A stretch of DNA of 64,000 nt, taken from Gammaproteobacteria bacterium (lineage in GTDB: Bacteria > Pseudomonadota > Gammaproteobacteria > Enterobacterales > Permianibacteraceae). Position 1 is the stretch's first letter. The number at the start of each line of letters is the position of its first letter. A program made the position numbers and the translations under genes. Of this stretch, positions 1 to 64,000 are shown one piece after another. The stretch is taken from contig JACPFT010000010.1 of NCBI GenBank assembly GCA_016182845.1, positions 1-64,000 of the forward strand. Reading direction: 5' to 3'. Below the pieces are notes generated by a model. That model saw nothing but the letters and a program-made list of their open reading frames with translations. It searched no databases and was not told where the DNA came from.

Positions 1-69
1 GCCGCCGCCCGCGACCTGCACCAGCTGGGCCTGAGGCTGAAGCAGCTGGCGGGGCAATTCCAATTATGA
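1..69 (+). CDS. C-terminal tail of a methyl-accepting chemotaxis protein (partial)
   Basis: Frame 1 is open from the window edge and ends at TGA 67-69, giving 22 residues that finish LKQLAGQFQL. An amphipathic helix ending in G-Q-F plus one hydrophobic residue is the usual end of a chemoreceptor (MCP) signalling domain. The next genes encode a CheA-type kinase and a CheB-type esterase, as expected downstream of a receptor gene. Only the tail is visible, so the sensory domain and full length are unknown. The identification rests on the short C-terminal pattern plus context. Confidence 0.6.
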   Translation, partial: AAARDLHQLGLRLKQLAGQFQL

Positions 70-101
70 AAGCCCCAACTATGAAGAAGGCAGCAACGAT
101 G

Positions 102-159
102 CCCGTAGGTCCGGCTTCAGCCGGACAAAAACCCGTCCCGCCGAAGCGGGACCTACGGG
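102..159. repeat. GTAGGTCC-family palindromic repeat, copy 1
   Basis: Two adjacent hairpins are present: CCGGCTTCAGCCGG and TCCCGCCGAAGCGGGA. They are bounded by outer arms CCCGTAGGTCC and GGACCTACGGG, so the whole element also folds on itself. Related copies lie at 7107-7192, 8135-8190 and 53077-53137, always between genes. The layout resembles REP/BIME elements. This copy separates the receptor tail from the cheA-like gene. Confidence 0.8.
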
Positions 160-183
160 CACCCGATGACGAGGAGGCCCGCC

Positions 184-2439
184 ATGGCCGGCGATAAGGA
201 GGCCCTGCGCCAGCGCCTGCTGGTCGCCTTCCGCGAGGAAGCGGGCGAGCGCATGCAGCTCCTGGCGGACGGGCTGGCGCGCTTGCAGCAGGGGGAGGTC
301 AGTTCCGAGCTTATCGAGGATCTGTACCGGGAGGTGCACAGCCTCAAGGGCGCGGCGCGCGTGGTCAATATCCCGGGCCTGGGCCGGGTGCTCCAGGACT
401 GGGAGAGCCTGTTCGCGGCCCTAAGGCGTGGCAGCGTGAGCTGGGAGCCGGAGCTGTACGAGCTGGCGGTGGCTCCGCTCAAGCTCCTGAGCCAGAGCCT
501 GAAAGGCGCGGAGCTGGAGGAGATCGCGCTCATTCCCCTGTGCCAGAACCTCGCCGCCGCCGCCCGGGGCGCGGTCTTCGGCCCGGAGCCGCCCGACCCG
601 GGACGCCCCGGCCTGGAAGGTCCCGGTCCGGAAGCCCGCCCGCCGCCGCCCGCGCCGGTCGCCAGATCCGAAGCGCCGCTCCTGGGCACGGTGCGCGTGC
701 CGACCGAACGCCTGGATAGTCTCCTGGGCCTGAGCGAGGAAGCCTTGTCGGTCAAGCTCGAGGCCCAGTCCCATGCCGACGAGCTGCGCCTGGCCTTGGG
801 CGAATTCGCGCCCCTGCGCGCTCACCGCGACGGCGCCAGCCAGGCGCTGCGCCAGCTGCGCGGCAAGGGCGAGGCACTGCCGCCGCGCCTGCAGGAGGCC
901 TTGCGCGCCCTGATGGACTACACCAGCTGGAGCCTGGACTACCTGGACCAGTGGCATTTCCGCGTCAACCGTCTGTCCCGAACCGGCGGCCATCTGGCCC
1001 ACGGCCTAAGCGCCCTGACCGAATCCCTGCAGGATCGCCTCCAGGGCGTACTGCTCATGCCCTGCCAGAGCCTGGCCGAGGGCCTGCCGGCCATGACCCA
1101 GGACATCGCCGCCCAGACCGGCAAGCAGGCCCTGTTGTCGGTCAGCGGCGCCGAGCTGCAGGTGGACAAGCGCATCCTCGACGAGCTGAAGAATCCCCTG
1201 GAGCATCTGCTGCGCAATGCCGTGGCCCACGGCCTGGAGACCCCCGAGGCGCGGCTCGCCGCCGGCAAACCGGCCCAGGGCCGCATCGTCCTGAGCTTCC
1301 GCCACGAGCAGGGCGACCGCTTCGAACTGGTCCTGGAGGACGACGGCGCCGGCTTCCAGGCCGAGGCCCTCAAGGCCAAGGCCGTGGCCCAGGGCCTCAT
1401 GGACGCCGAGCAGGCGGAAGCCCTGGAGCCGGCGGCGGTCTGGCAGCTGGCCTTCGCCTCCGGCCTGTCCACCAGTCCCATGCTCACCGAGCTGTCCGGC
1501 CGGGGCTTGGGACTGTCCATCGTGCGCGACAAGCTGGAGCGCCTGGGCGGACGCCTGGAACTGGACACCGAGCCGGGCCGGGGCAGCCGCTTCCGCCTGG
1601 ACCTGCCCCTGGCCTTCGCCACCTACCGGGCGCTACTGGTCCGGGTCGCCGACCAGCTCTACGCCCTGCCGGCCCAGGCCGTACAACGAGCCTTGCGCGT
1701 GCCCGCCTCGGCCCTGCTGCGCGCCCAGAACCGCCCGGTCCTGCGCTGGGAGGACGAACATCTGCCGTTCTGGACCCTGGCCCAGGTCCTGGGCATCGCC
1801 GCCGCGCCGGCCGAAGGCGACTGGCTGCCGGTGGTCCTTCTGGACCTGGGCGGGCAGCGCCTGGCCCTGGGCGTGGACGGCATCCTGGGCGACCAGGAGA
1901 TCACCGTGCGGCCCCTGGGCAGGCTCATCAAGCGCCTGCGCAATGTCATGGGCGCGGCGGTCCTCGGCGACGGCCGCATCGCCCCCCTGCTGCATGGCCA
2001 GGATCTGCTGCAAAGCGCCCAGGCCTGCGAGGGCGAGCCGATCTCGGCCCTGCCCCAACCGGAACGGCCGGCACGGCGCCAGCGCGTCCTGATCGCCGAG
2101 GATTCCTTCACCTCGCGCGGCCTGCTCAAGTCCATCCTGGAATCGGCCAGCTACGAAGTCATGACCGCCGACGACGGCCTGGAGGCCTGGCGGCTGCTCA
2201 AGCAGGGCGATTACGACCTCCTGGTCTCGGATGTGGAGATGCCCCATCTGAACGGCTTCGACCTGACCGAGAAGCTGCGCGCCGACCGGGAGCTGAACGA
2301 GCTGCCCGTGGTCCTGGTCACCGCCCTGCAGTCCGCCGAGGACCGGGCGCGCGGCCTGGATGCCGGGGCCGATGCCTATATCGTGAAAAGCAGTTTCGAG
2401 CAGGACAACCTGTTGGACGTGGTACGCCGGCTGATCTAA
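184..2439 (+). CDS. cheA: CheA-type hybrid histidine kinase with C-terminal receiver (WspE-like)
   Basis: This 751-residue chemotaxis-type kinase would take signals from the upstream receptor and pass phosphate to CheB and to the output regulator. The domains are an HPt domain (phospho-acceptor His52 in VHSLKGAA), a CheA-like ATPase (N-box near Asn345, GRGLGLSI near residue 439), a CheW-like coupling domain (about 480-613) and a receiver (about 633-751, Asp683 in VSDVEMP). A single HPt plus a terminal receiver is the WspE layout and differs from classical flagellar CheA. The ATG at 184 is chosen because GAGGAGG lies 7 bases upstream. An in-frame ATG at 166 has no such site. The cheB gene follows after 22 bases and the GGDEF-EAL output gene after that, so these form one operon. 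No CheW, CheR or CheY gene is visible; they would lie to the left. Confidence 0.92.
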   Translation: MAGDKEALRQRLLVAFREEAGERMQLLADGLARLQQGEVSSELIEDLYREVHSLKGAARVVNIPGLGRVLQDWESLFAALRRGSVSWEPELYELAVAPLKLLSQSLKGAELEEIALIPLCQNLAAAARGAVFGPEPPDPGRPGLEGPGPEARPPPPAPVARSEAPLLGTVRVPTERLDSLLGLSEEALSVKLEAQSHADELRLALGEFAPLRAHRDGASQALRQLRGKGEALPPRLQEALRALMDYTSWSLDYLDQWHFRVNRLSRTGGHLAHGLSALTESLQDRLQGVLLMPCQSLAEGLPAMTQDIAAQTGKQALLSVSGAELQVDKRILDELKNPLEHLLRNAVAHGLETPEARLAAGKPAQGRIVLSFRHEQGDRFELVLEDDGAGFQAEALKAKAVAQGLMDAEQAEALEPAAVWQLAFASGLSTSPMLTELSGRGLGLSIVRDKLERLGGRLELDTEPGRGSRFRLDLPLAFATYRALLVRVADQLYALPAQAVQRALRVPASALLRAQNRPVLRWEDEHLPFWTLAQVLGIAAAPAEGDWLPVVLLDLGGQRLALGVDGILGDQEITVRPLGRLIKRLRNVMGAAVLGDGRIAPLLHGQDLLQSAQACEGEPISALPQPERPARRQRVLIAEDSFTSRGLLKSILESASYEVMTADDGLEAWRLLKQGDYDLLVSDVEMPHLNGFDLTEKLRADRELNELPVVLVTALQSAEDRARGLDAGADAYIVKSSFEQDNLLDVVRRLI

Positions 2440-2461
2440 GCGGCGCCAAAGGAGCAAGGTC

Positions 2462-3469
2462 ATGGCTGTATTGATCGTCGACGACTCGCCCCTGGTGCGC
2501 CAGCTCCTGCGGCATATCCTGGAATCCGCCGGCCTGGACGTCATCGAGGCCGGCGACGGCCACCAGGCCCTGGAGCTGGTGACCCATTGGCGCCCCGAAG
2601 TCATCACCATGGACATCCATATGCCGGGCCTGGACGGCTATCAGACCACGGAGCGCATCATGCAGCGCCAGCCGACCCCCATCCTGGTGGTCACCGGCAG
2701 CTCCAAGCTCAAGGAGGCGCAGAGCGCCATGCGCGCCCTGGATGCCGGCGCCCTGGCGGTCCTGGAAAAGCCGCGCGGGCCGGATCACCCGGATTTCGAG
2801 CGCGACGCGGCGGCCGTGGCCCAGGCCGTCTTGATGGCCAGGGACGTGCGTTTCCGGGATCGCTGGCAGGGCCATCTCAGTCCCATCGAACCCTGGTCCG
2901 GCGAACTGCGCCTGCTGGCCATCGGCGCCTCCGCCGGCGGTCCCCAGGCCCTGAAGACCCTGCTGCGCTCCCTGCACCCGGCCTGCCCCTGGCCCATCCT
3001 CCTGGTCCAGCACATCGCCCCCGGCTTCCTGGAATCCTTCCGCGAATGGCTGGGCGGCCATACCCGCATGCCCGTGCACATCGCCGAGGACGATCAGACC
3101 GCCCTGGCCGGGCATATCTATCTGGCCCCCGACGGCCGCCACCTCGTCCTGGGCCGGGAGTTGCACCTGGTCCTCAGCGACCAGCCGCCGGTCCAGGGCC
3201 AGCGCCCGGCCGTCACCCAGCTGTTCGCCAGCGTGCGCGAACAGCTGGGAGCCCGAGCCGTGGCCATCCTGCTCTCGGGCATGGGCCGGGACGGCGCCGA
3301 GGAGCTTCTGGCCCTGCGCCGCCAGGGAGCCCTCACCCTGGTCCAATCCCCGGACACGGCCCTGATCAACGGCATGCCCGGAACCGCCGCGGCCCTGGGC
3401 GGTGCGAGCCAGGTCCTGACGCCGGAGCAGATGGCCTTGTTGTTGAACACCGCGATGGGGCTGCCATGA
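2462..3469 (+). CDS. cheB: Chemotaxis-type protein-glutamate methylesterase CheB (WspF-like)
   Basis: This 335-residue protein has an N-terminal receiver (Asp51 in TMDIHMPG) and a C-terminal methylesterase domain. The catalytic triad is visible as Ser157 (GASAGGP), His184 (VQHIAPGF) and Asp277 (GMGRDGAEE). It should demethylate or deamidate receptor glutamates to reset the signalling array, with activity controlled by phosphorylation from the upstream CheA-like kinase. Full CheB proteins are about 350 residues, so it is complete. AGGAGC precedes the ATG. The stop codon overlaps an upstream in-frame ATG of the next gene (ATGA at 3466-3469), which indicates translational coupling. In Wsp systems the equivalent WspF tunes c-di-GMP output, and the following gene fits that role here. 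Confidence 0.95.
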   Translation: MAVLIVDDSPLVRQLLRHILESAGLDVIEAGDGHQALELVTHWRPEVITMDIHMPGLDGYQTTERIMQRQPTPILVVTGSSKLKEAQSAMRALDAGALAVLEKPRGPDHPDFERDAAAVAQAVLMARDVRFRDRWQGHLSPIEPWSGELRLLAIGASAGGPQALKTLLRSLHPACPWPILLVQHIAPGFLESFREWLGGHTRMPVHIAEDDQTALAGHIYLAPDGRHLVLGRELHLVLSDQPPVQGQRPAVTQLFASVREQLGARAVAILLSGMGRDGAEELLALRRQGALTLVQSPDTALINGMPGTAAALGGASQVLTPEQMALLLNTAMGLP

Positions 3470-3492
3470 GCCCGGGCAGCAAGGATCCCGCC

Positions 3493-6400
3493 ATGTACAA
3501 AGCACCGCACATCCTGGTCGTCGAAGACAGTCCCACCCAGGCCTTGCAGTTGCAGAGCCTGCTGGAGGCCCATGGCTGCCGCGTCACCGTGGCGCGCAAT
3601 GGCGTGCGCGCCCTGGAGCGGGTCGCCGAGGAGCAGCCCACGATCATCATCAGCGACGTGGTGATGCCGGAAATGGACGGCTACACCCTCTGCCAGCGCC
3701 TGAAATCCGCGCCGGCGACCCAGCACATCCCGCTGATCCTGGTCACCACCCTGTCCGATGCCCGCGACGTGGTGCGCGGCCTGGTCTGCGGCGCCGACAA
3801 TTTCATCATCAAGCCCTACGACGAGCGTTTCCTGCTCTCGCGGGTCCGCTATGCCCTGGCCAATATCGAGCTGCGCGGCCAGGAACGCGTGCACATGGGC
3901 GTCGAGGTCCTCCTGGAAGGCGAGCGCCATTTCATCACCGCCGCCCGCCAGCAGATCCTGGACCTGCTGATCTCCACCTACGAACAGGGCATACGCCTGA
4001 ACCAGGAGCTCAAGCACAAGCACGACGAGCTGGCCAAGAGCAACAACCTCCTGGCCAGCCTGTTCCATTTCACCGCCGGCCTGGGCGAGGCGCGCAGCGA
4101 GGCCCAGGTCATCGAGGCCACCCTGGACCGGCTGATGAGCTTTCCCCAAGTATCCAGCGCCTGGCTGCTCTTGCGCGACAGCCTGCACCCGGACGAGCCC
4201 TGGGTCCTGGCCGGCGCCGCCGGCCTGCCGGAGGGCGCCGAGGTCAGCGGCGCCTGCCCCTGCGTGCACGCCATGGCCAGCGACCAGCTGCGCAGCGCCT
4301 GCAATATGGCGTCCTGCCCGACCCTGGGCGGCGTCAGCGCCAGCCATGCCAGCATCCCGCTCATCATCGCCTGCGAGACCGTGGGCGTGGTCAATGTCAC
4401 CAACCAGGAGCGAGAACCCTGGGCGGAAGACGATCTGGAGGCACTCACCTCCCTGGGCCAGCAACTGGCCGTGGCCTTGGGCCGGGCGCGGCTGTTCGAG
4501 AACCTGGAGAAGCTGGTCACCGAGCGCACCAAGGCCCTGCGCCAGAGCGAGGCCCTCTTGCACAAGGTCCTCGACACCCTGCCGGTCAGCGTGCGCGTGG
4601 TGGACAAGGAGGGTGTCATCATCCTGCACAACCCGGAGAGCGAGCAGATCTGGGCCGGGCTCGGATGCCAGATCGGCAAGCCCGCGCCGCTCGGCGCGCG
4701 CTGGGCCGACAGCGGCGAGCTCATTGCCCACGAGGGCCAGGCCCTGGTGCGCGCCGCCCATCGCGGCGAGGCCGTGCGCAACGACATCATCGACATCGAC
4801 AGCGAGAACGGACCGCGCACCCTGCTGCAATCGGCCGTGCCCTTCATGGACGAGGAGGGGCTACAGGGCGCCATCGTCGTCGATCAAGACATCAGCGCCC
4901 AGCGCCGGGCCGATCTGGAGCTGCGGGTGCGCAACCGCGCCATCGAGGCCAGCGTCAACGCCATCGTGATCACCGACGCCAAGCGCCCGGACCAGCCCAT
5001 CGTCTACGTCAACCACGCCTTCGAACGCATCACCGGCTACCAGCGCGACGAGGTCCTGGGCCACAACTGCCGCTTCCTGCAGGGATACGACCGGGATCAG
5101 CATGAACTGGAAAACATCCGCCGCGCCGTGACGCGCCATACCGAGGGCCATGCCCTGGTGCGCAATTACCGCAAGGACGGCTCCATGTTCTGGAACGATC
5201 TGCACATCGCCCCGGTCAGCGATGCCCAGGGGCGGGTCAGCCATTTCGTCGGCGTGTTCCAGGTAGTCACCGCCAACAAGCGCTACCAGGAAGAACTGGA
5301 ACGGGCCGCCAATTACGACGGGCTCACCGAGCTGCCCAACCGCAACCTGCTCAGCGACCGCATAGGCCAGGCCATCGTCCAGGCCGCCAGCCGCGACGAG
5401 GGCTTCGCACTGGCCCTCATCGATCTGGACAACTTCAAGTACATCAACGACAGCCTGGGTCATGACCGGGGCGATCTGCTGCTCAAGGAAGTGGCCAAGC
5501 GCCTGCGCTCCTGCCTGCGCGAAGTGGATACCCTGGCGCGCCTGGGCGGCGACGAATTCGTCTTGCTCAGACCCCAGACCGACAACCAGGACCAGCTCCA
5601 GGCCACCCTGGAGCGGATGCGCGAACTCTTGGCCAAGCCCATCCAGATCGAGGACCAGGAGCACTTCGCCGGCTGCAGCATAGGCCTGTGCTTCTACCCC
5701 CAGGACGGCGGCGATGCCTCCACCCTGATCAAGAACGCCGACACCGCCATGTACCAGGCCAAGGACCAGGGCAAGAACCGCGTGTGCCGCTTCACGCGGC
5801 GCATGACCGACGAGCTGACCGCCCGCCTGATCCTGGAGCGCGGCCTGCGCCATGCCCTGCAGAACGACGAGTTGGAACTCTACTACCAGCCCCAGCTCGA
5901 TTTGAGGACCGGCTCCATGTGCGGCCTGGAGGCCCTGGTGCGCTGGAACAACGGGGGCCGGCTGATCGGCCCCAATGACTTCATCCCCCTCGCCGAGGAG
6001 ACCGGCCTCATCAAGCCCCTGGACTACTGGGTCCTGCGCCGGGCCTGCACGCAGTTCGTCGAGTGGCAGGCCCACGGTCTGCCCCTGCCCACCGTCTCCG
6101 TCAACCTGTCGGTCAGCACCTTCCAGGATCCCGGCTTCCTGGCCCAGGTCCAGGCGATCCTGGAGAGCACGGGCGCGCCTGCGCGCGGTCTGATGCTGGA
6201 AGTCACCGAGCATATGCTGCTGCATGGCAGCGAGGCCGTGCTCAAGACCATGGCCCAGCTGAAGAACCTGGGTCTGCAGCTGTCCCTGGACGATTTCGGG
6301 ACCGGCTATTCCTCCCTGAGCTATCTGAAGCGCTTCCCCTTCGATCAGCTCAAGATCGACCGCAGCTTCGTCACCGACGTGCTCAGCGATCCGGATGCCG

Positions 6401-7062
6401 CCGAACTGAGCAAGGCCATCATCGGCCTGGGCCACACCCTGGGGATCCGGGTCATCGCCGAGGGCGCCGAGTTCCACGAGCAGATGTGCTTCCTGGCCAA
6501 GGCCGGCTGCGACGAGATGCAGGGCTATTACTACTCCCCGCCCCTGCCCGGCGAGGCCTGCGCCCATTTCCTGTCCCAGGACAAGGTCGTGATTCTGCCC
6601 CTGCGCGACACCCAGGATCACGAGCCCACCCTGCTCCTGGTGGACAAGGAGCCCGCCATCCTCCAATCCCTGAGCCGCGAACTGCGCCAGGAGAACTGGC
6701 GCATCCTGCATGCCGACGGGACGGAGAAGGCCATGCACGAGCTCGCCGCCCAGTCGGTGGACGTGGTCATCGCCGACCAACACCTGCAGACCATGAGCGG
6801 CATCGAGTTCCTGCGCTGCGTGAAGCTGCTCTATCCGGAGACCGTGTGCATCATCCTCAGCGGCTACACCGAGCTCAACACCGTGCTGGCCACGGTCAAC
6901 GAGGGCGCCGTGTTCCGCTTCATCACCAAGCCCTGGGAGCGCGCCCATATGCGCGAGCAGGTGCGCGACGCCTTCCGCCAGGCGGCCCTGCTGCGCGAGC
7001 TCAAGACCCTGCGCGCCGAGCGGGAAGGACGGGGATTCGACAGCCCGGAATCCCCGGCCTAA
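3493..7062 (+). CDS. Multidomain c-di-GMP output protein: REC-GAF-PAS-LOV-GGDEF-EAL-REC
   Basis: This 1189-residue protein makes and/or degrades cyclic di-GMP. It occupies the WspR position after cheB but is over three times longer than WspR. Domains in order: receiver 1-125 (Asp55); GAF about 193-336; PAS about 350-470; LOV about 484-596 with the flavin motif GHNCRFLQG (Cys526), Asn558 and Asn568; GGDEF about 603-766 (GGDEF 685-689, inhibitory RxxD 676-679); EAL about 775-1025 (EAL 813-815, DDFGTG from 933, AEGAE instead of the usual AEGVE); C-terminal receiver about 1044-1170 (Asp1095). Both enzymatic signatures are intact, so the net activity cannot be read from sequence. The ATG at 3493 has AAGGAT 7 bases upstream. 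An ATG at 3466 that overlaps the cheB stop is an alternative. Phosphorylation by the CheA-like kinase and blue light are two possible inputs. Confidence 0.93.
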   Translation: MYKAPHILVVEDSPTQALQLQSLLEAHGCRVTVARNGVRALERVAEEQPTIIISDVVMPEMDGYTLCQRLKSAPATQHIPLILVTTLSDARDVVRGLVCGADNFIIKPYDERFLLSRVRYALANIELRGQERVHMGVEVLLEGERHFITAARQQILDLLISTYEQGIRLNQELKHKHDELAKSNNLLASLFHFTAGLGEARSEAQVIEATLDRLMSFPQVSSAWLLLRDSLHPDEPWVLAGAAGLPEGAEVSGACPCVHAMASDQLRSACNMASCPTLGGVSASHASIPLIIACETVGVVNVTNQEREPWAEDDLEALTSLGQQLAVALGRARLFENLEKLVTERTKALRQSEALLHKVLDTLPVSVRVVDKEGVIILHNPESEQIWAGLGCQIGKPAPLGARWADSGELIAHEGQALVRAAHRGEAVRNDIIDIDSENGPRTLLQSAVPFMDEEGLQGAIVVDQDISAQRRADLELRVRNRAIEASVNAIVITDAKRPDQPIVYVNHAFERITGYQRDEVLGHNCRFLQGYDRDQHELENIRRAVTRHTEGHALVRNYRKDGSMFWNDLHIAPVSDAQGRVSHFVGVFQVVTANKRYQEELERAANYDGLTELPNRNLLSDRIGQAIVQAASRDEGFALALIDLDNFKYINDSLGHDRGDLLLKEVAKRLRSCLREVDTLARLGGDEFVLLRPQTDNQDQLQATLERMRELLAKPIQIEDQEHFAGCSIGLCFYPQDGGDASTLIKNADTAMYQAKDQGKNRVCRFTRRMTDELTARLILERGLRHALQNDELELYYQPQLDLRTGSMCGLEALVRWNNGGRLIGPNDFIPLAEETGLIKPLDYWVLRRACTQFVEWQAHGLPLPTVSVNLSVSTFQDPGFLAQVQAILESTGAPARGLMLEVTEHMLLHGSEAVLKTMAQLKNLGLQLSLDDFGTGYSSLSYLKRFPFDQLKIDRSFVTDVLSDPDAAELSKAIIGLGHTLGIRVIAEGAEFHEQMCFLAKAGCDEMQGYYYSPPLPGEACAHFLSQDKVVILPLRDTQDHEPTLLLVDKEPAILQSLSRELRQENWRILHADGTEKAMHELAAQSVDVVIADQHLQTMSGIEFLRCVKLLYPETVCIILSGYTELNTVLATVNEGAVFRFITKPWERAHMREQVRDAFRQAALLRELKTLRAEREGRGFDSPESPA

Positions 7063-7106
7063 GGTTTGCTGAGAGGTCCCGCGTATCTCGGCGGAGAATG
7101 GGAAAT

Positions 7107-7192
7107 CCCGTAGGTCGGGTTAGCCGATAGGCGTAACCCGACACTTCGCCCGGAGCCATGTCGGGTTACGCTGCGCTAACCCGACCTACGGG
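7107..7192. repeat. GTAGGTCC-family palindromic repeat, copy 2
   Basis: Perfect 18-base outer arms, CCCGTAGGTCGGGTTAGC and its reverse complement, enclose a diverged centre that again holds two GTAACCCGAC-type segments. The element lies between the convergence-free genes ending at 7062 and starting at 7228. It shares the CCGTAGGTC/GACCTACGG ends with the copies at 102-159, 8135-8190 and 53077-53137. It may act as a transcript-end hairpin, but there is no T tract. Confidence 0.75.
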
Positions 7193-7227
7193 ACTTGCTA
7201 AGTGACGATCCGCCCCTCGGAGGCTCC

Positions 7228-8112
7228 ATGCACATCCTCGTCACCGGCGGCACCGGCTTCATCGGCGCCGCCCTGATCCCCCGGCTCCTGGCCCAGGGCC
7301 ATGAACTCAGCCTGCTCAGCCGCCGGCCGGCGGCGGTGGCCGAGAAGCCGACGCTCAAGGCCGCCGCCGACGTCGCCGCCGTCACACGGCCCATCGACGC
7401 CGTCATCAACCTGGCCGGCCAGCCCCTGCCGGGGCGGCGCTGGTCGCCGGCCTACAAGGCCGAGCTGCGCGCCTCGCGCATCCTCTACACCGAGCGCCTG
7501 GGTAGCCAGCTCATGGCCCAGGGCCAGACGCCCAAGGTCTGGCTGAACGGCTCGGCCATCGGTTATTACGGCGATTGCGGGACCCGGGAAGTGGACGAGG
7601 ACAGCCCGCCGGGCGGGGACTTCGCGGCGAGCCTGTGCCGCGACTGGGAACAGGCCGGCCGCCATGCCGCCGAGGATCTGGGGGCGCGTTACGCCGCCGT
7701 GCGCACCGGCCTGGTCCTGGGTCCGGGCGGTGCGCTCAAGGCCATGCTCCCGGCCTTCCGTCTGGGGCTGGGCGGCCCCCTGGGCTCGGGAGACCAGATG
7801 ATGAGCTGGATACATCGGGACGATCTGGCCGGCCTGTTCGTCCATTTGCTGGAGCGCGAGGACCTGGAAGGCGCGTTCAATGGCACGGCGCCCACGCCCG
7901 TCGCCAACCGGGATTTCGCCCAGGCCCTGGGCGCGGCCCTGCACCGGCCCGCCGTCCTGCCCATGCCCGGGCCGGTCCTGCGCCTCCTGGTGGGCGAAAT
8001 GGCCGAGCTCCTGCTCACCGGCCAGGCGGTCCTGCCCCGGCGCACGCAAGCCTCGGACTTCAGCTACCGCTATCCCGAGCTGTCGGCGGCCCTGGCGGAG
8101 GTTCTTGGCTAA
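7228..8112 (+). CDS. yfcH: TIGR01777 family NAD-dependent epimerase-like protein
   Basis: This 294-residue protein begins with a Rossmann nucleotide-binding loop (TGGTGFIGAAL) and has the WLNGSAIGYYG and GPGGALKAMLP segments characteristic of the YfcH/TIGR01777 branch of extended short-chain dehydrogenases. The length matches the E. coli member (about 297). These proteins bind NAD(P), but their substrate is not established, so no reaction is assigned. The ATG at 7228 is preferred because GGAGG lies 5 bases upstream. A longer reading frame from 7195 adds 11 residues before the nucleotide-binding strand. It stands alone between two palindromic repeats. Confidence 0.9.
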   Translation: MHILVTGGTGFIGAALIPRLLAQGHELSLLSRRPAAVAEKPTLKAAADVAAVTRPIDAVINLAGQPLPGRRWSPAYKAELRASRILYTERLGSQLMAQGQTPKVWLNGSAIGYYGDCGTREVDEDSPPGGDFAASLCRDWEQAGRHAAEDLGARYAAVRTGLVLGPGGALKAMLPAFRLGLGGPLGSGDQMMSWIHRDDLAGLFVHLLEREDLEGAFNGTAPTPVANRDFAQALGAALHRPAVLPMPGPVLRLLVGEMAELLLTGQAVLPRRTQASDFSYRYPELSAALAEVLG

Positions 8113-8134
8113 GTCCTTGTCACGATATTCCGTC

Positions 8135-8190
8135 CCTGTAGGTCCGACTTCAGTCGGACTGGCGATGTCCCGCTGAAGCGGGACCTACAC
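8135..8190. repeat. GTAGGTCC-family palindromic repeat, copy 3
   Basis: Two hairpins, TCCGACTTCAGTCGGA and TCCCGCTGAAGCGGGA, sit between the outer ends CCTGTAGG and CCTACA. The element lies between the convergent ends of the epimerase-like gene and the minus-strand Cys-rich gene. It is of the same family as 102-159. Confidence 0.8.
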
Positions 8191-8222
8191 CATGCCTGTG
8201 TAGGTGTGTTGGTGAGCTTGTA

Positions 8223-8666
8223 TTACGGTAGAACCGGCTGCTGACCGGCACAGTATTCCGCGATGGGCGAATAGATCTCCGCCGGACAGGCGCTCTCGCG
8301 TCCGGCGGCGGCGCACTGCTTCACCGCCCAGCGCGACAAGGCCAGGATCTCGCCGGGCGCCGGCACCTCGCGGCACAGCTCGGCGCTGGATCTGGCCTGA
8401 CTCAGACAGGTGTTCATGAACAAGGTATTGCCGATCCGGCAGGCCATGTCGGCGCAGGCATCGGCTCGGCGCAGTGCCTCGCCGGCGCACTCGCTCTGCT
8501 CGTGGTTCTGGGCATAGCGCCGCGCCTCGGCGTCGGCCTGCTCCGCGCCCTGGCGCAGGGCCTGCTCGTTGTTGTGAAACCATAGCCAGCCCAAGCCGCC
8601 GATCAGGACGATGGCGCCCAGGATCAGCCCGACGATCAATAAAACGACTCTTCCGGCGGTATTCAT
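8223..8666 (-). CDS. Hypothetical membrane-anchored Cys-rich protein
   Basis: This 147-residue protein is not recognised as a named family. Residues 7-29 form one hydrophobic segment (VVLLIVGLILGAIVLIGGLGWLWF). The rest is hydrophilic, probably periplasmic, and holds eight cysteines spread through an Ala-rich helical region, enough for four disulfides. Its ATG lies one base past the stop codon of the yadH-like permease, with GAGGTC just upstream, so it is very likely translated from the same message as yadGH. That linkage suggests an accessory role for the exporter, but nothing in the sequence states a function. Confidence 0.7.
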   Translation of the reverse strand: MNTAGRVVLLIVGLILGAIVLIGGLGWLWFHNNEQALRQGAEQADAEARRYAQNHEQSECAGEALRRADACADMACRIGNTLFMNTCLSQARSSAELCREVPAPGEILALSRWAVKQCAAAGRESACPAEIYSPIAEYCAGQQPVLP

Positions 8667-8667
8667 G

Positions 8668-9453
8668 TCAGGACCTCAGGCCGATGCCGCGCTTGAGCAG
8701 ATGCAGGCTCACCGCGTAGAGCACGGCGATAAAGCCCAGGATCATGCCGATGGCGACGCCCACGTCGATGTCCGACACGCCCAGGAAACCGTAGCGGAAG
8801 GCATTGACCATGTACAGGATGGGATTGGCGAGCGCAAGGCCGCGCCAGAACTCCGGCAACAGGCTGATGGAGTAGAACACCCCGCCCAAATAGGTCAGCG
8901 GCGTCAGGATGAAGGTCGGCACGATGGAGATGTCGTCGAATTTCTTGGCGTACACGGCGTTGATGAAGCCGCCCAGGGAAAACAGGGTCGAGGTCAGGAC
9001 CACCACCAGGAACACCAGCCACGGATGGGCGATGGGAATACGGATGAAGAACAGCGAGATCAGGCTGACGATGAGGCCCACCAGGACGCCGCGCGTCACG
9101 CCGCCGCCCAGGTAGCCCAGCAGGATGGTGTTGTTGGATACCGGCGAGACCAGGAGCTCCTCGACGAAGCGCTGGAATTTCGCGCTGAAGAAGGAGGACA
9201 CCACATTGGCATAGGCGTTCTGGATCACCGACATCATGATGATGCCCGGGACGATATAGGCCATGTAGTTATGACCGCCCATGTCGCCGATCTGCGAGCC
9301 GATGAGCTTGCCGAAGATCACGAAATACAGGGTCATGGTGATCGCCGGCGGCAACAGGGTCTGGGCCCAGATGCGCGTGAAGCGGGTGATTTCCTTGACG
9401 AGGATGCTCTGGAAGGCGATCCAGTTCAGTTGGCGCAGGGAGGGTGTGGGCAT
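8668..9453 (-). CDS. yadH: ABC-2 type transporter permease (YadH-like)
   Basis: This 261-residue inner-membrane permease has about six hydrophobic segments and the ABC-2 signature region (RYGFLGVSDIDVGVAIG) near the C-terminus. The length and sequence pattern fit the YadH branch (E. coli protein 256 residues). It pairs with the ATPase gene upstream at 9643-10563. The substrate of YadGH exporters is not settled. A 189-base gap with a GTTCGTCC-type repeat separates the two genes, so they may still share a transcript. The Cys-rich gene at 8223-8666 follows immediately. Confidence 0.93.
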   Translation of the reverse strand: MPTPSLRQLNWIAFQSILVKEITRFTRIWAQTLLPPAITMTLYFVIFGKLIGSQIGDMGGHNYMAYIVPGIIMMSVIQNAYANVVSSFFSAKFQRFVEELLVSPVSNNTILLGYLGGGVTRGVLVGLIVSLISLFFIRIPIAHPWLVFLVVVLTSTLFSLGGFINAVYAKKFDDISIVPTFILTPLTYLGGVFYSISLLPEFWRGLALANPILYMVNAFRYGFLGVSDIDVGVAIGMILGFIAVLYAVSLHLLKRGIGLRS

Positions 9454-9520
9454 GGTTTCTCGATAGTTCGGTTCAGGTCACGGTCCGTGCGAATCCACCC
9501 GGACGATGAGGGAAAGAAAC

Positions 9521-9623
9521 CGTTCGTCCTGAGTAGAGGCTCGAGGAGCCTCGTATCGAAGGATGGGCGGTTTCGTTCATGGTTCGATACAAGCCGCTAC
9601 GCGGCTTTACTCACCACGAACGG
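9521..9623. repeat. GTTCGTCCTGAG two-module palindromic repeat, copy 1
   Basis: The segment opens with CGTTCGTCCTGAG and closes with CTCACCACGAACGG. It contains a central inverted AGGCTCGAGGAGCCT and a TTCATGGTTCGATA segment. It matches the layout of copies at 23774-23873, 26411-26493, 28501-28628 and 55703-55820. It lies in the gap between the yadG-like and yadH-like genes, so it would be transcribed within their message. Confidence 0.75.
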
Positions 9624-9642
9624 CTGCTCGGCGGCCTCAGCC

Positions 9643-10563
9643 TCAGGCCGCGCTCTTCTTCTCGGTCAGGCTCAGGAACAGCTCTTCCAGGCGGTTGGCC
9701 TTGTTGCGCATGCTCATGACTTCCACGCCGCGCTCGCTCAACAGGCCGAACAGCTGGTTGAGATTGCGCTCGCGGCTGATCTCCACTTCCAGGGTGTGCT
9801 CATCGACCCGGCGCAGGGGAAAGCCGTCCAGGATTTCCGGCAGACCGTTCAGGTGGCGCACGTCCAGCACGAAGGTCTCCCGATCCAGGGTCGCCAGCAG
9901 GGCCTTCATGCTGGTGTTCTCCACGATCAGCCCCTTGTCGATGATGGCGATGTTGCGGCACAGGCTCTCGGCCTCCTCCAGATAATGCGTGGTGAGGATG
10001 ATGGTCGTGCCCTGGGCATTGAGCCCGCGCAGGAACTCCCACATGGAGCGGCGCACCTCGATGTCGACGCCGGCCGTGGGTTCGTCGAGGATCAGCAGGC
10101 GCGGCCGGTGCATCAGGGCCCGCGCGATCATCAACCGCCGCTTCATACCCCCGGACAGGGTGCGCGACTGGACATTGCGCTTGTCCCAGAGCGACAGGGT
10201 ATTGAGCACTTCCTCGGCGCGCACCAGGGCCTCGCGGCGCGGCATGCCGTAGAAGCCGGCCTGGTTGACCACGATCTGCAAGGGCGTCTCGAAGACGCTG
10301 AAATTGAATTCCTGGGGCACGAGGCCCAGACAGGTCTTGGCCAGCGCCAGATCCTCGACTAGGTCGTGGCCGAAGACCTGGACCGAGCCGGCGCTCTTGT
10401 TCACCAGGCTGGCGATGATGCCGATGGTGGTGGACTTGCCGGCGCCGTTGGGCCCCAGGAGGGCGAAGAAATCCCCCTCCTCCACGTCCAGGTCTATGCC
10501 CTTGAGGGCCTCCACGCCATTGCCATATGTCTTGGCCAGCTGGCGTATGCGCAGTGCTTGCAT
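9643..10563 (-). CDS. yadG: ABC transporter ATP-binding protein (YadG-like)
   Basis: This 306-residue cytoplasmic ATPase powers the YadH-like permease. Visible motifs are Walker A (GPNGAGKST), signature (LSGGMKRR), Walker B (LLILDEPTAG) and the switch histidine (LTTHYLEEAE). The length equals the YadG family norm (308 in E. coli). A frame opening at 10623 adds 20 residues with no family resemblance, so the ATG at 10563 (MQALRIRQLAKTYG) is used. Its Shine-Dalgarno site is weak. The gene is divergent from the giant GGDEF-EAL gene to the right. Confidence 0.94.
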   Translation of the reverse strand: MQALRIRQLAKTYGNGVEALKGIDLDVEEGDFFALLGPNGAGKSTTIGIIASLVNKSAGSVQVFGHDLVEDLALAKTCLGLVPQEFNFSVFETPLQIVVNQAGFYGMPRREALVRAEEVLNTLSLWDKRNVQSRTLSGGMKRRLMIARALMHRPRLLILDEPTAGVDIEVRRSMWEFLRGLNAQGTTIILTTHYLEEAESLCRNIAIIDKGLIVENTSMKALLATLDRETFVLDVRHLNGLPEILDGFPLRRVDEHTLEVEISRERNLNQLFGLLSERGVEVMSMRNKANRLEELFLSLTEKKSAA

Positions 10564-10746
10564 GGTATTCCCGCTCAAATCACCGAGGGACGGCCTCGGC
10601 CGGATGCAGGCACCATGGAGCATGGACTCCGCGCTTTCAAGCCCCAGCGCTAGGAATGCGCGCGAAATTCTTTAGCCTTGACCGGACTGGGGTTTTTGGC
10701 CAGCCTTGGATCATGCCCCGCGCCACCGAGCTCGCCCGGAGTCCTC

Positions 10747-13700
10747 TTGGTCCAGCACGCCTCTCCACCCCGCCCCCCGGCACTACCGATGCTCCTGGCG
10801 CTCGCCCTGGTGCTGGGGCCGGGCCTGGGCTGGTGCGGGAGTCTGGCGGCCTCGCCCCCCGATTCCCCGCGCTTCGAACACCTGGGCAGCCGCGAGGGCC
10901 TGACCCAGAACACGGTCAACACCCTGTTCCAGGACAGCCACGGCATCCTCTGGGTCGGTACCCAGGGCGGCCTGCACCGCTACGACGGCAACAGCTTCCA
11001 GGTCTATCTGCACGAGCCCGACAACCCCCATAGCCTGTCGGACAGCTACGTGACCCAGATCGCCGAGGACGCGCGGGGCAATTTGTGGATCGGCACCCTG
11101 TTCGGCGGCCTGAATCGCCTGGATCTGGCCAGCCGCCGCTTTCAACACATCGGTCAGCTGCAAGGCCTGGGCAGCGACTTGATCCACAGCCTGCAGGCGG
11201 ACGGTGGACGCCTCTGGGTCGGCCATGGCGCCGGCCTGGATGCCATCGACACCCAGACCCTCGCCATCACCCGCGCGGCCGAACCGGAGCTGCACGAACC
11301 GGCCACCGCCCTGGCACGCCTGCCCGACGGCAGCCTCGCCATAGGCACCCAGAACGGCCGGCTCTGGCAACGCCTGCCCGATGGTCGGCTCAAGCCCTTG
11401 GCCAGCCTGCCTCCCGCTACGCGCATCAACGCCCTGGCCGTCGACGGCCCGGATCGGCTCTGGTTCGCCGCCGGCCCGGAGCTGTGGCTACACCTGCTGT
11501 CCGGCGGCGAAACCAAGGCCTATTGGCGGGCCGATGCCGCCGAGGGCCAGAGCATTAGCGCCCTGCAGCCGGACCCCGTCGGCCGGCTCTGGCTCAGCGG
11601 CCCGGCCCTGGGCCTGGTGGGTCTGCATATCGCGGACCCGGAACTTCCGCCCCTGCGCTACCATCACCATCCGGAACAGCCGGACAGCCTGGGCAACGAC
11701 CATACCCGCAGCCTGCTGCTGGATCGCTCCGGCGTCCTCTGGCTGGGCAGCAATTTCGCCGGCCTGGACAAGCTGGCCTTGAGCGCCAACCAGTTCCAAC
11801 GCCTCCTGGACACCAGCCCCGGCCTGTCCCGACTGACCGTCAACAATGTGCGCAGCGTGCGCGAGACCCGGGACGGCCGGCTATGGATAGGCACCGAGGG
11901 CGCCGGCCTCAAGTCCTGGGGAGCCGGCGACAGCGCCTACCGCTACCATAACGACTTGTTCGCCAAGGCCACCGGTATCCCCGAGGCCAAGCTGGGCCTG
12001 CGCGTCTTCGCCTTACGGGAACAGGCCGACGAAACCCTGTGGATAGGCACGAACCTGGGCCTGGCGCGCTGGCGCCGACCCCTGGCCCCCGGCGTGCCGG
12101 CCGATTTCCGCCTGTTCCGCCACCGGGACGGCCAGACCGGCAGCCTGCCGGCGGATTTCGTCCGCCGCCTCATGCTCGACCGCCAGGGCCGGATCTGGGC
12201 CGGCACCGACGCCGGCCTGGCTCGCTACCAACCCCAGACCGAGGATTTCCAGCACATCCCCGTGCCCCAGCCCAAGACCCAGGCCACCAGCGCCCTGGTC
12301 CTGACCATGAACGAAGATGTGGACGGCAGCATCTGGGTCGGCACGGTCAACGGCCTGGAGCTCTACGACCCGGTCAGTGGGGCTTTTCGCAGCTTCCGCC
12401 ACCGCATGGACGCCAAGGACAGCCTCAGCGACAACCGCGTGCGCAGCATCCACCTGGCCCGCGACAAGACCCTGTGGATAGGAACCCACAGCGGCCTCAA
12501 CCAGCTGCTGCGCGACCACAGAGGCGACCACCGCTTCCGCCATTACCTCAGCCAGGAAGGCCTGGCCAACGACACCATTTACGGCATCCTGGAAGACAGC
12601 CAGGGACGCCTATGGCTAAGCACCAACCGGGGCATTTCCCGCTTCGAGCCCGAGACCGGACGATTCCGGCAGTACGACGAGCGCGACGGCCTGCAAGGCG
12701 CCGAATTCAACGGCGGCGCGGCCTACGCAAGCCCTAGCGGCGAGCTGTATTTCGGCGGCATCGCCGGCCTGAACCGCTTCCGCCCCGAGGCCATCGCGGA
12801 CAGCCAGTTCCGCCCGCCCATCCTGCTCACCGCCCTGCGCGTCGGCAACCGCCGAACGGCCCTCTCGGATCCGCGCCCGCCCGCGGAGATCCGCGTCGAT
12901 TATGCCGACCGCATCCTGGGCCTGGAATTCGCCGCCCTGGATTACGGCGCCCCGGAACGCAACCGCTATGCCTACCGCCTGGAAGGCTTCGACAAGGACT
13001 GGATCGACAATGGCAACAAGCGCGAGCTGACCTACACCAACCTGGATCCCGGCGGTTACCGCCTACTCATCAAGGCCAGCAACAAGGACGGCATCTGGAA
13101 CGAGACGCCGCTCTCCGTGCCCTTGTACGTGATCCCGCCCTGGTACCGGACCCCGCTGGCCTACGGCGGCTACGCCCTGGTCCTGGCCGGTTTCGGCGGC
13201 TATCTCGCCTGGGCACGCCACCGCAAGCACCTGGCCCAGGCTCGCGCCACCGCCGCCATCGCCGAATCGGAAGAGCGCCTGCAACTGGCCCTCTGGGGCT
13301 CCGGCGACGGCCTCTGGGACTGGAACATCCAGTCCGGCTATGTCTACCGCCAGGGCCTGGATTTCCTGCAATACGCCGACGACGAGATCGCCCCCTCCGT
13401 GGACGGCATGAAGAGCCTGATCCACCCGGACGACCGCCTGCTGTACCAGTCGCCCCTGGATGCCCATCTGCGCGGCGACAGCGACTACTACGAAGCCGAG
13501 TACCGACTGCGCGCCCGCGACGGCCAATGGCACTGGATCCAGGACCGGGGCAAGATCGTCGAGCGCGATGCCAGCGGCCAGCCCCTGCGCATCGCCGGCA
13601 CCCACAAGGACATCACGGCGCGCAAGCTGGTGGAGAAAGATCTGCGCCTGGCGGCCCAGGTGCTCAGCGACATGGCCGAGGCCGTGGTGGTCGCCGATCT

Positions 13701-15324
13701 GGAGTTCCGCATCGTCGCGGTCAACCCGGCCTTCACCCGTATCACCGGTTACCAGGCCCAGGAAACTCAAGGTCGGGACGTGGACTTCCTCAATTCCCCG
13801 CGCCACGAACCGGAGTTCTACGACAACCTGCGCCGGACCCTGAACGAGAAACACGAGTGGCATGGCGAGATCTGGCAACGCCACAAGAACGGCCACGACG
13901 TGCTCATGGACCTGGAGCTGAACCTGGTCCAGGAAAGCAATGGCCGGCATACCCACATCGTCGGCGTGTTCAGCGATATCACCGAGCGCAAGCGCGCCGA
14001 AGAGGAACTGCGCTTCCTCGCCAATTACGACACCCTGACCACATTGCCCAACCGGACCCTGTTCCAGGAGCGCCTGCGCCATGCCCTGAGCCAGGCCAAG
14101 CGCCAGAAGCACTACGTCGCCCTGCTCTTCCTGGATCTCGACCGCTTCAAGCACATCAACGATTCCCTGGGCCACCATGTGGGCGACCTGCTCCTGCAGG
14201 AAGTCGCGCGCCGACTCGGCCTCTGCGTGCGCGAGGACGACACTGTGGCGCGCCTGGGCGGCGATGAATTCACCATCATCGTCGAGGCCTTGCACAATGC
14301 CAAGGCGGCCACCGTGGTGGCGGAGAAAGTGCTCGCCAAATTCAAGCAGCCCTTCCTGCTGGAAGGCCGGGAAGTCGTGGTCTCGCCCTCCATTGGCATC
14401 AGTATCTACCCCAGCGACGGCGAGGATGCCGCCAGCCTCGTGAAATTCGCCGACTCGGCCATGTACCACGCCAAGGAACTGGGTCGGAACAATTTCCAGT
14501 TCTACACCCAGGAGCTGAATGCCTACGCCATGCGCCGCATGCAGCTGGAAACCGCCCTGCGCCGCGCCATGGAGAGCGATGAATTCCGCCTGGTTTTCCA
14601 ACCCAAGGTCGCCGTGGACGGCGAGCTCGTCACCGGCGTGGAAACCCTGGTGCGCTGGGATTCCCAGGAAGTGGGCGCGGTCTCGCCCATGGAATTCATT
14701 CCCCTGGCCGAGGAAACCGGCCTGATCGTGCCCCTGGGCGAATGGGTCCTGCGCCGCGCCTGCCAGCAATACATGACCTGGCGCGCCCTGGGGCTTTCCG
14801 GCTTCACCATCGCCGTCAACCTGTCCGCCCGGCAATTCCATAAGGGCGATGTCTCGGGCGTGGTGCAGAAAATCCTCGCCGATTGCGAGATGCCGGCCGA
14901 ATGCCTGGAATTGGAATTGACCGAATCGGTGGTGATGGAAAAGGCCGAGGCCTCCATCACCATGCTCAATCAACTGAAAGCCATGGGCCTGAAATTATCC
15001 GTGGACGATTTCGGTACCGGCTATTCCTCACTGAGCTATTTGAAGCGCTTCCCTATCGACACCTTGAAAATCGACCGGGAATTCGTCCGCGATATCTCTT
15101 CCGACCCGGAAGACGCCGCCATCACCAGCGCCATCATCACCCTGGCCCATACCCTCAACCTGCGGGTGGTCGCCGAGGGCGTGGAAAATCTCAACCAGCT
15201 GGAATTCTTGAAGGCACGCGGCTGCGACGAGATTCAAGGCTATTACTTCAGCCGGCCGCTGGACGCGGAGGCATGCGAGGAGTTCCTGCGCCGCCATGGC
15301 GCGGCGGGAAAAACCGCGGTTTAA
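10747..15324 (+). CDS. Periplasmic beta-propeller sensor fused to PAS-PAS-GGDEF-EAL
   Basis: This protein of about 1525 residues turns over c-di-GMP. After a signal-like segment come many Reg_prop repeats of the LWVGT-x-GGL type (roughly residues 30-690), a Y_Y_Y domain (GFDKDWIDNG, about 720-790) and one membrane span near 810-830. The cytoplasmic part has two PAS domains, a GGDEF domain with intact GGDEF and upstream RxxD (REDD), and an EAL domain whose signature reads ETL but which keeps DDFGTG, LKIDREF and AEGVEN. The N-terminal half resembles the sensors of hybrid two-component proteins, here with a c-di-GMP output instead of a kinase. The start is uncertain: TTG at 10747 follows CGGAG and leaves Arg before the hydrophobic stretch, ATG 10789 has no ribosome site, and TTG 10678 opens the frame. 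It is convergent with ubiX. Confidence 0.9.
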   Translation: MVQHASPPRPPALPMLLALALVLGPGLGWCGSLAASPPDSPRFEHLGSREGLTQNTVNTLFQDSHGILWVGTQGGLHRYDGNSFQVYLHEPDNPHSLSDSYVTQIAEDARGNLWIGTLFGGLNRLDLASRRFQHIGQLQGLGSDLIHSLQADGGRLWVGHGAGLDAIDTQTLAITRAAEPELHEPATALARLPDGSLAIGTQNGRLWQRLPDGRLKPLASLPPATRINALAVDGPDRLWFAAGPELWLHLLSGGETKAYWRADAAEGQSISALQPDPVGRLWLSGPALGLVGLHIADPELPPLRYHHHPEQPDSLGNDHTRSLLLDRSGVLWLGSNFAGLDKLALSANQFQRLLDTSPGLSRLTVNNVRSVRETRDGRLWIGTEGAGLKSWGAGDSAYRYHNDLFAKATGIPEAKLGLRVFALREQADETLWIGTNLGLARWRRPLAPGVPADFRLFRHRDGQTGSLPADFVRRLMLDRQGRIWAGTDAGLARYQPQTEDFQHIPVPQPKTQATSALVLTMNEDVDGSIWVGTVNGLELYDPVSGAFRSFRHRMDAKDSLSDNRVRSIHLARDKTLWIGTHSGLNQLLRDHRGDHRFRHYLSQEGLANDTIYGILEDSQGRLWLSTNRGISRFEPETGRFRQYDERDGLQGAEFNGGAAYASPSGELYFGGIAGLNRFRPEAIADSQFRPPILLTALRVGNRRTALSDPRPPAEIRVDYADRILGLEFAALDYGAPERNRYAYRLEGFDKDWIDNGNKRELTYTNLDPGGYRLLIKASNKDGIWNETPLSVPLYVIPPWYRTPLAYGGYALVLAGFGGYLAWARHRKHLAQARATAAIAESEERLQLALWGSGDGLWDWNIQSGYVYRQGLDFLQYADDEIAPSVDGMKSLIHPDDRLLYQSPLDAHLRGDSDYYEAEYRLRARDGQWHWIQDRGKIVERDASGQPLRIAGTHKDITARKLVEKDLRLAAQVLSDMAEAVVVADLEFRIVAVNPAFTRITGYQAQETQGRDVDFLNSPRHEPEFYDNLRRTLNEKHEWHGEIWQRHKNGHDVLMDLELNLVQESNGRHTHIVGVFSDITERKRAEEELRFLANYDTLTTLPNRTLFQERLRHALSQAKRQKHYVALLFLDLDRFKHINDSLGHHVGDLLLQEVARRLGLCVREDDTVARLGGDEFTIIVEALHNAKAATVVAEKVLAKFKQPFLLEGREVVVSPSIGISIYPSDGEDAASLVKFADSAMYHAKELGRNNFQFYTQELNAYAMRRMQLETALRRAMESDEFRLVFQPKVAVDGELVTGVETLVRWDSQEVGAVSPMEFIPLAEETGLIVPLGEWVLRRACQQYMTWRALGLSGFTIAVNLSARQFHKGDVSGVVQKILADCEMPAECLELELTESVVMEKAEASITMLNQLKAMGLKLSVDDFGTGYSSLSYLKRFPIDTLKIDREFVRDISSDPEDAAITSAIITLAHTLNLRVVAEGVENLNQLEFLKARGCDEIQGYYFSRPLDAEACEEFLRRHGAAGKTAV

Positions 15325-15333
15325 GCGCGGGGC

Positions 15334-15957
15334 TCAACCCGGCTCGCCATAGCCCCAGCGCGGCACCAGGGCCTGGGGCAGACCCAGATGATCGAGGATG
15401 CGCGCCACGATGAAATCGACCAGATCGTCCAGGGTTTTCGGCTGGTGATAAAAGCCCGGCGCCGCCGGCAGGATCGTCGCCCCCAGCTGGGACAGTTTCA
15501 GCATGTTTTCCAGGTGGATGGTGGAGAACGGCGTCTCGCGCGGCACCAGGATCAGCTGGCCGCGCTCCTTGATCACCACGTCCGCCGCCCGCTCGATCAG
15601 ATTGTCGGAAGCCCCCGTGGCGACGGCCGAGAGCGTGCCCGTCGAACAGGGGCAGATCACCATCTGCTTGGGCGCCGCCGAGCCGGAAGCCACCGGCGAC
15701 AGCCATTGCTCCCTGCCGAAGACCTCGATCTGCCCCGGCTTGGCGCCGGTCATCCGGGAGAACAATTCGGCCTGGCCCTGGGTCTGAGCCGGCACTGCAA
15801 TATCCGACTCCGTCGCCAGGACCACCTTGGCCGCGCTGGACATCAGCAGGTACACGCGCACGTCGGCCGCGATCAGGCATTGCAGCAGGCGCAAGGCATA
15901 GGGGGCCCCGGAGGCGCCGGTCATGGCCAGGGTAATGGTCTTGGAGAATTCGCTCAT
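15334..15957 (-). CDS. ubiX: Flavin prenyltransferase UbiX
   Basis: UbiX makes prenylated FMN, the cofactor of the UbiD decarboxylase in ubiquinone synthesis. This 207-residue protein starts with the flavin-binding [13 protein letters not shown]. It holds the conserved [19 protein letters not shown] segment and the late [16 protein letters not shown] and [10 protein letters not shown] segments. The frame is open to 16089, but the ATG at 15957 ([14 protein letters not shown]) gives the family length, and the extra part is a repeat read-through. It lies downstream of mpl on the same strand, a common gammaproteobacterial pairing. Confidence 0.95.
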
Positions 15958-15999
15958 AGCGTATCCACGGCTAGGGTTTCGTGGTGACGGCCTCGACAT

Positions 16000-16032
16000 C
16001 CGTTCGTCCTGAGCCTGTCGAAGGACGAACGG
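16000..16032. repeat. GTTCGTCCTGAGC hairpin (single module)
   Basis: This is an 11-base perfect stem: CCGTTCGTCCT pairs with AGGACGAACGG around the loop GAGCCTGTCGA. It is the first hairpin of the longer two-module repeats seen elsewhere in the window. It sits between mpl and ubiX, where it could slow transcription from mpl into ubiX. Confidence 0.85.
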
Positions 16033-16045
16033 ATGGGGAAGCGCA

Positions 16046-17398
16046 TCAGACGGACAAGGCCGCCAACAGCTTCTCATGGATCCCGCCAAAGCCGCCGTTG
16101 CTCATGATCAGGACTAGATCGCCGGGCCGCGCCTCGGCCTTCACCGCCGCGACGATGGCGTCCACCGAGCTTAGCACCTGGCAGGGCTGGACCAGCTGCG
16201 CGGCCACATGCCCCAAGTCGTACTTGGCGTAATCGGCCTGGTGCAGGACGACCCAGTCGGCGGCCTCGAGAGAGGCGGCCAGCGTGTCCTTGTGCACGCC
16301 CATGCGCATGGTGTTGGAGCGGGGGTCGAGAATGGCCAGGATGCGGGCATCGCCGACCCGGGCGCGCAGGCCGCCCAGCGTGGTTTCGATGGCGGTGGGG
16401 TGGTGGGCGAAATCGTCGTAGACCCTGACGCCGCCGGCCTCGCCCTTGAGCTCCATGCGCCGCTTGACGTTTTTGAACTGCGCCAGCGCCGCGATGGCCT
16501 CGCCGGGGCGCACACCGCAATGCTCGGCGGCGGCGATGGCGGCCAGGGCATTGCTGACATTGTGTTGGCCCAGGAGCGCCCATTCGACCCGGCCCAGGCA
16601 TTCCTCGCCCTTGTAGACATCGAAGGCCGAGCCGTCGGGCAGGCCCGCGCGCGCCTGCCAAAGCCCTTCGGCGCCGAAGCGAGCGACCGGCGTCCAGCAG
16701 CCTCGTTCCAGCACGCGCGTGAGCGCGGCGTCGCCCGCCGGCGCCACGATCAGGCCGTTGCCGGGGATGGTGCGCACCAGATGGTGGAATTGCGTCTCGA
16801 TGGCAACCAGATCGGCGAAGATGTCCGCGTGGTCGAATTCCAGGTTGTTGAGGATGGCGGTGCGCGGCCGGTAGTGCACGAACTTGCTGCGCTTGTCGCA
16901 GAAGGCGGTGTCGTACTCGTCGGCCTCGATGACGAAGAACATGGAGTCGGTGATGCGCGCGGAGATGCCGAAATTCTCCGGCACGCCGCCCACCAGGAAG
17001 CCGGGATTGCAGCCGGCGTAGTCCAGGATCCAGGTGAGCATGGACGTCGTGGTGGTCTTGCCGTGGGTGCCGGCCACCGCCACCACCCAACGATCCCACA
17101 AGGCCTGCTCCGCCAGCCACTGGGGCCCCGAGGTGTAGCGCAGGCCCTTCTCCAGGACGTATTCCAGGGCCGGGTTGCCGCGCGACACGGCATTGCCGAC
17201 GATGACCATGTCCGGCGCGGGCTGGAGCTGGGCCGGATCCCAGCCCTCGGTCAGGACGATGCCGGCCTGTTCCAGCTGGGTGGACATGGGCGGATAGACA
17301 TTGGCATCGGAGCCGGACACCGTGTGCCCGAGCTGTTTGGCGATCTGCGCGATGCCGCCCATAAAGGTGCCGCAGATGCCGAGGATATGGATATGCAT
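16046..17398 (-). CDS. mpl: UDP-N-acetylmuramate:L-alanyl-gamma-D-glutamyl-meso-diaminopimelate ligase Mpl
   Basis: This peptidoglycan-recycling ligase attaches the recovered tripeptide to UDP-MurNAc. The 450-residue protein has the Mur-ligase layout: an N-terminal Rossmann-like domain ([12 protein letters not shown]), the ATP loop [11 protein letters not shown], the central EADEYDTAF, and the C-terminal [11 protein letters not shown] and [10 protein letters not shown] segments that set Mpl apart from MurC. The length is as expected (about 450-460). It starts at 17398, divergent from pfp, and ubiX follows. Confidence 0.96.
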
Positions 17399-17450
17399 GC
17401 TCTTCTCGCTCCCTTCCCCGACACGGGAAGGGCTGGGTTGGGGTCTCTTG

Positions 17451-17489
17451 CCCCCTCTCCCCTAGCGGGAGAGGGATGGGGAGAGGGGG
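17451..17489. repeat. CTCTCCC hairpin, copy 1
   Basis: CCCCTCTCCCCTAGCGGGAGAGGG and a second GGGGAGAGGGGG form G/C-rich alternative stems in the divergent mpl-pfp gap. Similar hairpins lie at 18847-18886 and 21823-21861. A smaller stem, CCCTTCCC/GGGAAGGG, precedes it near 17411-17432. Promoters for both genes must lie around or between these elements, but I see none clearly. Confidence 0.65.
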
Positions 17490-17596
17490 TAACGGACAGA
17501 ACCCGCGCCGGGAGGCATTCCCGCGCGTTTTCCCTTATCATTTCGCCATTATGCCCGGCCCGGGCAAAGCCCGTCCAACCAAGGAAATCGAAGCCC

Positions 17597-18838
17597 ATGA
17601 CCGTCTACAACGCCTTCTACGCCCAGTCCGGCGGCGTCACCGCCGTGATCAATGCCTCCGCCTGCGGCGTCATCGAGACCGCCCGCCAACATGGGGACAA
17701 GATCGGCAAGGTCTATGCCGGCCGCAATGGCATCATCGGCGCGCTCAACGAGGACCTGATCGACACCTCCCTGGAATCCGCCGAGGCCATCGCCGCCCTG
17801 CGCCACACGCCCTCCGGCGCCTTCGGCTCCTGCCGCTACAAGCTGAAGAGCCTGGAGGCCAACCGCGCCGAATACGAGAAGCTCATCGCCGTGTTCAAGG
17901 CCCATGACATCCGCTACTTCTTCTACAACGGCGGCGGCGACTCCGCCGACACCTGCCTCAAGGTCTCCCAGCTGTCCGAGGCCCTGGGCTATCCGATCAC
18001 GGCCGTGCACGTGCCCAAGACCGTGGACAACGACCTGCCCATCACCGATTTCTGCCCTGGCTTCGGCTCGGTCGCCAAATACGTCGCCGTGTCCATCCGC
18101 GAGGCCGGCTTCGACGTGGCCTCCATGGCCGCCACCTCCACCAAGATCTTCGTGCTGGAAGTCATGGGTCGCCATGCCGGCTGGATCGCGGCGGCCGGCG
18201 GCCTGGCGGCGGAAGCCGAAGGCGATGCGCCCCATATCATCCTGTTCCCGGAAATCCCGTTCGAACGCGAGGCCTTTTTGAAGCGCGTCGATGAATGCGT
18301 CAAGAAGCACGGCTACTGCGCCATCGTCGCCTCCGAGGGCCTGAAGAACGAGGAAGGCAAGTTCATGGCCGAAGCCGGAACCCGCGACGCCTTCGGCCAT
18401 GCCCAGCTGGGCGGCGTGGCGCCGGTCATCGCCCAGATGATCAAGGATGCACTCGGCTACAAATACCACTGGGCCGTGGCGGACTACCTGCAGCGCGCCG
18501 CCCGCCATATCGCCTCCAAGGTGGACGTGGACATGGCCTACGCGACCGGCAAGGCCGCCGTGGAATTCGCCCTGGCCGGCAAGCACGCGGTCATGCCCGC
18601 CATCCGGCGCCTGCCGGACGGCGGCTTCGACATCATCGAAGCCCCCCTGTCCCAGGTCGCCAACGTCGAGAAGTTCATGCCCCGGGAGTTCATCACCGAA
18701 GACGGCCTCCACATCACCCAGGCCTGCCGCGACTACCTCTCGCCGCTGATCCAGGGCGAGGACTACCCGCCTTACGCCAACGGCCTGCCGCAGTATGTGA
18801 AGCTGAAGAACGTCGCCGTGGCGAAGAAGCTCGTCTGA
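17597..18838 (+). CDS. pfp: Pyrophosphate-dependent 6-phosphofructokinase
   Basis: This 413-residue enzyme interconverts fructose 6-phosphate and fructose 1,6-bisphosphate using PPi in place of ATP. Two residues separate PPi from ATP enzymes. Asp follows the glycines in NGGGDS, where ATP-PFK has Gly, and Lys is in PKTVDND, where ATP-PFK has Gly (PGTIDND). The substrate segment MGRHAGWIAAAGG is also present. The length suits the short PFP group. The ATG at 17597 has AAGGAA upstream, and the longer open frame from 16208 is antisense to mpl. H+-PPase and soluble PPase genes lie 6-9 kb away, so cellular PPi handling is clustered here. Downstream is a CTCTCCC hairpin. Confidence 0.95.
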   Translation: MTVYNAFYAQSGGVTAVINASACGVIETARQHGDKIGKVYAGRNGIIGALNEDLIDTSLESAEAIAALRHTPSGAFGSCRYKLKSLEANRAEYEKLIAVFKAHDIRYFFYNGGGDSADTCLKVSQLSEALGYPITAVHVPKTVDNDLPITDFCPGFGSVAKYVAVSIREAGFDVASMAATSTKIFVLEVMGRHAGWIAAAGGLAAEAEGDAPHIILFPEIPFEREAFLKRVDECVKKHGYCAIVASEGLKNEEGKFMAEAGTRDAFGHAQLGGVAPVIAQMIKDALGYKYHWAVADYLQRAARHIASKVDVDMAYATGKAAVEFALAGKHAVMPAIRRLPDGGFDIIEAPLSQVANVEKFMPREFITEDGLHITQACRDYLSPLIQGEDYPPYANGLPQYVKLKNVAVAKKLV

Positions 18839-18846
18839 GCCAAGGT

Positions 18847-18886
18847 CCCCTCTCCCCTCTCCCCTCGCGGGAGAGGGGAGAGGGGG
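18847..18886. repeat. CTCTCCC hairpin, copy 2 (possible pfp terminator)
   Basis: CCCCTCTCCCCTC and GAGGGGAGAGGGGG flank a GCGG centre, giving a stem of about 15 pairs eight bases after the pfp stop. There is no T tract, so a factor-independent terminator is unlikely, though an mRNA-protecting stem is possible. Confidence 0.7.
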
Positions 18887-18940
18887 CGCACCGAGCCACC
18901 CGTGTCCGGCTCCCCCTCCCTAAACCCCTGTCCCGCGTGA

Positions 18941-18959
18941 GAATTGTTCATAACAATTC
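18941..18959. promoter_or_regulatory. Candidate operator dyad upstream of the TonB-dependent receptor gene
   Basis: GAATTGTT, a 3-base centre CAT, and AACAATTC form a perfect 8-base inverted repeat about 200 bases before the receptor start. Its shape resembles LacI/GalR-type operators. No regulator gene is next to it, so the binding protein is unknown. Confidence 0.45.
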
Positions 18960-19161
18960 CTTACAGCCCGCCCGGTTTCCCCCCTTGTCCTTCATGACCC
19001 GTTAAGGCAGTATCGGCCAATCCGGTTTTCCGCCTAGGGGAAGGAGAAGCTAGTCACAACACCGCTTGGCAGCACCGCTGTCGCCTTGCGTCATAACAAC
19101 GATCCCATAAGCAGTACAGGGTCTGACCCGGATAATAAGAATCGCTTTAACGGAGATAACA

Positions 19162-21810
19162 ATGACAACACGCAAGCTAATTGCCATCCATATCGCCTCC
19201 GCGCTGGGCATGAGCGCCATGCTCCCCGCCTACGCCGCCGACGATGCCAACAAAGATGAGGATGTCGAACGTCTGGAAGTCATTGGCTCGCATATTAAGC
19301 GCGCCGACATCGAAGGCTCCTCGCCTGTCCTGAGCATCAACCGTGACGAAATCGACCGCAAGGGTTACCAAAACCTCGGTCAGATTCTAGAAAAGCTTCC
19401 CTCCACGGGGAATGGCACCTTTTCCACTCAGGGCAATAACCAGGACTCTTCGGCCAACGGCGCGGCTGGCGTTTCCCTGCGCGGCCTCGGCGCCGATGCT
19501 ACCCTGGTGCTGATCAATGGCCGCCGCATGGCCATCAGCTCCTTTGCTCAGAACATCACCACGAACTTCGTGGACATTAACTCGATCCCAGTAGCCGCCA
19601 TCGAGCGCATCGAAGTCCTCAAGGACGGCGCCTCGGCTACTTACGGTTCCGACGCGGTAGCCGGCGTGGTTAACGTCGTCCTGCGCAAGGACTTTACGGG
19701 CACCGAAATCAACGTCGGCTATGGTAATACCACGGATACCGATGCCTCCGAGCAGACCATGAGCGCCCTCTGGGGTTTTGCCGACGACAAGAACAATGCC
19801 ACGCTGATTCTGGATTACTTCAAGAACGCCGCCCTTTTGAACAAAGACCGCGACTTCGCCGACTCGGCTGATCAACGCGATCGCGGTGGTGATGATTACC
19901 GTAGCTCCACCGGCTTTCCCGGTGCTTTCCGCCTGCAGACCGGCGTGGATGCTCAGGGCAATCCGGTATATGGTCCTGAGCAATTCGACCCTGCCTGCCC
20001 CCAAGCCTCCCGCCGCGGCACCCGCTGCGCATACGACTATGCGCCTTCCAACAACTTGCTCCCAGCAGCCGAGCGCCTAGGCATGACCTTCCTGGGTACG
20101 CATCGCTTCGATAATGGTGTGGAAGCCTTTACCGAGGTCGCCATTCAGCACAACAACTCAGAAGCACGCGGAGCCCCTGCCCCGGGAACGCCCCCCGACA
20201 ATATGGTCGTCCCAGCCTCCAGCCCGGCCAACCCCTACGGCGTAAACGTGCGCCTCAATCGTTACCGCGTCGTTGATGCGGGCCCGCGCCGCTTCGACAT
20301 CGCCACGGAAAACAGCCGAGTGCTGGCCGGCCTTCGCGGCACTTTCGGCGATGGTTGGGACTGGGAAGGTGCGTTCTACCGCATGCACAGCAAGTCCGAT
20401 CAGTCCGGGGACAAGGGCTGGGTGCGCGTCGACAAACTGAAGGAAGCCCTGGCTGACGGTCGGGTCAATCCCTTCGGCGGCGCCCATATCGCCCCGGACG
20501 TCCTGGAAGATATCACCACCTCGGTGACCCGTATCGGCGAGTCCCGTTCCACCAATGCCGACTTCAAGCTCTCCGGCCAGCTCGCTGAGCTGCCGGCTGG
20601 CCCGCTGATGATGGGCGTCGGCGCTGAATACCAGAGCGAAGACGTCTCCGACCGCCCCGACCGGCAGTTTGCCGACTTCCAGATCCTCGGCACGGAAGCG
20701 GTCTCCGCCTCTGCCGATCGCACTCGCAAGTCCGGCTTCGTCGAACTCATCGTGCCGATGCTCGAAGGTTTCGAAGTCCAGCTAGCCGGTCGCTACGACA
20801 ACTACAACGACTTCGGTTCGACTTTTAACCCCAAGGTGGCCTTGCGCTGGACCGTTAATGATGCTGTCACGCTGCGCGGCTCCTGGGGAGAGGGTTTCCG
20901 TGCCCCATCCCTGGCTCAGATCGGCCTCGGCCCGTCAGAAGAGTCCCCGGCACTACCCGATCCGTATCGTTGCGCCCAGACCAATGACCCGGGTGACTGC
21001 GATGCTTTCGAGCGCTCTGTGTTGTTCCGCGGCAACAAGGACCTAGACCCGGAAACCAGCGAGTCCTGGAATGCGGGTATGGTTTGGGACTTCACCGACA
21101 GCTTCAGCGCGACCCTGGACGTTTGGAACATTCGCCAGGACGACAAGATTGATAAGGTGCCGCTGTTCACGGCAGCCGGGACCGGCGTCTATGACGAGAA
21201 CTGCAACAACCAGGCGAGCTCAATCTGCCAACGTGACACCCCGGCTACGCCTGGACAGCTGGGCGAGTTGTTGCGCATCAACAACTCGTTCTTCAATACC
21301 GGCTACCAGGAAGCTGGCGGTATTGATGTAGGCGCCAATTACCGCATGGACCTCGGCTCCATGGGCAATCTGCGCCTCGACATGAATGTAAGCTACTTGG
21401 ATAAGTTCGAACGTCAGCTTTATGCCGGTGCTCCGGTCGACAGTCTGGAAGGCGAATTCAACTATCCTGAGTATCGTTGGCAGGCCAACGCCGACTGGAC
21501 CATTGGCGACTGGGACGTTGCGGGCAGCATCAACTACATCGGCGAATTCGAAGATGCCGTGGTGGATGATGACGGCAACGTGTTGTGGGATCGCAAAGGT
21601 CGCACCGTCGACTCCTTCGTGACTTACAATGCCCAGGTCAACTACAACGGCATTGAGAACACTCGATTGACCTTCGGTGTGGACAACTTGACCGATGAAG
21701 AACCGCCGTTCTTCAACGGTGAAGGGGATCATTACGTGTATGGCTATGCTTCAGATGTCCACAACCCGCGCGGTCGCTTTGTCTACGGCAAGGTGAGCTA
21801 CCGCTTCTAA
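19162..21810 (+). CDS. TonB-dependent outer-membrane receptor
   Basis: This 882-residue outer-membrane receptor uses TonB energy to import a substrate that sequence alone does not reveal. A signal peptide (MTTRKLIAIHIASALGMSAM, cleavage near Ala26) leads to a TonB-box-like VERLEVIGSHI. The plug domain follows (SLRGLGADATLVLINGRRMA, then SIPVAAIERIEVLKDGASA) and then a long barrel ending in YGKVSYRF, with the expected C-terminal aromatic. GGAGATAACA precedes the ATG. Codon use has visibly more A/T at third positions than neighbouring genes, which may reflect transfer or high expression. It has no attached regulator or transport genes. An operator-like dyad lies upstream and a clear terminator downstream. 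Confidence 0.93.
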   Translation: MTTRKLIAIHIASALGMSAMLPAYAADDANKDEDVERLEVIGSHIKRADIEGSSPVLSINRDEIDRKGYQNLGQILEKLPSTGNGTFSTQGNNQDSSANGAAGVSLRGLGADATLVLINGRRMAISSFAQNITTNFVDINSIPVAAIERIEVLKDGASATYGSDAVAGVVNVVLRKDFTGTEINVGYGNTTDTDASEQTMSALWGFADDKNNATLILDYFKNAALLNKDRDFADSADQRDRGGDDYRSSTGFPGAFRLQTGVDAQGNPVYGPEQFDPACPQASRRGTRCAYDYAPSNNLLPAAERLGMTFLGTHRFDNGVEAFTEVAIQHNNSEARGAPAPGTPPDNMVVPASSPANPYGVNVRLNRYRVVDAGPRRFDIATENSRVLAGLRGTFGDGWDWEGAFYRMHSKSDQSGDKGWVRVDKLKEALADGRVNPFGGAHIAPDVLEDITTSVTRIGESRSTNADFKLSGQLAELPAGPLMMGVGAEYQSEDVSDRPDRQFADFQILGTEAVSASADRTRKSGFVELIVPMLEGFEVQLAGRYDNYNDFGSTFNPKVALRWTVNDAVTLRGSWGEGFRAPSLAQIGLGPSEESPALPDPYRCAQTNDPGDCDAFERSVLFRGNKDLDPETSESWNAGMVWDFTDSFSATLDVWNIRQDDKIDKVPLFTAAGTGVYDENCNNQASSICQRDTPATPGQLGELLRINNSFFNTGYQEAGGIDVGANYRMDLGSMGNLRLDMNVSYLDKFERQLYAGAPVDSLEGEFNYPEYRWQANADWTIGDWDVAGSINYIGEFEDAVVDDDGNVLWDRKGRTVDSFVTYNAQVNYNGIENTRLTFGVDNLTDEEPPFFNGEGDHYVYGYASDVHNPRGRFVYGKVSYRF

Positions 21811-21822
21811 GCGGCACCAATC

Positions 21823-21861
21823 TCCCCCCCCCCTATTTCGGGGGAGGGTTGGGGAGAGGGA
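21823..21861. repeat. CTCTCCC hairpin, copy 3
   Basis: CTCCCCCCCCCTA and a GGGGGAGGG-TTGGGGAGAGGG run form a G/C-rich stem directly after the receptor stop codon. It is of the same type as 17451-17489 and 18847-18886. Confidence 0.6.
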
Positions 21862-21868
21862 TAATCAA

Positions 21869-21897
21869 CAAAGGGCGCCTCGTGCGCCCTTTGTTTT
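21869..21897 (+). terminator. Rho-independent terminator after the TonB-dependent receptor
   Basis: A perfect 10-base stem CAAAGGGCGC / GCGCCCTTTG with a 5-base loop is followed by TTTT. It lies 60 bases past the receptor stop and would isolate the receptor from the toxin-antitoxin genes. Confidence 0.85.
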
Positions 21898-21928
21898 GAG
21901 TAAAAAAACATCCAGCCTCGACAGTGAG

Positions 21929-21948
21929 ATGTGATATATACATCACAT
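21929..21948. promoter_or_regulatory. Candidate phd-doc operator
   Basis: ATGTGAT and ATCACAT form a perfect 7-base inverted repeat separated by ATATAC, about 35 bases before the antitoxin start and inside an A/T-rich promoter-like region. Phd-family antitoxins repress their own operons at such palindromes, so this is the likely autoregulatory site. Confidence 0.55.
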
Positions 21949-21981
21949 TAACATCGACAACAGCTACTCAGGAGCCACGCC

Positions 21982-22230
21982 ATGGCCACCATCCTCGCCC
22001 ACAAGACCGTCTCCATGACCGATCTGCGCGAACCCGCCAAGGTACTCAAGATGGCGGAGAACTCCCCCGTCGCCCTGCTCAACCGCAACACCGTGGTCGG
22101 CTATTTCGTGCCGGCGGGTGCGGTGGAAAACGTGCGAATTCGGGAAGCCTCGGATGAAGAAGTCGACGCAGCCTTGGCCGCCATCCGCGAGGATATCGAC
22201 CCGGTACTTGAGTATCTGAAAGACAAATAA
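21982..22230 (+). CDS. phd: Phd/YefM-family type II antitoxin
   Basis: This 82-residue protein should neutralise the Doc-like toxin encoded 17 bases downstream and repress the operon. The N-terminal half (VSMTDLREPAKVLKMAE through VALLNRNTVVGYFVPA) has the Phd/YefM fold pattern. The acidic C-terminal tail (DEEVDAALAAIREDIDP) fits the toxin-binding helix. AGGAGCC lies before the ATG. An inverted repeat at 21929-21948 is a likely operator. The assignment is firm because of the adjacent toxin. Confidence 0.88.
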   Translation: MATILAHKTVSMTDLREPAKVLKMAENSPVALLNRNTVVGYFVPAGAVENVRIREASDEEVDAALAAIREDIDPVLEYLKDK

Positions 22231-22247
22231 GCCGGGAGCATGGCAAC

Positions 22248-22628
22248 ATGGATTTTGTTTGCATCTCAGCCCAGCGCGTCATACGCATTCATGACAACAT
22301 TATTGGCTCTCACGAATTGCAGGGCGAAGCGCCGGGCAAATCCGTGGAGTCCGCGGTCATGCGCGTTTATAACCGCCTCAACTACGGACTCATTAACGAC
22401 ATTTATGAGCTGGCGGCGGCCTATGCCGCCGCCATATCGATCGCTCATGCCTTCAATGACGCCAACAAGCGAACGGCGTTCGCGACCATGGGCCTGGTCC
22501 TGAAAATCAATAGCGCCCACCTCCAATTCGATGCAGAGGAAGCGGGTAACAAGATCATCCAGTTAGTGCTCGGCGAATGCGATGAGCTGGACCTGGCGGC
22601 CTGGCTGCGCAAACTGCCGCAGCGCTGA
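22248..22628 (+). CDS. doc: Doc-family (Fic fold) toxin
   Basis: This 126-residue toxin carries the Fic motif HAFNDANKR at residues 67-75, which is the Doc version (Ala-Asn-Lys-Arg in place of the glycine-rich AMPylating version). Doc of phage P1 phosphorylates EF-Tu and stops translation, so the same activity is inferred here. Length equals P1 Doc (126). It follows the Phd-like antitoxin by 17 bases with GGGAG upstream of its ATG. The key His, Asn, Lys and Arg are intact, so it should be active. The pair sits alone between the TonB receptor terminator and a convergent peptidase gene. Confidence 0.93.
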   Translation: MDFVCISAQRVIRIHDNIIGSHELQGEAPGKSVESAVMRVYNRLNYGLINDIYELAAAYAAAISIAHAFNDANKRTAFATMGLVLKINSAHLQFDAEEAGNKIIQLVLGECDELDLAAWLRKLPQR

Positions 22629-22639
22629 GACCGGCGCGA

Positions 22640-23698
22640 TCAATCCCTGAAGATCGCGATCCGAGGCTCGCCGCCCGAGACCACGCTGCCCCGATACATG
22701 CCCGCGCTGTTGAACACCAGGGCCGGCAAGCCCTTGGCGTCCAGGGCGATGACGCCGCCCTCCCCGCCCATGGCTTTCAGCTGGTCCATGACCACGGCCT
22801 CGGCGGCGGCCTGCAGGCTTTTCCCCGCGTATTTCACCTGGGCGCAGATCTCGTGGGCGACGGCGGCGCGAATGAAGAACTCGCCGTGGCCGGTGGCCGA
22901 GACCGCACAGCCGCCGTTATCCGCATAAGTGCCCGCGCCAATAATGGGCGAGTCGCCGACCCGGCCCCATTTCTTGTTGGTCATGCCGCCGGTGGAGGTG
23001 GCGGCGGCGAGATTGCCCTGGGCGTCCAGGGCGACGGCGCCGACCGTGCCGAACTTGTGATCGTCCGGCCATTCGACGGCGGTGGTCTTGTCGCTGGCGC
23101 GGGCCTTCGCCTCGGTGGAGGTATCCTCGGACAGCGTGCTGGTGTCCTCGCCCTTGTCCTTCCTGGTCTTGATGAGCTGTTGCCAGCGGCGCTCGGTCCG
23201 GAAATACTTGGGCTCCACCAGCTCCACGCCCTGGGCTTTGGCGAAAACCTCGGCGCCCTCACCCACCAGCATGACATGGGGCGATTTTTCCATGACCGCC
23301 CGGGCCAGGCTGATGGGATTCTTCGCACGATGCACGCCAGCCACCGCGCCAGCGGCCAGGGTCTTGCCGTCCATGATGGCGGCATCCAGCTCGTTTTTCC
23401 CCTCGGCATTGAACACCGCGCCCTTGCCGGCATTGAACAGCGGCGAATCCTCCATGACCCGGACCGCCGCCTCCACGGCATCGAGCGCCGAGCCCTTGGC
23501 CTTGAGCACCGCCTCGCCGGCCGCCAAGGCCTGGCCCAGGGCCTCGCGGTAGGCCTGCTCCAGCTCCGGGCTCATGGCCTTCCGCTCGATGGTGCCGGCG
23601 CCGCCGTGGATGGCCAGGGCGTAGCGGGTCTCGGCGGCGGCTTCCGACATGGCGAAGATTCCCAAGGACAGGCTTAAGACGAGACGGCGTAGGGACAT
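22640..23698 (-). CDS. Isoaspartyl peptidase / plant-type L-asparaginase (Ntn hydrolase), exported
   Basis: This 352-residue enzyme cleaves isoaspartyl dipeptides and possibly asparagine. It is made as a precursor that cuts itself before the nucleophile Thr218 (HKFGTVGAVALD). Other family segments are AIHGGAGTI at the N-terminus of the alpha chain, SPLFNAGKGAVF, and STGGMTNKKWGRVGDSPIIG-type sequence after the nucleophile. A signal peptide (MSLRRLVLSLSLGIFAMSEAAA) suggests a periplasmic enzyme. The ATG at 23698 has GGAG upstream, while the open frame to 23752 has no such site. It is convergent with doc. Confidence 0.93.
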   Translation of the reverse strand: MSLRRLVLSLSLGIFAMSEAAAETRYALAIHGGAGTIERKAMSPELEQAYREALGQALAAGEAVLKAKGSALDAVEAAVRVMEDSPLFNAGKGAVFNAEGKNELDAAIMDGKTLAAGAVAGVHRAKNPISLARAVMEKSPHVMLVGEGAEVFAKAQGVELVEPKYFRTERRWQQLIKTRKDKGEDTSTLSEDTSTEAKARASDKTTAVEWPDDHKFGTVGAVALDAQGNLAAATSTGGMTNKKWGRVGDSPIIGAGTYADNGGCAVSATGHGEFFIRAAVAHEICAQVKYAGKSLQAAAEAVVMDQLKAMGGEGGVIALDAKGLPALVFNSAGMYRGSVVSGGEPRIAIFRD

Positions 23699-23773
23699 GA
23701 TGCGCTCCAGTAGTACTGCGCGACACTGCCAGAAATACGAACGCCCCGGCAAGCGGGGCGGTGTGGATCAATA

Positions 23774-23873
23774 CCGTTCGTGGTGAGTAGGTCGCGCCTT
23801 GCGCGACCGTATCGAACCACCCTTAGAGCCCTTCAATACGCCGCCCGGGAGGGCGGCTACTCAGGGCGAACGG
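23774..23873. repeat. GTTCGTCC-family two-module repeat, copy 2 (diverged)
   Basis: The outer ends CCGTTCGTGGTGAG and CTCAGGGCGAACGG pair. Inside are GTCGCGCCTTGCGCGAC and CGCCCGGGAGGGCG stems. It fills the gap between hppA and the peptidase gene on the minus strand. Confidence 0.65.
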
Positions 23874-23883
23874 CTTTCAATAC

Positions 23884-26025
<2,142 letters not shown>

Positions 26026-26343
26026 ACAAGGCTCCCCCAAAGTGTTGGTATACGGGTCATCCGACCCTTCGGGGAATGCCAATAGCCTTGGAATTCCCCC
26101 TTATTACCGCTGGGAAAGCGCTCGCGCGGCATCAACATCGGGTTGCCGCCGCCAGGACGACTTCGCGCTCGGCGAAGGCGGGCCCATTGTCGCGTGGGCG
26201 CAGGAACCCGGCCGACCGGCCAATTCAGGCGCTGCCTGAGTCTTGCCGAAATACCGGGGCCCTAAAGAATACTTGTACTCGAAGATAGCCAGGCGGTCTA
26301 AGGCTAAAACCCAAAACCGCTGCCGCGGTGCAGCGAAGGCGGT

Positions 26344-26349
26344 TATAAT
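26344..26349 (+). promoter_or_regulatory. Possible -10 element for ppa
   Basis: A perfect TATAAT lies about 200 bases before the ppa start in otherwise G/C-rich DNA. No good -35 hexamer lies 16-18 bases upstream (the sequence there is CTGCCGC), so it may need an activator or be chance. Confidence 0.3.
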
Positions 26350-26410
26350 CGCGGCACTTTAAGCAGGGCACAGGGCACTCGACGCCAGGGCCCTGGATCG
26401 TCTCTTCAAG

Positions 26411-26493
26411 CCGTTCGTGGTGAGCCCGTCGAACCATGAATGGCTTGTGCACCGGGAAAACCGTCCATCCTTCGACAAGCTCAGGACGAACGG
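26411..26493. repeat. GTTCGTCC-family repeat, copy 3 (inverted order)
   Basis: CCGTTCGTGGTGAGCCCGTCGA at the left pairs with TTCGACAAGCTCAGGACGAACGG at the right, around a GAACCATGAATGG segment typical of the family's second module. It lies in the ppa leader, about 60 bases before the start codon. Confidence 0.75.
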
Positions 26494-26552
26494 CTCCCAT
26501 TGGCACAAATCGCGTAGTTACCAATACCTCATCGCTAACCGCAGGAACCATC

Positions 26553-27101
26553 ATGAGCCTGAACAAAGTGCCCGCCGGCAAGAAGCTGCCCGACGAAATC
26601 AACGTCATCATCGAGATCCCGGCCCATGCCGATCCGATCAAGTACGAAGTGGACAAGGAATCCGGCGCCATCTTCGTCGACCGCTTCATGGCCACCTGCA
26701 TGCACTACCCGACCAACTACGGCTATGTGCCCCACACCCTGTCCGAAGACGGCGATCCGGTGGACGTGCTGGTGCCGACGCCCTTCCCGCTGATCCCGGG
26801 TTCGGTGATCCGTTGCCGTCCGGTGGGCGTGCTGAAGATGACCGACGAGTCCGGCACCGACGCCAAGGTCCTGGCCGTGCCCGTGGACAAGCTGACCGGC
26901 ATCTACAAGGACGTTCAGGACGTCAACGACCTGCCGGAGCTGCTGAAGAACCAGATCGTGCACTTCTTCGAGCACTACAAGGACCTGGAGAAGGGCAAGT
27001 GGGTCAAGGTCGACGGCTGGGAAGACATCGCCGCCGCCAAGGCCGAAATCCTGGCCTCCGTCGAGCGCTACAACAGCAGCGACGACAAGCCGGCGTTCTA
27101 A
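26553..27101 (+). CDS. ppa: Soluble inorganic pyrophosphatase (family I)
   Basis: This 182-residue cytoplasmic enzyme hydrolyses PPi to phosphate and so drives biosynthetic reactions. The family I signature DGDPVDVLV (metal-binding aspartates) is present, along with YPTNYGYVP and the C-terminal [14 protein letters not shown]. Length is close to the usual 175-180. The start [11 protein letters not shown] has GCAGGAACC upstream. The earlier ATG at 26436 reads through a repeat. It is divergent from hppA. Having soluble and membrane PPases plus PFP in one genome implies that PPi level is regulated, since the soluble enzyme would waste the substrate of the other two. Confidence 0.96.
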
Positions 27102-27117
27102 GCCTCGGCCTTCAAGC

Positions 27118-27144
27118 AAAAAACCCGGCGCCGCCGGGTTTTTT
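27118..27144 (+). terminator. Rho-independent terminator after ppa
   Basis: A stem of AAAAAACCCGGC with GCCGGGTTTTTT and a 3-base loop is followed by GTTG. It lies 17 bases past the ppa stop. The A and T runs make it usable in both directions, so it may also end the small minus-strand gene at 27164-27370. Confidence 0.92.
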
Positions 27145-27163
27145 GTTGTCGGTTGCGCGGCAT

Positions 27164-27370
27164 TCACGCGTCGAACATCTGCCCCAGGCGCTGGCGGCCC
27201 GGCTCGGCGCGGCAGGCCGTGCCCTGCGCATCGCCGGTGCAGGCGCAGCAAGCCGGCTCGGCATCGGCGCTCAGCGCGGCCATATGCTCCCTCAGCGCTC
27301 GTGGCGAACCCACGTAGCCGCCCATCCACATCAAGCCCAGGGCCATGGCATTCAGGATCTTCCAGTTCAT
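27164..27370 (-). CDS. Small hypothetical protein with hydrophobic N-terminus and Cys cluster
   Basis: This 68-residue protein is not recognised. It starts MNWKILNAMALGLMWMGGYVG, a short hydrophobic segment that could be a signal or anchor. Five residues, ACCAC, in the middle and one later Cys could bind metal or form disulfides. The ATG at 27370 has GGAGGCGACG directly upstream, a strong ribosome site that favours a real gene. It is divergent from the LysR gene and convergent with the ppa terminator. Confidence 0.5.
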   Translation of the reverse strand: MNWKILNAMALGLMWMGGYVGSPRALREHMAALSADAEPACCACTGDAQGTACRAEPGRQRLGQMFDA

Positions 27371-27490
27371 CGTCGCCTCCCGGTCGCGCCGCGACGGTTG
27401 CCGCGGCTTCATCGTGGAGCCATGGTATAAACCCCGGAACGGGATGATAATCCGGTCAATCCGACAAACACTGTTTCCCGGAACGACATA

Positions 27491-28399
27491 ATGTCCCTAC
27501 ACGAACGCCTGGCCGACATGGCCGTCTATGCCCGGGTGGTGGAAACCGGCGGCTTCTCTGCTGCCGCCGCCACCCTGGATCTGTCCAAGGCCGCGGTCAG
27601 CAAGGCCGTGACGCGCCTGGAAGCGCACCTGGGCGTGCGCCTCCTGAACCGCACCACGCGCCGGCTCACGCCCACCGAGGCCGGCAGCGCCTTCCATGCC
27701 TATTGCCAGCAGGTGATGCACAGCGCCGAGGAAGCCGAGCAGCACCTGGGCCAACTGCGCGACGTGCCGCGCGGCCTGCTCAAGCTCACCACGCCCCTGA
27801 CCTTGGGCGTGGCGCGCATCGCCCCGCTGCTGCCCCATTTCCTGGCCCGCTACCCGGAGATCCGCGTCAATCTGGTGGTGGACGATCGCACCCTGGACTT
27901 GATCGGCGAGCGCTTCGACTTGGCGCTGCGCCTGGGGACTCCGCCGGATTCCAGCCTGGTGGCACGCAAACTGGCCGACGTGCGCACCGTCCTGGTGGCC
28001 TCTCCGGACTACCTGGTACGCCATGGCGAACCGCGCCGACCGGGCGAGCTCCTGCGCCACAACTGCCTGAGCTTCAGCGAGCGGGATGCGGCGACGCGCT
28101 GGGAATTCATCGGCACGGACGGCGTGGAAACGGTACAGACCCAGGGCCAGTTGATGCTCAACACCAGCCTGGGGATCCGGGAAACCGTCCTGGCCGGCAT
28201 CGGCATCGCGCGCATCCCCGACTACCTGGTGGAGGCCGATCTGGCGGCGGGCCGGCTAAAGGCACTGATGCCGGAATGGCGCTGCTACACCCGCCCGCTC
28301 TACGCGGTCTATCCCCACCGCCAACACCTCGCGGCCAAGGTCAAGGCCGCCATCGAGTTCTTCCAGGAGGCGTTCGCGGGGGATGGGAAGAAGGACTAA
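27491..28399 (+). CDS. LysR-family transcriptional regulator
   Basis: This 302-residue DNA-binding regulator has an N-terminal winged helix-turn-helix (residues about 5-64, GGFSAAAATLDLSKAAVSKA then LEAHLGVRLLNRTTRRL) and a C-terminal substrate-binding domain (from about 95). It belongs to the CrgA/DmlR-like group by the LTTPLTLGVARIAPLL and FDLALRLG segments. LysR proteins often control a divergent gene. The divergent neighbour here is the small protein at 27164-27370, 120 bases away. The inducer cannot be inferred. Confidence 0.94.
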   Translation: MSLHERLADMAVYARVVETGGFSAAAATLDLSKAAVSKAVTRLEAHLGVRLLNRTTRRLTPTEAGSAFHAYCQQVMHSAEEAEQHLGQLRDVPRGLLKLTTPLTLGVARIAPLLPHFLARYPEIRVNLVVDDRTLDLIGERFDLALRLGTPPDSSLVARKLADVRTVLVASPDYLVRHGEPRRPGELLRHNCLSFSERDAATRWEFIGTDGVETVQTQGQLMLNTSLGIRETVLAGIGIARIPDYLVEADLAAGRLKALMPEWRCYTRPLYAVYPHRQHLAAKVKAAIEFFQEAFAGDGKKD

Positions 28400-28745
28400 C
28401 CGCCAAGGCGCCAAGAACGCCAAGGAAGACTTAAGAATTTACACCGCAAAGGCCGCCAAGGCCGCTAAGGAGAGTGAGAAAGGCCCGCCCGACACGTAAT
28501 GCCGGTCAGTTAAGGAGAAAATGGCCGTTCGTCCTGAGCTTGTCGAAGGATGAATGGGCATTTTCTCCGTGGTTGCCACGCCGTTCATGGTTCGACAGGC
28601 TCACCACGAACGGCTTAACTGATCGGCATTACGCCCGACACGCGCTGTTCATCCATTCTTTGCGGCCTTGGCGGCCTTCGCGGTTAATCATCTTTCTTAC
28701 CTTGGCGTTCTTGGCCCTTGGCGGTTAATTCCCGATGTCCAGGAT
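28400..28745. repeat. Nested inverted-repeat block after the LysR gene
   Basis: The whole gap is repeats arranged symmetrically. The outer arms are CCAAGG-rich (CGCCAAGGCGCCAAGAACG near 28402, and its counterpart TTGGCGTTCTTGGCCCTTGG near 28702). Inside these are GCAAAGGCCGCCAAGGCCG with TTGCGGCCTTGGCGGCCTT, then CCCGACACGTAATGCCG with CGGCATTACGCCCGACACG, and at the centre a GTTCGTCC two-module repeat (28501-28628). Read as RNA, it would fold into one very long stem. No gene is present. Confidence 0.8.
28501..28628. repeat. GTTCGTCCTGAGC two-module repeat, copy 4 (full length)
   Basis: The first module pairs GGAGAAAATGGCCGTTCGTCC with its partner ending ATTTTCTCC. The second pairs GCCGTTCATGGT with ACCACGAACGGC. 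The outer GTCAGTTAAG and CTTAACTGA also pair. The copy at 55703-55820 is nearly identical over about 110 bases, so this is the best reference copy. Confidence 0.88.
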
Positions 28746-29735
28746 TCACCCCCGGCTGAGCAGATCCCGCAGATCGATGATGGCCGCGTCGGCGCGCGAG
28801 ATGTAATTGGCCATGACCAGGGAGTGGTTGGCGACGAAGCCGAAGCCGGTGCCGTTGAGGACCATGGGGCTCCACACGGTCTCCTGGGTGCCTTCCAGCT
28901 CGCGGATGATCTGACGCAGGGAGGCGCGGGCGTTCTTCTTGTCCAGCACGTCGCCGAAGTCGGTTTCCGCCGCCTTCAGGAACTGGATCAGGGCCCAGCA
29001 GGAACCGCGCGCCTCGAAGAACACGTCGTCGATCTTGCCCCAGGGGGTCTTCACCGCCAGATAGTCGTCGGACTCGGTGGATTGGGCGACGCCGCTGGCC
29101 TTGTCCAGGTCGATGCGCGCCTCGCCGACGCTGGCCGCCAGGCGCTGGGACATGGAGCCCAGGCGCTTGTCCACCTCGCCCAGCCAGTCGCGCAGATTGT
29201 CGGCACGGGCATAGAACTGGGCATCGGGCTTGGTCGGATCCATGATGCGCGCCTGGTAGCGGCGCACGGCGGCGATGCCCTGGCGGTATTCGTCCTCGGC
29301 ACCGGGCAGCGCCCAGGACAGGGGATCGATATTGAAGTGCTGCTCGGCGGCTTTCAGATCGGCGTCTTCCACCGACTGGGACTGGGAGCGGCTGATTTCC
29401 TTGCGCAGGGAGCGGGACAGATCGCGCACCTGGGTCAGGGCGCCCAGCTCCCAGGCCGGCAGGTTGTCCATGAACAGGGAGGGCGGCATCATGTCATTGG
29501 CCAGGAAGCCGCCGGACTTGTCCAGCAGGGTCCCGGCGACCCGGACCAGGGTCTCGGTGGTGGTCACGCCGGCGATGAGGCGCTTGTTGCCGGCCGCGTC
29601 GACGCGCTGGGCCTGCTCGAACTTCAGCTCGAAACGCTCCGGCTCCACGCTCCAGTACACGGCCAGCAGCCAGAACAGCAGAACCAGGGGCAGGAGCGCG
29701 CTCAAGGTCCATTTACCGATAGTGCGAACATCCAT
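28746..29735 (-). CDS. DUF2333 family membrane protein
   Basis: This 329-residue protein matches the DUF2333 family of Gammaproteobacteria, which has no known function. One membrane span lies near the N-terminus (LLPLVLLFWLLAVYW), followed by a large region that should be periplasmic and mostly helical. Recognisable segments are LLDKSGGFLANDMMPPSLF, AWELGALTQVRDLSRSLR and the C-terminal NHSLVMANYISRADAAI. The ATG at 29735 has AAGGGAG 8 bases upstream. The frame continues 10 codons further back without a ribosome site. The copper chaperone gene lies 45 bases upstream on the same strand, so the two are probably co-transcribed. Confidence 0.9.
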   Translation of the reverse strand: MDVRTIGKWTLSALLPLVLLFWLLAVYWSVEPERFELKFEQAQRVDAAGNKRLIAGVTTTETLVRVAGTLLDKSGGFLANDMMPPSLFMDNLPAWELGALTQVRDLSRSLRKEISRSQSQSVEDADLKAAEQHFNIDPLSWALPGAEDEYRQGIAAVRRYQARIMDPTKPDAQFYARADNLRDWLGEVDKRLGSMSQRLAASVGEARIDLDKASGVAQSTESDDYLAVKTPWGKIDDVFFEARGSCWALIQFLKAAETDFGDVLDKKNARASLRQIIRELEGTQETVWSPMVLNGTGFGFVANHSLVMANYISRADAAIIDLRDLLSRG

Positions 29736-29780
29736 TGGGGGAACTCCCTTATCGTCAGTAGCCAAACGTATGGTCAGTAA

Positions 29781-30212
29781 TCAATCCAGGGCCGAGCGCA
29801 CCCGCGCCGCCACGCGCCGCCTGCTGCCGTCGGCGAAGCGCAGCTCCAGCGGGAACTCCGCGCCGGGTTTGAGCGGGCTTTTCGGCTCGAAGACCATCAG
29901 GTGCAGGCCGCCCGGCGCAAGCCGGACCTCGCCATGGGCCGGCACCGGCAGACGCGCCACGGCGCGCATGCGCATCACCCCGCCCTCGTGGCTATGGCCG
30001 TGCAGCTCCACGCTGCCGGCCTCGGCGCTGGCGGCGCCCACCAGGACGGCCTCCTGGTTCGCGCCATTCTTCAGGGCCAGGAAGGCGGCGGTCATGCCCG
30101 CGCCCGGCGGCGCGGCGCGCACCCAGGCCTCGTCCACGCGCACCGCGTCGGCCTGGGCGCCCCAGACCGGCTGTGCCGCCAGGGACACCAGGCATAGACC
30201 CAGCTTCAGCAT
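29781..30212 (-). CDS. Periplasmic copper chaperone PCu(A)C family
   Basis: This 143-residue protein likely carries Cu(I) in the periplasm, in related systems to cytochrome c oxidase. A signal peptide (MLKLGLCLVSLAAQPVWGA) precedes the PCu(A)C domain. The metal-binding residues follow the family pattern: His in VELHGHSHEGG, Met in VMRMRAV, then HLM in GGLHLMVF. It lies in a minus-strand set between the KAP NTPase gene and the DUF2333 gene. No oxidase genes are visible nearby. Confidence 0.93.
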   Translation of the reverse strand: MLKLGLCLVSLAAQPVWGAQADAVRVDEAWVRAAPPGAGMTAAFLALKNGANQEAVLVGAASAEAGSVELHGHSHEGGVMRMRAVARLPVPAHGEVRLAPGGLHLMVFEPKSPLKPGAEFPLELRFADGSRRRVAARVRSALD

Positions 30213-30250
30213 TGTCGCTACTCCGACCAGAACGAGCCGCCATCATGCCT

Positions 30251-33200
30251 TCAATTGAGCTTCATGCCCAGGCGCAATTGTTTCAAAAGCTCTCGCTCGC
30301 TGTGTTCCGGCCAGGCGGCGCCCTGGTCCCGGCGCGCCGCCGCCAGGCTGTGCTGGGCCAGGGCCAGGCTCAGGGGGGCCGCCAGGCGCGCCTGGGCCTC
30401 GCCGTCGCCGCCGCAGGCCTCCAGTTCCCCCAGCCAGCGCCGGACCAAGGCCAGGAGCGTGGCCGGCTCGGCGAGGCGTTGCTCCTCTGACAAAGCCAGG
30501 AAGCGGTTCAGGAATTCGCCGTCCCCGAGGCCGGCCTCGGCCAGGGCGCGCTGCACCACCAGCTTGACCGCCGTGGTCACCCCGCCCTGCCCGCGCTCCA
30601 ACTTGGCGCGCAGGGCCAGGAGGCGCAGCTCGTTCTGCAGGCGCTTGGCATGGCGCGGCGTGTGCTCCCGCCAACACAGGACATCGGCCCAGATGCGCAA
30701 GGCCTCCTCGAACTCGGCGCTGTCGCGCACGCTCAGGGCCTGCTGGCTGTGGATACCCACCGCCAGCAGGCCCAGGGCGCCGATGCTCGAGGACAGGGCA
30801 GCCACGAGTTCCAAGAGGCGCGCCAGGCCGGACGGCGCCTCGGCCAGGGGCACGGCCGCCGCCGACGGCGGCGCCGAGTCCTTGCTCTCGCCGGCGCCGG
30901 CCGACACGGCGGCGGGCGCACTTTCCGCCGAAATCGGGGTCTGGTCCAGAACCTGGGCGGCAGCCCGGAACGGCTCCGCTTCCCGGGACACGGTCGGCAA
31001 GCCCCAGGCCAGGGCCGTCGCCAGGATCAGCAGCAGGGCCACGCCCAAGGGGCCCCAGGCATCGAAGCCCAGGGCCAGGCGCTCGCGCCAGCCGGGCCGC
31101 CAGGGCGGGCACTGGACCGCGCCCACCAACCGACCGAGGGCGGTATCCGCCGCCGGCACAGCCACCTCCAGGCCCACCAGCTTTTCCAGGTAATGCAGGG
31201 CATGACGGCGGCGCGCCGATTTCTGCCGGCCCTCCCAGGCCGCCTCGCTGTCCCCGTCCCGGCGGCGCAGGGCCTCGGCCACAGGCGTGCCGAAGCTGGG
31301 GGCGATGGCGGGCAGCACGCGCTCCAGGGCCATGCCCAAGATAAAGAAGGCCCGGCGCGGCGGCGCCGAGAGAAAGTTCAGCCATTCCAGTACGCGCAGG
31401 ATCTGCTCCGGCGGACAGCGATCCAGATCGTCGATGAACACCACCAGGGGCTTGTCGTCGCCCAGGGCCGAGGAGACATCGTTGAGCAGGCGCTGGACCC
31501 GCGCCCGCAGGGTGGAATCCGCCGTGTTCAGCTCGCCGTCGCCCTGGCTCAGGGCGCGCACCAACTGCCCGGGCCGCAGGCCGAAGGCGGCCGTGCCACG
31601 CAGGAAGCTGAGCAGGCCGGCCAGGAGGGCGGACACCCAGGCGCTGTCGCCGGCGTGGTCCTTAAACCAGCGCTCCACCACGGGCCATGCCTGCTTCCAG
31701 CTCGGTTTTCCATTGGCCTCGGCCACCGGCAGACCCACCACCAGGACATCGGCCAGCAAGCGCCGCGCCGGCGGACTCAAGCCATCCTGGACGGCCGCGA
31801 CGAAGGCATAGGGCGTATCGAAGGCCTTGTCCTGCAAGCCCTCGTCCACCAGGAGCTTGCCCAGCTCTGCCTTCCCGGCCGCGTCCAGCTGACCGAAATC
31901 CGGGCGCTGGCTCAGGCAGGCCCGCACCCGCTCATCGAACAGGAACACGCCTTCGCCCAGACCCTGGTAATGGCAGCGGGGCTCCGGCAGCCACCAGCCC
32001 AGGGCACCCGCCAGGGCCAGGAGGCCCAGCCACAGCGCCTGGCGGCGTGCCCGTATCCAAAGCAGGCGCGCCCGGAACACCAGGCCGGAATACTGCCAGG
32101 CGGGCGGAATGGCATGGCTGCGGATCTGTTCCAGCAGGGCCGCGAACAAATTCTCTTCCTGGTGGTGATGCCAGGCATTGAACCAGATCGGGTGCATGCC
32201 GCCGACCTTCAGCTGCTCCTTGAGCAGGCCCATCAGCGAGGTCTTGCCGCTGCCCCAGTCGCCGGTGATGGCCAGGGTCAGGGGCGGCTTGGTGCCCTCG
32301 TTGCGCAGGAACAAGGCCAGGCCCTCGGCCAGGGGCAGCATGCTCAACCGGTCGTCGCTGGCGCTCTGCACGGGCAGATCGCTGATGGCGAGCGCGGCGA
32401 TCTGCTCCGACTCCGCCAGGGGCTTAGGCGGGGCGAGCCCCGGGACGCGCTGGCGCAGCTGCTGCCAGGCTCCGGCCAGCCCAGGCACCAGGAAGGGCGT
32501 GGTGAACAGCGCGACCGCCAGCAATACCAGGAGCAGGGAGGCCGGCGTGGGGTTGAGGGCATATTCCGGTCCGGCCCAGGACTTACCGCCGTCCTTGGAA
32601 TAGCGCAGCGCGCCGTCGGCGCCCGCGATCAACAGCCGGTCCTCGCCCCAGGCCAGGAGCGCCGTCCACTCGGCCGTGCCGCCGGTCGCCAGGGCCTGCC
32701 AGCTGGCCGGCTCGTTCGACGTATCCAGCCAGCCCAACCAGCCTGAACCGGTGACGGCGAGCAACCGGCTCGGCGGCCAGAACGCCAGGGCGCGGAAATC
32801 CTCGCGCCCCGGCATGGTGTTCATGACCCAGGACCGCAGGCCATCGGGCGCGAAGGGCAGCACGCCGCCCGAATCCAGCAAGAGGAAGCCGCCGTCCGGG
32901 GTTGCGACCAGGTCCACGGCATCGCCGAGCACGGTCTGGCTGGTGCCCGGCAAGCCGAGATGCAATCGAGCCCGGCCCAGAGCCGCCCGCAAACGAGCCG
33001 TGTAGAGCAGCCGCCGCAGGCCGTCGCCGCCCGGAAGGGCCAGGGCGGTCCAATTCCGCCCGCCGTCGCCCGTCTGCCAGAGCGCGTGTTCGGCGGCCAG
33101 AATGCCGTTCCGGCCGTCCGGGGCGAAGGCCAGGGCGACCGGCTTGCCGGGTACCGTGAGTTCAGCGCGCCCCGCCATCGAGGTCTGTCCCTTCGACCTT

Positions 33201-33898
33201 AGCTCGGGGGCCGGCGTATTGGCTTGCGGTAGCGTCTTCTGCTCCGCCGGTCGCCCCTTGGGGGTTTCCGGCGACGGATAGCCGACCTTCGCGGGCGGCG
33301 GCTCTTCCGCCCGGGCCGCCGGCAGCAAGCCGGCCGCGCCCGGCGGCTCGGCGCTGGCGGTCTCAGTTGGCGCGCTCTCCACCGGAGATAAGGGGGTGGC
33401 GCGCCGCAGCCAGCTCCCGCCGCCGTCGATCGACACCCAGAGCCAGCCGTCGCCGCCCAGGGCATAGCCGAACTCCGGGCCGGGAATGCTGAGATCGACG
33501 ATGCCAGCCCCGGCTTCGGGGATGGCCAGGCGCTCCCAGTTGGCGCCGCCATCGCGGCTGCGCCAGAGACCGTCCTGGGCGGCCGCCAGGACCACATCGT
33601 CGCCGGGCACGACGGCCAGGCGGCGGAAATCCGGCCGGCGCTCGGCGGGCAGGCGCAGAAAGGCATTGCGCTCCATGGGCCTGCGCCAGGCCGTTTCGGC
33701 CGCCGCCTGCCCATAGGGGTCCTCCGGACGCTCGGCGAAGGCTTCCAGGAGCACGGCCAAGGCCAAAAGAGCAAGGGCAGCCCAGAAGCCGCGGCCCTGA
33801 CCCAGCTGCCGGATGGTCCGGGCCAGGACGGCCCGGGAATCCTCCGGCCGGGGCGGCGGCCCGGCGGCGGACTTCGACTGATTACGTGTAGCGAACAT
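30251..33898 (-). CDS. Membrane KAP-type P-loop NTPase with extracytoplasmic beta-propeller
   Basis: This 1215-residue membrane protein joins two parts rarely described together. A short cytoplasmic N-terminus and one span (about 38-54) lead to a beta-propeller-like region with BNR/YCF48-type repeats (residues about 60-430; LWRSRDGGANW, LWVSIDGGGSW, LRYSKDGGKSW). After a second span (about 449-470) comes a KAP NTPase: Walker A GDWGSGKTS (Lys552) and Walker B VVFIDDLDRCPPEQ (Asp823-824), interrupted by a membrane hairpin as in other KAP proteins. Further spans lie near 946-966 and 1035-1055. The start has GGAGGAGG upstream. It is divergent from the MoxR operon with a 203-base gap. Function is unknown; a transmembrane ATP-driven switch reading a periplasmic ligand is my inference. 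Confidence 0.88.
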   Translation of the reverse strand: MFATRNQSKSAAGPPPRPEDSRAVLARTIRQLGQGRGFWAALALLALAVLLEAFAERPEDPYGQAAAETAWRRPMERNAFLRLPAERRPDFRRLAVVPGDDVVLAAAQDGLWRSRDGGANWERLAIPEAGAGIVDLSIPGPEFGYALGGDGWLWVSIDGGGSWLRRATPLSPVESAPTETASAEPPGAAGLLPAARAEEPPPAKVGYPSPETPKGRPAEQKTLPQANTPAPELRSKGQTSMAGRAELTVPGKPVALAFAPDGRNGILAAEHALWQTGDGGRNWTALALPGGDGLRRLLYTARLRAALGRARLHLGLPGTSQTVLGDAVDLVATPDGGFLLLDSGGVLPFAPDGLRSWVMNTMPGREDFRALAFWPPSRLLAVTGSGWLGWLDTSNEPASWQALATGGTAEWTALLAWGEDRLLIAGADGALRYSKDGGKSWAGPEYALNPTPASLLLVLLAVALFTTPFLVPGLAGAWQQLRQRVPGLAPPKPLAESEQIAALAISDLPVQSASDDRLSMLPLAEGLALFLRNEGTKPPLTLAITGDWGSGKTSLMGLLKEQLKVGGMHPIWFNAWHHHQEENLFAALLEQIRSHAIPPAWQYSGLVFRARLLWIRARRQALWLGLLALAGALGWWLPEPRCHYQGLGEGVFLFDERVRACLSQRPDFGQLDAAGKAELGKLLVDEGLQDKAFDTPYAFVAAVQDGLSPPARRLLADVLVVGLPVAEANGKPSWKQAWPVVERWFKDHAGDSAWVSALLAGLLSFLRGTAAFGLRPGQLVRALSQGDGELNTADSTLRARVQRLLNDVSSALGDDKPLVVFIDDLDRCPPEQILRVLEWLNFLSAPPRRAFFILGMALERVLPAIAPSFGTPVAEALRRRDGDSEAAWEGRQKSARRRHALHYLEKLVGLEVAVPAADTALGRLVGAVQCPPWRPGWRERLALGFDAWGPLGVALLLILATALAWGLPTVSREAEPFRAAAQVLDQTPISAESAPAAVSAGAGESKDSAPPSAAAVPLAEAPSGLARLLELVAALSSSIGALGLLAVGIHSQQALSVRDSAEFEEALRIWADVLCWREHTPRHAKRLQNELRLLALRAKLERGQGGVTTAVKLVVQRALAEAGLGDGEFLNRFLALSEEQRLAEPATLLALVRRWLGELEACGGDGEAQARLAAPLSLALAQHSLAAARRDQGAAWPEHSERELLKQLRLGMKLN

Positions 33899-34101
33899 GG
33901 CGAAGCCTCCTCCATCCGAGGTGGCGGCATACACCTTACAGGCCGCGAAACGGTGTCTGGGTCGAGAACGGGGACCCGGCGACGGGGCGGCAACCCCTGA
34001 CCTTAGGTATAGCGGCAGATCGCATGGACCCGCCAGGCAACTGGCCAGAGTCGCCGGCGGTGTGTTAGCGTTGCCCACTCCTTACCCATACGCAGCACGG
34101 A

Positions 34102-34785
34102 ATGCTCGACACGCGCACCGCCCTGGAAACCCCCGAGGGCATCGATCTCAATCTCACCGTGGCCGGCCCCATCCCGCGCGGTCTGGCCTGGGCCCTGGAT
34201 TTCCTGATCCGACTGGGCATCTACATCGGCCTGATCCTGGTCCTGGCCCAGCTGGAGGCCTTCGGCATCGGCCTGGCCATGATCGCGGCCTTCGTCCTGG
34301 AATGGTTCTACCCGGTGCTGTTCGAGACCCTGAACCATGGCGTCACCCCGGGCAAGAAGGCCCTGGGACTGAAGGTCGTGCACGACGACGGCTCGCCGGT
34401 GTCCTGGAATGCCTCCCTGATCCGCAACCTCTTGCGCGCCGCCGATTTCCTGCCGGCCTTCTATGCCCTGGGCAGCCTGATCAGCGCCTTCCGCCCGGAT
34501 TTCAAGCGCCTCGGCGATATCGCCGCCGGCACCCTGGTGATCTACGCGGACAAGCCGCCCCAGGCCCATGCCCTGCCGCCCGGCGAAGCCGAGGCCCCGC
34601 GCGTGAGCCTGCGCCTAGCCGAGCAGCAAGCGCTCCTGGCCTTCGCCGAGCGCGCCCCGCGTTTGTCGCCGGAGCGCCAGGCGGAGCTGGCGCGGCTCCT
34701 GGTGCCCGAGCTGGCGGCCAGACCGGAAACCGCCGTCCAGGAGCTGCTGGCACAAGGCCGCTGGCTAGCGGGGCCGACGCGATGA
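34102..34785 (+). CDS. RDD family membrane protein
   Basis: This 227-residue protein has an RDD domain with three membrane spans. The family's Arg and Asp residues are in PRGLAWALDFLIRLG and FKRLGDIAAGTLV, and the GKKALGLKVV segment is present. A cytoplasmic tail of about 75 residues follows. RDD proteins are thought to act in small-molecule or ion transport, but this one is more likely part of the operon's unknown membrane assembly. It is the first gene of a six-gene operon, and its stop overlaps the next start (ATGA, 34782-34785). Confidence 0.9.
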   Translation: MLDTRTALETPEGIDLNLTVAGPIPRGLAWALDFLIRLGIYIGLILVLAQLEAFGIGLAMIAAFVLEWFYPVLFETLNHGVTPGKKALGLKVVHDDGSPVSWNASLIRNLLRAADFLPAFYALGSLISAFRPDFKRLGDIAAGTLVIYADKPPQAHALPPGEAEAPRVSLRLAEQQALLAFAERAPRLSPERQAELARLLVPELAARPETAVQELLAQGRWLAGPTR

Positions 34786-35759
34786 AGCAGCAAGCCTTCG
34801 AACAGGCCCATGGCGTCTTCTGGCAGGCTTTCGAGGCGGACCTGCTCCTACTGGAGCAGGGCAAGTCCTTAGGCCAAGAGGCGGCCAAGGCCCTACCGGC
34901 CCGCTACCGCCAGATCTGCCAACACCTGTCCCTGGCACGCAGCCGCCATTACAGCCCGCGCCTGGCCGAACGCCTGAACGAGCTGGTGCTGCGCGGCCAC
35001 CAGCAGCTCTACCGCAGCGGCCGGCCGCTCTTGGCCCAGGTCGGGCATTTCCTCCTGGCCGGCTTCCCGGCCCAGGTGCGTGCCGAGGCCCGGCTGTTCT
35101 GGCTGGCCTTAGGCCTGTTCGCCCTGCCCCTGGGTCTGGCCGGCCTGGCCTGTTTCTATAGCCCGGAATTCATCTACAGCCTGATGCCCGAGCTGCAAGT
35201 CGATCAGATGGAGCGCATGTACGACCCCGCCAAGCGCGCCCTGGGCCGGGAGCGGGAATCGGACACCGACGTCTATATGTTCGGCTATTACCTGATGCAC
35301 AACACCGGCCTGGGCTTCCAGACTTTCGCCGGGGGCATGCTCTACGGCGTGGGCTCGGTGTTCTACCTGCTCTACAACGGCCTGATCCTGGGCGGCGTGG
35401 CCGGCCATCTGTCGCGCCTGGGCTATACCGGCACCTTCTGGCCCTTCGTGGCCGGCCACGGCGCCTTCGAGCTGACCGCCATCGTCCTGGCCGGCCAGGC
35501 CGGGCTGAAACTGGGCGCGGCCTTGCTCATGCCCGGACTGATCACGCGCGGCGCGGCCCTCAAGCTCGCCGCCCGGCCCTGCGTGACGCTCATCCTCGGT
35601 TCGGCCCTGTTCTTCCTCGTCGCCGCCTTCATCGAGGCCTTCTGGTCTTCCTCGGCGGCCCTGCCGGCCGCGCTGAAATACGCCGTGGCCGGCGGGCTCT
35701 GGGCCTTCGTGATCGCCTACCTGGCCCGTGCCGGGCGGGAGGCCAGCCATGGAGCTTGA
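34782..35759 (+). CDS. SpoIIM-like (DUF95) membrane protein
   Basis: This 325-residue integral membrane protein is related to stage II sporulation protein M. In bacteria that do not sporulate, such proteins occur beside MoxR ATPases with unknown function. A soluble helical N-terminus (about 1-100) precedes five or six hydrophobic segments. The GYYLMHNTGLGFQTFAGGML and FWPFVAGHGAFELTAIVL segments are typical of the family. It overlaps the RDD gene by 4 bases and the DUF4129 gene by 11, indicating tight translational coupling. Confidence 0.92.
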   Translation: MKQQAFEQAHGVFWQAFEADLLLLEQGKSLGQEAAKALPARYRQICQHLSLARSRHYSPRLAERLNELVLRGHQQLYRSGRPLLAQVGHFLLAGFPAQVRAEARLFWLALGLFALPLGLAGLACFYSPEFIYSLMPELQVDQMERMYDPAKRALGRERESDTDVYMFGYYLMHNTGLGFQTFAGGMLYGVGSVFYLLYNGLILGGVAGHLSRLGYTGTFWPFVAGHGAFELTAIVLAGQAGLKLGAALLMPGLITRGAALKLAARPCVTLILGSALFFLVAAFIEAFWSSSAALPAALKYAVAGGLWAFVIAYLARAGREASHGA

Positions 35760-37305
35760 GCGCCTGGCCAGCCGCGTGCGCCCGCGCCGATCCTGGGAGG
35801 CGATGGATCTGGGCTTTCGCCTGGTCCAGGCCTGGTGGTGGCCGGTGCAGCGGGCCTGGCTGCTCTTCGCCCTGCCGGCCTTCGCCCTGGCCTTCCTCCT
35901 GCTCCAGGCCTATCCCAGCTGGATCCCCCTGCTGTTCTGGTGGCTCAAGCCGCTCTACGAGCGCGCGCCCCTGGAAGTCCTGGCCCAGGCCCAGTTCGGC
36001 CATGTGCCGGGCACTCGGGAGCTCCTGCGCCAGTGGCGGCGCCTGCTGCTGCGCCAGGCCATCCCGGCCCTGACTTGGCGGCGCTTCACCCTGATCCGCA
36101 GCTTCTCGACGCCGGTCATGCAACTGGAAGGCCTGGCCGGGGACGAGCGGGCCCAGCGCCTGCGCGTCCTGGCGCAAGGGCCCAATACCCGCGGCGCCCA
36201 ATGGCTCACCTTCGGCTGCCTGCACCTGGAAGGCCTGGTCTATCTGGCGATCCTGGCCCTCTTGGCTGCCCTGGTGCCCCAGGAGCTGCAACTGGATTGG
36301 CAGGGCGCGCTCACCGGCGAGGATGCCCGCTGGGAGTTTCTCCTGGCCGGAGCCGGCTTCCTGGGCACGGCCCTGGTGGCCCCGTTCTACGTGGCCGGCG
36401 GCTTCGCCCTGTACCTGAACCGGCGCACCGAGCTGGAGGCCTGGGATATCGAGCTGGCCTTCCGCCGGATGAAGAAGCGCCTGGCCGGCGGCCTGACGAC
36501 CAGTATCGTCCTGGCCCTTGTCCTCGCCGCCGGATGGCCGGCCGAACCGGTCTGGGCCGCCGAACCCGCGACGGCCACGGCGCCCAAGCCCCTCAGCGAG
36601 GAAGAGCGGGTGCGCATCGCCCTGGACGAGCGCGAGCCGCCCAGCTCAGCCCACCAGGCCGCACGCGCCGCCGTGGACGAGGTCCTGGCCGGCCCGGATT
36701 TCCACCGAATGGACACCGAGGGCCATTGGAAGCTGCGCGATTTCGACCTGTCCAACAAGAACAAGAAACCCAAGACGGCGCGGCAATCCTGGCTGGAAGG
36801 CCTGGGCGCGGCGCTGGCGGGGGGCTTCAAGTTCCTGCTTTATATAGCCCTCGCCCTGCTGCTCCTGTTCCTCTTGCATCGCTATCCGCAATGGTCGCGC
36901 TGGCTGGGCCGCAATCCGCGCCTGAAGCGCGAGGCCAAGGCCCTGCCGGAGCAAGTGGCCGGCCTGGACGTGCGCCCCGAATCCCTGCCCGAGGACGTGG
37001 CTGCCAGCGCCGAGGCCCTGGCCCGGGCCGGCGATGCGCGTGCCGCTCTCGGCCTGCTTTACCGCGCCAGCCTCGCCGCCCTGGTGCACCGCGAGGCCTT
37101 GAGCCTCAAGGCCAGCCACACCGAGGGCGAGATCCTGCGCCTGGCGCAAGCCCAGCGCCCGGCAGCCGCCTGGCTGGCCTATTTGGAGAGCCTGACCCGG
37201 GCCTGGCAGGCCCTGGCCTATGGCCATGACGCACCGCCGACCCAGGCCTTGCTGGCGCTCTGCGGGGAATGGCGTCCTGCCTTCGACGCCGAGGCACGCT
37301 CATGA
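35749..37305 (+). CDS. DUF4129-containing membrane protein
   Basis: This 518-residue protein has N-terminal membrane spans (FALPAFALAFLLLQAYP, VYLAILALLAALV, a further pair near 205-235), a periplasmic loop, one more span (FLLYIALALLLLFLLH, about 365-380) and a C-terminal cytoplasmic DUF4129 region (about 425-515, ALGLLYRASLAALVHREAL). DUF4129 proteins lie next to MoxR/DUF58 pairs and sometimes transglutaminase-like proteins. No enzymatic residues are evident. The start at 35749 lies inside the end of the SpoIIM-like gene, with GGGAGG upstream. Confidence 0.85.
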   Translation: MELERLASRVRPRRSWEAMDLGFRLVQAWWWPVQRAWLLFALPAFALAFLLLQAYPSWIPLLFWWLKPLYERAPLEVLAQAQFGHVPGTRELLRQWRRLLLRQAIPALTWRRFTLIRSFSTPVMQLEGLAGDERAQRLRVLAQGPNTRGAQWLTFGCLHLEGLVYLAILALLAALVPQELQLDWQGALTGEDARWEFLLAGAGFLGTALVAPFYVAGGFALYLNRRTELEAWDIELAFRRMKKRLAGGLTTSIVLALVLAAGWPAEPVWAAEPATATAPKPLSEEERVRIALDEREPPSSAHQAARAAVDEVLAGPDFHRMDTEGHWKLRDFDLSNKNKKPKTARQSWLEGLGAALAGGFKFLLYIALALLLLFLLHRYPQWSRWLGRNPRLKREAKALPEQVAGLDVRPESLPEDVAASAEALARAGDARAALGLLYRASLAALVHREALSLKASHTEGEILRLAQAQRPAAAWLAYLESLTRAWQALAYGHDAPPTQALLALCGEWRPAFDAEARS

Positions 37306-38564
37306 AGCGGCTGCTCTGGCTCCTGCCCCTGATCCTGCTGCTGGGCCTGGGCTATTGGGGTTTCCACCGCCTGTTCGAATGGAGCGAGGAAAACCGGGAC
37401 CTGGGCTTAGCCGAGCCGGCCCTGCGCAATCCCTATCTCGCCGCCCAGCGCCTCTTGGAAAAGGACGGCAGCCCGGTGAGCGTGGAGCTGAGCCTGAAGC
37501 GCCTGGACGCGCTGCCGGGGCCGGAGACCCTGCTCTTCGTGCCCCAGCTGCCGGCCTATCTGGAACCGGCCCGGGCGGAGGCCTTGCGCGCCTGGCTAGA
37601 GGCCGGCGGGCATCTGCTCACCGTCTACCGCCGCGACAGCCGCGAGGACGAGGCGGATGCGGAGCGGCCCTTCCTGGAGCAATACGGCCTGCGCCGCCAT
37701 AGCGAGGAGGCCGACGAGGACGACGAGAGCACGGCCGAGGACGAGGCCAAGGCCGTCGAGCAGCTGGGCGAGCTGGGCCGGGCCTTAGGGCTGAAGCCGG
37801 AGGGCAAGACCACGCCGGACAGCCCCGAGGAGCGCCGCAAGCTGGCCGAGACCTGGCTCAAGACCCTGACCGAGCTGCGCTTCGAGGGGCACGAGCAGAG
37901 CCTGCGCCTGAACGTGGCGCCCTATACCGAGGCCTGGCTGGAGGATGGCGACGAGGCGGCCGCGGCCAGCGGCGACACCGAGACGCGGACCACCCTCCTG
38001 CACTACACCCCCGGCGAGGGCAGCCTCACCGTGCTCCTGGACGATGCCTTCCTGAAGAACGAGCAGCTAGCCCAATTCGACCATGCCCTCTTCCTCACCG
38101 AGCTGGCGGACGGCCGGCCGGTCCTCATCCTCAATGCCGGCGATTACCCCAGCCTGCCCGAGCTGTTGGCCTCGCGCTACCCGGAGGCCCTGGCCGCCGC
38201 AGCCCTGTTGCTGACCTTCTGGCTATGGCGCATCACCGGCCGCTTCGGACCGCTGCGCCCCGATGTCCCGCCGGCCCGGCGCAGCCTGGCCGAGCATCTG
38301 GCCGCCGCCGGGCGCTTTCACTGGCGGTCGGATCGGGGCGCCGCCCTCCTGGAGGGCCTGCGCGCCGAGCTGCACAAGACCCTGACCCGCCGCCACGGCG
38401 CCTGGCCGGACTGGAGCGAGGATGAGCGCCTGGCCTGGCTCGCCGCCCAGACCGGAATGCCCGACTACGCCCTGCGCGCCGCCCTCTTCGATCCGCCGCC
38501 CCGCGAGGAACTGGCTTGGTCGGAAGCCGCGCGCGGCCTGCAAACCCTGAAATCCCTTCTGTGA
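37302..38564 (+). CDS. DUF4350 family membrane protein
   Basis: This 420-residue protein starts with a membrane span (MKRLLWLLPLILLLGLGYW) followed by a DUF4350-like domain (NPYLAAQRLLEKDG, ETLLFVPQLPAYL, LEAGGHLLTVYR) with a GATase-like fold pattern in the periplasm. A Glu/Asp-rich insertion (near residues 125-160), a second span (AAALLLTFWLWRITG) and a cytoplasmic tail complete it. It starts by ATGA overlap with the DUF4129 gene. This family regularly accompanies MoxR/DUF58 operons; its role is not established. Confidence 0.85.
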   Translation: MKRLLWLLPLILLLGLGYWGFHRLFEWSEENRDLGLAEPALRNPYLAAQRLLEKDGSPVSVELSLKRLDALPGPETLLFVPQLPAYLEPARAEALRAWLEAGGHLLTVYRRDSREDEADAERPFLEQYGLRRHSEEADEDDESTAEDEAKAVEQLGELGRALGLKPEGKTTPDSPEERRKLAETWLKTLTELRFEGHEQSLRLNVAPYTEAWLEDGDEAAAASGDTETRTTLLHYTPGEGSLTVLLDDAFLKNEQLAQFDHALFLTELADGRPVLILNAGDYPSLPELLASRYPEALAAAALLLTFWLWRITGRFGPLRPDVPPARRSLAEHLAAAGRFHWRSDRGAALLEGLRAELHKTLTRRHGAWPDWSEDERLAWLAAQTGMPDYALRAALFDPPPREELAWSEAARGLQTLKSLL

Positions 38565-38572
38565 TCACCGCC

Positions 38573-39579
<1,007 letters not shown>

Positions 39580-39583
<4 letters not shown>

Positions 39584-40896
39584 GACTGGCCTATCGCCCC
39601 GCCCCGCGCGCCCTGCGCGTCCTCGCCGGGCTCTTCGCCTTAGGGCTGGCGGCGGCGATCTGGGCGCCGCTCGCCGCCCTGTTCCTGCCAGCCCTGGCCT
39701 TGGTGCTGGCCGTCCTGCTCATGGATCGCCAGCGTCTGGCTAGCCTCGCGCCGCCGCGCGTGCTGCGCCGCCTGAATCGCAGCCTGCCCCTGGGCGTCTG
39801 GCAGGAGGTGGAGCTGGAGCTGCATCACGGCGGCGGCGAGGCCCTGGACCTGGAAGTCTTCGACCATGTGCCGGAAACCTTCGAGCTGGAAGGCCTGCCC
39901 CAGGCAGGGCGCGTGCCGGCCGGCGGCTTCCTGCGCCTACACTACCGCTTGAAGGCCGGCCGGCGCGGCGACGCCTGGTTTCCCGGCTTAGGCCTGCGCC
40001 TGGCCTCGCCCTGGGGCCTGTGGACCCGCCAGGTCTTCGTCGACGCGCCCGAGGACCTGCGCGTATTTCCCAATTTCGCCGCCGTGACCCGCTATGCCCT
40101 CCTGGCCCTGGAGCAGCGCGAGGGTTCCCTGGGCGTCATGCGCCGCCAGCGGCGCGGCGAGGGTCTGGAGTTCCACCAGCTGCGCGAGTACCGCGAGGGC
40201 GATGCCCTGCGCCAGATCGACTGGAAGGCGACCAGCCGCCACAAGAAACTCATCGCCCGCGAATACCAGGAGGAGCGCGACCAGCAGATCGTCTTCCTGC
40301 TGGACGCCGGGCGGCGCATGCGCGCCGAGGACGGCGAGACGGCGCATTTCGATCAGGCGCTGAACGCCATGCTGCTGCTCGCCTATATCGCCCTGCGCCA
40401 GGGCGACGCCGTGGGCCTGATGAGCTTCGCCGGCGCGGACCGCTACCGGGCGCCGGCCAAGGGCCTGTCCACGGTCAATGCCCTGCTCAATCTGACTTAC
40501 GACCTGCAGCCCAGCCTGGACGCCGCCGATTTCCGCGCCGCCGCTCAGAGCCTGGACGGCCGGCTGCGCAAGCGCGCCCTGGTGGTCCTGCTCACCACCC
40601 TGCGCGACGACGATGGCGGCGAGCTGAGCCCGGCCGTGCGCTACCTGCGCCAGCGCCACCTGGTCCTGGTGGCCGATCTACGCGAGAGCGTGCTGGACCG
40701 GCTCGGCCAGGAGGCCATCGCCGATTTTCAGGGGGCGCTGACCCAGGCCGCCGCCGAGGACTTCGCCGCCGCCCGCCGGGGCCTGCACGAGCGCCTGGGC
40801 CAGGACGGCGTGCATATGCTCGATGTCACGCCAGCGGAGCTGCCGGTGCGCCTTGTCAACCGCTACCTGGACATCAAGGCTTCGGGTTTGTTGTGA
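39580..40896 (+). CDS. DUF58 family protein (vWA-like MoxR partner)
   Basis: This 438-residue protein has two N-terminal membrane spans (VLAGLFALGLAAAIWAPLA and the next), a beta-rich middle part and the DUF58 core EFHQLREYREGDALRQIDWK followed by a vWA-like fold (IVFLLDAGRRM). The first metal-site Asp of the MIDAS pattern is present, but DxSxS is changed to DAGRR, so metal binding is doubtful. It is expected to work with the MoxR ATPase encoded just upstream. It is the last gene of the operon. Confidence 0.92.
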
Positions 40897-41004
40897 GCCT
40901 TGGGAGCCAGGCGGAATATGCCCCGGCCAAACAAAATCTGGTTTACAAACGAATTTATTCGTCTTAATGTACGAACTCATTCGCAATCACAGAGGGACAA
41001 ACCT

Positions 41005-41322
41005 ATGAGAATCTTCGTCATTGGCGCCGCCAGCTTGTTTGTAGCAGCTTGCGCGAGCAACCACCCCGCGGCCACCCCCAGCGAACTCGCATTCTCTCCG
41101 GGCGTTCGGCAGCATGTCGTTGAAAAAGGTCCGGTCATAAGCAATACCCGAGGCTCGGAAGTGGTCTGCCGCAAAGAAGCCCCGACCGGGAGCCATCGCA
41201 AAGTGACCACGTGCATGACGCGAAGCGAAGCCGAGGCGGTAACGCGCAACACCAAGGAGTCAATGGGTCGTAATGCGAGCTTGCAGCGCACTACCGACCG
41301 AGCTCCCAACGAGACCCGGTAG
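41005..41322 (+). CDS. Small predicted lipoprotein
   Basis: This 105-residue protein has a lipoprotein signal peptide with lipobox FVAAC (Cys16). The remainder holds a short segment with two Cys (SEVVCRKEAPTGSHRKVTTC) that resembles a small family of Xanthomonadales-type proteins with an R-x-x-x-T-G-S pattern. Function is unknown. AGAGGGACA precedes the ATG. Its base composition is visibly richer in A/T than the upstream operon. It has its own leader (40897-41004), so it is probably transcribed separately. Confidence 0.75.
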   Translation: MRIFVIGAASLFVAACASNHPAATPSELAFSPGVRQHVVEKGPVISNTRGSEVVCRKEAPTGSHRKVTTCMTRSEAEAVTRNTKESMGRNASLQRTTDRAPNETR

Positions 41323-41666
41323 AGAGCCGCTGGTTCAGTACTCGACATAAGGGGGAGCGGCCGCTGAGAGTTTGTCCCGAACTAGTGGTCCATGCGGAGT
41401 GTCCGTTACAGGATTTCGGTGCCTGAAACCCTCATTCGGCGTCACCGCTCCCCACCATAGCCCTGCCATGACTCGTCGCGGCGACTTGTCTCAGGGCTTC
41501 GTGCGTCCGAACGAAAATCCGCAAAGAGCACGAGGCGCGGTTCGCTCGCTGAGCCTTGGTATTTTCCACTGTTCGTCGCGCCGCCACTCAGCCAGAATGA
41601 GCCCGCACACGGCCCGGGCTTATCCGCTTCGGGACCAGAGGACTCATTACCGGAGACCCGACAGCC
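41323..41666. other. Intergenic region with degraded MITE copy
   Basis: This 344-base gap holds a copy of the TIR element also found at 51558-51714 (see 41385-41520). The rest shows no gene, although one frame stays open across it. The final 30 bases are the leader of the DUF885 gene with GGAGACC as ribosome site. Confidence 0.65.
41385..41520 (-). mobile_element. MITE-like element, degraded copy
   Basis: From 41385 the sequence reads GTGGTCCATGCGGAGTGTCC, preceded by TA. It continues with close similarity to the reverse complement of 51558-51714, including the CATGACTCGTCGCGGCG centre and CTCAGGGCTTC. The far end loses the terminal repeat after about 41515 (CCGAACGAAAATCCGC). The copy is thus in opposite orientation and missing or heavily mutated at its right end. 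Confidence 0.7.
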
Positions 41667-43520
41667 ATGTCCCAAGCACGCCGCTCCCGCGCCCCGGGCG
41701 CCCTCTCCCTGCTCTGCCTGAGCCTGACTCTAGTTCTAGGCAATGTGCAGGCCGTCGAAGTCGCGCCCAAGGCACTGAGCAGCCAGCTGGCCAGCATGAG
41801 CGCCAAGGCCAATGCCTTCTTCGAAACGGCCTTTCAGGAGGAAGTGGACGACAGCCCCATGTGGCAAGGCTATCTGGGCATCAAGAAGGACTACGGGCGC
41901 TGGGACGACGTGTCCGAGGCCGCGGCCCTGCGCGATAAACAGCGTGCCGAGCGCCAGCTGGCCGAGCTGGAAAAGACCGTCAATTACCAAGCTCTCGATG
42001 AACAGACGCGAGTCAGCTACGAGCTGTTCAAGTACAACGCCGAGCAACGCATCGAGGGCTATCGCTGGCGTTTGCACAATTACCCCATGAACCAGATGTT
42101 CGGCTGGCAATCCACGGTGCCGGCCTTTCTGATCAATGTGCACCAGATCGCCGACCGGAAGGACGCGGAGGCCTATATCCAGCGCCTCCAAGGCGTGAAG
42201 CCCCTGTTCGACCAGCTGCTGGAGGGCATGCGCCTGCGCGAGTCCAAGGGCATTCTGCCGCCCAAATTCGTTTTCGCCCATGTGCTCAAGGACAGCCGCA
42301 ACCTGCTCAAGGGCGCGCCCTTCGAGGCCGGCGGCGACTCCACCCTGCTGGCCGACTTCAAGGACAAGCTGGGCAAGCTCAAGCTCTCCGAGGCGGAGCG
42401 CAAGGCGCTGACGGCCGAGGCCGAGAAGGCCCTGCGCGAATCCGTGGCCCCGGCCTACCAGGCCCTGATCGACTTGGCCGAGACTCAGGAACAACGCGCC
42501 ACGACCGACGACGGCGCCTGGAAATTTCCGGACGGCGGAGCCTATTACAACTACGCCCTGCGTCAGACCACGACCACCGAACTCACGGCCGAGGAAATCC
42601 ATCGCATCGGCCTGAAGGAAGTGGCGCGCATCCACGACGAGATGCGCGCCATCATGAAACAGGTCGGCTTCACCGGCGATCTGCAGGACTTCTTCAAGTT
42701 CATGCGCGAAGACCCGCGCTTCTACTATCCGAACACCGCCGAGGGCAAGGCCGCCTACCTGGCGGAGGCGACCAAGCTCATCGCCACCATGAAATCGACC
42801 CTGGACCGGCTGTTCATCGTCAAGCCCAAGGCCGATCTGGAAGTGAAGGCCGTGGAGGCCTTCCGCGAGGAATCCGCCGGCAAGGCCTTCTACGAGCAGC
42901 CCGCCGTGGATGGCAGCCGCCCGGGCCGCTATTACGCCAACCTCCATGACATGGCCGACATGCCCAAATACCAGATGGAGGCCCTGGCCTACCACGAGGG
43001 CATTCCCGGCCATCACATGCAGATCGCCATCTCCATGGAACTGGAGAACGTGCCGAAGTTCCGCAAATACGGCGACTACACCGCCTATGTGGAAGGCTGG
43101 GCGCTGTACACCGAGCTGCTGCCCAAGGAGATTGGCTTCTACCGGGACCCCTATTCCGACTTCGGCCGCCTGGCCATGGAGCTGTGGCGCGCCTGCCGGC
43201 TGGTGGTCGATACGGGCATCCACGCCAAACGCTGGTCCCGCAGCCAGGCAATCGACTACCTCAAGGCCAATACGCCCAATTCCGAGGGCGATATCGTCAA
43301 CGGCATCGAGCGTTACATCGTCGCGCCGTCCCAGGCCACGGCCTACAAGATCGGCATGCTGAAGATTCAGGAGCTGCGCGCCAAGGCCGAGCAGGCCCTG
43401 GGCAAGAAATTCGATCTGCGCGCCTTCCACGACGTTATCCTGAAGTCCGGGGCTCTGCCCCTGGCGGTCCTGGAGACGCAGGTGGATCGCTGGGTCCTGA
43501 GCCAGCGCATCGGCGGATGA
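41667..43520 (+). CDS. DUF885 family exported putative metallopeptidase
   Basis: This 617-residue protein has a signal peptide (residues about 10-29) and a DUF885 domain filling the rest. The probable zinc-site segment is AYHEGIPGHHMQ, followed by YVEGWALYTELLPKE, as in other members, which are distantly related to carboxypeptidase-like M32/M2-type folds. A peptide or ester substrate is likely but not shown. GGAGACCCG lies before the ATG. It is convergent with the minus-strand GGDEF-EAL operon and stands alone. Confidence 0.92.
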   Translation: MSQARRSRAPGALSLLCLSLTLVLGNVQAVEVAPKALSSQLASMSAKANAFFETAFQEEVDDSPMWQGYLGIKKDYGRWDDVSEAAALRDKQRAERQLAELEKTVNYQALDEQTRVSYELFKYNAEQRIEGYRWRLHNYPMNQMFGWQSTVPAFLINVHQIADRKDAEAYIQRLQGVKPLFDQLLEGMRLRESKGILPPKFVFAHVLKDSRNLLKGAPFEAGGDSTLLADFKDKLGKLKLSEAERKALTAEAEKALRESVAPAYQALIDLAETQEQRATTDDGAWKFPDGGAYYNYALRQTTTTELTAEEIHRIGLKEVARIHDEMRAIMKQVGFTGDLQDFFKFMREDPRFYYPNTAEGKAAYLAEATKLIATMKSTLDRLFIVKPKADLEVKAVEAFREESAGKAFYEQPAVDGSRPGRYYANLHDMADMPKYQMEALAYHEGIPGHHMQIAISMELENVPKFRKYGDYTAYVEGWALYTELLPKEIGFYRDPYSDFGRLAMELWRACRLVVDTGIHAKRWSRSQAIDYLKANTPNSEGDIVNGIERYIVAPSQATAYKIGMLKIQELRAKAEQALGKKFDLRAFHDVILKSGALPLAVLETQVDRWVLSQRIGG

Positions 43521-43584
43521 CGGTCGCGTGCCGGGTTAGGGTGTCCCAGCCCGGCAGTTTTTCGGCCTCGATATCGAGTGAGAT

Positions 43585-45678
43585 TCAGGCGCCGGCTTGC
43601 CGGTTCCCGGCCCAGGCCAGGAATTGTCCCAGGGGCAGGGGCTTGCTGTAGAAATAGCCCTGGACCACATCGCAGCCGTGTTCGCGCAGGAAGGCGAGCT
43701 GCTCGGCGGTCTCCACGCCTTCGCCGATCACCTCCAGCCCCAGGCTGTGACCCATGGCGATGATCGCCACCGCCAGGGAGGCGTGTTCCTGGACCGTGGT
43801 CACATCGGCGACGAAGGAACGGTCGATCTTGAGGACCTGGAAGGGATAGGAGCGGATATAGCTTAAGGCGGAATAGCCGGTGCCGAAGTCGTCGATGGAC
43901 AGGCGCGCGCCCAGGCCGCTCAGGCTCTCCAACATTTCGCGGGTTTCCGGGGCATTGCCGAGCAGCAGGCGTTCGGTGATTTCCAGTTCCAGGCACTCGG
44001 CGCCCAGTCCGCTGTCCTTCAGGGCCTTCTGCACCGACTTGAGGATCTGGCCGCCGCGGAATTGCCGGGCCGAGACATTCACCGCCAGGTGTTTCAGCTC
44101 CGGCACCGTCCCGCGCAGGGTCTGAAAGCCCTTGCAGGCCTCGACCAACACCCACTCGCCGATGGGCACGATAAGCCCGGTCTCCTCGGCGATGGGGATG
44201 AACACGTCCGGCGGAACGAAGCCCAGGGCCGCCGAGTTCCAGCGCAGCAAGGCCTCGACGCCGGAGATGCGTCCGCTGGCCAGATTCACCAGGGGTTGGA
44301 ATACCAGGGACAGTTCCTGGCGCTCCAGGGCATAGCGCAGATGGTTTTCCAGCTTGAGGCGGTCTATGGCCTCGACGTTCATCTGCGGGGTGAAGTATTG
44401 GTAGGTATTGCGGCCCAGGGCCTTGGCCCGGTACATGGCCGCATCGGCGTTCTGCAGCAGGGCCTGGGGCTGGTCGCCGTCCACGGGGAAGAGCGTGATG
44501 CCTATGGAACAGGACACGAACAGCTGGTCATTGGCCAGGCTGAACGGCGATTCGAAAGCTTGGAGGATGCGCTTGGCGACGCGTTCGGCGGCCGTGGCTT
44601 GCTCCAGTTCCGGCAGGATCACGATGAACTCGTCGCCGCCGAAGCGCGCCACGGTATGTCCCGCACGCACGCAGGCGGAGAGACGCTGGGCCGCCATGAC
44701 CAGGAGCTCGTCGCCGACGCTATGCCCCAGGGAGTCGTTAACCTTCTTGAAGCTGTCCAGGTCGATGAAGAGCAGGGCGCCGGCACGGTTCTCGCGCAAG
44801 GCGCCGGCCACGGCCTGGCCCAAGCGGTCCAGGGCCAGGAGGCGGTTGGGCAGGCCGGTGAGCTGGTCGTAATTGGCCTGGTGCAGCAGGCGTTCCTCGT
44901 AGGACTTGCGCACCGAGATGTCCTCGATGGTGGCCACGAAATGGCTGACTTCGTCGCCGTCGACCCGGATCGGTCCCAGGGAAATCGACAGCCAGGCCAC
45001 CTGGCCATTCTTGGCGCGATGCTGCAGCTCGCCTTCCCAAACCTGGTCGGAGGCCAGGGCCGCCACCAGCTCGCCATGACGCTCGGGCGCGGTTTCCGCC
45101 AGCAAGAGCTCGGGGAAGCACCGTCCCCGCAGTTCCTCGGCGCTGTAGCCGGTCAGGGCGCAGAGGCTGGGATTCACGTACTCGACCCGGGCCTCGCCGT
45201 CGACGATGGCGATGGCCAGGCGGCTCTGCTCCACGGCCTGGTAGAGCTTGGAGGTCCTCTGTTCGCTGGCGCGCAGGGCCTCGGACACGCGCTGCCGCTC
45301 GATGGCGTGACGGATGGCGCGCACCAGCATGGGCCCTTCGAACCAGCCCTTGCCGATATAGTCCTGGGCGCCGGCCTGGACCGCCGCCATGGCCACGGCG
45401 TCGTCGGCCATGCCGGTGAGCACGATGACCGGCAGGGAGGGCGCGAGACTGTGCACCCGATGGAATGCCTCCAGGCCCTGGCTGTCGGGCAGCCCCAGAT
45501 CCAGCAAGGCGATGTCGAAGCGCTCCTCGGCCAGGAGCTTCAGGGCCTCGGCCAGGCGCGGCCGGGCCAGGACCTCGAAATTCAGGGCCTCGACCATGGC
45601 CAGGCTTTCGCGCAGGAGCAAGACGTCGGTGGGATTATCCTCGACCAGCAAGACGCGCAGGCTGAGTCCGGCATTCAT
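43585..45678 (-). CDS. REC-PAS-GGDEF-EAL c-di-GMP turnover protein
   Basis: This 697-residue cytoplasmic protein has a receiver (about 8-125, LLDLGLPDSQG), a PAS domain (about 140-265), a GGDEF domain with intact GGDEF, and an EAL domain (GVEALLRW, DDFGTG, LKIDRSF, GEGVET). The inhibitory RxxD upstream of GGDEF is changed to RAGH, so product inhibition of the cyclase may be lost. It is the last gene of a four-gene operon after YfiR-like, histidine kinase and single-domain receiver genes. Phosphorylation of its receiver by that kinase is the natural control, by inference. The receiver's D-x-x-x-S/T-K pattern ends in DYIGKG, with Lys conserved. Confidence 0.94.
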   Translation of the reverse strand: MNAGLSLRVLLVEDNPTDVLLLRESLAMVEALNFEVLARPRLAEALKLLAEERFDIALLDLGLPDSQGLEAFHRVHSLAPSLPVIVLTGMADDAVAMAAVQAGAQDYIGKGWFEGPMLVRAIRHAIERQRVSEALRASEQRTSKLYQAVEQSRLAIAIVDGEARVEYVNPSLCALTGYSAEELRGRCFPELLLAETAPERHGELVAALASDQVWEGELQHRAKNGQVAWLSISLGPIRVDGDEVSHFVATIEDISVRKSYEERLLHQANYDQLTGLPNRLLALDRLGQAVAGALRENRAGALLFIDLDSFKKVNDSLGHSVGDELLVMAAQRLSACVRAGHTVARFGGDEFIVILPELEQATAAERVAKRILQAFESPFSLANDQLFVSCSIGITLFPVDGDQPQALLQNADAAMYRAKALGRNTYQYFTPQMNVEAIDRLKLENHLRYALERQELSLVFQPLVNLASGRISGVEALLRWNSAALGFVPPDVFIPIAEETGLIVPIGEWVLVEACKGFQTLRGTVPELKHLAVNVSARQFRGGQILKSVQKALKDSGLGAECLELEITERLLLGNAPETREMLESLSGLGARLSIDDFGTGYSALSYIRSYPFQVLKIDRSFVADVTTVQEHASLAVAIIAMGHSLGLEVIGEGVETAEQLAFLREHGCDVVQGYFYSKPLPLGQFLAWAGNRQAGA

Positions 45679-45695
45679 CGTTCAGATCCCCGCAC

Positions 45696-46151
45696 TCAAA
45701 CGGCCTCCTGGGGCAGGCAGGCGATCCCGAACCAGAAGTGTTCGATGGCCTGCACCACCTCGATGAAGCGATCGAAATCGATGGGCTTGGTGATATAGCA
45801 ATTGGCATGGCTGCCATAGGCGCGCATCACATCGTCCTCGGACTGGGAGGTGGTCAGGACCACCACCGGGATGACCTTGAGCACCGGGTCCGACTTGATC
45901 TCGGCCAGTACGTCGCGGCCATCCATCTTCGGCAGGTTCAGATCCAGCAGGATCAGGTCCGGACGCGGCGCATTGGCGTAGCGGTCCTGGCGGCGCAGGA
46001 AGCTGATGGCCTCCACGCCGTCCTTGACGTGATACAGTTCGTTGGCGACTCGCGCCTGCTTCATGGCTTCCTTGGCCAGGAGCGCATCGGTGGGGCTGTC
46101 CTCCACCAGAAGGATGGCCACCGGCCTCAAGGCGGCCAGGCTAGCTCCCAT
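45696..46151 (-). CDS. Single-domain response regulator (Rcp1-like)
   Basis: This 151-residue protein is almost entirely a receiver domain: acidic pocket LLVEDSPTD, phospho-acceptor Asp in LLDLNLPKMDG, Thr in VLTTSQSEDD and Lys in YITKPIDFD. The length and the YHVKDGVEAISFLRR segment fit the Rcp1 group that partners with phytochrome-type or PAS kinases. It overlaps the upstream kinase gene by 11 bases and precedes the GGDEF-EAL gene by 17, so it could be a phosphate shuttle or sink between them. Confidence 0.94.
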   Translation of the reverse strand: MGASLAALRPVAILLVEDSPTDALLAKEAMKQARVANELYHVKDGVEAISFLRRQDRYANAPRPDLILLDLNLPKMDGRDVLAEIKSDPVLKVIPVVVLTTSQSEDDVMRAYGSHANCYITKPIDFDRFIEVVQAIEHFWFGIACLPQEAV

Positions 46152-48024
46152 AACTCATCTCCCGTTTCGGCAGGCTGAAAAAGAACGCCGCGCCCTGGCC
46201 GGGCTGGCTTTCCAGCCAAATCCGTCCGCCGTGGCGTTCTACGACCTTCTTACAAATGGCCAGGCCCACGCCCGTGCCCGGATATTCGTCACGTGTGTGC
46301 AGGCGCTGGAAAATCAAGAATATACGCTCGAAATACTGGGTTTCGATACCGATTCCGTTATCGCGCACGCAAAATTGCCACTCGCCGGGGCCTTCCTCGA
46401 CGCTGACCCGGATCAGGGGCTGATGCTCGCCCCGGTACTTGATGGCGTTGCCGATCAGGTTCTGCAAGAGCTGCATCAGCTGGGTGGCATCGGCCTCCAC
46501 GGTAGGCAGGGGTTCGGCCTCGACCTGGGCTCCGCTCTCCTCGATGGCCATGGTCAGATTGGCCAGGACGCCAGCCAGGACCTGATTCATGTCCACCCGC
46601 GCGAAGGGCTTGCCCCTTGTGTCCACCCGAGAATAGGCCAGCAGATCGTTGATCAGGTTCTGCATGCGCACGCTGCCGTCCACGGCGTGCTGGATCAACT
46701 CGTCGGCCGAGGCGTCCAGCTTGCCCTGGTAACGCTGCTGGAGCACGCGCACGCAGCCCGCCACGGCGCGCAGGGGCTCCTGCAGATCGTGGGAGGCCAC
46801 GTAGGCGAATTGCTGCAGCTCGGCATTGGAACGACCCAGGTTCTCGGCCAGATTCTTCAGCTGCTGCTCGGCGGCCCGCTGTTCGCTGATGTCGCGGGAA
46901 ATGCCGGCCATGTAGCGCAGCTGGCCGGTCTCGTCGCGGTGGGCGATGCAGACGATGGACACCGGGAATTCCTCGCCCTCCATGGTGCGCGCCATGACCT
47001 CACCCTGCCAGAGATCCTGGCGTTCCGCCTGGGCGATGAACTCGGAGCGGATGCGCGTGTACTCGCTGTCCGGATAGAGATCGCGCAGCTGCACGGTGCT
47101 CAGGTCGGCGTCCAGCGCCAGGCCCAGGCGCCGGCGCCCGGCGCGGTTCATGTACACCAGGCGCTCGCTGGCGTCCGCCATGGCCACGATGTCGGAGGTG
47201 GCCTCCAGGATGGCGACGACGCGGGCCTGGGCCTCCTGGGCGGCGATGCGCTCGTGCAGTTCTTCCTGCAGGGCCAGGCCCCGCGCCTCCAGGTCCAGAT
47301 TGGCCTGGCGCAGGGCCGATTCGCGTTCCTCGATGGTGGTGAGCATCATGTTGAAGGCGCGTGTCAGCTGGCCCAGTTCGTCGCCGGACTCGTAGTGCAC
47401 GCGCACCGCGTAATCCTGGGCCTGGCTGACCTGGCGGGCCGCCGCCGAGAGTTCGGACAGGGGTTGGGACAGGACCCGGCGCGTGGTGGCCAGCAGCACC
47501 ACCGCCACCACGACCAGGGCCAGGGCCACGGCGCCGAACATGATCCCGTACTGGGGCAGGCGCGACAGGACCGGCGGATACTTGTAGCGCACGTACACAT
47601 AGCCGATGTTCTCGCTGCCGCGCTGTATGGGTTCCACCAGGGCCAGGTGCCCGGGCGAGCCTATGAAGCCCGGCTGGATGGGGGGCGTGGGCAAGACCAT
47701 GGGCTGGGGCTCGTCCGGCCGCTGGTATTGGGCGAACAAGCGACCGTCGGCCAGGAACAGGGCGCCGCCGTCCATGCCGCTCTGGAAGCGCAGGAAGCCC
47801 AGGTATTCCTTGGCCAGGGCGCTGTCGTCGAAGTCCAGGGCCGGCAGGTTGATCTCGGCCATGGTGCGCGTCGCGGTGCGCAACTCGCTCTCGACCCGGG
47901 GCCGGAAACTGGTGAGCTCGAAGACCACCGAGGCCAGCAGGGCCACCAGCAGGGCCGCGCCGGCGGCCAAGGCCACCAGGGTGGTGAGCTTGCGGCGTAT
48001 GGGTAGATCGACCAGGCGGCTCAT
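46141..48024 (-). CDS. Membrane sensor histidine kinase (HAMP-PAS-HisKA-HATPase)
   Basis: This 627-residue inner-membrane kinase has two spans (VALAAGAALLVALLASVVF near 20-40; FGAVALALVVVAVVLLA near 165-185) around a periplasmic sensor of about 120 residues. HAMP, a coiled segment, PAS (about 275-390), a HisKA domain with ASHDLQEPLR (His412) and a HATPase domain (NAIKYRG, DNGIGI, GTGVGLAI) follow. The start overlaps the yfiR-like stop (ATGA at 48024-48021). GGGAGGG lies upstream of ATG 48024. YfiR-like periplasmic proteins repress membrane partners in known systems, so this kinase may be the partner here. Confidence 0.94.
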   Translation of the reverse strand: MSRLVDLPIRRKLTTLVALAAGAALLVALLASVVFELTSFRPRVESELRTATRTMAEINLPALDFDDSALAKEYLGFLRFQSGMDGGALFLADGRLFAQYQRPDEPQPMVLPTPPIQPGFIGSPGHLALVEPIQRGSENIGYVYVRYKYPPVLSRLPQYGIMFGAVALALVVVAVVLLATTRRVLSQPLSELSAAARQVSQAQDYAVRVHYESGDELGQLTRAFNMMLTTIEERESALRQANLDLEARGLALQEELHERIAAQEAQARVVAILEATSDIVAMADASERLVYMNRAGRRRLGLALDADLSTVQLRDLYPDSEYTRIRSEFIAQAERQDLWQGEVMARTMEGEEFPVSIVCIAHRDETGQLRYMAGISRDISEQRAAEQQLKNLAENLGRSNAELQQFAYVASHDLQEPLRAVAGCVRVLQQRYQGKLDASADELIQHAVDGSVRMQNLINDLLAYSRVDTRGKPFARVDMNQVLAGVLANLTMAIEESGAQVEAEPLPTVEADATQLMQLLQNLIGNAIKYRGEHQPLIRVSVEEGPGEWQFCVRDNGIGIETQYFERIFLIFQRLHTRDEYPGTGVGLAICKKVVERHGGRIWLESQPGQGAAFFFSLPKREMSYGS

Positions 48025-48620
48025 CGCATCCCTCCCTGCACCGTGCGCGCGTGTTGCAACATCTTTGCCGACACCTTGAGGCCGGCGCGCTCGGCCGCCG
48101 CCACATTGACATCGAAGCGGATGCGCTTCTGGTCCAGGGCCAGGCGGATCATGCCGCCCAGGTCCAGGAAACGCTCCGACTCGCCCACCAGGAGACAGGC
48201 GCATTGGGCCAGGGCCGGCAGCAAGCGGCCTTCCGCGTCGGCCTCGCTGGCGCTGATGAACAACAAGTGCACGCCAGCGGCTTCGCCCGGTGTACGCAGG
48301 CGGCGCACCTGCATGGCATGGCCCCGCTCGCTCTCCTCGCTGGCGCGCTGCTCCAGCATGGAGGCGAAACTGACGTCGCCCAGCAGGCCGATCACATAGG
48401 GCTTGTCCGCCGAGGGAGCCCGGCCGGCCGGCCAGGTGATGTAGAGGCCGAACTTGGTGAGGAAGGCGGCCTTGATTTCTTCCTCGCTGGCCGCGAAGGC
48501 GCGTGGGCTAAGCAGGCAGAAGGCGAGCAACAGGGCGCAGCCGGCCAGGCCGCGCCAGACGAGCCGCCCCGGGCCGCATCGTCCTCGCGGCACTGCCCAG
48601 CCATGTTGAATCACGCCCAT
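48021..48620 (-). CDS. yfiR: YfiR family periplasmic protein
   Basis: This 199-residue exported protein matches the YfiR (DUF4154) family: after a signal-like hydrophobic segment (LAGCALLLAFCLLS) comes EEEIKAAFLTKFGLYITWP, the VIGLLGDVSF strand and the C-terminal GMIRLALDQKRIRFDVNV. In Pseudomonas, YfiR is a periplasmic redox-controlled repressor of the membrane cyclase YfiN. No yfiN or yfiB is present here; instead a histidine kinase follows in overlap. Two close Cys (CACLL) lie near residue 142. The start at 48620 is chosen over 48674 for its AGGGAT site. It is divergent from gpmI. Confidence 0.9.
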   Translation of the reverse strand: MGVIQHGWAVPRGRCGPGRLVWRGLAGCALLLAFCLLSPRAFAASEEEIKAAFLTKFGLYITWPAGRAPSADKPYVIGLLGDVSFASMLEQRASEESERGHAMQVRRLRTPGEAAGVHLLFISASEADAEGRLLPALAQCACLLVGESERFLDLGGMIRLALDQKRIRFDVNVAAAERAGLKVSAKMLQHARTVQGGMR

Positions 48621-48850
48621 AACATCCCTAGGGTCTATTCTCACTGCCACCGCGCACGCCGATTCGGCGGCCATGACGACACCGCCCCGGCGTGATCGCC
48701 GGACCCACTTTCAAGAAGATAGACGAGCGCGACCGACCTGAACACCGGCGGCGCCGGCTCAGGCCCCGCATCCGACAGAGGAAGCGCACGGGCGGATCCG
48801 ATACACTAGGGCCTGTTTATCTTTACGTTCTGAGCCAGACCGATCCCGCC

Positions 48851-50383
48851 ATGCACAGTATCAAGCCCATTGTACTCATTATCCTCGACGGCTGGGGCCA
48901 TTCCGAGCGCCCCGAGCACAACGCCATCGCCGGCGCCCAGCTGCCGGTCTGGCGCAAGCTCTGGGACCAGCGCCCCCACCGCCTGATCTCCGGGTCGGGC
49001 ATGGCCGTGGGCCTGCCGGACGGGCAGATGGGCAATTCCGAGGTGGGCCATATCAACCTGGGCGCGGGCCGCATCGTCTACCAGGAGCTGACTCGCATCA
49101 CCAAGGCCATCGCCGACGGCGAATTCCAGCACAACCGCGTGCTGGTTCAGGCCATCGACGCCGCCGTCGCCGCCGGCAAGGCCGTGCATCTCATGAGCCT
49201 GCTCAGCCCCGGCGGCGTGCACAGCCACGAAGACCATCTGTTCGCGGCGGTGCGCCTGGCCGCCGCGCGCGGCGCCAAGGCCGTGTACGTGCACGCCTTC
49301 CTGGACGGCCGCGACACCCCGCCGCGCAGCGCCCAGGCCTCGCTCAAGACCCTGGACGCGGTCTGCGCCGAGACTGGCGTGGCGCGCCTGGCGACCGTGG
49401 TCGGCCGCTATTACGCCATGGACCGGGACCAGCGCTGGGAGCGGGTTCAGGCCGCCTATGCGCTGCTCACCGAGGGCAAGGCCGAGTTCGCCGCCGCGAG
49501 CGGCCTCGAGGCCTTGAGCGCCGCCTATGCCCGGGGCGAGAACGACGAATTCGTCAAGGCCACGCTGATCGGCGACGCCGTGGCCATGAGCGACGGCGAT
49601 GCCCTGTTGTTCATGAACTTCCGCGCCGACCGCGCCCGCCAGCTGGCCAATGCCTTCGTGGCCCCGGATTTCGACGGCTTCGCCCGCGCGGCGAATCCCA
49701 AGCTGCATTTCGTCTGCCTGACCCAGTATTCCGCGTCCATCCCCGCCGCCGTGGCCTTCGGCCCCACCAGCCTGAAGAATTCCCTGGGCGAATACCTGCA
49801 GACCCTGGGCAAGAAGCAGCTGCGCATCGCCGAGACCGAGAAATACGCCCACGTCACCTTCTTCTTCAACGGCGGCGAGGAGACCGTGTTCGGCGGCGAG
49901 GATCGCATCCTCGTGCCCTCGCCCCGTGTCGCCACCTACGATCTCAAGCCGGAGATGAGCGCCCCGGAAGTCACCGACAAGCTGGTGGCGGCCATCGAAT
50001 CCGGCCAGTACGACTTCATCGCGGTGAACTACGCCAACCCGGACATGGTGGGCCATACCGGCGTCTATGAAGCCGCCGTCAAGGCCGTGGAATGCATCGA
50101 CGGCTGCCTGGGCCGGCTCGTCGAGGCCCTGGACAAAGTGGGCGGCGAGGCACTGATCACCGCCGATCACGGCAATGTGGAGCAGATGCACGACGAGGCC
50201 ACCGGCCAGGCCCATACCGCCCACACCTGTTTGGACGTGCCCTTCGTCTACGTGGGCAAACGCGCCGTGAGCCTGCGCGACGGGGAGGGCGTGCTCTCCG
50301 ACGTGGCGCCCACCCTGCTGACACTCATGGGCTTGCCTATCCCGGCGGAAATGACCGGAACCTCCTTGCTGAGCCTGGATTGA
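48851..50383 (+). CDS. gpmI: 2,3-bisphosphoglycerate-independent phosphoglycerate mutase
   Basis: This 510-residue cytoplasmic glycolytic enzyme interconverts 3- and 2-phosphoglycerate with two Mn ions and a phospho-Ser intermediate. The first metal site is in LIILDGWG, the nucleophile is Ser63 ([10 protein letters not shown]), and late metal ligands are in NPDMVGHTG and [11 protein letters not shown]. Length is normal (about 510). The ATG at 48851 lacks a strong ribosome site, but the protein begins with the family motif within 10 residues. The stop TGA overlaps the start of envC (TGATG at 50381-50385). Confidence 0.96.
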
Positions 50384-51525
50384 TGCACGTTCTTCGCGCC
50401 GGACTCGCCGCCCTGCTGCTCGCCCTGGCCCTGCCGGCCGGGGCGGAGCAGGCCGATCCGGCCCTGACCGAGGCCGAGCTCAAGGCCCTGCAGACGCGCA
50501 TCGCCCAGGCCCAGGCCCAGCGCGACCGGACCGCAGGCTTCGCCAGCAGCGCCGAACAGGCCCTGGCCGAGCTGGAGGCCAGGCTCAACGAGGCCGTGCG
50601 CCAGCTGCGCGGCACGGAGGCCGAGCTGGCCAAGACTCGCGACAGCATCCTCGCCCTGCGCACGGAAAAAACCGAGCTGGAGCAGGACCGAGAGCGCCAG
50701 AAGGCCGACCTGGGCCAGCAGCTGCGCGGCGCCTACGCCACCGGCCGACAGGACCTGCTCAAGCTGGTGCTCAACCAGGAAGACCCCGAGGAACTGGGCC
50801 GACTCCTGGCCTATTACGGCTATTTGTCCCGGGCCCGGGGTCAGGACATCAGTAAGTTGACCGGGACCCTGGCCCAGCTTAAGCAAGTGGAAACCGCCTT
50901 GTTCGACGAGGCCCGCGAACTGGATGCCCTGAAAGCCCGCCAGGAAGCCGAGCAACAATCCCTCGCCGGCCTGCAGGCCGAGCGCAGCCAACAGGTCGCC
51001 GCCCTGAAATCCACCCTGTCCCAGCAGGACAAGAAACTCCAGCAGCTCAAGACCGACGCCAAGTCCCTGGAAGACCTGCTTATCGCCTTGCGCGAGGAGC
51101 TGGCGCGCATGAGCGAGGCCGCCGCCCTCAAGGGCCTGGCCGGCCAGGAAGGCAAGCTGGCCTGGCCCATCGCCGCCACGCCCTGGCGTCCCTTCGGCAG
51201 CCCTAGCCCTCAGGGCCTGCGCGCCACCGCCACCGAATTCCGCGCCGCCGAGGGCGCGATCGTCTCCGCCCTGCACCAGGGCCGCGTGATCTTCGCCGAC
51301 TGGCTGCGCGGCTACGGCCTGGTCCTGATCGTCGATCACGGCGAGGGCTGGATGAGCCTCTACGGCCATGCCCAGAGCCTGCTCAAGACCCCCGGCGACT
51401 GGGTGGATGCCGGCGAACCGGTGGCCACTGCAGGTCTCTCGGGCGGCCAGGAAATTGCCGGCCTATACTTCGAAATACGCCACCAGGGCGTGCCGGTGGA
51501 TGCGGCACGTTTCTGCCGGGATTGA
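50383..51525 (+). CDS. envC: EnvC-like murein hydrolase activator (degenerate LytM)
   Basis: This 380-residue periplasmic protein activates cell-division amidases. A signal peptide ([21 protein letters not shown]) leads to a long coiled coil (about 25-245, rich in Glu, Gln, Leu) and a C-terminal LytM/M23 domain (DWLRGYGLVLIVDHGEGW, LYFEIRHQG). The metal-binding His/Asp pairs of active M23 enzymes are largely missing, as in EnvC, so it is a regulator and not a hydrolase. The order gpmI-envC-ctpA is common in Gammaproteobacteria. A 157-base MITE-like element separates it from ctpA. Confidence 0.93.
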   Translation: MHVLRAGLAALLLALALPAGAEQADPALTEAELKALQTRIAQAQAQRDRTAGFASSAEQALAELEARLNEAVRQLRGTEAELAKTRDSILALRTEKTELEQDRERQKADLGQQLRGAYATGRQDLLKLVLNQEDPEELGRLLAYYGYLSRARGQDISKLTGTLAQLKQVETALFDEARELDALKARQEAEQQSLAGLQAERSQQVAALKSTLSQQDKKLQQLKTDAKSLEDLLIALREELARMSEAAALKGLAGQEGKLAWPIAATPWRPFGSPSPQGLRATATEFRAAEGAIVSALHQGRVIFADWLRGYGLVLIVDHGEGWMSLYGHAQSLLKTPGDWVDAGEPVATAGLSGGQEIAGLYFEIRHQGVPVDAARFCRD

Positions 51526-51557
51526 GCCCGGAACTCGCCGCTGCTTACGTGGTCGTA

Positions 51558-51714
51558 GTGGCCTGTGCGGAGTGTGGTTAACTTTAGTTCGGATGCCTGA
51601 AGCCCTGAGACAAGGCGCCGCGACGAGTCATAGCAGGGCTATGGCGAGGAGCGGCAACGCCGTATCAGGGTTTCAGGCGCCGAAATCATGTAACTGACAC
51701 TCCGCACAGACCAC
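51558..51714 (+). mobile_element. MITE-like element, complete copy, 157 bp
   Basis: The ends GTGGCCTGTGCGGAGTGT and ACACTCCGCACAGACCAC are inverted, with one mismatch over 18 bases. Pairing continues inward (CCTGAAGCCCTGA with TCAGGGTTTCAGG), so the element can form a long hairpin. TA lies immediately outside both ends, which fits a TA target duplication as made by IS630/Tc1-type transposases. There is no open frame. It lies between envC and ctpA. A related degraded copy is at 41385-41520. Confidence 0.8.
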
Positions 51715-51766
51715 TATGCGGCGGCAATCCGCGCCGGCGGCCTCCGGTGGTAGTCATGGAGCCTGT

Positions 51767-53065
51767 ATGAAGTCCTTGTTGCCTCTTGCCTGTATTGCCG
51801 CCCTCGCCGCCGGTCCGGTCCTGGCCGCCAAGCCCGCCGAATCCACGCCCGAACCCCTGCCACTCGACGAGCTGAACGCCTTCGCCGAAGCCTTCCAGCG
51901 CATCAAGTCCTCCTATGTGGAAAACGTGGACGACAAGACCCTGCTGCAGGCCGCCATCGCCGGCATGGTGGGCAGCCTGGACCCTCATTCCAGCTACCTG
52001 GTGGGCGAGGACCTGGAGAACCTGCAATCCCTGACCTCCGGCGAGTACGGGGGCTTAGGGATCGAGATCAGCCAGGGCGAGGGCTATATCCGCATCATCG
52101 CCCCCATGGACGACACCCCGGCGGCCAAGGCCGGCGTCCTGGCCGGCGATCTCATCGTGAAGATCGACGGCACGGCCCTGAAGGGCGACAACCTGGGCGA
52201 AGCCATCGAGCGCATGCGCGGCAAGGTGGGCGAGAAGGTCGTGCTGACCCTGGTGCGCGAAGGTCAGGAACAGCCCTTCGACGTCACCCTGGTGCGCGAG
52301 GTGATCAAGGTCACCAGCGTGCGCTCGCGCCTGCTGGATCCCGGCTACGGTTATGTGCGCATCAGCCAGTTCCAAGCCCGTACCGGCAACGATCTGCGCA
52401 ATGCCCTGGGTAAGCTCAACAAGGACAACAAGGATCGCCTGCGCGGCCTGGTCCTGGATCTGCGCAACAACCCGGGCGGCGTGCTCAATGCCGCCATCGA
52501 CGTCTCCGATGCCTTCCTCAAGGAAGGCGCCATCGTGTCCACCAAGGGCCGCAATGCCGAGGCCAGCTTCGCCCAGTCGGCCAAGCCCGACGACCTGCTC
52601 TTCGGCGCACCGCTCGTGGTCCTGGTCAATGCCGGCTCGGCCTCGGCCTCGGAGATCGTCGCCGGCGCCCTGCAGGATCACAAGCGCGCGGTCATCGTCG
52701 GTACCCGCTCCTTCGGCAAGGGCTCGGTGCAGACCATCCTGCCCCTGTCCGGCAATGGCGCGGTCAAGCTGACCACGGCCCTGTACTACACGCCCAAGGG
52801 ACGGTCCATCCAGGCCACGGGCATCGAGCCGGATATCGAGGTGGCCCAGGGCAAGCTGGTCAGCCAGGACAGCGGCGCCGCCCTGCACGAGGCCGATCTG
52901 CCCGGCCGGCTGAACAACGGCGAGGGCAAGAACGCCCAGGGCACGGCCACCGACAAGGCCGAACAGGCCAAGGCCGGCCTGGCCCAGAGCGACTACCAGC
53001 TCCACCAGGCCCTGAACCTGCTCAAGGGCATCAGCCTGCTGGGCATGGCGCAGCCGAAGATCTGA
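51767..53065 (+). CDS. ctpA: S41 family carboxy-terminal processing protease CtpA
   Basis: This 432-residue periplasmic serine protease trims or degrades proteins from the C-terminus. It has a signal peptide (MKSLLPLACIAALAAGPVLA), a PDZ domain (about 90-175, GLGIEISQGEG) and a peptidase domain with Ser293 (GSASASE) and Lys318 (RSFGKGS). Their 25-residue spacing equals that of known Ser-Lys Ctp enzymes. GGAGCC lies before the ATG at 51767. It follows gpmI and envC, with which it is often grouped, and EnvC-like activators and Ctp proteases both act on peptidoglycan turnover. Confidence 0.95.
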   Translation: MKSLLPLACIAALAAGPVLAAKPAESTPEPLPLDELNAFAEAFQRIKSSYVENVDDKTLLQAAIAGMVGSLDPHSSYLVGEDLENLQSLTSGEYGGLGIEISQGEGYIRIIAPMDDTPAAKAGVLAGDLIVKIDGTALKGDNLGEAIERMRGKVGEKVVLTLVREGQEQPFDVTLVREVIKVTSVRSRLLDPGYGYVRISQFQARTGNDLRNALGKLNKDNKDRLRGLVLDLRNNPGGVLNAAIDVSDAFLKEGAIVSTKGRNAEASFAQSAKPDDLLFGAPLVVLVNAGSASASEIVAGALQDHKRAVIVGTRSFGKGSVQTILPLSGNGAVKLTTALYYTPKGRSIQATGIEPDIEVAQGKLVSQDSGAALHEADLPGRLNNGEGKNAQGTATDKAEQAKAGLAQSDYQLHQALNLLKGISLLGMAQPKI

Positions 53066-53076
53066 GGGAAACCCTA

Positions 53077-53137
53077 TCCGGCTAAAGCGGGACCTACGGG
53101 GACTGGTGTGCACCGTAGGTCCCGCTTCAGCGGGACA
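53077..53137. repeat. GTAGGTCC-family palindromic repeat, copy 4 (reversed modules)
   Basis: GCGGGACCTACGG and CCGTAGGTCCCGC form a 13-base stem facing outward, with a CCCGCTTCAGCGGG hairpin at the right. The order of modules is the reverse of copies at 102-159 and 8135-8190. It lies just after ctpA. The rest of the 201-base gap to the next gene shows nothing further. Confidence 0.75.
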
Positions 53138-53266
53138 AACCCGCTCGCGGTGTATCCCACTACATCATATCGATACAAAACCGCTACGAAAAACTACCGA
53201 ATTCCCGTGGCCAAGCCGACCGGCCGAGGCTACCTTTAGCATCTGCCGAAGATCGAGGTACGCCCC

Positions 53267-55168
53267 ATGCTCCCCCCATCGCACCATAAGCTCCTGCCCC
53301 TGATCCTCGTTACCGGCCTAGGACTCGCCGCCTGCGGCGGCGGAGGTGGCGGCGGCACGCCCGCCAATGTCCCGCCCAGCGCCAATGCCGGCGCCGATCA
53401 GAGCGTCAACGAAGGCTCCAGTGTCAACCTGGCAGGCAGCGGCACGGACACCGACGGTACGATCACCGCCTACGCCTGGCTGCAGACCAGCGGCCCGGCC
53501 GTCACCCTGAGCAATGCCAACACCGCAACGGCCAGCTTCACCGCGCCCCAGGTCGGCGCCGCGACCCAGCTGGGTTTTCGCCTGACCGTCACCGACAACG
53601 GCAGCCTCAGCGCCAGCGACGAGGTCCTGGTCACCGTCAACGACACCACCCCGCCGCCGCCCAGCGTCACGGTCAGCGGCAAGGTGAGCTACGACTACGT
53701 GCCCCACAACCCGACCACCAGCGGCCTGGACTACAACGCCATCAGCCAGCGCCCGGTACGCGGCGCGGTGATGGAGGCTGTCAATGCCGGTACCTTTGCT
53801 GTGGTGAGCAGCACCGACACCGATACGCAAGGGAACTACAGCCTGAGTGTTCCTTCGAACTTTGTGGTATTCCTTCGCGTCAAGGCACAATCCAAGCGTA
53901 TCGGCACGCCTTCCTGGGACTTCCAGGTCGTGGACAACACCAATAACAAGGCCTTGTACGCCTTGAGCGGCGCTAGCTTCGACACCGGAACGGCCGACAG
54001 CGTGCGCAATCTCAATGCGGCCTCCGGCTGGGGCGGCACCAGCTACACCGGCACCCGCGCCGCCGCGCCCTTCGCCATCCTCGACGACGCCTACCAGGCC
54101 TATACCAAGGTGCTCTCCGCCGACGGCAATGCCCAGTTCGCCCCGCTGAAACTGAATTGGAGCATCAATAACCGCGACGAAGACGGCGACAAGAGCCTGG
54201 GCCAGATCGGCACGTCTCATTACCAAGCCGGCGAGATCTTCATCCTCGGCAAGGAGGATGTGGATACTGACGAATACGATGACCATGTGGTCATCCACGA
54301 ATGGGGCCATTACTTCGAGGACCATTTCTCCCGCTCCGACTCCATCGGCGGAGAACACGGCGGCGGCGATCGCCTGGATATGCGCGTGGCCTTCGGCGAA
54401 GGCTGGGGCAATGCCTGGTCGGGCATGGCCACCGATGATCCGGTCTACCATGATTCGCTCGGAAACCAGCAGGCCGGTGCAAATAGCTTCAGCATCAACG
54501 TGGACAACAACGCCGTAGCCAACATGGGCTGGTTCAGCGAAGGCTCGGTCCAGGCCATCCTCTACGATCTCTACGACAACCACACCACGGGCGACAGCGG
54601 CGCCGACCAACTGGCCTTGGGCTATGGTCCCATCCACGCGGTGATGACCGGTGCCCAGAAGACCACGCCGGCCCTGACCAGCGTCTTCAGCTTCGTCAGC
54701 GCCCTCAAGGCCGCCAACCCGGTGCAAGCCGCCGGTATCGACCTCCTGGTTACCGAACAGGGCATAGACAGCGCCAGCATCGACGCCTACGGCAGCAACG
54801 AGACCCATGCCGGCGGCGCCACGCGCGACGTCCTGCCCGTCTACCTGAACGGTACGGCCGGCACGGCGCTCAACGTCTGCACCAACACCGACATCGGGAC
54901 TTATAACAAGCTGGGCAATTCCCGCTTCGCCCGCTACACCTTGGCCCAGGACGGCATGTACCGCATCGTGCTGACCCGTGGCGCAGGCGGCAGCGATCCC
55001 GATTTCCGCGTCTTTCAGAACCAGCAGGTCGCGGTCGCCGAATCGGGTCCCGCCGCCAACGAAACCAAGGATGTCAGCCTCAAGGCCGGCGACATGGTGA
55101 TCGCCGCCACCGAGGCCGGAACCTATAGCGGCCAGGTGTGCATGAGCCTGACCGTCAGCAAGCTTTGA
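53267..55168 (+). CDS. Lipoprotein zinc metalloprotease with PKD-like domain
   Basis: This 633-residue protein is a predicted lipoprotein: lipobox GLAAC (Cys23) followed by a Gly run. A PKD/REJ-like domain (about 36-125, AGADQSVNEGSSVNLAG) leads to an unrecognised region and a metalloprotease core with HEWGH (His344, Glu345, His348) and a likely third ligand Glu378 in FGEGWGNAW. The 29-residue spacing to that Glu fits gluzincin-type enzymes. A C-terminal beta-rich domain (about 525-630) resembles prepeptidase or carbohydrate-binding modules. GAGGTACG precedes the ATG. A small lipoprotein gene follows after 11 bases, so they are likely one operon. Substrate is unknown. Confidence 0.85.
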   Translation: MLPPSHHKLLPLILVTGLGLAACGGGGGGGTPANVPPSANAGADQSVNEGSSVNLAGSGTDTDGTITAYAWLQTSGPAVTLSNANTATASFTAPQVGAATQLGFRLTVTDNGSLSASDEVLVTVNDTTPPPPSVTVSGKVSYDYVPHNPTTSGLDYNAISQRPVRGAVMEAVNAGTFAVVSSTDTDTQGNYSLSVPSNFVVFLRVKAQSKRIGTPSWDFQVVDNTNNKALYALSGASFDTGTADSVRNLNAASGWGGTSYTGTRAAAPFAILDDAYQAYTKVLSADGNAQFAPLKLNWSINNRDEDGDKSLGQIGTSHYQAGEIFILGKEDVDTDEYDDHVVIHEWGHYFEDHFSRSDSIGGEHGGGDRLDMRVAFGEGWGNAWSGMATDDPVYHDSLGNQQAGANSFSINVDNNAVANMGWFSEGSVQAILYDLYDNHTTGDSGADQLALGYGPIHAVMTGAQKTTPALTSVFSFVSALKAANPVQAAGIDLLVTEQGIDSASIDAYGSNETHAGGATRDVLPVYLNGTAGTALNVCTNTDIGTYNKLGNSRFARYTLAQDGMYRIVLTRGAGGSDPDFRVFQNQQVAVAESGPAANETKDVSLKAGDMVIAATEAGTYSGQVCMSLTVSKL

Positions 55169-55179
55169 GAGGACCGCCC

Positions 55180-55689
55180 ATGAAAACCGCAACCCTGTTC
55201 CTGCTAGTCGGCCTGATGTTCGGCTTGCCGGCCTGCGCGGCCACCAAGACCGAGCCGAGCTATGCCAGCCCCGGCAAACCCTCCGCCCCGGTGACCCTGA
55301 GCCACGAATGGCTGGGCACGCCCCAGCTCGGGCAGCCCATCACCCTGCGCCTGAACTTTCGCACCCGGGGCGAGGCCACGGATCTGCGCGTGCACTATGC
55401 CGGCGAAGGCGCGCTGAGCCTGCGCGCCGGTGCCGAGGAATCCATCTCCCTGCGCGCCGAGCCGATGCCGGTGCGCGAGCTGACCGTCATCCCCAGCCGC
55501 GAGGGCCGCCACTACGTTAACGTCTTCGTGGAACTGGGCGGGCGCGCCCGGGCCTACTCCATTCCCCTGCAAGTCGGCAAAGTCGACATGAAGACCCTGC
55601 TCAAGCCCCAGGGCAAGCTGGTACAGACCCCGGAAGGCCAGAGCCTGATCAGCCTGCCGGCGGAAGAGACGGTAGAGCCGCCGAAGTAA
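55180..55689 (+). CDS. Small predicted lipoprotein, partner of the metalloprotease
   Basis: This 169-residue protein has a signal peptide with possible lipobox GLPAC (Cys19). The rest is beta-strand rich (VTLSHEWLGTPQLGQPITLRLNF, GRHYVNVFVELGGRARAYSIP) like an Ig-like or CARDB-type fold. It is not a family I can name. AGAGGACC precedes the ATG, and the gap to the upstream metalloprotease stop is 11 bases, so the two are probably translated from one message. An accessory or inhibitory role is possible. Confidence 0.75.
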   Translation: MKTATLFLLVGLMFGLPACAATKTEPSYASPGKPSAPVTLSHEWLGTPQLGQPITLRLNFRTRGEATDLRVHYAGEGALSLRAGAEESISLRAEPMPVRELTVIPSREGRHYVNVFVELGGRARAYSIPLQVGKVDMKTLLKPQGKLVQTPEGQSLISLPAEETVEPPK

Positions 55690-55702
55690 TTCACCAACGC
55701 CG

Positions 55703-55820
55703 AGCCGGTAAGGAGAAAACGCCCGTTCGTCCTGAGCCCGTCGAAGGACGAATGGGCATTTTCTCCGAGGTAACCGCGCCGTTCATGGTTCGACATGCTC
55801 ACCACGAACGGCTGATAGGC
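55703..55820. repeat. GTTCGTCCTGAGC two-module repeat, copy 5 (full length)
   Basis: This copy nearly matches 28501-28628 base for base over about 110 positions. The first hairpin has arms around 55711-55731 and 55746-55768. The second hairpin is GCCGTTCATGGT with ACCACGAACGGC. It directly follows the small lipoprotein gene. Confidence 0.88.
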
Positions 55821-55847
55821 ATTGACCCCTCCCCCATTTCTCAGCGC

Positions 55848-56032
55848 GGAAGGGGTATCCCTTCCGGCCTCCGCCACCACCTCGGCGGAGGCAATCCCCG
55901 GCGATTCCGCCCCGTGCTATGCTTTGCGCCCGTTGTCCCCCTCTCCCGGCGCTGTGCGCCACCCTTTGTGCGGCACTTCCCTGTGCCGCCCCCCTACGGG
56001 GCTTGCGCGAAAAATCGCTCCCGGCGATTTTT
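55848..56032 (+). other. Chain of hairpins upstream of the SDR gene
   Basis: The 409-base gap 55690-56098 has no gene. After the repeat it contains perfect stems GGAAGGG/CCCTTCC (55848-55865), CCTCCGCC/GGCGGAGG (55868-55891) and AAAAATCGC/GCGATTTTT (56010-56032), plus a weaker GTGCGGCAC/GTGCCGC pair near 55968-55988. They could form a structured 5' leader or merely be further repeats. Confidence 0.5.
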
Positions 56033-56098
56033 GCCCACAAGGGGCGAGGGCGATGAGGCGGACGTCGCTGCGCGACTTCAACTGACTACGGAGCTCCC

Positions 56099-56857
56099 AT
56101 GCCCACCACCATCCTTATCACCGGAGCCAGCTCCGGCTTCGGCGCCGCCACGGCGCGCCGCTTCGCCCGCGACCGCGATACCCGCTTGATCCTGGCCGGC
56201 CGCCGCCGAGACCGGCTGGAGGCACTGGCCGCCGAGCTCAAGGACACGCCCTGCCATGTGCTGATCCTGGATGTCCGCGACCGGGAGGCGGTGTTCGCCG
56301 CCCTCAATGGTCTGCCGGCGGAGTTCGCCGCCATCGACGTCCTGGTCAATAACGCCGGCCTGGCCCTGGGGCTGGAGAAGGCGCCGGAAGCCAACCTGGA
56401 CGACTGGGAGCAGATGATCGACACCAATTGCAAGGGCCTGATGTACGTGACCCGCGCCGTGCTGCCGGGCATGGTGGCGCGCGGCCGCGGCCATATCGTC
56501 AACCTGGGTTCGGTGGCCGGCACCTACCCCTATCCGGGCGGCAATGCCTACGGCGCCACCAAGGCCTTCGTCGAGCAGTTCAGCCTGAACCTCAAGGCCG
56601 ATCTGGTGGGCACGCCGCTGCGCGTCACCAATATCGAACCGGGCTTGGCCGAGACCGAGTTCTCGGTGGTGCGCTTCAAGGGCGATGCCGACAAGGCCAA
56701 GGCCGTCTATGCCGGCATCGACCCGCTGACCGGCGACGACATCGCCGACATCGTCTACTGGGTGGCGAGCCGTCCGGCCCATGTCAATATCAACCGTGTG
56801 GAAGTGATGCCGGTCTGCCAGGGCGCCGGCGCCTTCGCCGTGCACCGCCGAGCTTGA
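56099..56857 (+). CDS. SDR family NADP-dependent oxidoreductase (YdfG-like)
   Basis: This 252-residue classical short-chain dehydrogenase has the cofactor loop TGASSGFGAA, NNAG, the active-site Ser in NLGSVAGTYPYPG, and Tyr151/Lys155 (YGATK). The Arg-rich AGRRRDRLEAL after strand 2 favours NADPH. The closest pattern is YdfG, which oxidises 3-hydroxy acids such as 3-hydroxypropionate and L-allo-threonine, but the substrate cannot be fixed here. GGAGCTCC precedes the ATG. The carbonic anhydrase gene follows after 9 bases and is probably co-transcribed. Confidence 0.93.
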   Translation: MPTTILITGASSGFGAATARRFARDRDTRLILAGRRRDRLEALAAELKDTPCHVLILDVRDREAVFAALNGLPAEFAAIDVLVNNAGLALGLEKAPEANLDDWEQMIDTNCKGLMYVTRAVLPGMVARGRGHIVNLGSVAGTYPYPGGNAYGATKAFVEQFSLNLKADLVGTPLRVTNIEPGLAETEFSVVRFKGDADKAKAVYAGIDPLTGDDIADIVYWVASRPAHVNINRVEVMPVCQGAGAFAVHRRA

Positions 56858-56866
56858 GGAACAACC

Positions 56867-57550
56867 ATGACCGACCAGCCGAACTGCTGCATACACCACG
56901 GCCTGGAACCCCTGTTCGAGAATAACCGGCGCTGGGTCGAGCACAAGACCCAGGACGAGCCGGATTATTTCCGCCGCCTGTCCACCCAGCAGGACCCGGA
57001 TTATCTGTGGATCGGCTGCGCCGATTCGCGCGTGCCCGCCAACGAGATCATCGGCCTGGATCCCGGCGAGGTCTTCGTGCACCGCAATGTCGCCAACCTG
57101 GTCCTGCACAGCGATTTCAACTGCCTGTCGGTCCTGCAATACGCCGTGGAAGTGCTGAAAGTCGAACACATCATGGTGGTCGGGCATTACGGCTGCGGCG
57201 GCGTGCGCGCCGCCATGGAAAACCGCCAACTGGGCCTGATCGACAACTGGCTGCGCAATATCAAGGACGTCTACCGCCGCCACAAGCGCGAGCTCAATGC
57301 GATTCCCGACGCCACCGAGCGCAACAACCGGCTCTGCGAGCTGAACGTCATCGAACAGGTGAAGAATGTCTGCCACACCACCATCGTGCAGAACGCCTGG
57401 TCTCATGGCCAGAAGCTGGCGGTGCACGGCCTGATCTACGGCCTGGCCGACGGCCGACTGCGCGATCTGGGCGCCCTGGTCACCGGCCTGGACCAGCTCT
57501 CGGCCATCTACCGCATGAACCCGGACGAGGGCGGTAACGACATCAGCTGA
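56867..57550 (+). CDS. can: Beta-class carbonic anhydrase
   Basis: This 227-residue zinc enzyme hydrates CO2 to bicarbonate for carboxylation reactions and pH control. Zinc ligands are Cys51, His107 and Cys110 (CADSR and HYGCGG), with the catalytic dyad Asp53-Arg55. The length and NRRWVEHKTQDEPDYFRRL start fit the E. coli Can group. It follows the SDR gene by 9 bases. No concentrating-mechanism genes are nearby, so a housekeeping role is most likely. Confidence 0.96.
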   Translation: MTDQPNCCIHHGLEPLFENNRRWVEHKTQDEPDYFRRLSTQQDPDYLWIGCADSRVPANEIIGLDPGEVFVHRNVANLVLHSDFNCLSVLQYAVEVLKVEHIMVVGHYGCGGVRAAMENRQLGLIDNWLRNIKDVYRRHKRELNAIPDATERNNRLCELNVIEQVKNVCHTTIVQNAWSHGQKLAVHGLIYGLADGRLRDLGALVTGLDQLSAIYRMNPDEGGNDIS

Positions 57551-57635
57551 AGGGCGCCGAAACGGGACACCGCGGGTCGGATCAGTAATAGTGCACTTGA
57601 TCCCGCCAGCTCTTTCGGTTTTACTAGCCAGCCTT

Positions 57636-57654
57636 CGCATGCCCAGGGCATGCG
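57636..57654. promoter_or_regulatory. Perfect palindrome upstream of exbD
   Basis: CGCATGCCC, a single A, and GGGCATGCG make a 19-base perfect dyad about 85 bases after the carbonic anhydrase stop and 82 bases before exbD. A one-base centre cannot form a good RNA loop, so a protein-binding operator is more likely than a terminator. A second, imperfect G/C-rich dyad lies at about 57687-57707. Confidence 0.4.
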
Positions 57655-57736
57655 CTAAACTCGGTGGGGGTCTTGCCTCCGCACGCGCCGGCCCAGGGCC
57701 GCGCCCCTCAGAACCCTATGAACCCCGGAGAGAGCC

Positions 57737-58159
57737 ATGAGCCGCCGTGCGCATTCCGACATCGACGAAGCTGAAATCGATCTGACCCCCATGTTGGACT
57801 GCGTGTTCATCATGCTCATCTTCTTCATCGTGACCACCTCCTTCACCAAGGAAGCCGGCATCGAGATGAACCGCCCGTCGGGTTCGGCCAGCACGCCGCC
57901 CACGGACAAGAAAGTCGTTCCCAAGGTCGTCGCCATCACCCTCAAGAACGATGACTCCATCGTCATCGGCGGCCGCGAAACCGATATCCGCCTGGTCGGC
58001 GCCGCCGTGGAGCGCGCCCTGGCCGCCGACGCCAAGAGCCCGGTGATCATCCAGGCCGAGAAGGGCTCCAGCGTCCAGCCCCTGGTCCAGATCGTCGACC
58101 AGGCCAAGATGTCCGGCGCCAAGAGCGTCTCGGTGGCCACCATCGAGGGCTCCAAATAA
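57737..58159 (+). CDS. exbD: ExbD/TolR family biopolymer transport protein
   Basis: This 140-residue inner-membrane protein has a short cytoplasmic start, one span (about 20-40, with the conserved Asp in LTPMLDCVFIMLIFF) and a periplasmic domain (about 60-135). ExbD with ExbB feeds proton-motive energy to TonB. No ExbB or TonB gene is next to it: the upstream gene is carbonic anhydrase and downstream is a terminator. It may pair with an ExbB encoded elsewhere, as when two ExbD copies exist. GGAGAGAG precedes the ATG. Confidence 0.93.
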   Translation: MSRRAHSDIDEAEIDLTPMLDCVFIMLIFFIVTTSFTKEAGIEMNRPSGSASTPPTDKKVVPKVVAITLKNDDSIVIGGRETDIRLVGAAVERALAADAKSPVIIQAEKGSSVQPLVQIVDQAKMSGAKSVSVATIEGSK

Positions 58160-58177
58160 GCCGGTACGCCGTCTTGC

Positions 58178-58205
58178 AAAAAGGGAGCTTCAAGCTCCCT
58201 TTTTT
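58178..58205 (+). terminator. Rho-independent terminator after exbD
   Basis: AAAAAGGGAGCTT and AAGCTCCCTTTTTT form a long stem followed by CTTG, 18 bases after the exbD stop. It separates exbD from the riboswitch-controlled gene. Confidence 0.92.
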
Positions 58206-58265
58206 CTTGCCCACGTTTGACGGCGGGCAATGACAAGACGGCCGATGGGCACCTACACTGCGACC

Positions 58266-58436
58266 GTCCTTGAGGGAGTAGTCCCATCACGCCCGTGATG
58301 CTCGCCGTCAACATGCTTGGCCAACCCGGCCATGGCGGCGGGGACCCGTTATAGCGGGTTAGACAAGACTCATGGCACAGACCCCGGCCTTTGGGCGGAC
58401 GGGGCCTGTGTCATGCCAGTCTTCCGCCCTGGGGAA
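58266..58436 (+). promoter_or_regulatory. yybP-ykoY manganese riboswitch with expression-platform hairpin
   Basis: The aptamer (about 58266-58372) shows the two conserved loops of the yybP-ykoY class: CTTGAGGGAGTAG and GCCGTCAACATGC, joined by stems ATCACG/CGTGAT and GGCCAACCCGGCC. Downstream, AAGACTCATGGCACAG pairs with a later CTGTGTCATGCCAGTCTT (around 58364-58434), a strong alternative hairpin ending close to the gene's ribosome site. This class binds Mn2+ and is known to control Mn exporters and TMEM165/GDT1-type genes, and the next gene is of that type. Confidence 0.88.
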
Positions 58437-58446
58437 TCCCGCTTCC

Positions 58447-59016
58447 ATGGAACTGTCCACACTGACCCAGCCCTTGCTCGCCACCGCCGTCGTCGCCCTC
58501 GCCGAAGTCGGCGACAAGACTCAGCTCCTGGCCCTGATGCTGGCCGCCCGCTTCCGTCGGCCCTGGCCCATCGTCGCCGGCATCCTCGTCGCCACCCTCG
58601 CCAATCACGGTCTCGCCGCCGCCTTCGGCCAGTGGCTAGGCGCCTGGCTCAGCCCCGAGCTCCTGCGCTGGCCCTTAGGCCTGTCCTTCCTGGCCGTCGC
58701 CGTCTGGATCCTGATCCCGGATCGCCTAGAGCAGGACGAGGACGCCATCTCCCGGCGCGGCCCCTTCCTGGCCACCCTGGTTTTATTCTTCCTGGCGGAG
58801 ATCGGCGACAAGACCCAGGTGGCGACCGTCATGCTGGCCGCGCAGTTCGAATCCCTCATGATGGTGGTAGTAGCCACGACCATCGGCATGCTCATCGCCA
58901 ATGCCCCCGTGGTCTGGCTGGGTGGCCGGCTCGCCCAGCGTCTGCCCATGAAGCTCATGCACCGCCTCGCCGCCGCCCTGTTCGCCGGCCTGGGGGCGTG
59001 GACGCTGCTGAGTTAG
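58447..59016 (+). CDS. TMEM165/GDT1 (UPF0016) family cation exporter
   Basis: This 189-residue membrane protein has six spans in two halves, each with the family signature: EVGDKTQ (near residue 21) and EIGDKTQ (near 118). The acidic residues of these motifs form the cation pathway. Eukaryotic relatives move Ca2+ and Mn2+, and bacterial ones export Mn2+. The yybP-ykoY riboswitch directly upstream makes Mn2+ the likely substrate, with expression rising when Mn2+ is high. The start at 58447 is used; an earlier ATG at 58372 lies in the riboswitch. Its stop overlaps that of the convergent VanZ-domain gene. Confidence 0.95.
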   Translation: MELSTLTQPLLATAVVALAEVGDKTQLLALMLAARFRRPWPIVAGILVATLANHGLAAAFGQWLGAWLSPELLRWPLGLSFLAVAVWILIPDRLEQDEDAISRRGPFLATLVLFFLAEIGDKTQVATVMLAAQFESLMMVVVATTIGMLIANAPVVWLGGRLAQRLPMKLMHRLAAALFAGLGAWTLLS

Positions 59017-61244
59017 CGCAGGGCGTCCCGAACCGGACGGGCGATACCCAGGCCCAGGCGCAGGCTGAAAGCCAAACCCAGTTGCAGCACGGCCTGCAGC
59101 GCGCACCAGCGCGCGAAGAGCACGCCCGGTTCCAACTTGGTCTTGCGATCCGGGCCCAGGAAGAAATCCACGCCCGAATAGGCCTGGTCGCCATATTTGA
59201 CGAAGTCGCTGACCAGGGCGTTCTCGAACAAGACCCAGCCTAGCGGCAGGGACAGGGCGACAGCCAGGACCGCAACGAGGATCTGCCCCAGATCCCGGGC
59301 CTGGCGCTCGGCCAGCCAGGCGGCCATGCCGGTGATGAGCAGGACGAGGAGATAGAGATAGACGCCGCCGCCCAGGCCCAAGGCCGCGTCCATGGCGATC
59401 AGCTCGTTGAGGTTGTCGGTGGAGGAATGATCGAAAGCCAGCCATTTGGCCAGCCAGAGCCAAGGCAGCGCCGCGGCTACCGCCAGGACCTGCCCGCCGT
59501 TGCGGCGGCGCAGGCCGGCCATGGCCAGGAGGCCCAGCAGCAGGGGCAGGATGAGGGCCAGGAAGCGTACCGGCCGCTCCAGGGCCGCCAAGCTCTCGGC
59601 GCTCATCAGTCCCGCCAAGGATTGCCCGAAGCCACCCCACCAGGCCTGGTTGAGCAGATGCCAATGCAGATTGGGCGCCCCGGCGATATCGTCCAGGCTC
59701 TCCACGGTCACCGACATCCGCAGCAGGACATAGAGCACCAAGCCGCAGGCCAGGGCGTACAGGGGTAGGCGCAACACCGGCGCCGGTCCTTCGCGCAGGC
59801 GCAGTGCCGCGAGACCCGCGCCGAAGCCCAGCCAGCCGGCGGCCAGGACGAACAACCACTGGCTGAACCAGCCGCCCAGGAACAGTTCGCGCAGGTTATA
59901 GGGTGCGGACGGGTGAGCGACCAAGGCATTGAGCACCAGGGTCGCGACGACCGACAGGCCGCCGGCCCAGAGCAGGCCGCCGCGCAGGCCCTCGGGGCTG
60001 AGGCGCAAGGCGCCGCGCTCGATCCGGCGCCGTCCGGAGTCCGGGGCGATGCGCCCCTCCGGCATGGGCGGCGGCGCGGCGGCGCCATGCTGGAAGCTGT
60101 GCTGGGCCTGGGCCAGGCCGAAGGCCATGAGCACGACCAGGATGGGCTCGGTCAGTTCCGGATGGCGCCCGGCCACCAGGATTTGCCCGAACTCCACCAG
60201 GCCGACCCACAGGCCCACGATCAGGGCATTGGGCCGCCAGCCCACTCCGGCCTCGGCCAGGAGCATGAGCATGGCGCCATACAGGAAGGCCTTGTCCAGG
60301 AGCTCCTGGGTATTGGCCCAGATGGAGCCCTTGAGGAAGCCGGTGAAGGGGATCCAGCGCATGGCATTCAGGGGTTCGGCCAGCTCGAAGGGCGTGAGGG
60401 CGGCATAGCCCTGACCCAGGAACAGGACGGCCAAGACCCAGAGCCGGCGCCGGCCCTGGATGACAAAGGGCAGGACCAGGGCGGCGAGGGCCGCGCCGGC
60501 CGCTTCACCCAGGTGCAGGGGATTGGCCTTGGTGAACAGGGACACGCCCAGGATGCCCAGGACCAGGCCCCAGGGCCGCAGCACCAGGGGCGCGCGCGGC
60601 CAGGTCCGGGCATAGAAATACAGGGCGGCCAGCCAGGCGGCCAGGCTCTGGGCGAAGACCTGGGAGTCCCAGACCGGCTGCTTGAGCAGGGGCTTGGCAT
60701 TGTCCTTGATCATCTGCCAGTCCAGGGCCGGCACGAAGGGGAACCACTGGCTCACCACGAACAGGCCCACCAGGAGAACCGGCAGGGAGAAGCGCAGGCG
60801 CGAGTAGGTCCGGAACAATCGGTGGCGGTGCAGCAGGCTCTGGCCCAGCCAGCCGCCGGCCAGACCCAAGGCCAGCCCCAACGCGTTCCAGAAGGCGTCG
60901 CCGATGGCAGGGATGCGCGACTTCAGGAAGATCTGCACGATCTGGATGAGCACGGCCAGGGCGAGGCCGGCGCCCACCAGCCAGCCCAGGTAGGTTCTCG
61001 GCCGGGGATGATGCTCGGCGGCGAACACCGCCACGAAGCCGTAGGGCAGGAAGAGCAGGACATTACCCAGGATGTCGCCGAGAGTGGTCCGCCGATCCAC
61101 GCCCACGAAGAAGGCGCGCAGCTCGTCCAGGCTGAGGGAATGCCAGACGAAATCGAAGGGATAGAAGGAACCGTAGGCGATCAAGACGCCCAGCAGGATG
61201 ACCACGCCGGTCAGGCGATTGCCCTGCCACTCCTTGTCCTGCAT
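59013..61244 (-). CDS. Large VanZ-like domain membrane protein
   Basis: This 743-residue protein has a VanZ-like domain at the N-terminus (about 10-130, with SFYPFDFVW, DILGNVLLFLPYGFVAVF and SRIPAIGDAFWNALGLALG) followed by about 12 more hydrophobic segments, including a second VanZ-like stretch (about 320-380, ELLDKAFLYGAMLMLL). The function is unknown. VanZ-domain proteins are frequent in exopolysaccharide and exosortase loci, and the divergent neighbour is the XrtA-associated acyl-CoA ligase, only 87 bases away. The start is uncertain between 61244 and 61301. It is convergent with the GDT1 gene. Confidence 0.88.
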   Translation of the reverse strand: MQDKEWQGNRLTGVVILLGVLIAYGSFYPFDFVWHSLSLDELRAFFVGVDRRTTLGDILGNVLLFLPYGFVAVFAAEHHPRPRTYLGWLVGAGLALAVLIQIVQIFLKSRIPAIGDAFWNALGLALGLAGGWLGQSLLHRHRLFRTYSRLRFSLPVLLVGLFVVSQWFPFVPALDWQMIKDNAKPLLKQPVWDSQVFAQSLAAWLAALYFYARTWPRAPLVLRPWGLVLGILGVSLFTKANPLHLGEAAGAALAALVLPFVIQGRRRLWVLAVLFLGQGYAALTPFELAEPLNAMRWIPFTGFLKGSIWANTQELLDKAFLYGAMLMLLAEAGVGWRPNALIVGLWVGLVEFGQILVAGRHPELTEPILVVLMAFGLAQAQHSFQHGAAAPPPMPEGRIAPDSGRRRIERGALRLSPEGLRGGLLWAGGLSVVATLVLNALVAHPSAPYNLRELFLGGWFSQWLFVLAAGWLGFGAGLAALRLREGPAPVLRLPLYALACGLVLYVLLRMSVTVESLDDIAGAPNLHWHLLNQAWWGGFGQSLAGLMSAESLAALERPVRFLALILPLLLGLLAMAGLRRRNGGQVLAVAAALPWLWLAKWLAFDHSSTDNLNELIAMDAALGLGGGVYLYLLVLLITGMAAWLAERQARDLGQILVAVLAVALSLPLGWVLFENALVSDFVKYGDQAYSGVDFFLGPDRKTKLEPGVLFARWCALQAVLQLGLAFSLRLGLGIARPVRDALR

Positions 61245-61331
61245 CGAAGACCCCGCGCCGGGCTGACGTTGCCCGTCATAAGCATTAGAATGGGCGGTCA
61301 TTATTGCCCATGGACAGGAATTCTCAAAGGT

Positions 61332-62936
61332 ATGAGCACCTTACTTCCGGATCTGATCAGCCAGACCGCCACGCTGAGCCCCGACGCCCCGGCCCTGCAC
61401 TTCAAGCAGGAGACCCTGAGCTACGCCCAGCTGGAGCATGCCGTGGCTCGCGCCGCCAGCGTGCTCCTGTCCCTGGATCTCGCCGCCGACGAGCGCGTCG
61501 CCGTCTACCTGCCCAAGCAGTTCGAGACCGTGTTCGGGATCTACGGCGCGGCCCGCGCCGGCGGCGTGTTCGTACCGGTCAATCCCCTGCTCAAGGCTCC
61601 CCAGGTCGCCTACATCCTGAAGGACTGCAATGTCCGCGTCCTGATTACCTCCAAGGAGCGGCTGGAACAGCTCTCCGAGGTCCTGGCCGACTGCCACGAT
61701 CTGCACACGGTCCTGGTCACCAACCCGGAAGGCGCGCCCACCCGCCTGGGCCGCATCGACGTGCGCTCCTGGCCGGAGCTGATGAACAGCGCACCCGATG
61801 CCCAGCCCCCTCGCCGCATCGACGCCGATCTGACCGCCATCCTCTACACCTCCGGCTCCACCGGCAATCCCAAGGGCGTGGTCCTGTCCCACCGCAACAT
61901 GGTGGCCGGCGCCCTGTCCGTGGCCGAGTACCTGGACAACCGGCCGGAGGACCGCCTGCTGGCCGTACTGCCCTTCTCCTTCGACTACGGCCTGTCGCAG
62001 ATGAGCACGGCCTTCGCGCGCGGCGCGTCCGTGGTGCTCTTCGAGTACCTCCTGCCCCGCGACGTGCTCAAGGCCTGCGCCCAGTACCGCATCACCGGCC
62101 TGGCCGCCGTGCCGCCGCTTTGGGTCCAGCTGGCCCAGATGGATTGGCCGGAGGAGGCCAAGGCCAGCCTGCGCTATATCACCAACTCCGGCGGCGCCAT
62201 GCCCACGGCCACCGTGGCGGCCCTGCGCGCCGGCCTGCCCAACACCCAGGTCTTCCTGATGTACGGCCTGACCGAGGCCTTCCGCTCCACCTATCTGCCG
62301 CCGGAGGAGCTGGATCGCCGCCCCGGCTCCATGGGCAAGGCCATCCCCAACGCCGAGATCCTGGTGGTGCGCGAGGACGGCAGCCTCTGCGGCCCCAACG
62401 AGCCGGGCGAGCTGGTGCATCGCGGCGCCCTGGTGGGCCAGGGCTATTGGAATGCCCCGGAGAAGACCGCCGAGCGCTACAAGCCGGCGCCCAACTGCTG
62501 GCCCGGCTGCCAGCCCGAGATCGCCGTGTGGTCCGGCGACACCGTGCGCCGGGACGAGGATGGTTTCCTCTACTTCATCGGCCGCAAGGACGACATGATC
62601 AAGACCTCCGGCTACCGGGTCAGCCCGACCGAGGTCGAGGAAGTGATCTACGGGCATCCGGACGTCGCCGAAGTGGCCGCCATCGGCATCGCCCACCCCC
62701 AGTTGGGCCAGGCCGTGGTCCTGGTGGTAAAGCCCAGCGCCATGAACCTCTTCCGCGAGGACGCCGTGCTCAAGCACTGCAAGTCGCGCCTGCCGGGCTT
62801 CATGCAGCCGTCGAAGATCGTGCTCAGGGAAGTCCTGCCGCGCAATCCCAACGGCAAGATCGACCGAAAGTCCCTGGCCGGCGAGTACGCGGAGCTGTTC
62901 GCCGACTTGTTCGCGGCCTTGGGTGAGGCGCGATAA
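61332..62936 (+). CDS. Acyl-CoA ligase (AMP-forming), exosortase A system-associated
   Basis: This 534-residue ANL-family enzyme activates a carboxylic acid as acyl-AMP and loads it onto CoA or a carrier. It has the ATP loop YTSGSTGNPKG (near residue 173), MYGLTEAFRSTYLPP, the hinge region GRKDDMIKTSGYRVSP and the C-terminal Lys in NGKIDRKSL. The overall pattern fits TIGR03098, ligases found only in loci with exosortase A (PEP-CTERM sorting). The next gene encodes the matching PLP decarboxylase (TIGR03099). AAAGGT precedes the ATG at 61332. The real substrate of this subfamily is unknown. Confidence 0.92.
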   Translation: MSTLLPDLISQTATLSPDAPALHFKQETLSYAQLEHAVARAASVLLSLDLAADERVAVYLPKQFETVFGIYGAARAGGVFVPVNPLLKAPQVAYILKDCNVRVLITSKERLEQLSEVLADCHDLHTVLVTNPEGAPTRLGRIDVRSWPELMNSAPDAQPPRRIDADLTAILYTSGSTGNPKGVVLSHRNMVAGALSVAEYLDNRPEDRLLAVLPFSFDYGLSQMSTAFARGASVVLFEYLLPRDVLKACAQYRITGLAAVPPLWVQLAQMDWPEEAKASLRYITNSGGAMPTATVAALRAGLPNTQVFLMYGLTEAFRSTYLPPEELDRRPGSMGKAIPNAEILVVREDGSLCGPNEPGELVHRGALVGQGYWNAPEKTAERYKPAPNCWPGCQPEIAVWSGDTVRRDEDGFLYFIGRKDDMIKTSGYRVSPTEVEEVIYGHPDVAEVAAIGIAHPQLGQAVVLVVKPSAMNLFREDAVLKHCKSRLPGFMQPSKIVLREVLPRNPNGKIDRKSLAGEYAELFADLFAALGEAR

Positions 62937-62937
62937 A

Positions 62938-62992
62938 ACGGATGTCCAGTGGACATCCGTAGCGCCGAACGCCTTGCCATGGATGGCAAGGC
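62938..62992 (+). other. Two hairpins between the ligase and decarboxylase genes
   Basis: ACGGATGTCC/GGACATCCGT (62938-62960) and GCCTTGCCAT/ATGGCAAGGC (62971-62992) are perfect 10-base stems starting one base after the ligase stop. There is no T tract. They may tune transcription between the two genes or stabilise message ends. Confidence 0.55.
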
Positions 62993-63059
62993 CGGGGGTA
63001 TTTAGAAGCAGCGCGGTCGCGACAGGGATGTCTGCATACCGTATGCATCGAGAAGGACC

Positions 63060-64000
63060 ATGAGCGAAAAACCCCAACACTGGCCCATGAGCCAGTTCCA
63101 GTCCAAGGACGGCGAGCTCCTGGTGGGCGGAATTCCCCTGCGCCGCCTGGCGGCGCGGGTCGGCCAGACGCCGTTCTATGCCTATGACCGCCGCCTCTTG
63201 AGCGAGCGGGTCCGGCACTTGCGCGCCAGCCTGCCCGAGGGCATCCAGCTGCACTTCGCCATGAAGGCCAACCCCATGCCCGCCGTGGTGCAACACCTGG
63301 CGCCCCTGGTGGACGGCCTGGACGTGGCCTCGCTGAAAGAATTGCGCGTGGCCCTGGACACCGGGACCGACCCGGCCCATATCAGCTTCGCCGGCCCCGG
63401 CAAGGGCGAGGTCGAGATCCGCGCCGCCGTGGCCGCCGGCATCACCCTGAACATCGAGTCGGAACGGGAACTGCCCCTACTGGCCAAGGCCAGCGCCGAA
63501 CTGGGCGTCCCGGCCCGCGTCGCCGTGCGCGTCAACCCGGACTTCGAGCTCAAGGGCGCGGGCATGAAGATGGGCGGCGGTAGCCAGCAGTTCGGCATCG
63601 ACGCCGAGCGCGTGCCCGAGATCCTGGCCCGGATCGGCGAGCTTAATCTCGACTTCCAAGGCTTCCATATCTTCACCGGCTCCCAGAACCTGCGCTCGGA
63701 GGCCATCACCACGGCCCATGACGCCATCTTCGCCCTGGCCTACCGCCTGGCCGAGCATGCGCCCCAGGCCTTGAGTCACCTCAATATCGGCGGCGGCTTC
63801 GGCGTGCCCTATTTCCCCGGCGACAAGCCCCTGGATCTGGCGCCCATCGCCGCCAACCTGGCCCGCCATCAGGCCGAGGCCAGTGAGCGCTTGGGCGGGC
63901 AATGCGCTCTCGTCATCGAGCTGGGCCGCTATCTGGTCGCCGAGTCCGGCATCTATGTCTGCGAAATCCTGGACCGGAAGCTCTCGCGCGGCGAAGTGCT
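63060..64000 (+). CDS. PLP-dependent decarboxylase, exosortase A system-associated (partial)
   Basis: The frame opens at ATG 63060 with AGAAGG upstream and continues past the window edge. The first 313 residues are fold-type III (LysA-like): the PLP lysine is Lys69 in HFAMKANPMPAVV, followed by DVASLKELRVAL, FAGPGKGE, VNPDFELKGAGMKMGGGSQQFGI and the phosphate-binding glycine segment NIGGGFGVP. This matches the TIGR03099 group that accompanies exosortase A loci. It likely decarboxylates an amino acid for later modification with the ligase's product. The rest of the exosortase locus should lie to the right. Confidence 0.92.
   Translation, partial: MSEKPQHWPMSQFQSKDGELLVGGIPLRRLAARVGQTPFYAYDRRLLSERVRHLRASLPEGIQLHFAMKANPMPAVVQHLAPLVDGLDVASLKELRVALDTGTDPAHISFAGPGKGEVEIRAAVAAGITLNIESERELPLLAKASAELGVPARVAVRVNPDFELKGAGMKMGGGSQQFGIDAERVPEILARIGELNLDFQGFHIFTGSQNLRSEAITTAHDAIFALAYRLAEHAPQALSHLNIGGGFGVPYFPGDKPLDLAPIAANLARHQAEASERLGGQCALVIELGRYLVAESGIYVCEILDRKLSRGEV

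Follow-up and report, generated by a model that had tools for sequence, protein, structure and literature searches.

A LOV-GGDEF-EAL protein without the conserved glutamine of the Iβ strand, and with a LOV-GGDEF part that responds to blue light, is already known in Mesorhizobium loti (WP_140774521.1), where Met occupies the relay site (PMC9098866). The LOV-GGDEF portion of one such natural protein is light-repressed in cells, from 145 to 30 Miller units (PMC9098866). In Synechococcus elongatus SL2, also a LOV-GGDEF-EAL protein, the LOV domain is described as canonical and blue light controls c-di-GMP breakdown (PMC8846402). LadC proteins are defined by a LOV-GGDEF arrangement, a D(I/V)(T/S) motif and a linker of 21 or 35 residues. 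The short-linker group (21 residues), to which AoLadC and DpLadC belong, is activated about 15-fold by light; in LOV-GGDEF pieces taken from two LOV-GGDEF-EAL proteins whose linkers are equally long, synthesis was not regulated by light, and one of these pieces lacks a working GGDEF motif (PMC10396304). The Wsp pathway of Pseudomonas combines a chemoreceptor, CheR-TPR, two CheW, CheA-REC and CheB with a c-di-GMP response regulator, WspR, which consists of REC and GGDEF domains (PMC5907407). Receivers fused to GGDEF, EAL, PAS or GAF domains are known in CheR-TPR clusters, the term LOV having no occurrence in the main text of the paper that describes them (PMC3447774), and the output enzyme of the Halomonas Wsp-like cluster is a different one (PMC5907407).

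The protein described here is encoded near the start of the window, that is, of the whole 64,000-nucleotide stretch analysed, and it resembles each of these systems in part. Like the M. loti protein it carries a Gln-less LOV domain before GGDEF-EAL, but the relay site holds Phe, or Leu in its homologues, and the sections of the M. loti report drawn on here do not mention a chemosensory cluster (PMC9098866). With SL2 it shares the LOV-GGDEF-EAL order, the passages on SL2 consulted mentioning neither receiver nor GAF (PMC8846402). Its LOV-GGDEF linker has the length found in AoLadC and DpLadC, 21 residues by the published rule, in which the count starts at the DIT Asp site and ends with the Leu of DxLT. 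Those proteins, however, are LOV-GGDEF only, whereas the window protein lacks the Asp of D(I/V)(T/S) and adds receivers, GAF, PAS and EAL (PMC10396304). Where WspR has two domains, it has seven (PMC5907407). The best explanation of the whole, held with reasonable though not strong confidence, is that it serves as the output enzyme of a Wsp-like pathway in which light and a chemoreceptor cue jointly set c-di-GMP. The locus suggests that there are chemosensory clusters in which the enzyme at the output end is probably a photoreceptor as well, an arrangement not met in those parts of the open-access literature that were searched.

The Wsp-like setting proposed in the earlier note is borne out by the neighbouring genes (Table 1). 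The window begins at the start of its contig, inside the chemoreceptor gene. A CheR match (49% identity) led to another contig, C5, the end of which carries CheW, CheR-TPR, CheW and a chemoreceptor start (4HB, HAMP) running off the contig; this is probably the start of the gene cut at the window's first position, the two contigs being putatively joined there. Genes for MCP, CheW, CheR-TPR, CheA-REC, CheB and the c-di-GMP output enzyme are hence all present, on two contig ends, and if these are taken as adjacent, no component of a Wsp-like set seems to be missing, the first half of the cluster lying on the other contig. In Pseudomonas sp. PIC25, CheR, CheW, chemoreceptor and CheA are consecutive (domains assigned by eye), and CheA, CheB and the LOV protein were found by tblastn and blastp. 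The chemoreceptor gene comes first in the Wsp pathway of Pseudomonas, but follows the second cheW in the window cluster. A second large c-di-GMP enzyme, with Reg_prop propeller, Y_Y_Y, PAS, GGDEF and EAL domains, is encoded at 10678-15324; its last PAS domain has no LOV cysteine motif.

Table 1. Chemosensory genes and parts of the LOV-containing protein in the window
Feature	Position	Strand	Basis or remark
Chemoreceptor, last 22 codons and stop	1..69	+	Translation; by-eye comparison with another chemoreceptor end
CheA-type kinase, Hpt-HATPase-CheW-REC, WspE-like	166..2439	+	Domain search
CheB-type methylesterase, REC-CheB, WspF-like	2462..3469	+	Domain search
REC-GAF-PAS-LOV-GGDEF-EAL-REC protein	3493..7062	+	1189 aa; wspR position; translation and Pfam domains
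N-terminal receiver (aa 7-118), Asp55	3511..3846	+	Pfam; presumed target of phosphotransfer from the CheA kinase
GAF domain (aa 200-329), conserved Cys255, Cys257, Cys275	4090..4479	+	Pfam and alignment
PAS domain without LOV motif	4555..4896 (approximate)	+	Translation, domain search
LOV domain (aa 481-594)	4933..5274	+	Profile, PDB sequence matches, predicted fold
Cys526, presumed adduct-forming Cys	5068-5070	+	Cys in 16/16 orthologous LOV domains compared
Asn558, equivalent to AsLOV2 Asn482	5164-5166	+	Alignment
Asn568, equivalent to AsLOV2 Asn492	5194-5196	+	Alignment
Phe589 (TTC) at Gln513 site; Leu in orthologues	5257-5259	+	Alignment
Val591 at DIT-motif Asp site	5263-5265	+	Asp in 100/106 filtered LOV domains
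GGDEF domain (aa 606-763); GGDEF aa 685-689, RxxD aa 676-679	5308..5781	+	Pfam and motif
EAL domain (aa 785-1017), EAL motif present	5845..6543	+	Pfam and motif
C-terminal receiver, Lys at second position of acidic pocket	6628..6987	+	Pfam and alignment

The LOV domain, which Pfam places as a second PAS at about aa 481-591, contains the motif GHNCRFLQG at aa 523-531, and Asn558, Asn568 and Phe589 lie at +32, +42 and +63 from Cys526. As the earlier note had read, the cysteine and both asparagines keep the spacing of oat LOV2 and Phe589 falls at the site of Gln513, the stretch from Cys526 to Phe589 aligning without a gap to AsLOV2 Cys450-Gln513. A shift of one residue that would put Gln590 at the relay site is thereby ruled out; Gln590 is the next residue along the strand, and the relay Gln of Iβ is absent from the domain. 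Since Phe589 is followed by Q-V-V-T, the Asp of DIT corresponds to Val591. All nine residues of the published LOV filter are present and Gln is not, which places the domain among LOV-deltaQ sequences (at least 8 of 9). In phmmer searches 157 distinct PDB sequences were matched, the best 60 including phototropin, aureochrome, YtvA and generally named LOV chains; the top ones among those listed were 9vf7 (Meiothermus LOV, 46% identical) and 6hmj (RNA-binding LOV receptor). The AlphaFold2 model of the isolated domain (30-row alignment, mean pLDDT 88.3) predicts a LOV fold, again in agreement with the earlier reading, and the best 50 of its 1334 Foldseek matches in the PDB were all LOV or blue-light-receptor entries, headed by MrLOVe (TM-score 0.81). 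The full-length model was too poor for use (pLDDT 68, pTM 0.34, below 50 in the LOV stretch 473-534). Of the 20 positions that we take to contact FMN, after AsLOV2 and excluding the Gln site, the window protein and 16 orthologues share an invariant residue at 13, compared with 29 of the 84 remaining positions (Fisher p = 0.013, in a test that ignores relatedness and depends on this assumed list). Conserved residues and predicted fold together make the domain, with good confidence, a likely blue-light sensor with FMN photochemistry.

The Gln-to-Phe change that had been taken as the event at the relay site proved to be a misreading. A pattern scan of GTDB species genomes gave 86 stretches, 35 of them confirmed as relatives. 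Fifteen homologous loci (L027-L041, from Pseudomonas, Stutzerimonas, Rheinheimera and MAGs) match along the window protein, 14 of them over the full length at 49-56% identity, while L031 ends at a contig end and is 60% identical over 622 columns. Homologues of cheA and cheB lie directly upstream in 14 of the 15. The exception is the Rheinheimera locus (L039, 33-8169), in which the orthologue is preceded by an ORF of 1324 aa and has no cheA or cheB homologue alongside. Every one of the 15 loci carries Leu at the Gln site, encoded by CTC, CTG, CTT or TTG, and a single base change separates an orthologue's CTC from the TTC of the window. Because all 15 carry Leu, Gln was most likely lost before Phe arose and probably before the window genome did, and Phe as the founding change is rejected. 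Phe is a local oddity on top of a probably older Gln loss common to the pseudomonad orthologues.

Closer relatives gave no full-length orthologue, either in the genus (one genome, the window's own) or among 197 genomes of the order at a cut-off of 1e-30, where five other genomes matched the LOV part only. A family search with the LOV query covered three genomes including the window's own, the other two being without a match at 1e-15; the phylum search added two LOV orthologues (in G254 and G544). In a tree built with the trait column masked, the window protein stands beside 16 Leu orthologues (SH-aLRT 84), an Ile-bearing domain coming next (91). This is a quick tree of 95 short rows in which 35 of 92 inner branches are weakly supported and the window protein sits under no starred branch. 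Gln versus non-Gln requires 11 changes among the 95 rows, three of them forced by well-supported branches, which suggests more than one loss of Gln.

Phe at this site is rare. LOV domains were surveyed in 398 phylum genomes and 369 class genomes, at cut-offs of 1e-25 and 1e-35, together with the homologous loci. In most genomes only some 10 candidates were scored, and all 105 phylum-search matches were taken in; after four duplicate rows were dropped no identical rows remain, but near copies do. The 159 LOV-like domains compared (window included) were picked by similarity to the window domain and include its orthologues, and the 106 that pass the published 8-of-9 filter have 72 Gln, 26 Leu, 5 Ile, 1 Met, 1 Val and 1 Phe, the last being the window's. 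Without the 16 orthologues the counts for 90 domains become 72 Gln, 10 Leu, 5 Ile, 1 Met, 1 Val and the same Phe. According to Dietler et al., about 350 LOV domains lack the Gln; most of them have Leu or Ile in its place, and Phe, Tyr and Trp are largely absent (PMC9098866). Gln in most LOV domains, Leu in the pseudomonad homologues and Phe in the window protein form a natural one-site series, in otherwise matching proteins, that could be used to test how LOV domains signal without the glutamine. Two LOV-like domains from beta-proteobacterial MAGs (L043, 2499-2876; L044, 6001-6417) keep the relay Gln and have Pro or Ser in place of the adduct Cys, the reverse of what the window domain shows.

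Gene order and domain content suggest that the membrane chemoreceptor would drive the CheA kinase, which in turn would phosphorylate the N-terminal receiver at Asp55. The LOV domain, judging by its conserved residues and predicted fold, would bind FMN and form a Cys526-C4a adduct in blue light. Without Gln, N5 protonation might reach the Iβ strand through water or a steric change, in line with a published proposal for Leu variants, and the signal would then cross the linker to GGDEF and EAL. GGDEF, RxxD, the EAL motif and the other residues that we take to be catalytic in EAL domains are kept, so that synthesis and breakdown are both feasible, and the protein probably both produces and degrades c-di-GMP, a biofilm messenger. 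As the LOV enzyme lies within a chemoreceptor gene cluster, light and another cue could combine in one protein: phosphorylated Asp55 and the photoactivated LOV domain would act on the same enzyme and together set c-di-GMP. On the likeliest reading the protein is a c-di-GMP enzyme that both blue light and phosphorylation gate; that its output actually depends on light we regard as just the better supposition. A narrower proposal, put forward tentatively as somewhat short of probable, is that of a natural LOV switch that has Phe in the relay position and lacks the DIT Asp, hence has neither usual end of the hydrogen-bond path, and that would gate a phosphorylation-driven c-di-GMP enzyme and integrate light with the chemoreceptor cue. 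The altered passing of the signal that the Gln change had been taken to suggest stands only in part. The relay Gln is usual in LOV domains but dispensable, and since published Gln-less LOV proteins still signal, its loss alone is no proof of a new relay; in YF1, Q123L makes dark recovery 10-fold slower (PMC9098866). Phe589 and Val591 probably retune the coupling in the window lineage and may weaken it.

The LOV domain might bind FMN and photocycle but be uncoupled by Phe589, Val591 and the changed linker, leaving the receiver alone in control of output, an unlikely reading but one with evidence on its side. The linker shows the largest drop in identity, from 91% among 13 Pseudomonadales rows to 73% in Rheinheimera and 60% in the window protein. 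Of the sites that do not vary among 14 orthologues, the window protein departs at 3 of 9 in the linker and at 7 of 50 in the LOV core, and of its 11 such departures in aa 481-605, eight fall at aa 577-605, the domain end and linker. This clustering and the linker drop count against full coupling, as does the missing light regulation in LOV-GGDEF pieces of equal linker length (PMC10396304). The scarcity of Phe at the site also tells against light-gated output, and the linker length shared with the light-activated LadC group tells for it. Conservation of the LOV core argues the other way, as it exceeds that of GGDEF both among the orthologues (79% versus 75%) and towards the window, where mean identity to the 13 rows is 65% for the LOV core, 57% for GGDEF, 54% for EAL, 47% for PAS, 45% for REC2 and 43% for GAF; the LOV core is exceeded only by REC1 (70%) and the helix that follows REC1 (76%). 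Among the relay-site residues named in the text as losing the YF1 light response are Tyr and Trp, with Pro, His and Arg, but not Phe (PMC9098866).

A flavin redox or oxygen sensor, instead of or besides a light sensor, is rather improbable. A parallel is RmcA of P. aeruginosa, a phosphodiesterase with several PAS domains, which likewise shows a LOV-like PAS in a pseudomonad c-di-GMP enzyme and ties it to light and phenazine responses (PMC8846402). The presence of a GAF with conserved cysteines in the window protein would also suit such a role. However, the RmcA domain lacks the adduct cysteine (PMC8846402), which the window domain and all 16 orthologous LOV domains compared retain and for which a pure redox sensor would have no use.

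Profile searches favour the LOV assignment over a plain PAS by score, though not by cut-off: the isolated domain gives 150 bits with NCBIfam YtvA_fam and 133 with the blue-light histidine-kinase model, below cut-offs (250 and 450) set for whole proteins, and 80.9 bits with the generic PAS S-box model, above its own 22.9. A plain PAS domain that resembles LOV only by chance is therefore rejected as very improbable, even though Pfam matches are to PAS families only (PAS_9 first), given the far higher LOV scores, the solved LOV relatives, the predicted fold and the kept FMN contacts.

The C-terminal receiver of the protein varies: five of the 14 orthologues aligned (L029, L030, L034, L036 and L041) have another residue in place of the usual phosphoacceptor Asp. 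All 15 proteins aligned keep the three cysteines of the GAF domain (4255-4317), which possibly form a metal or redox site; position 251 is Cys in the other 14 proteins and Val in the window protein.
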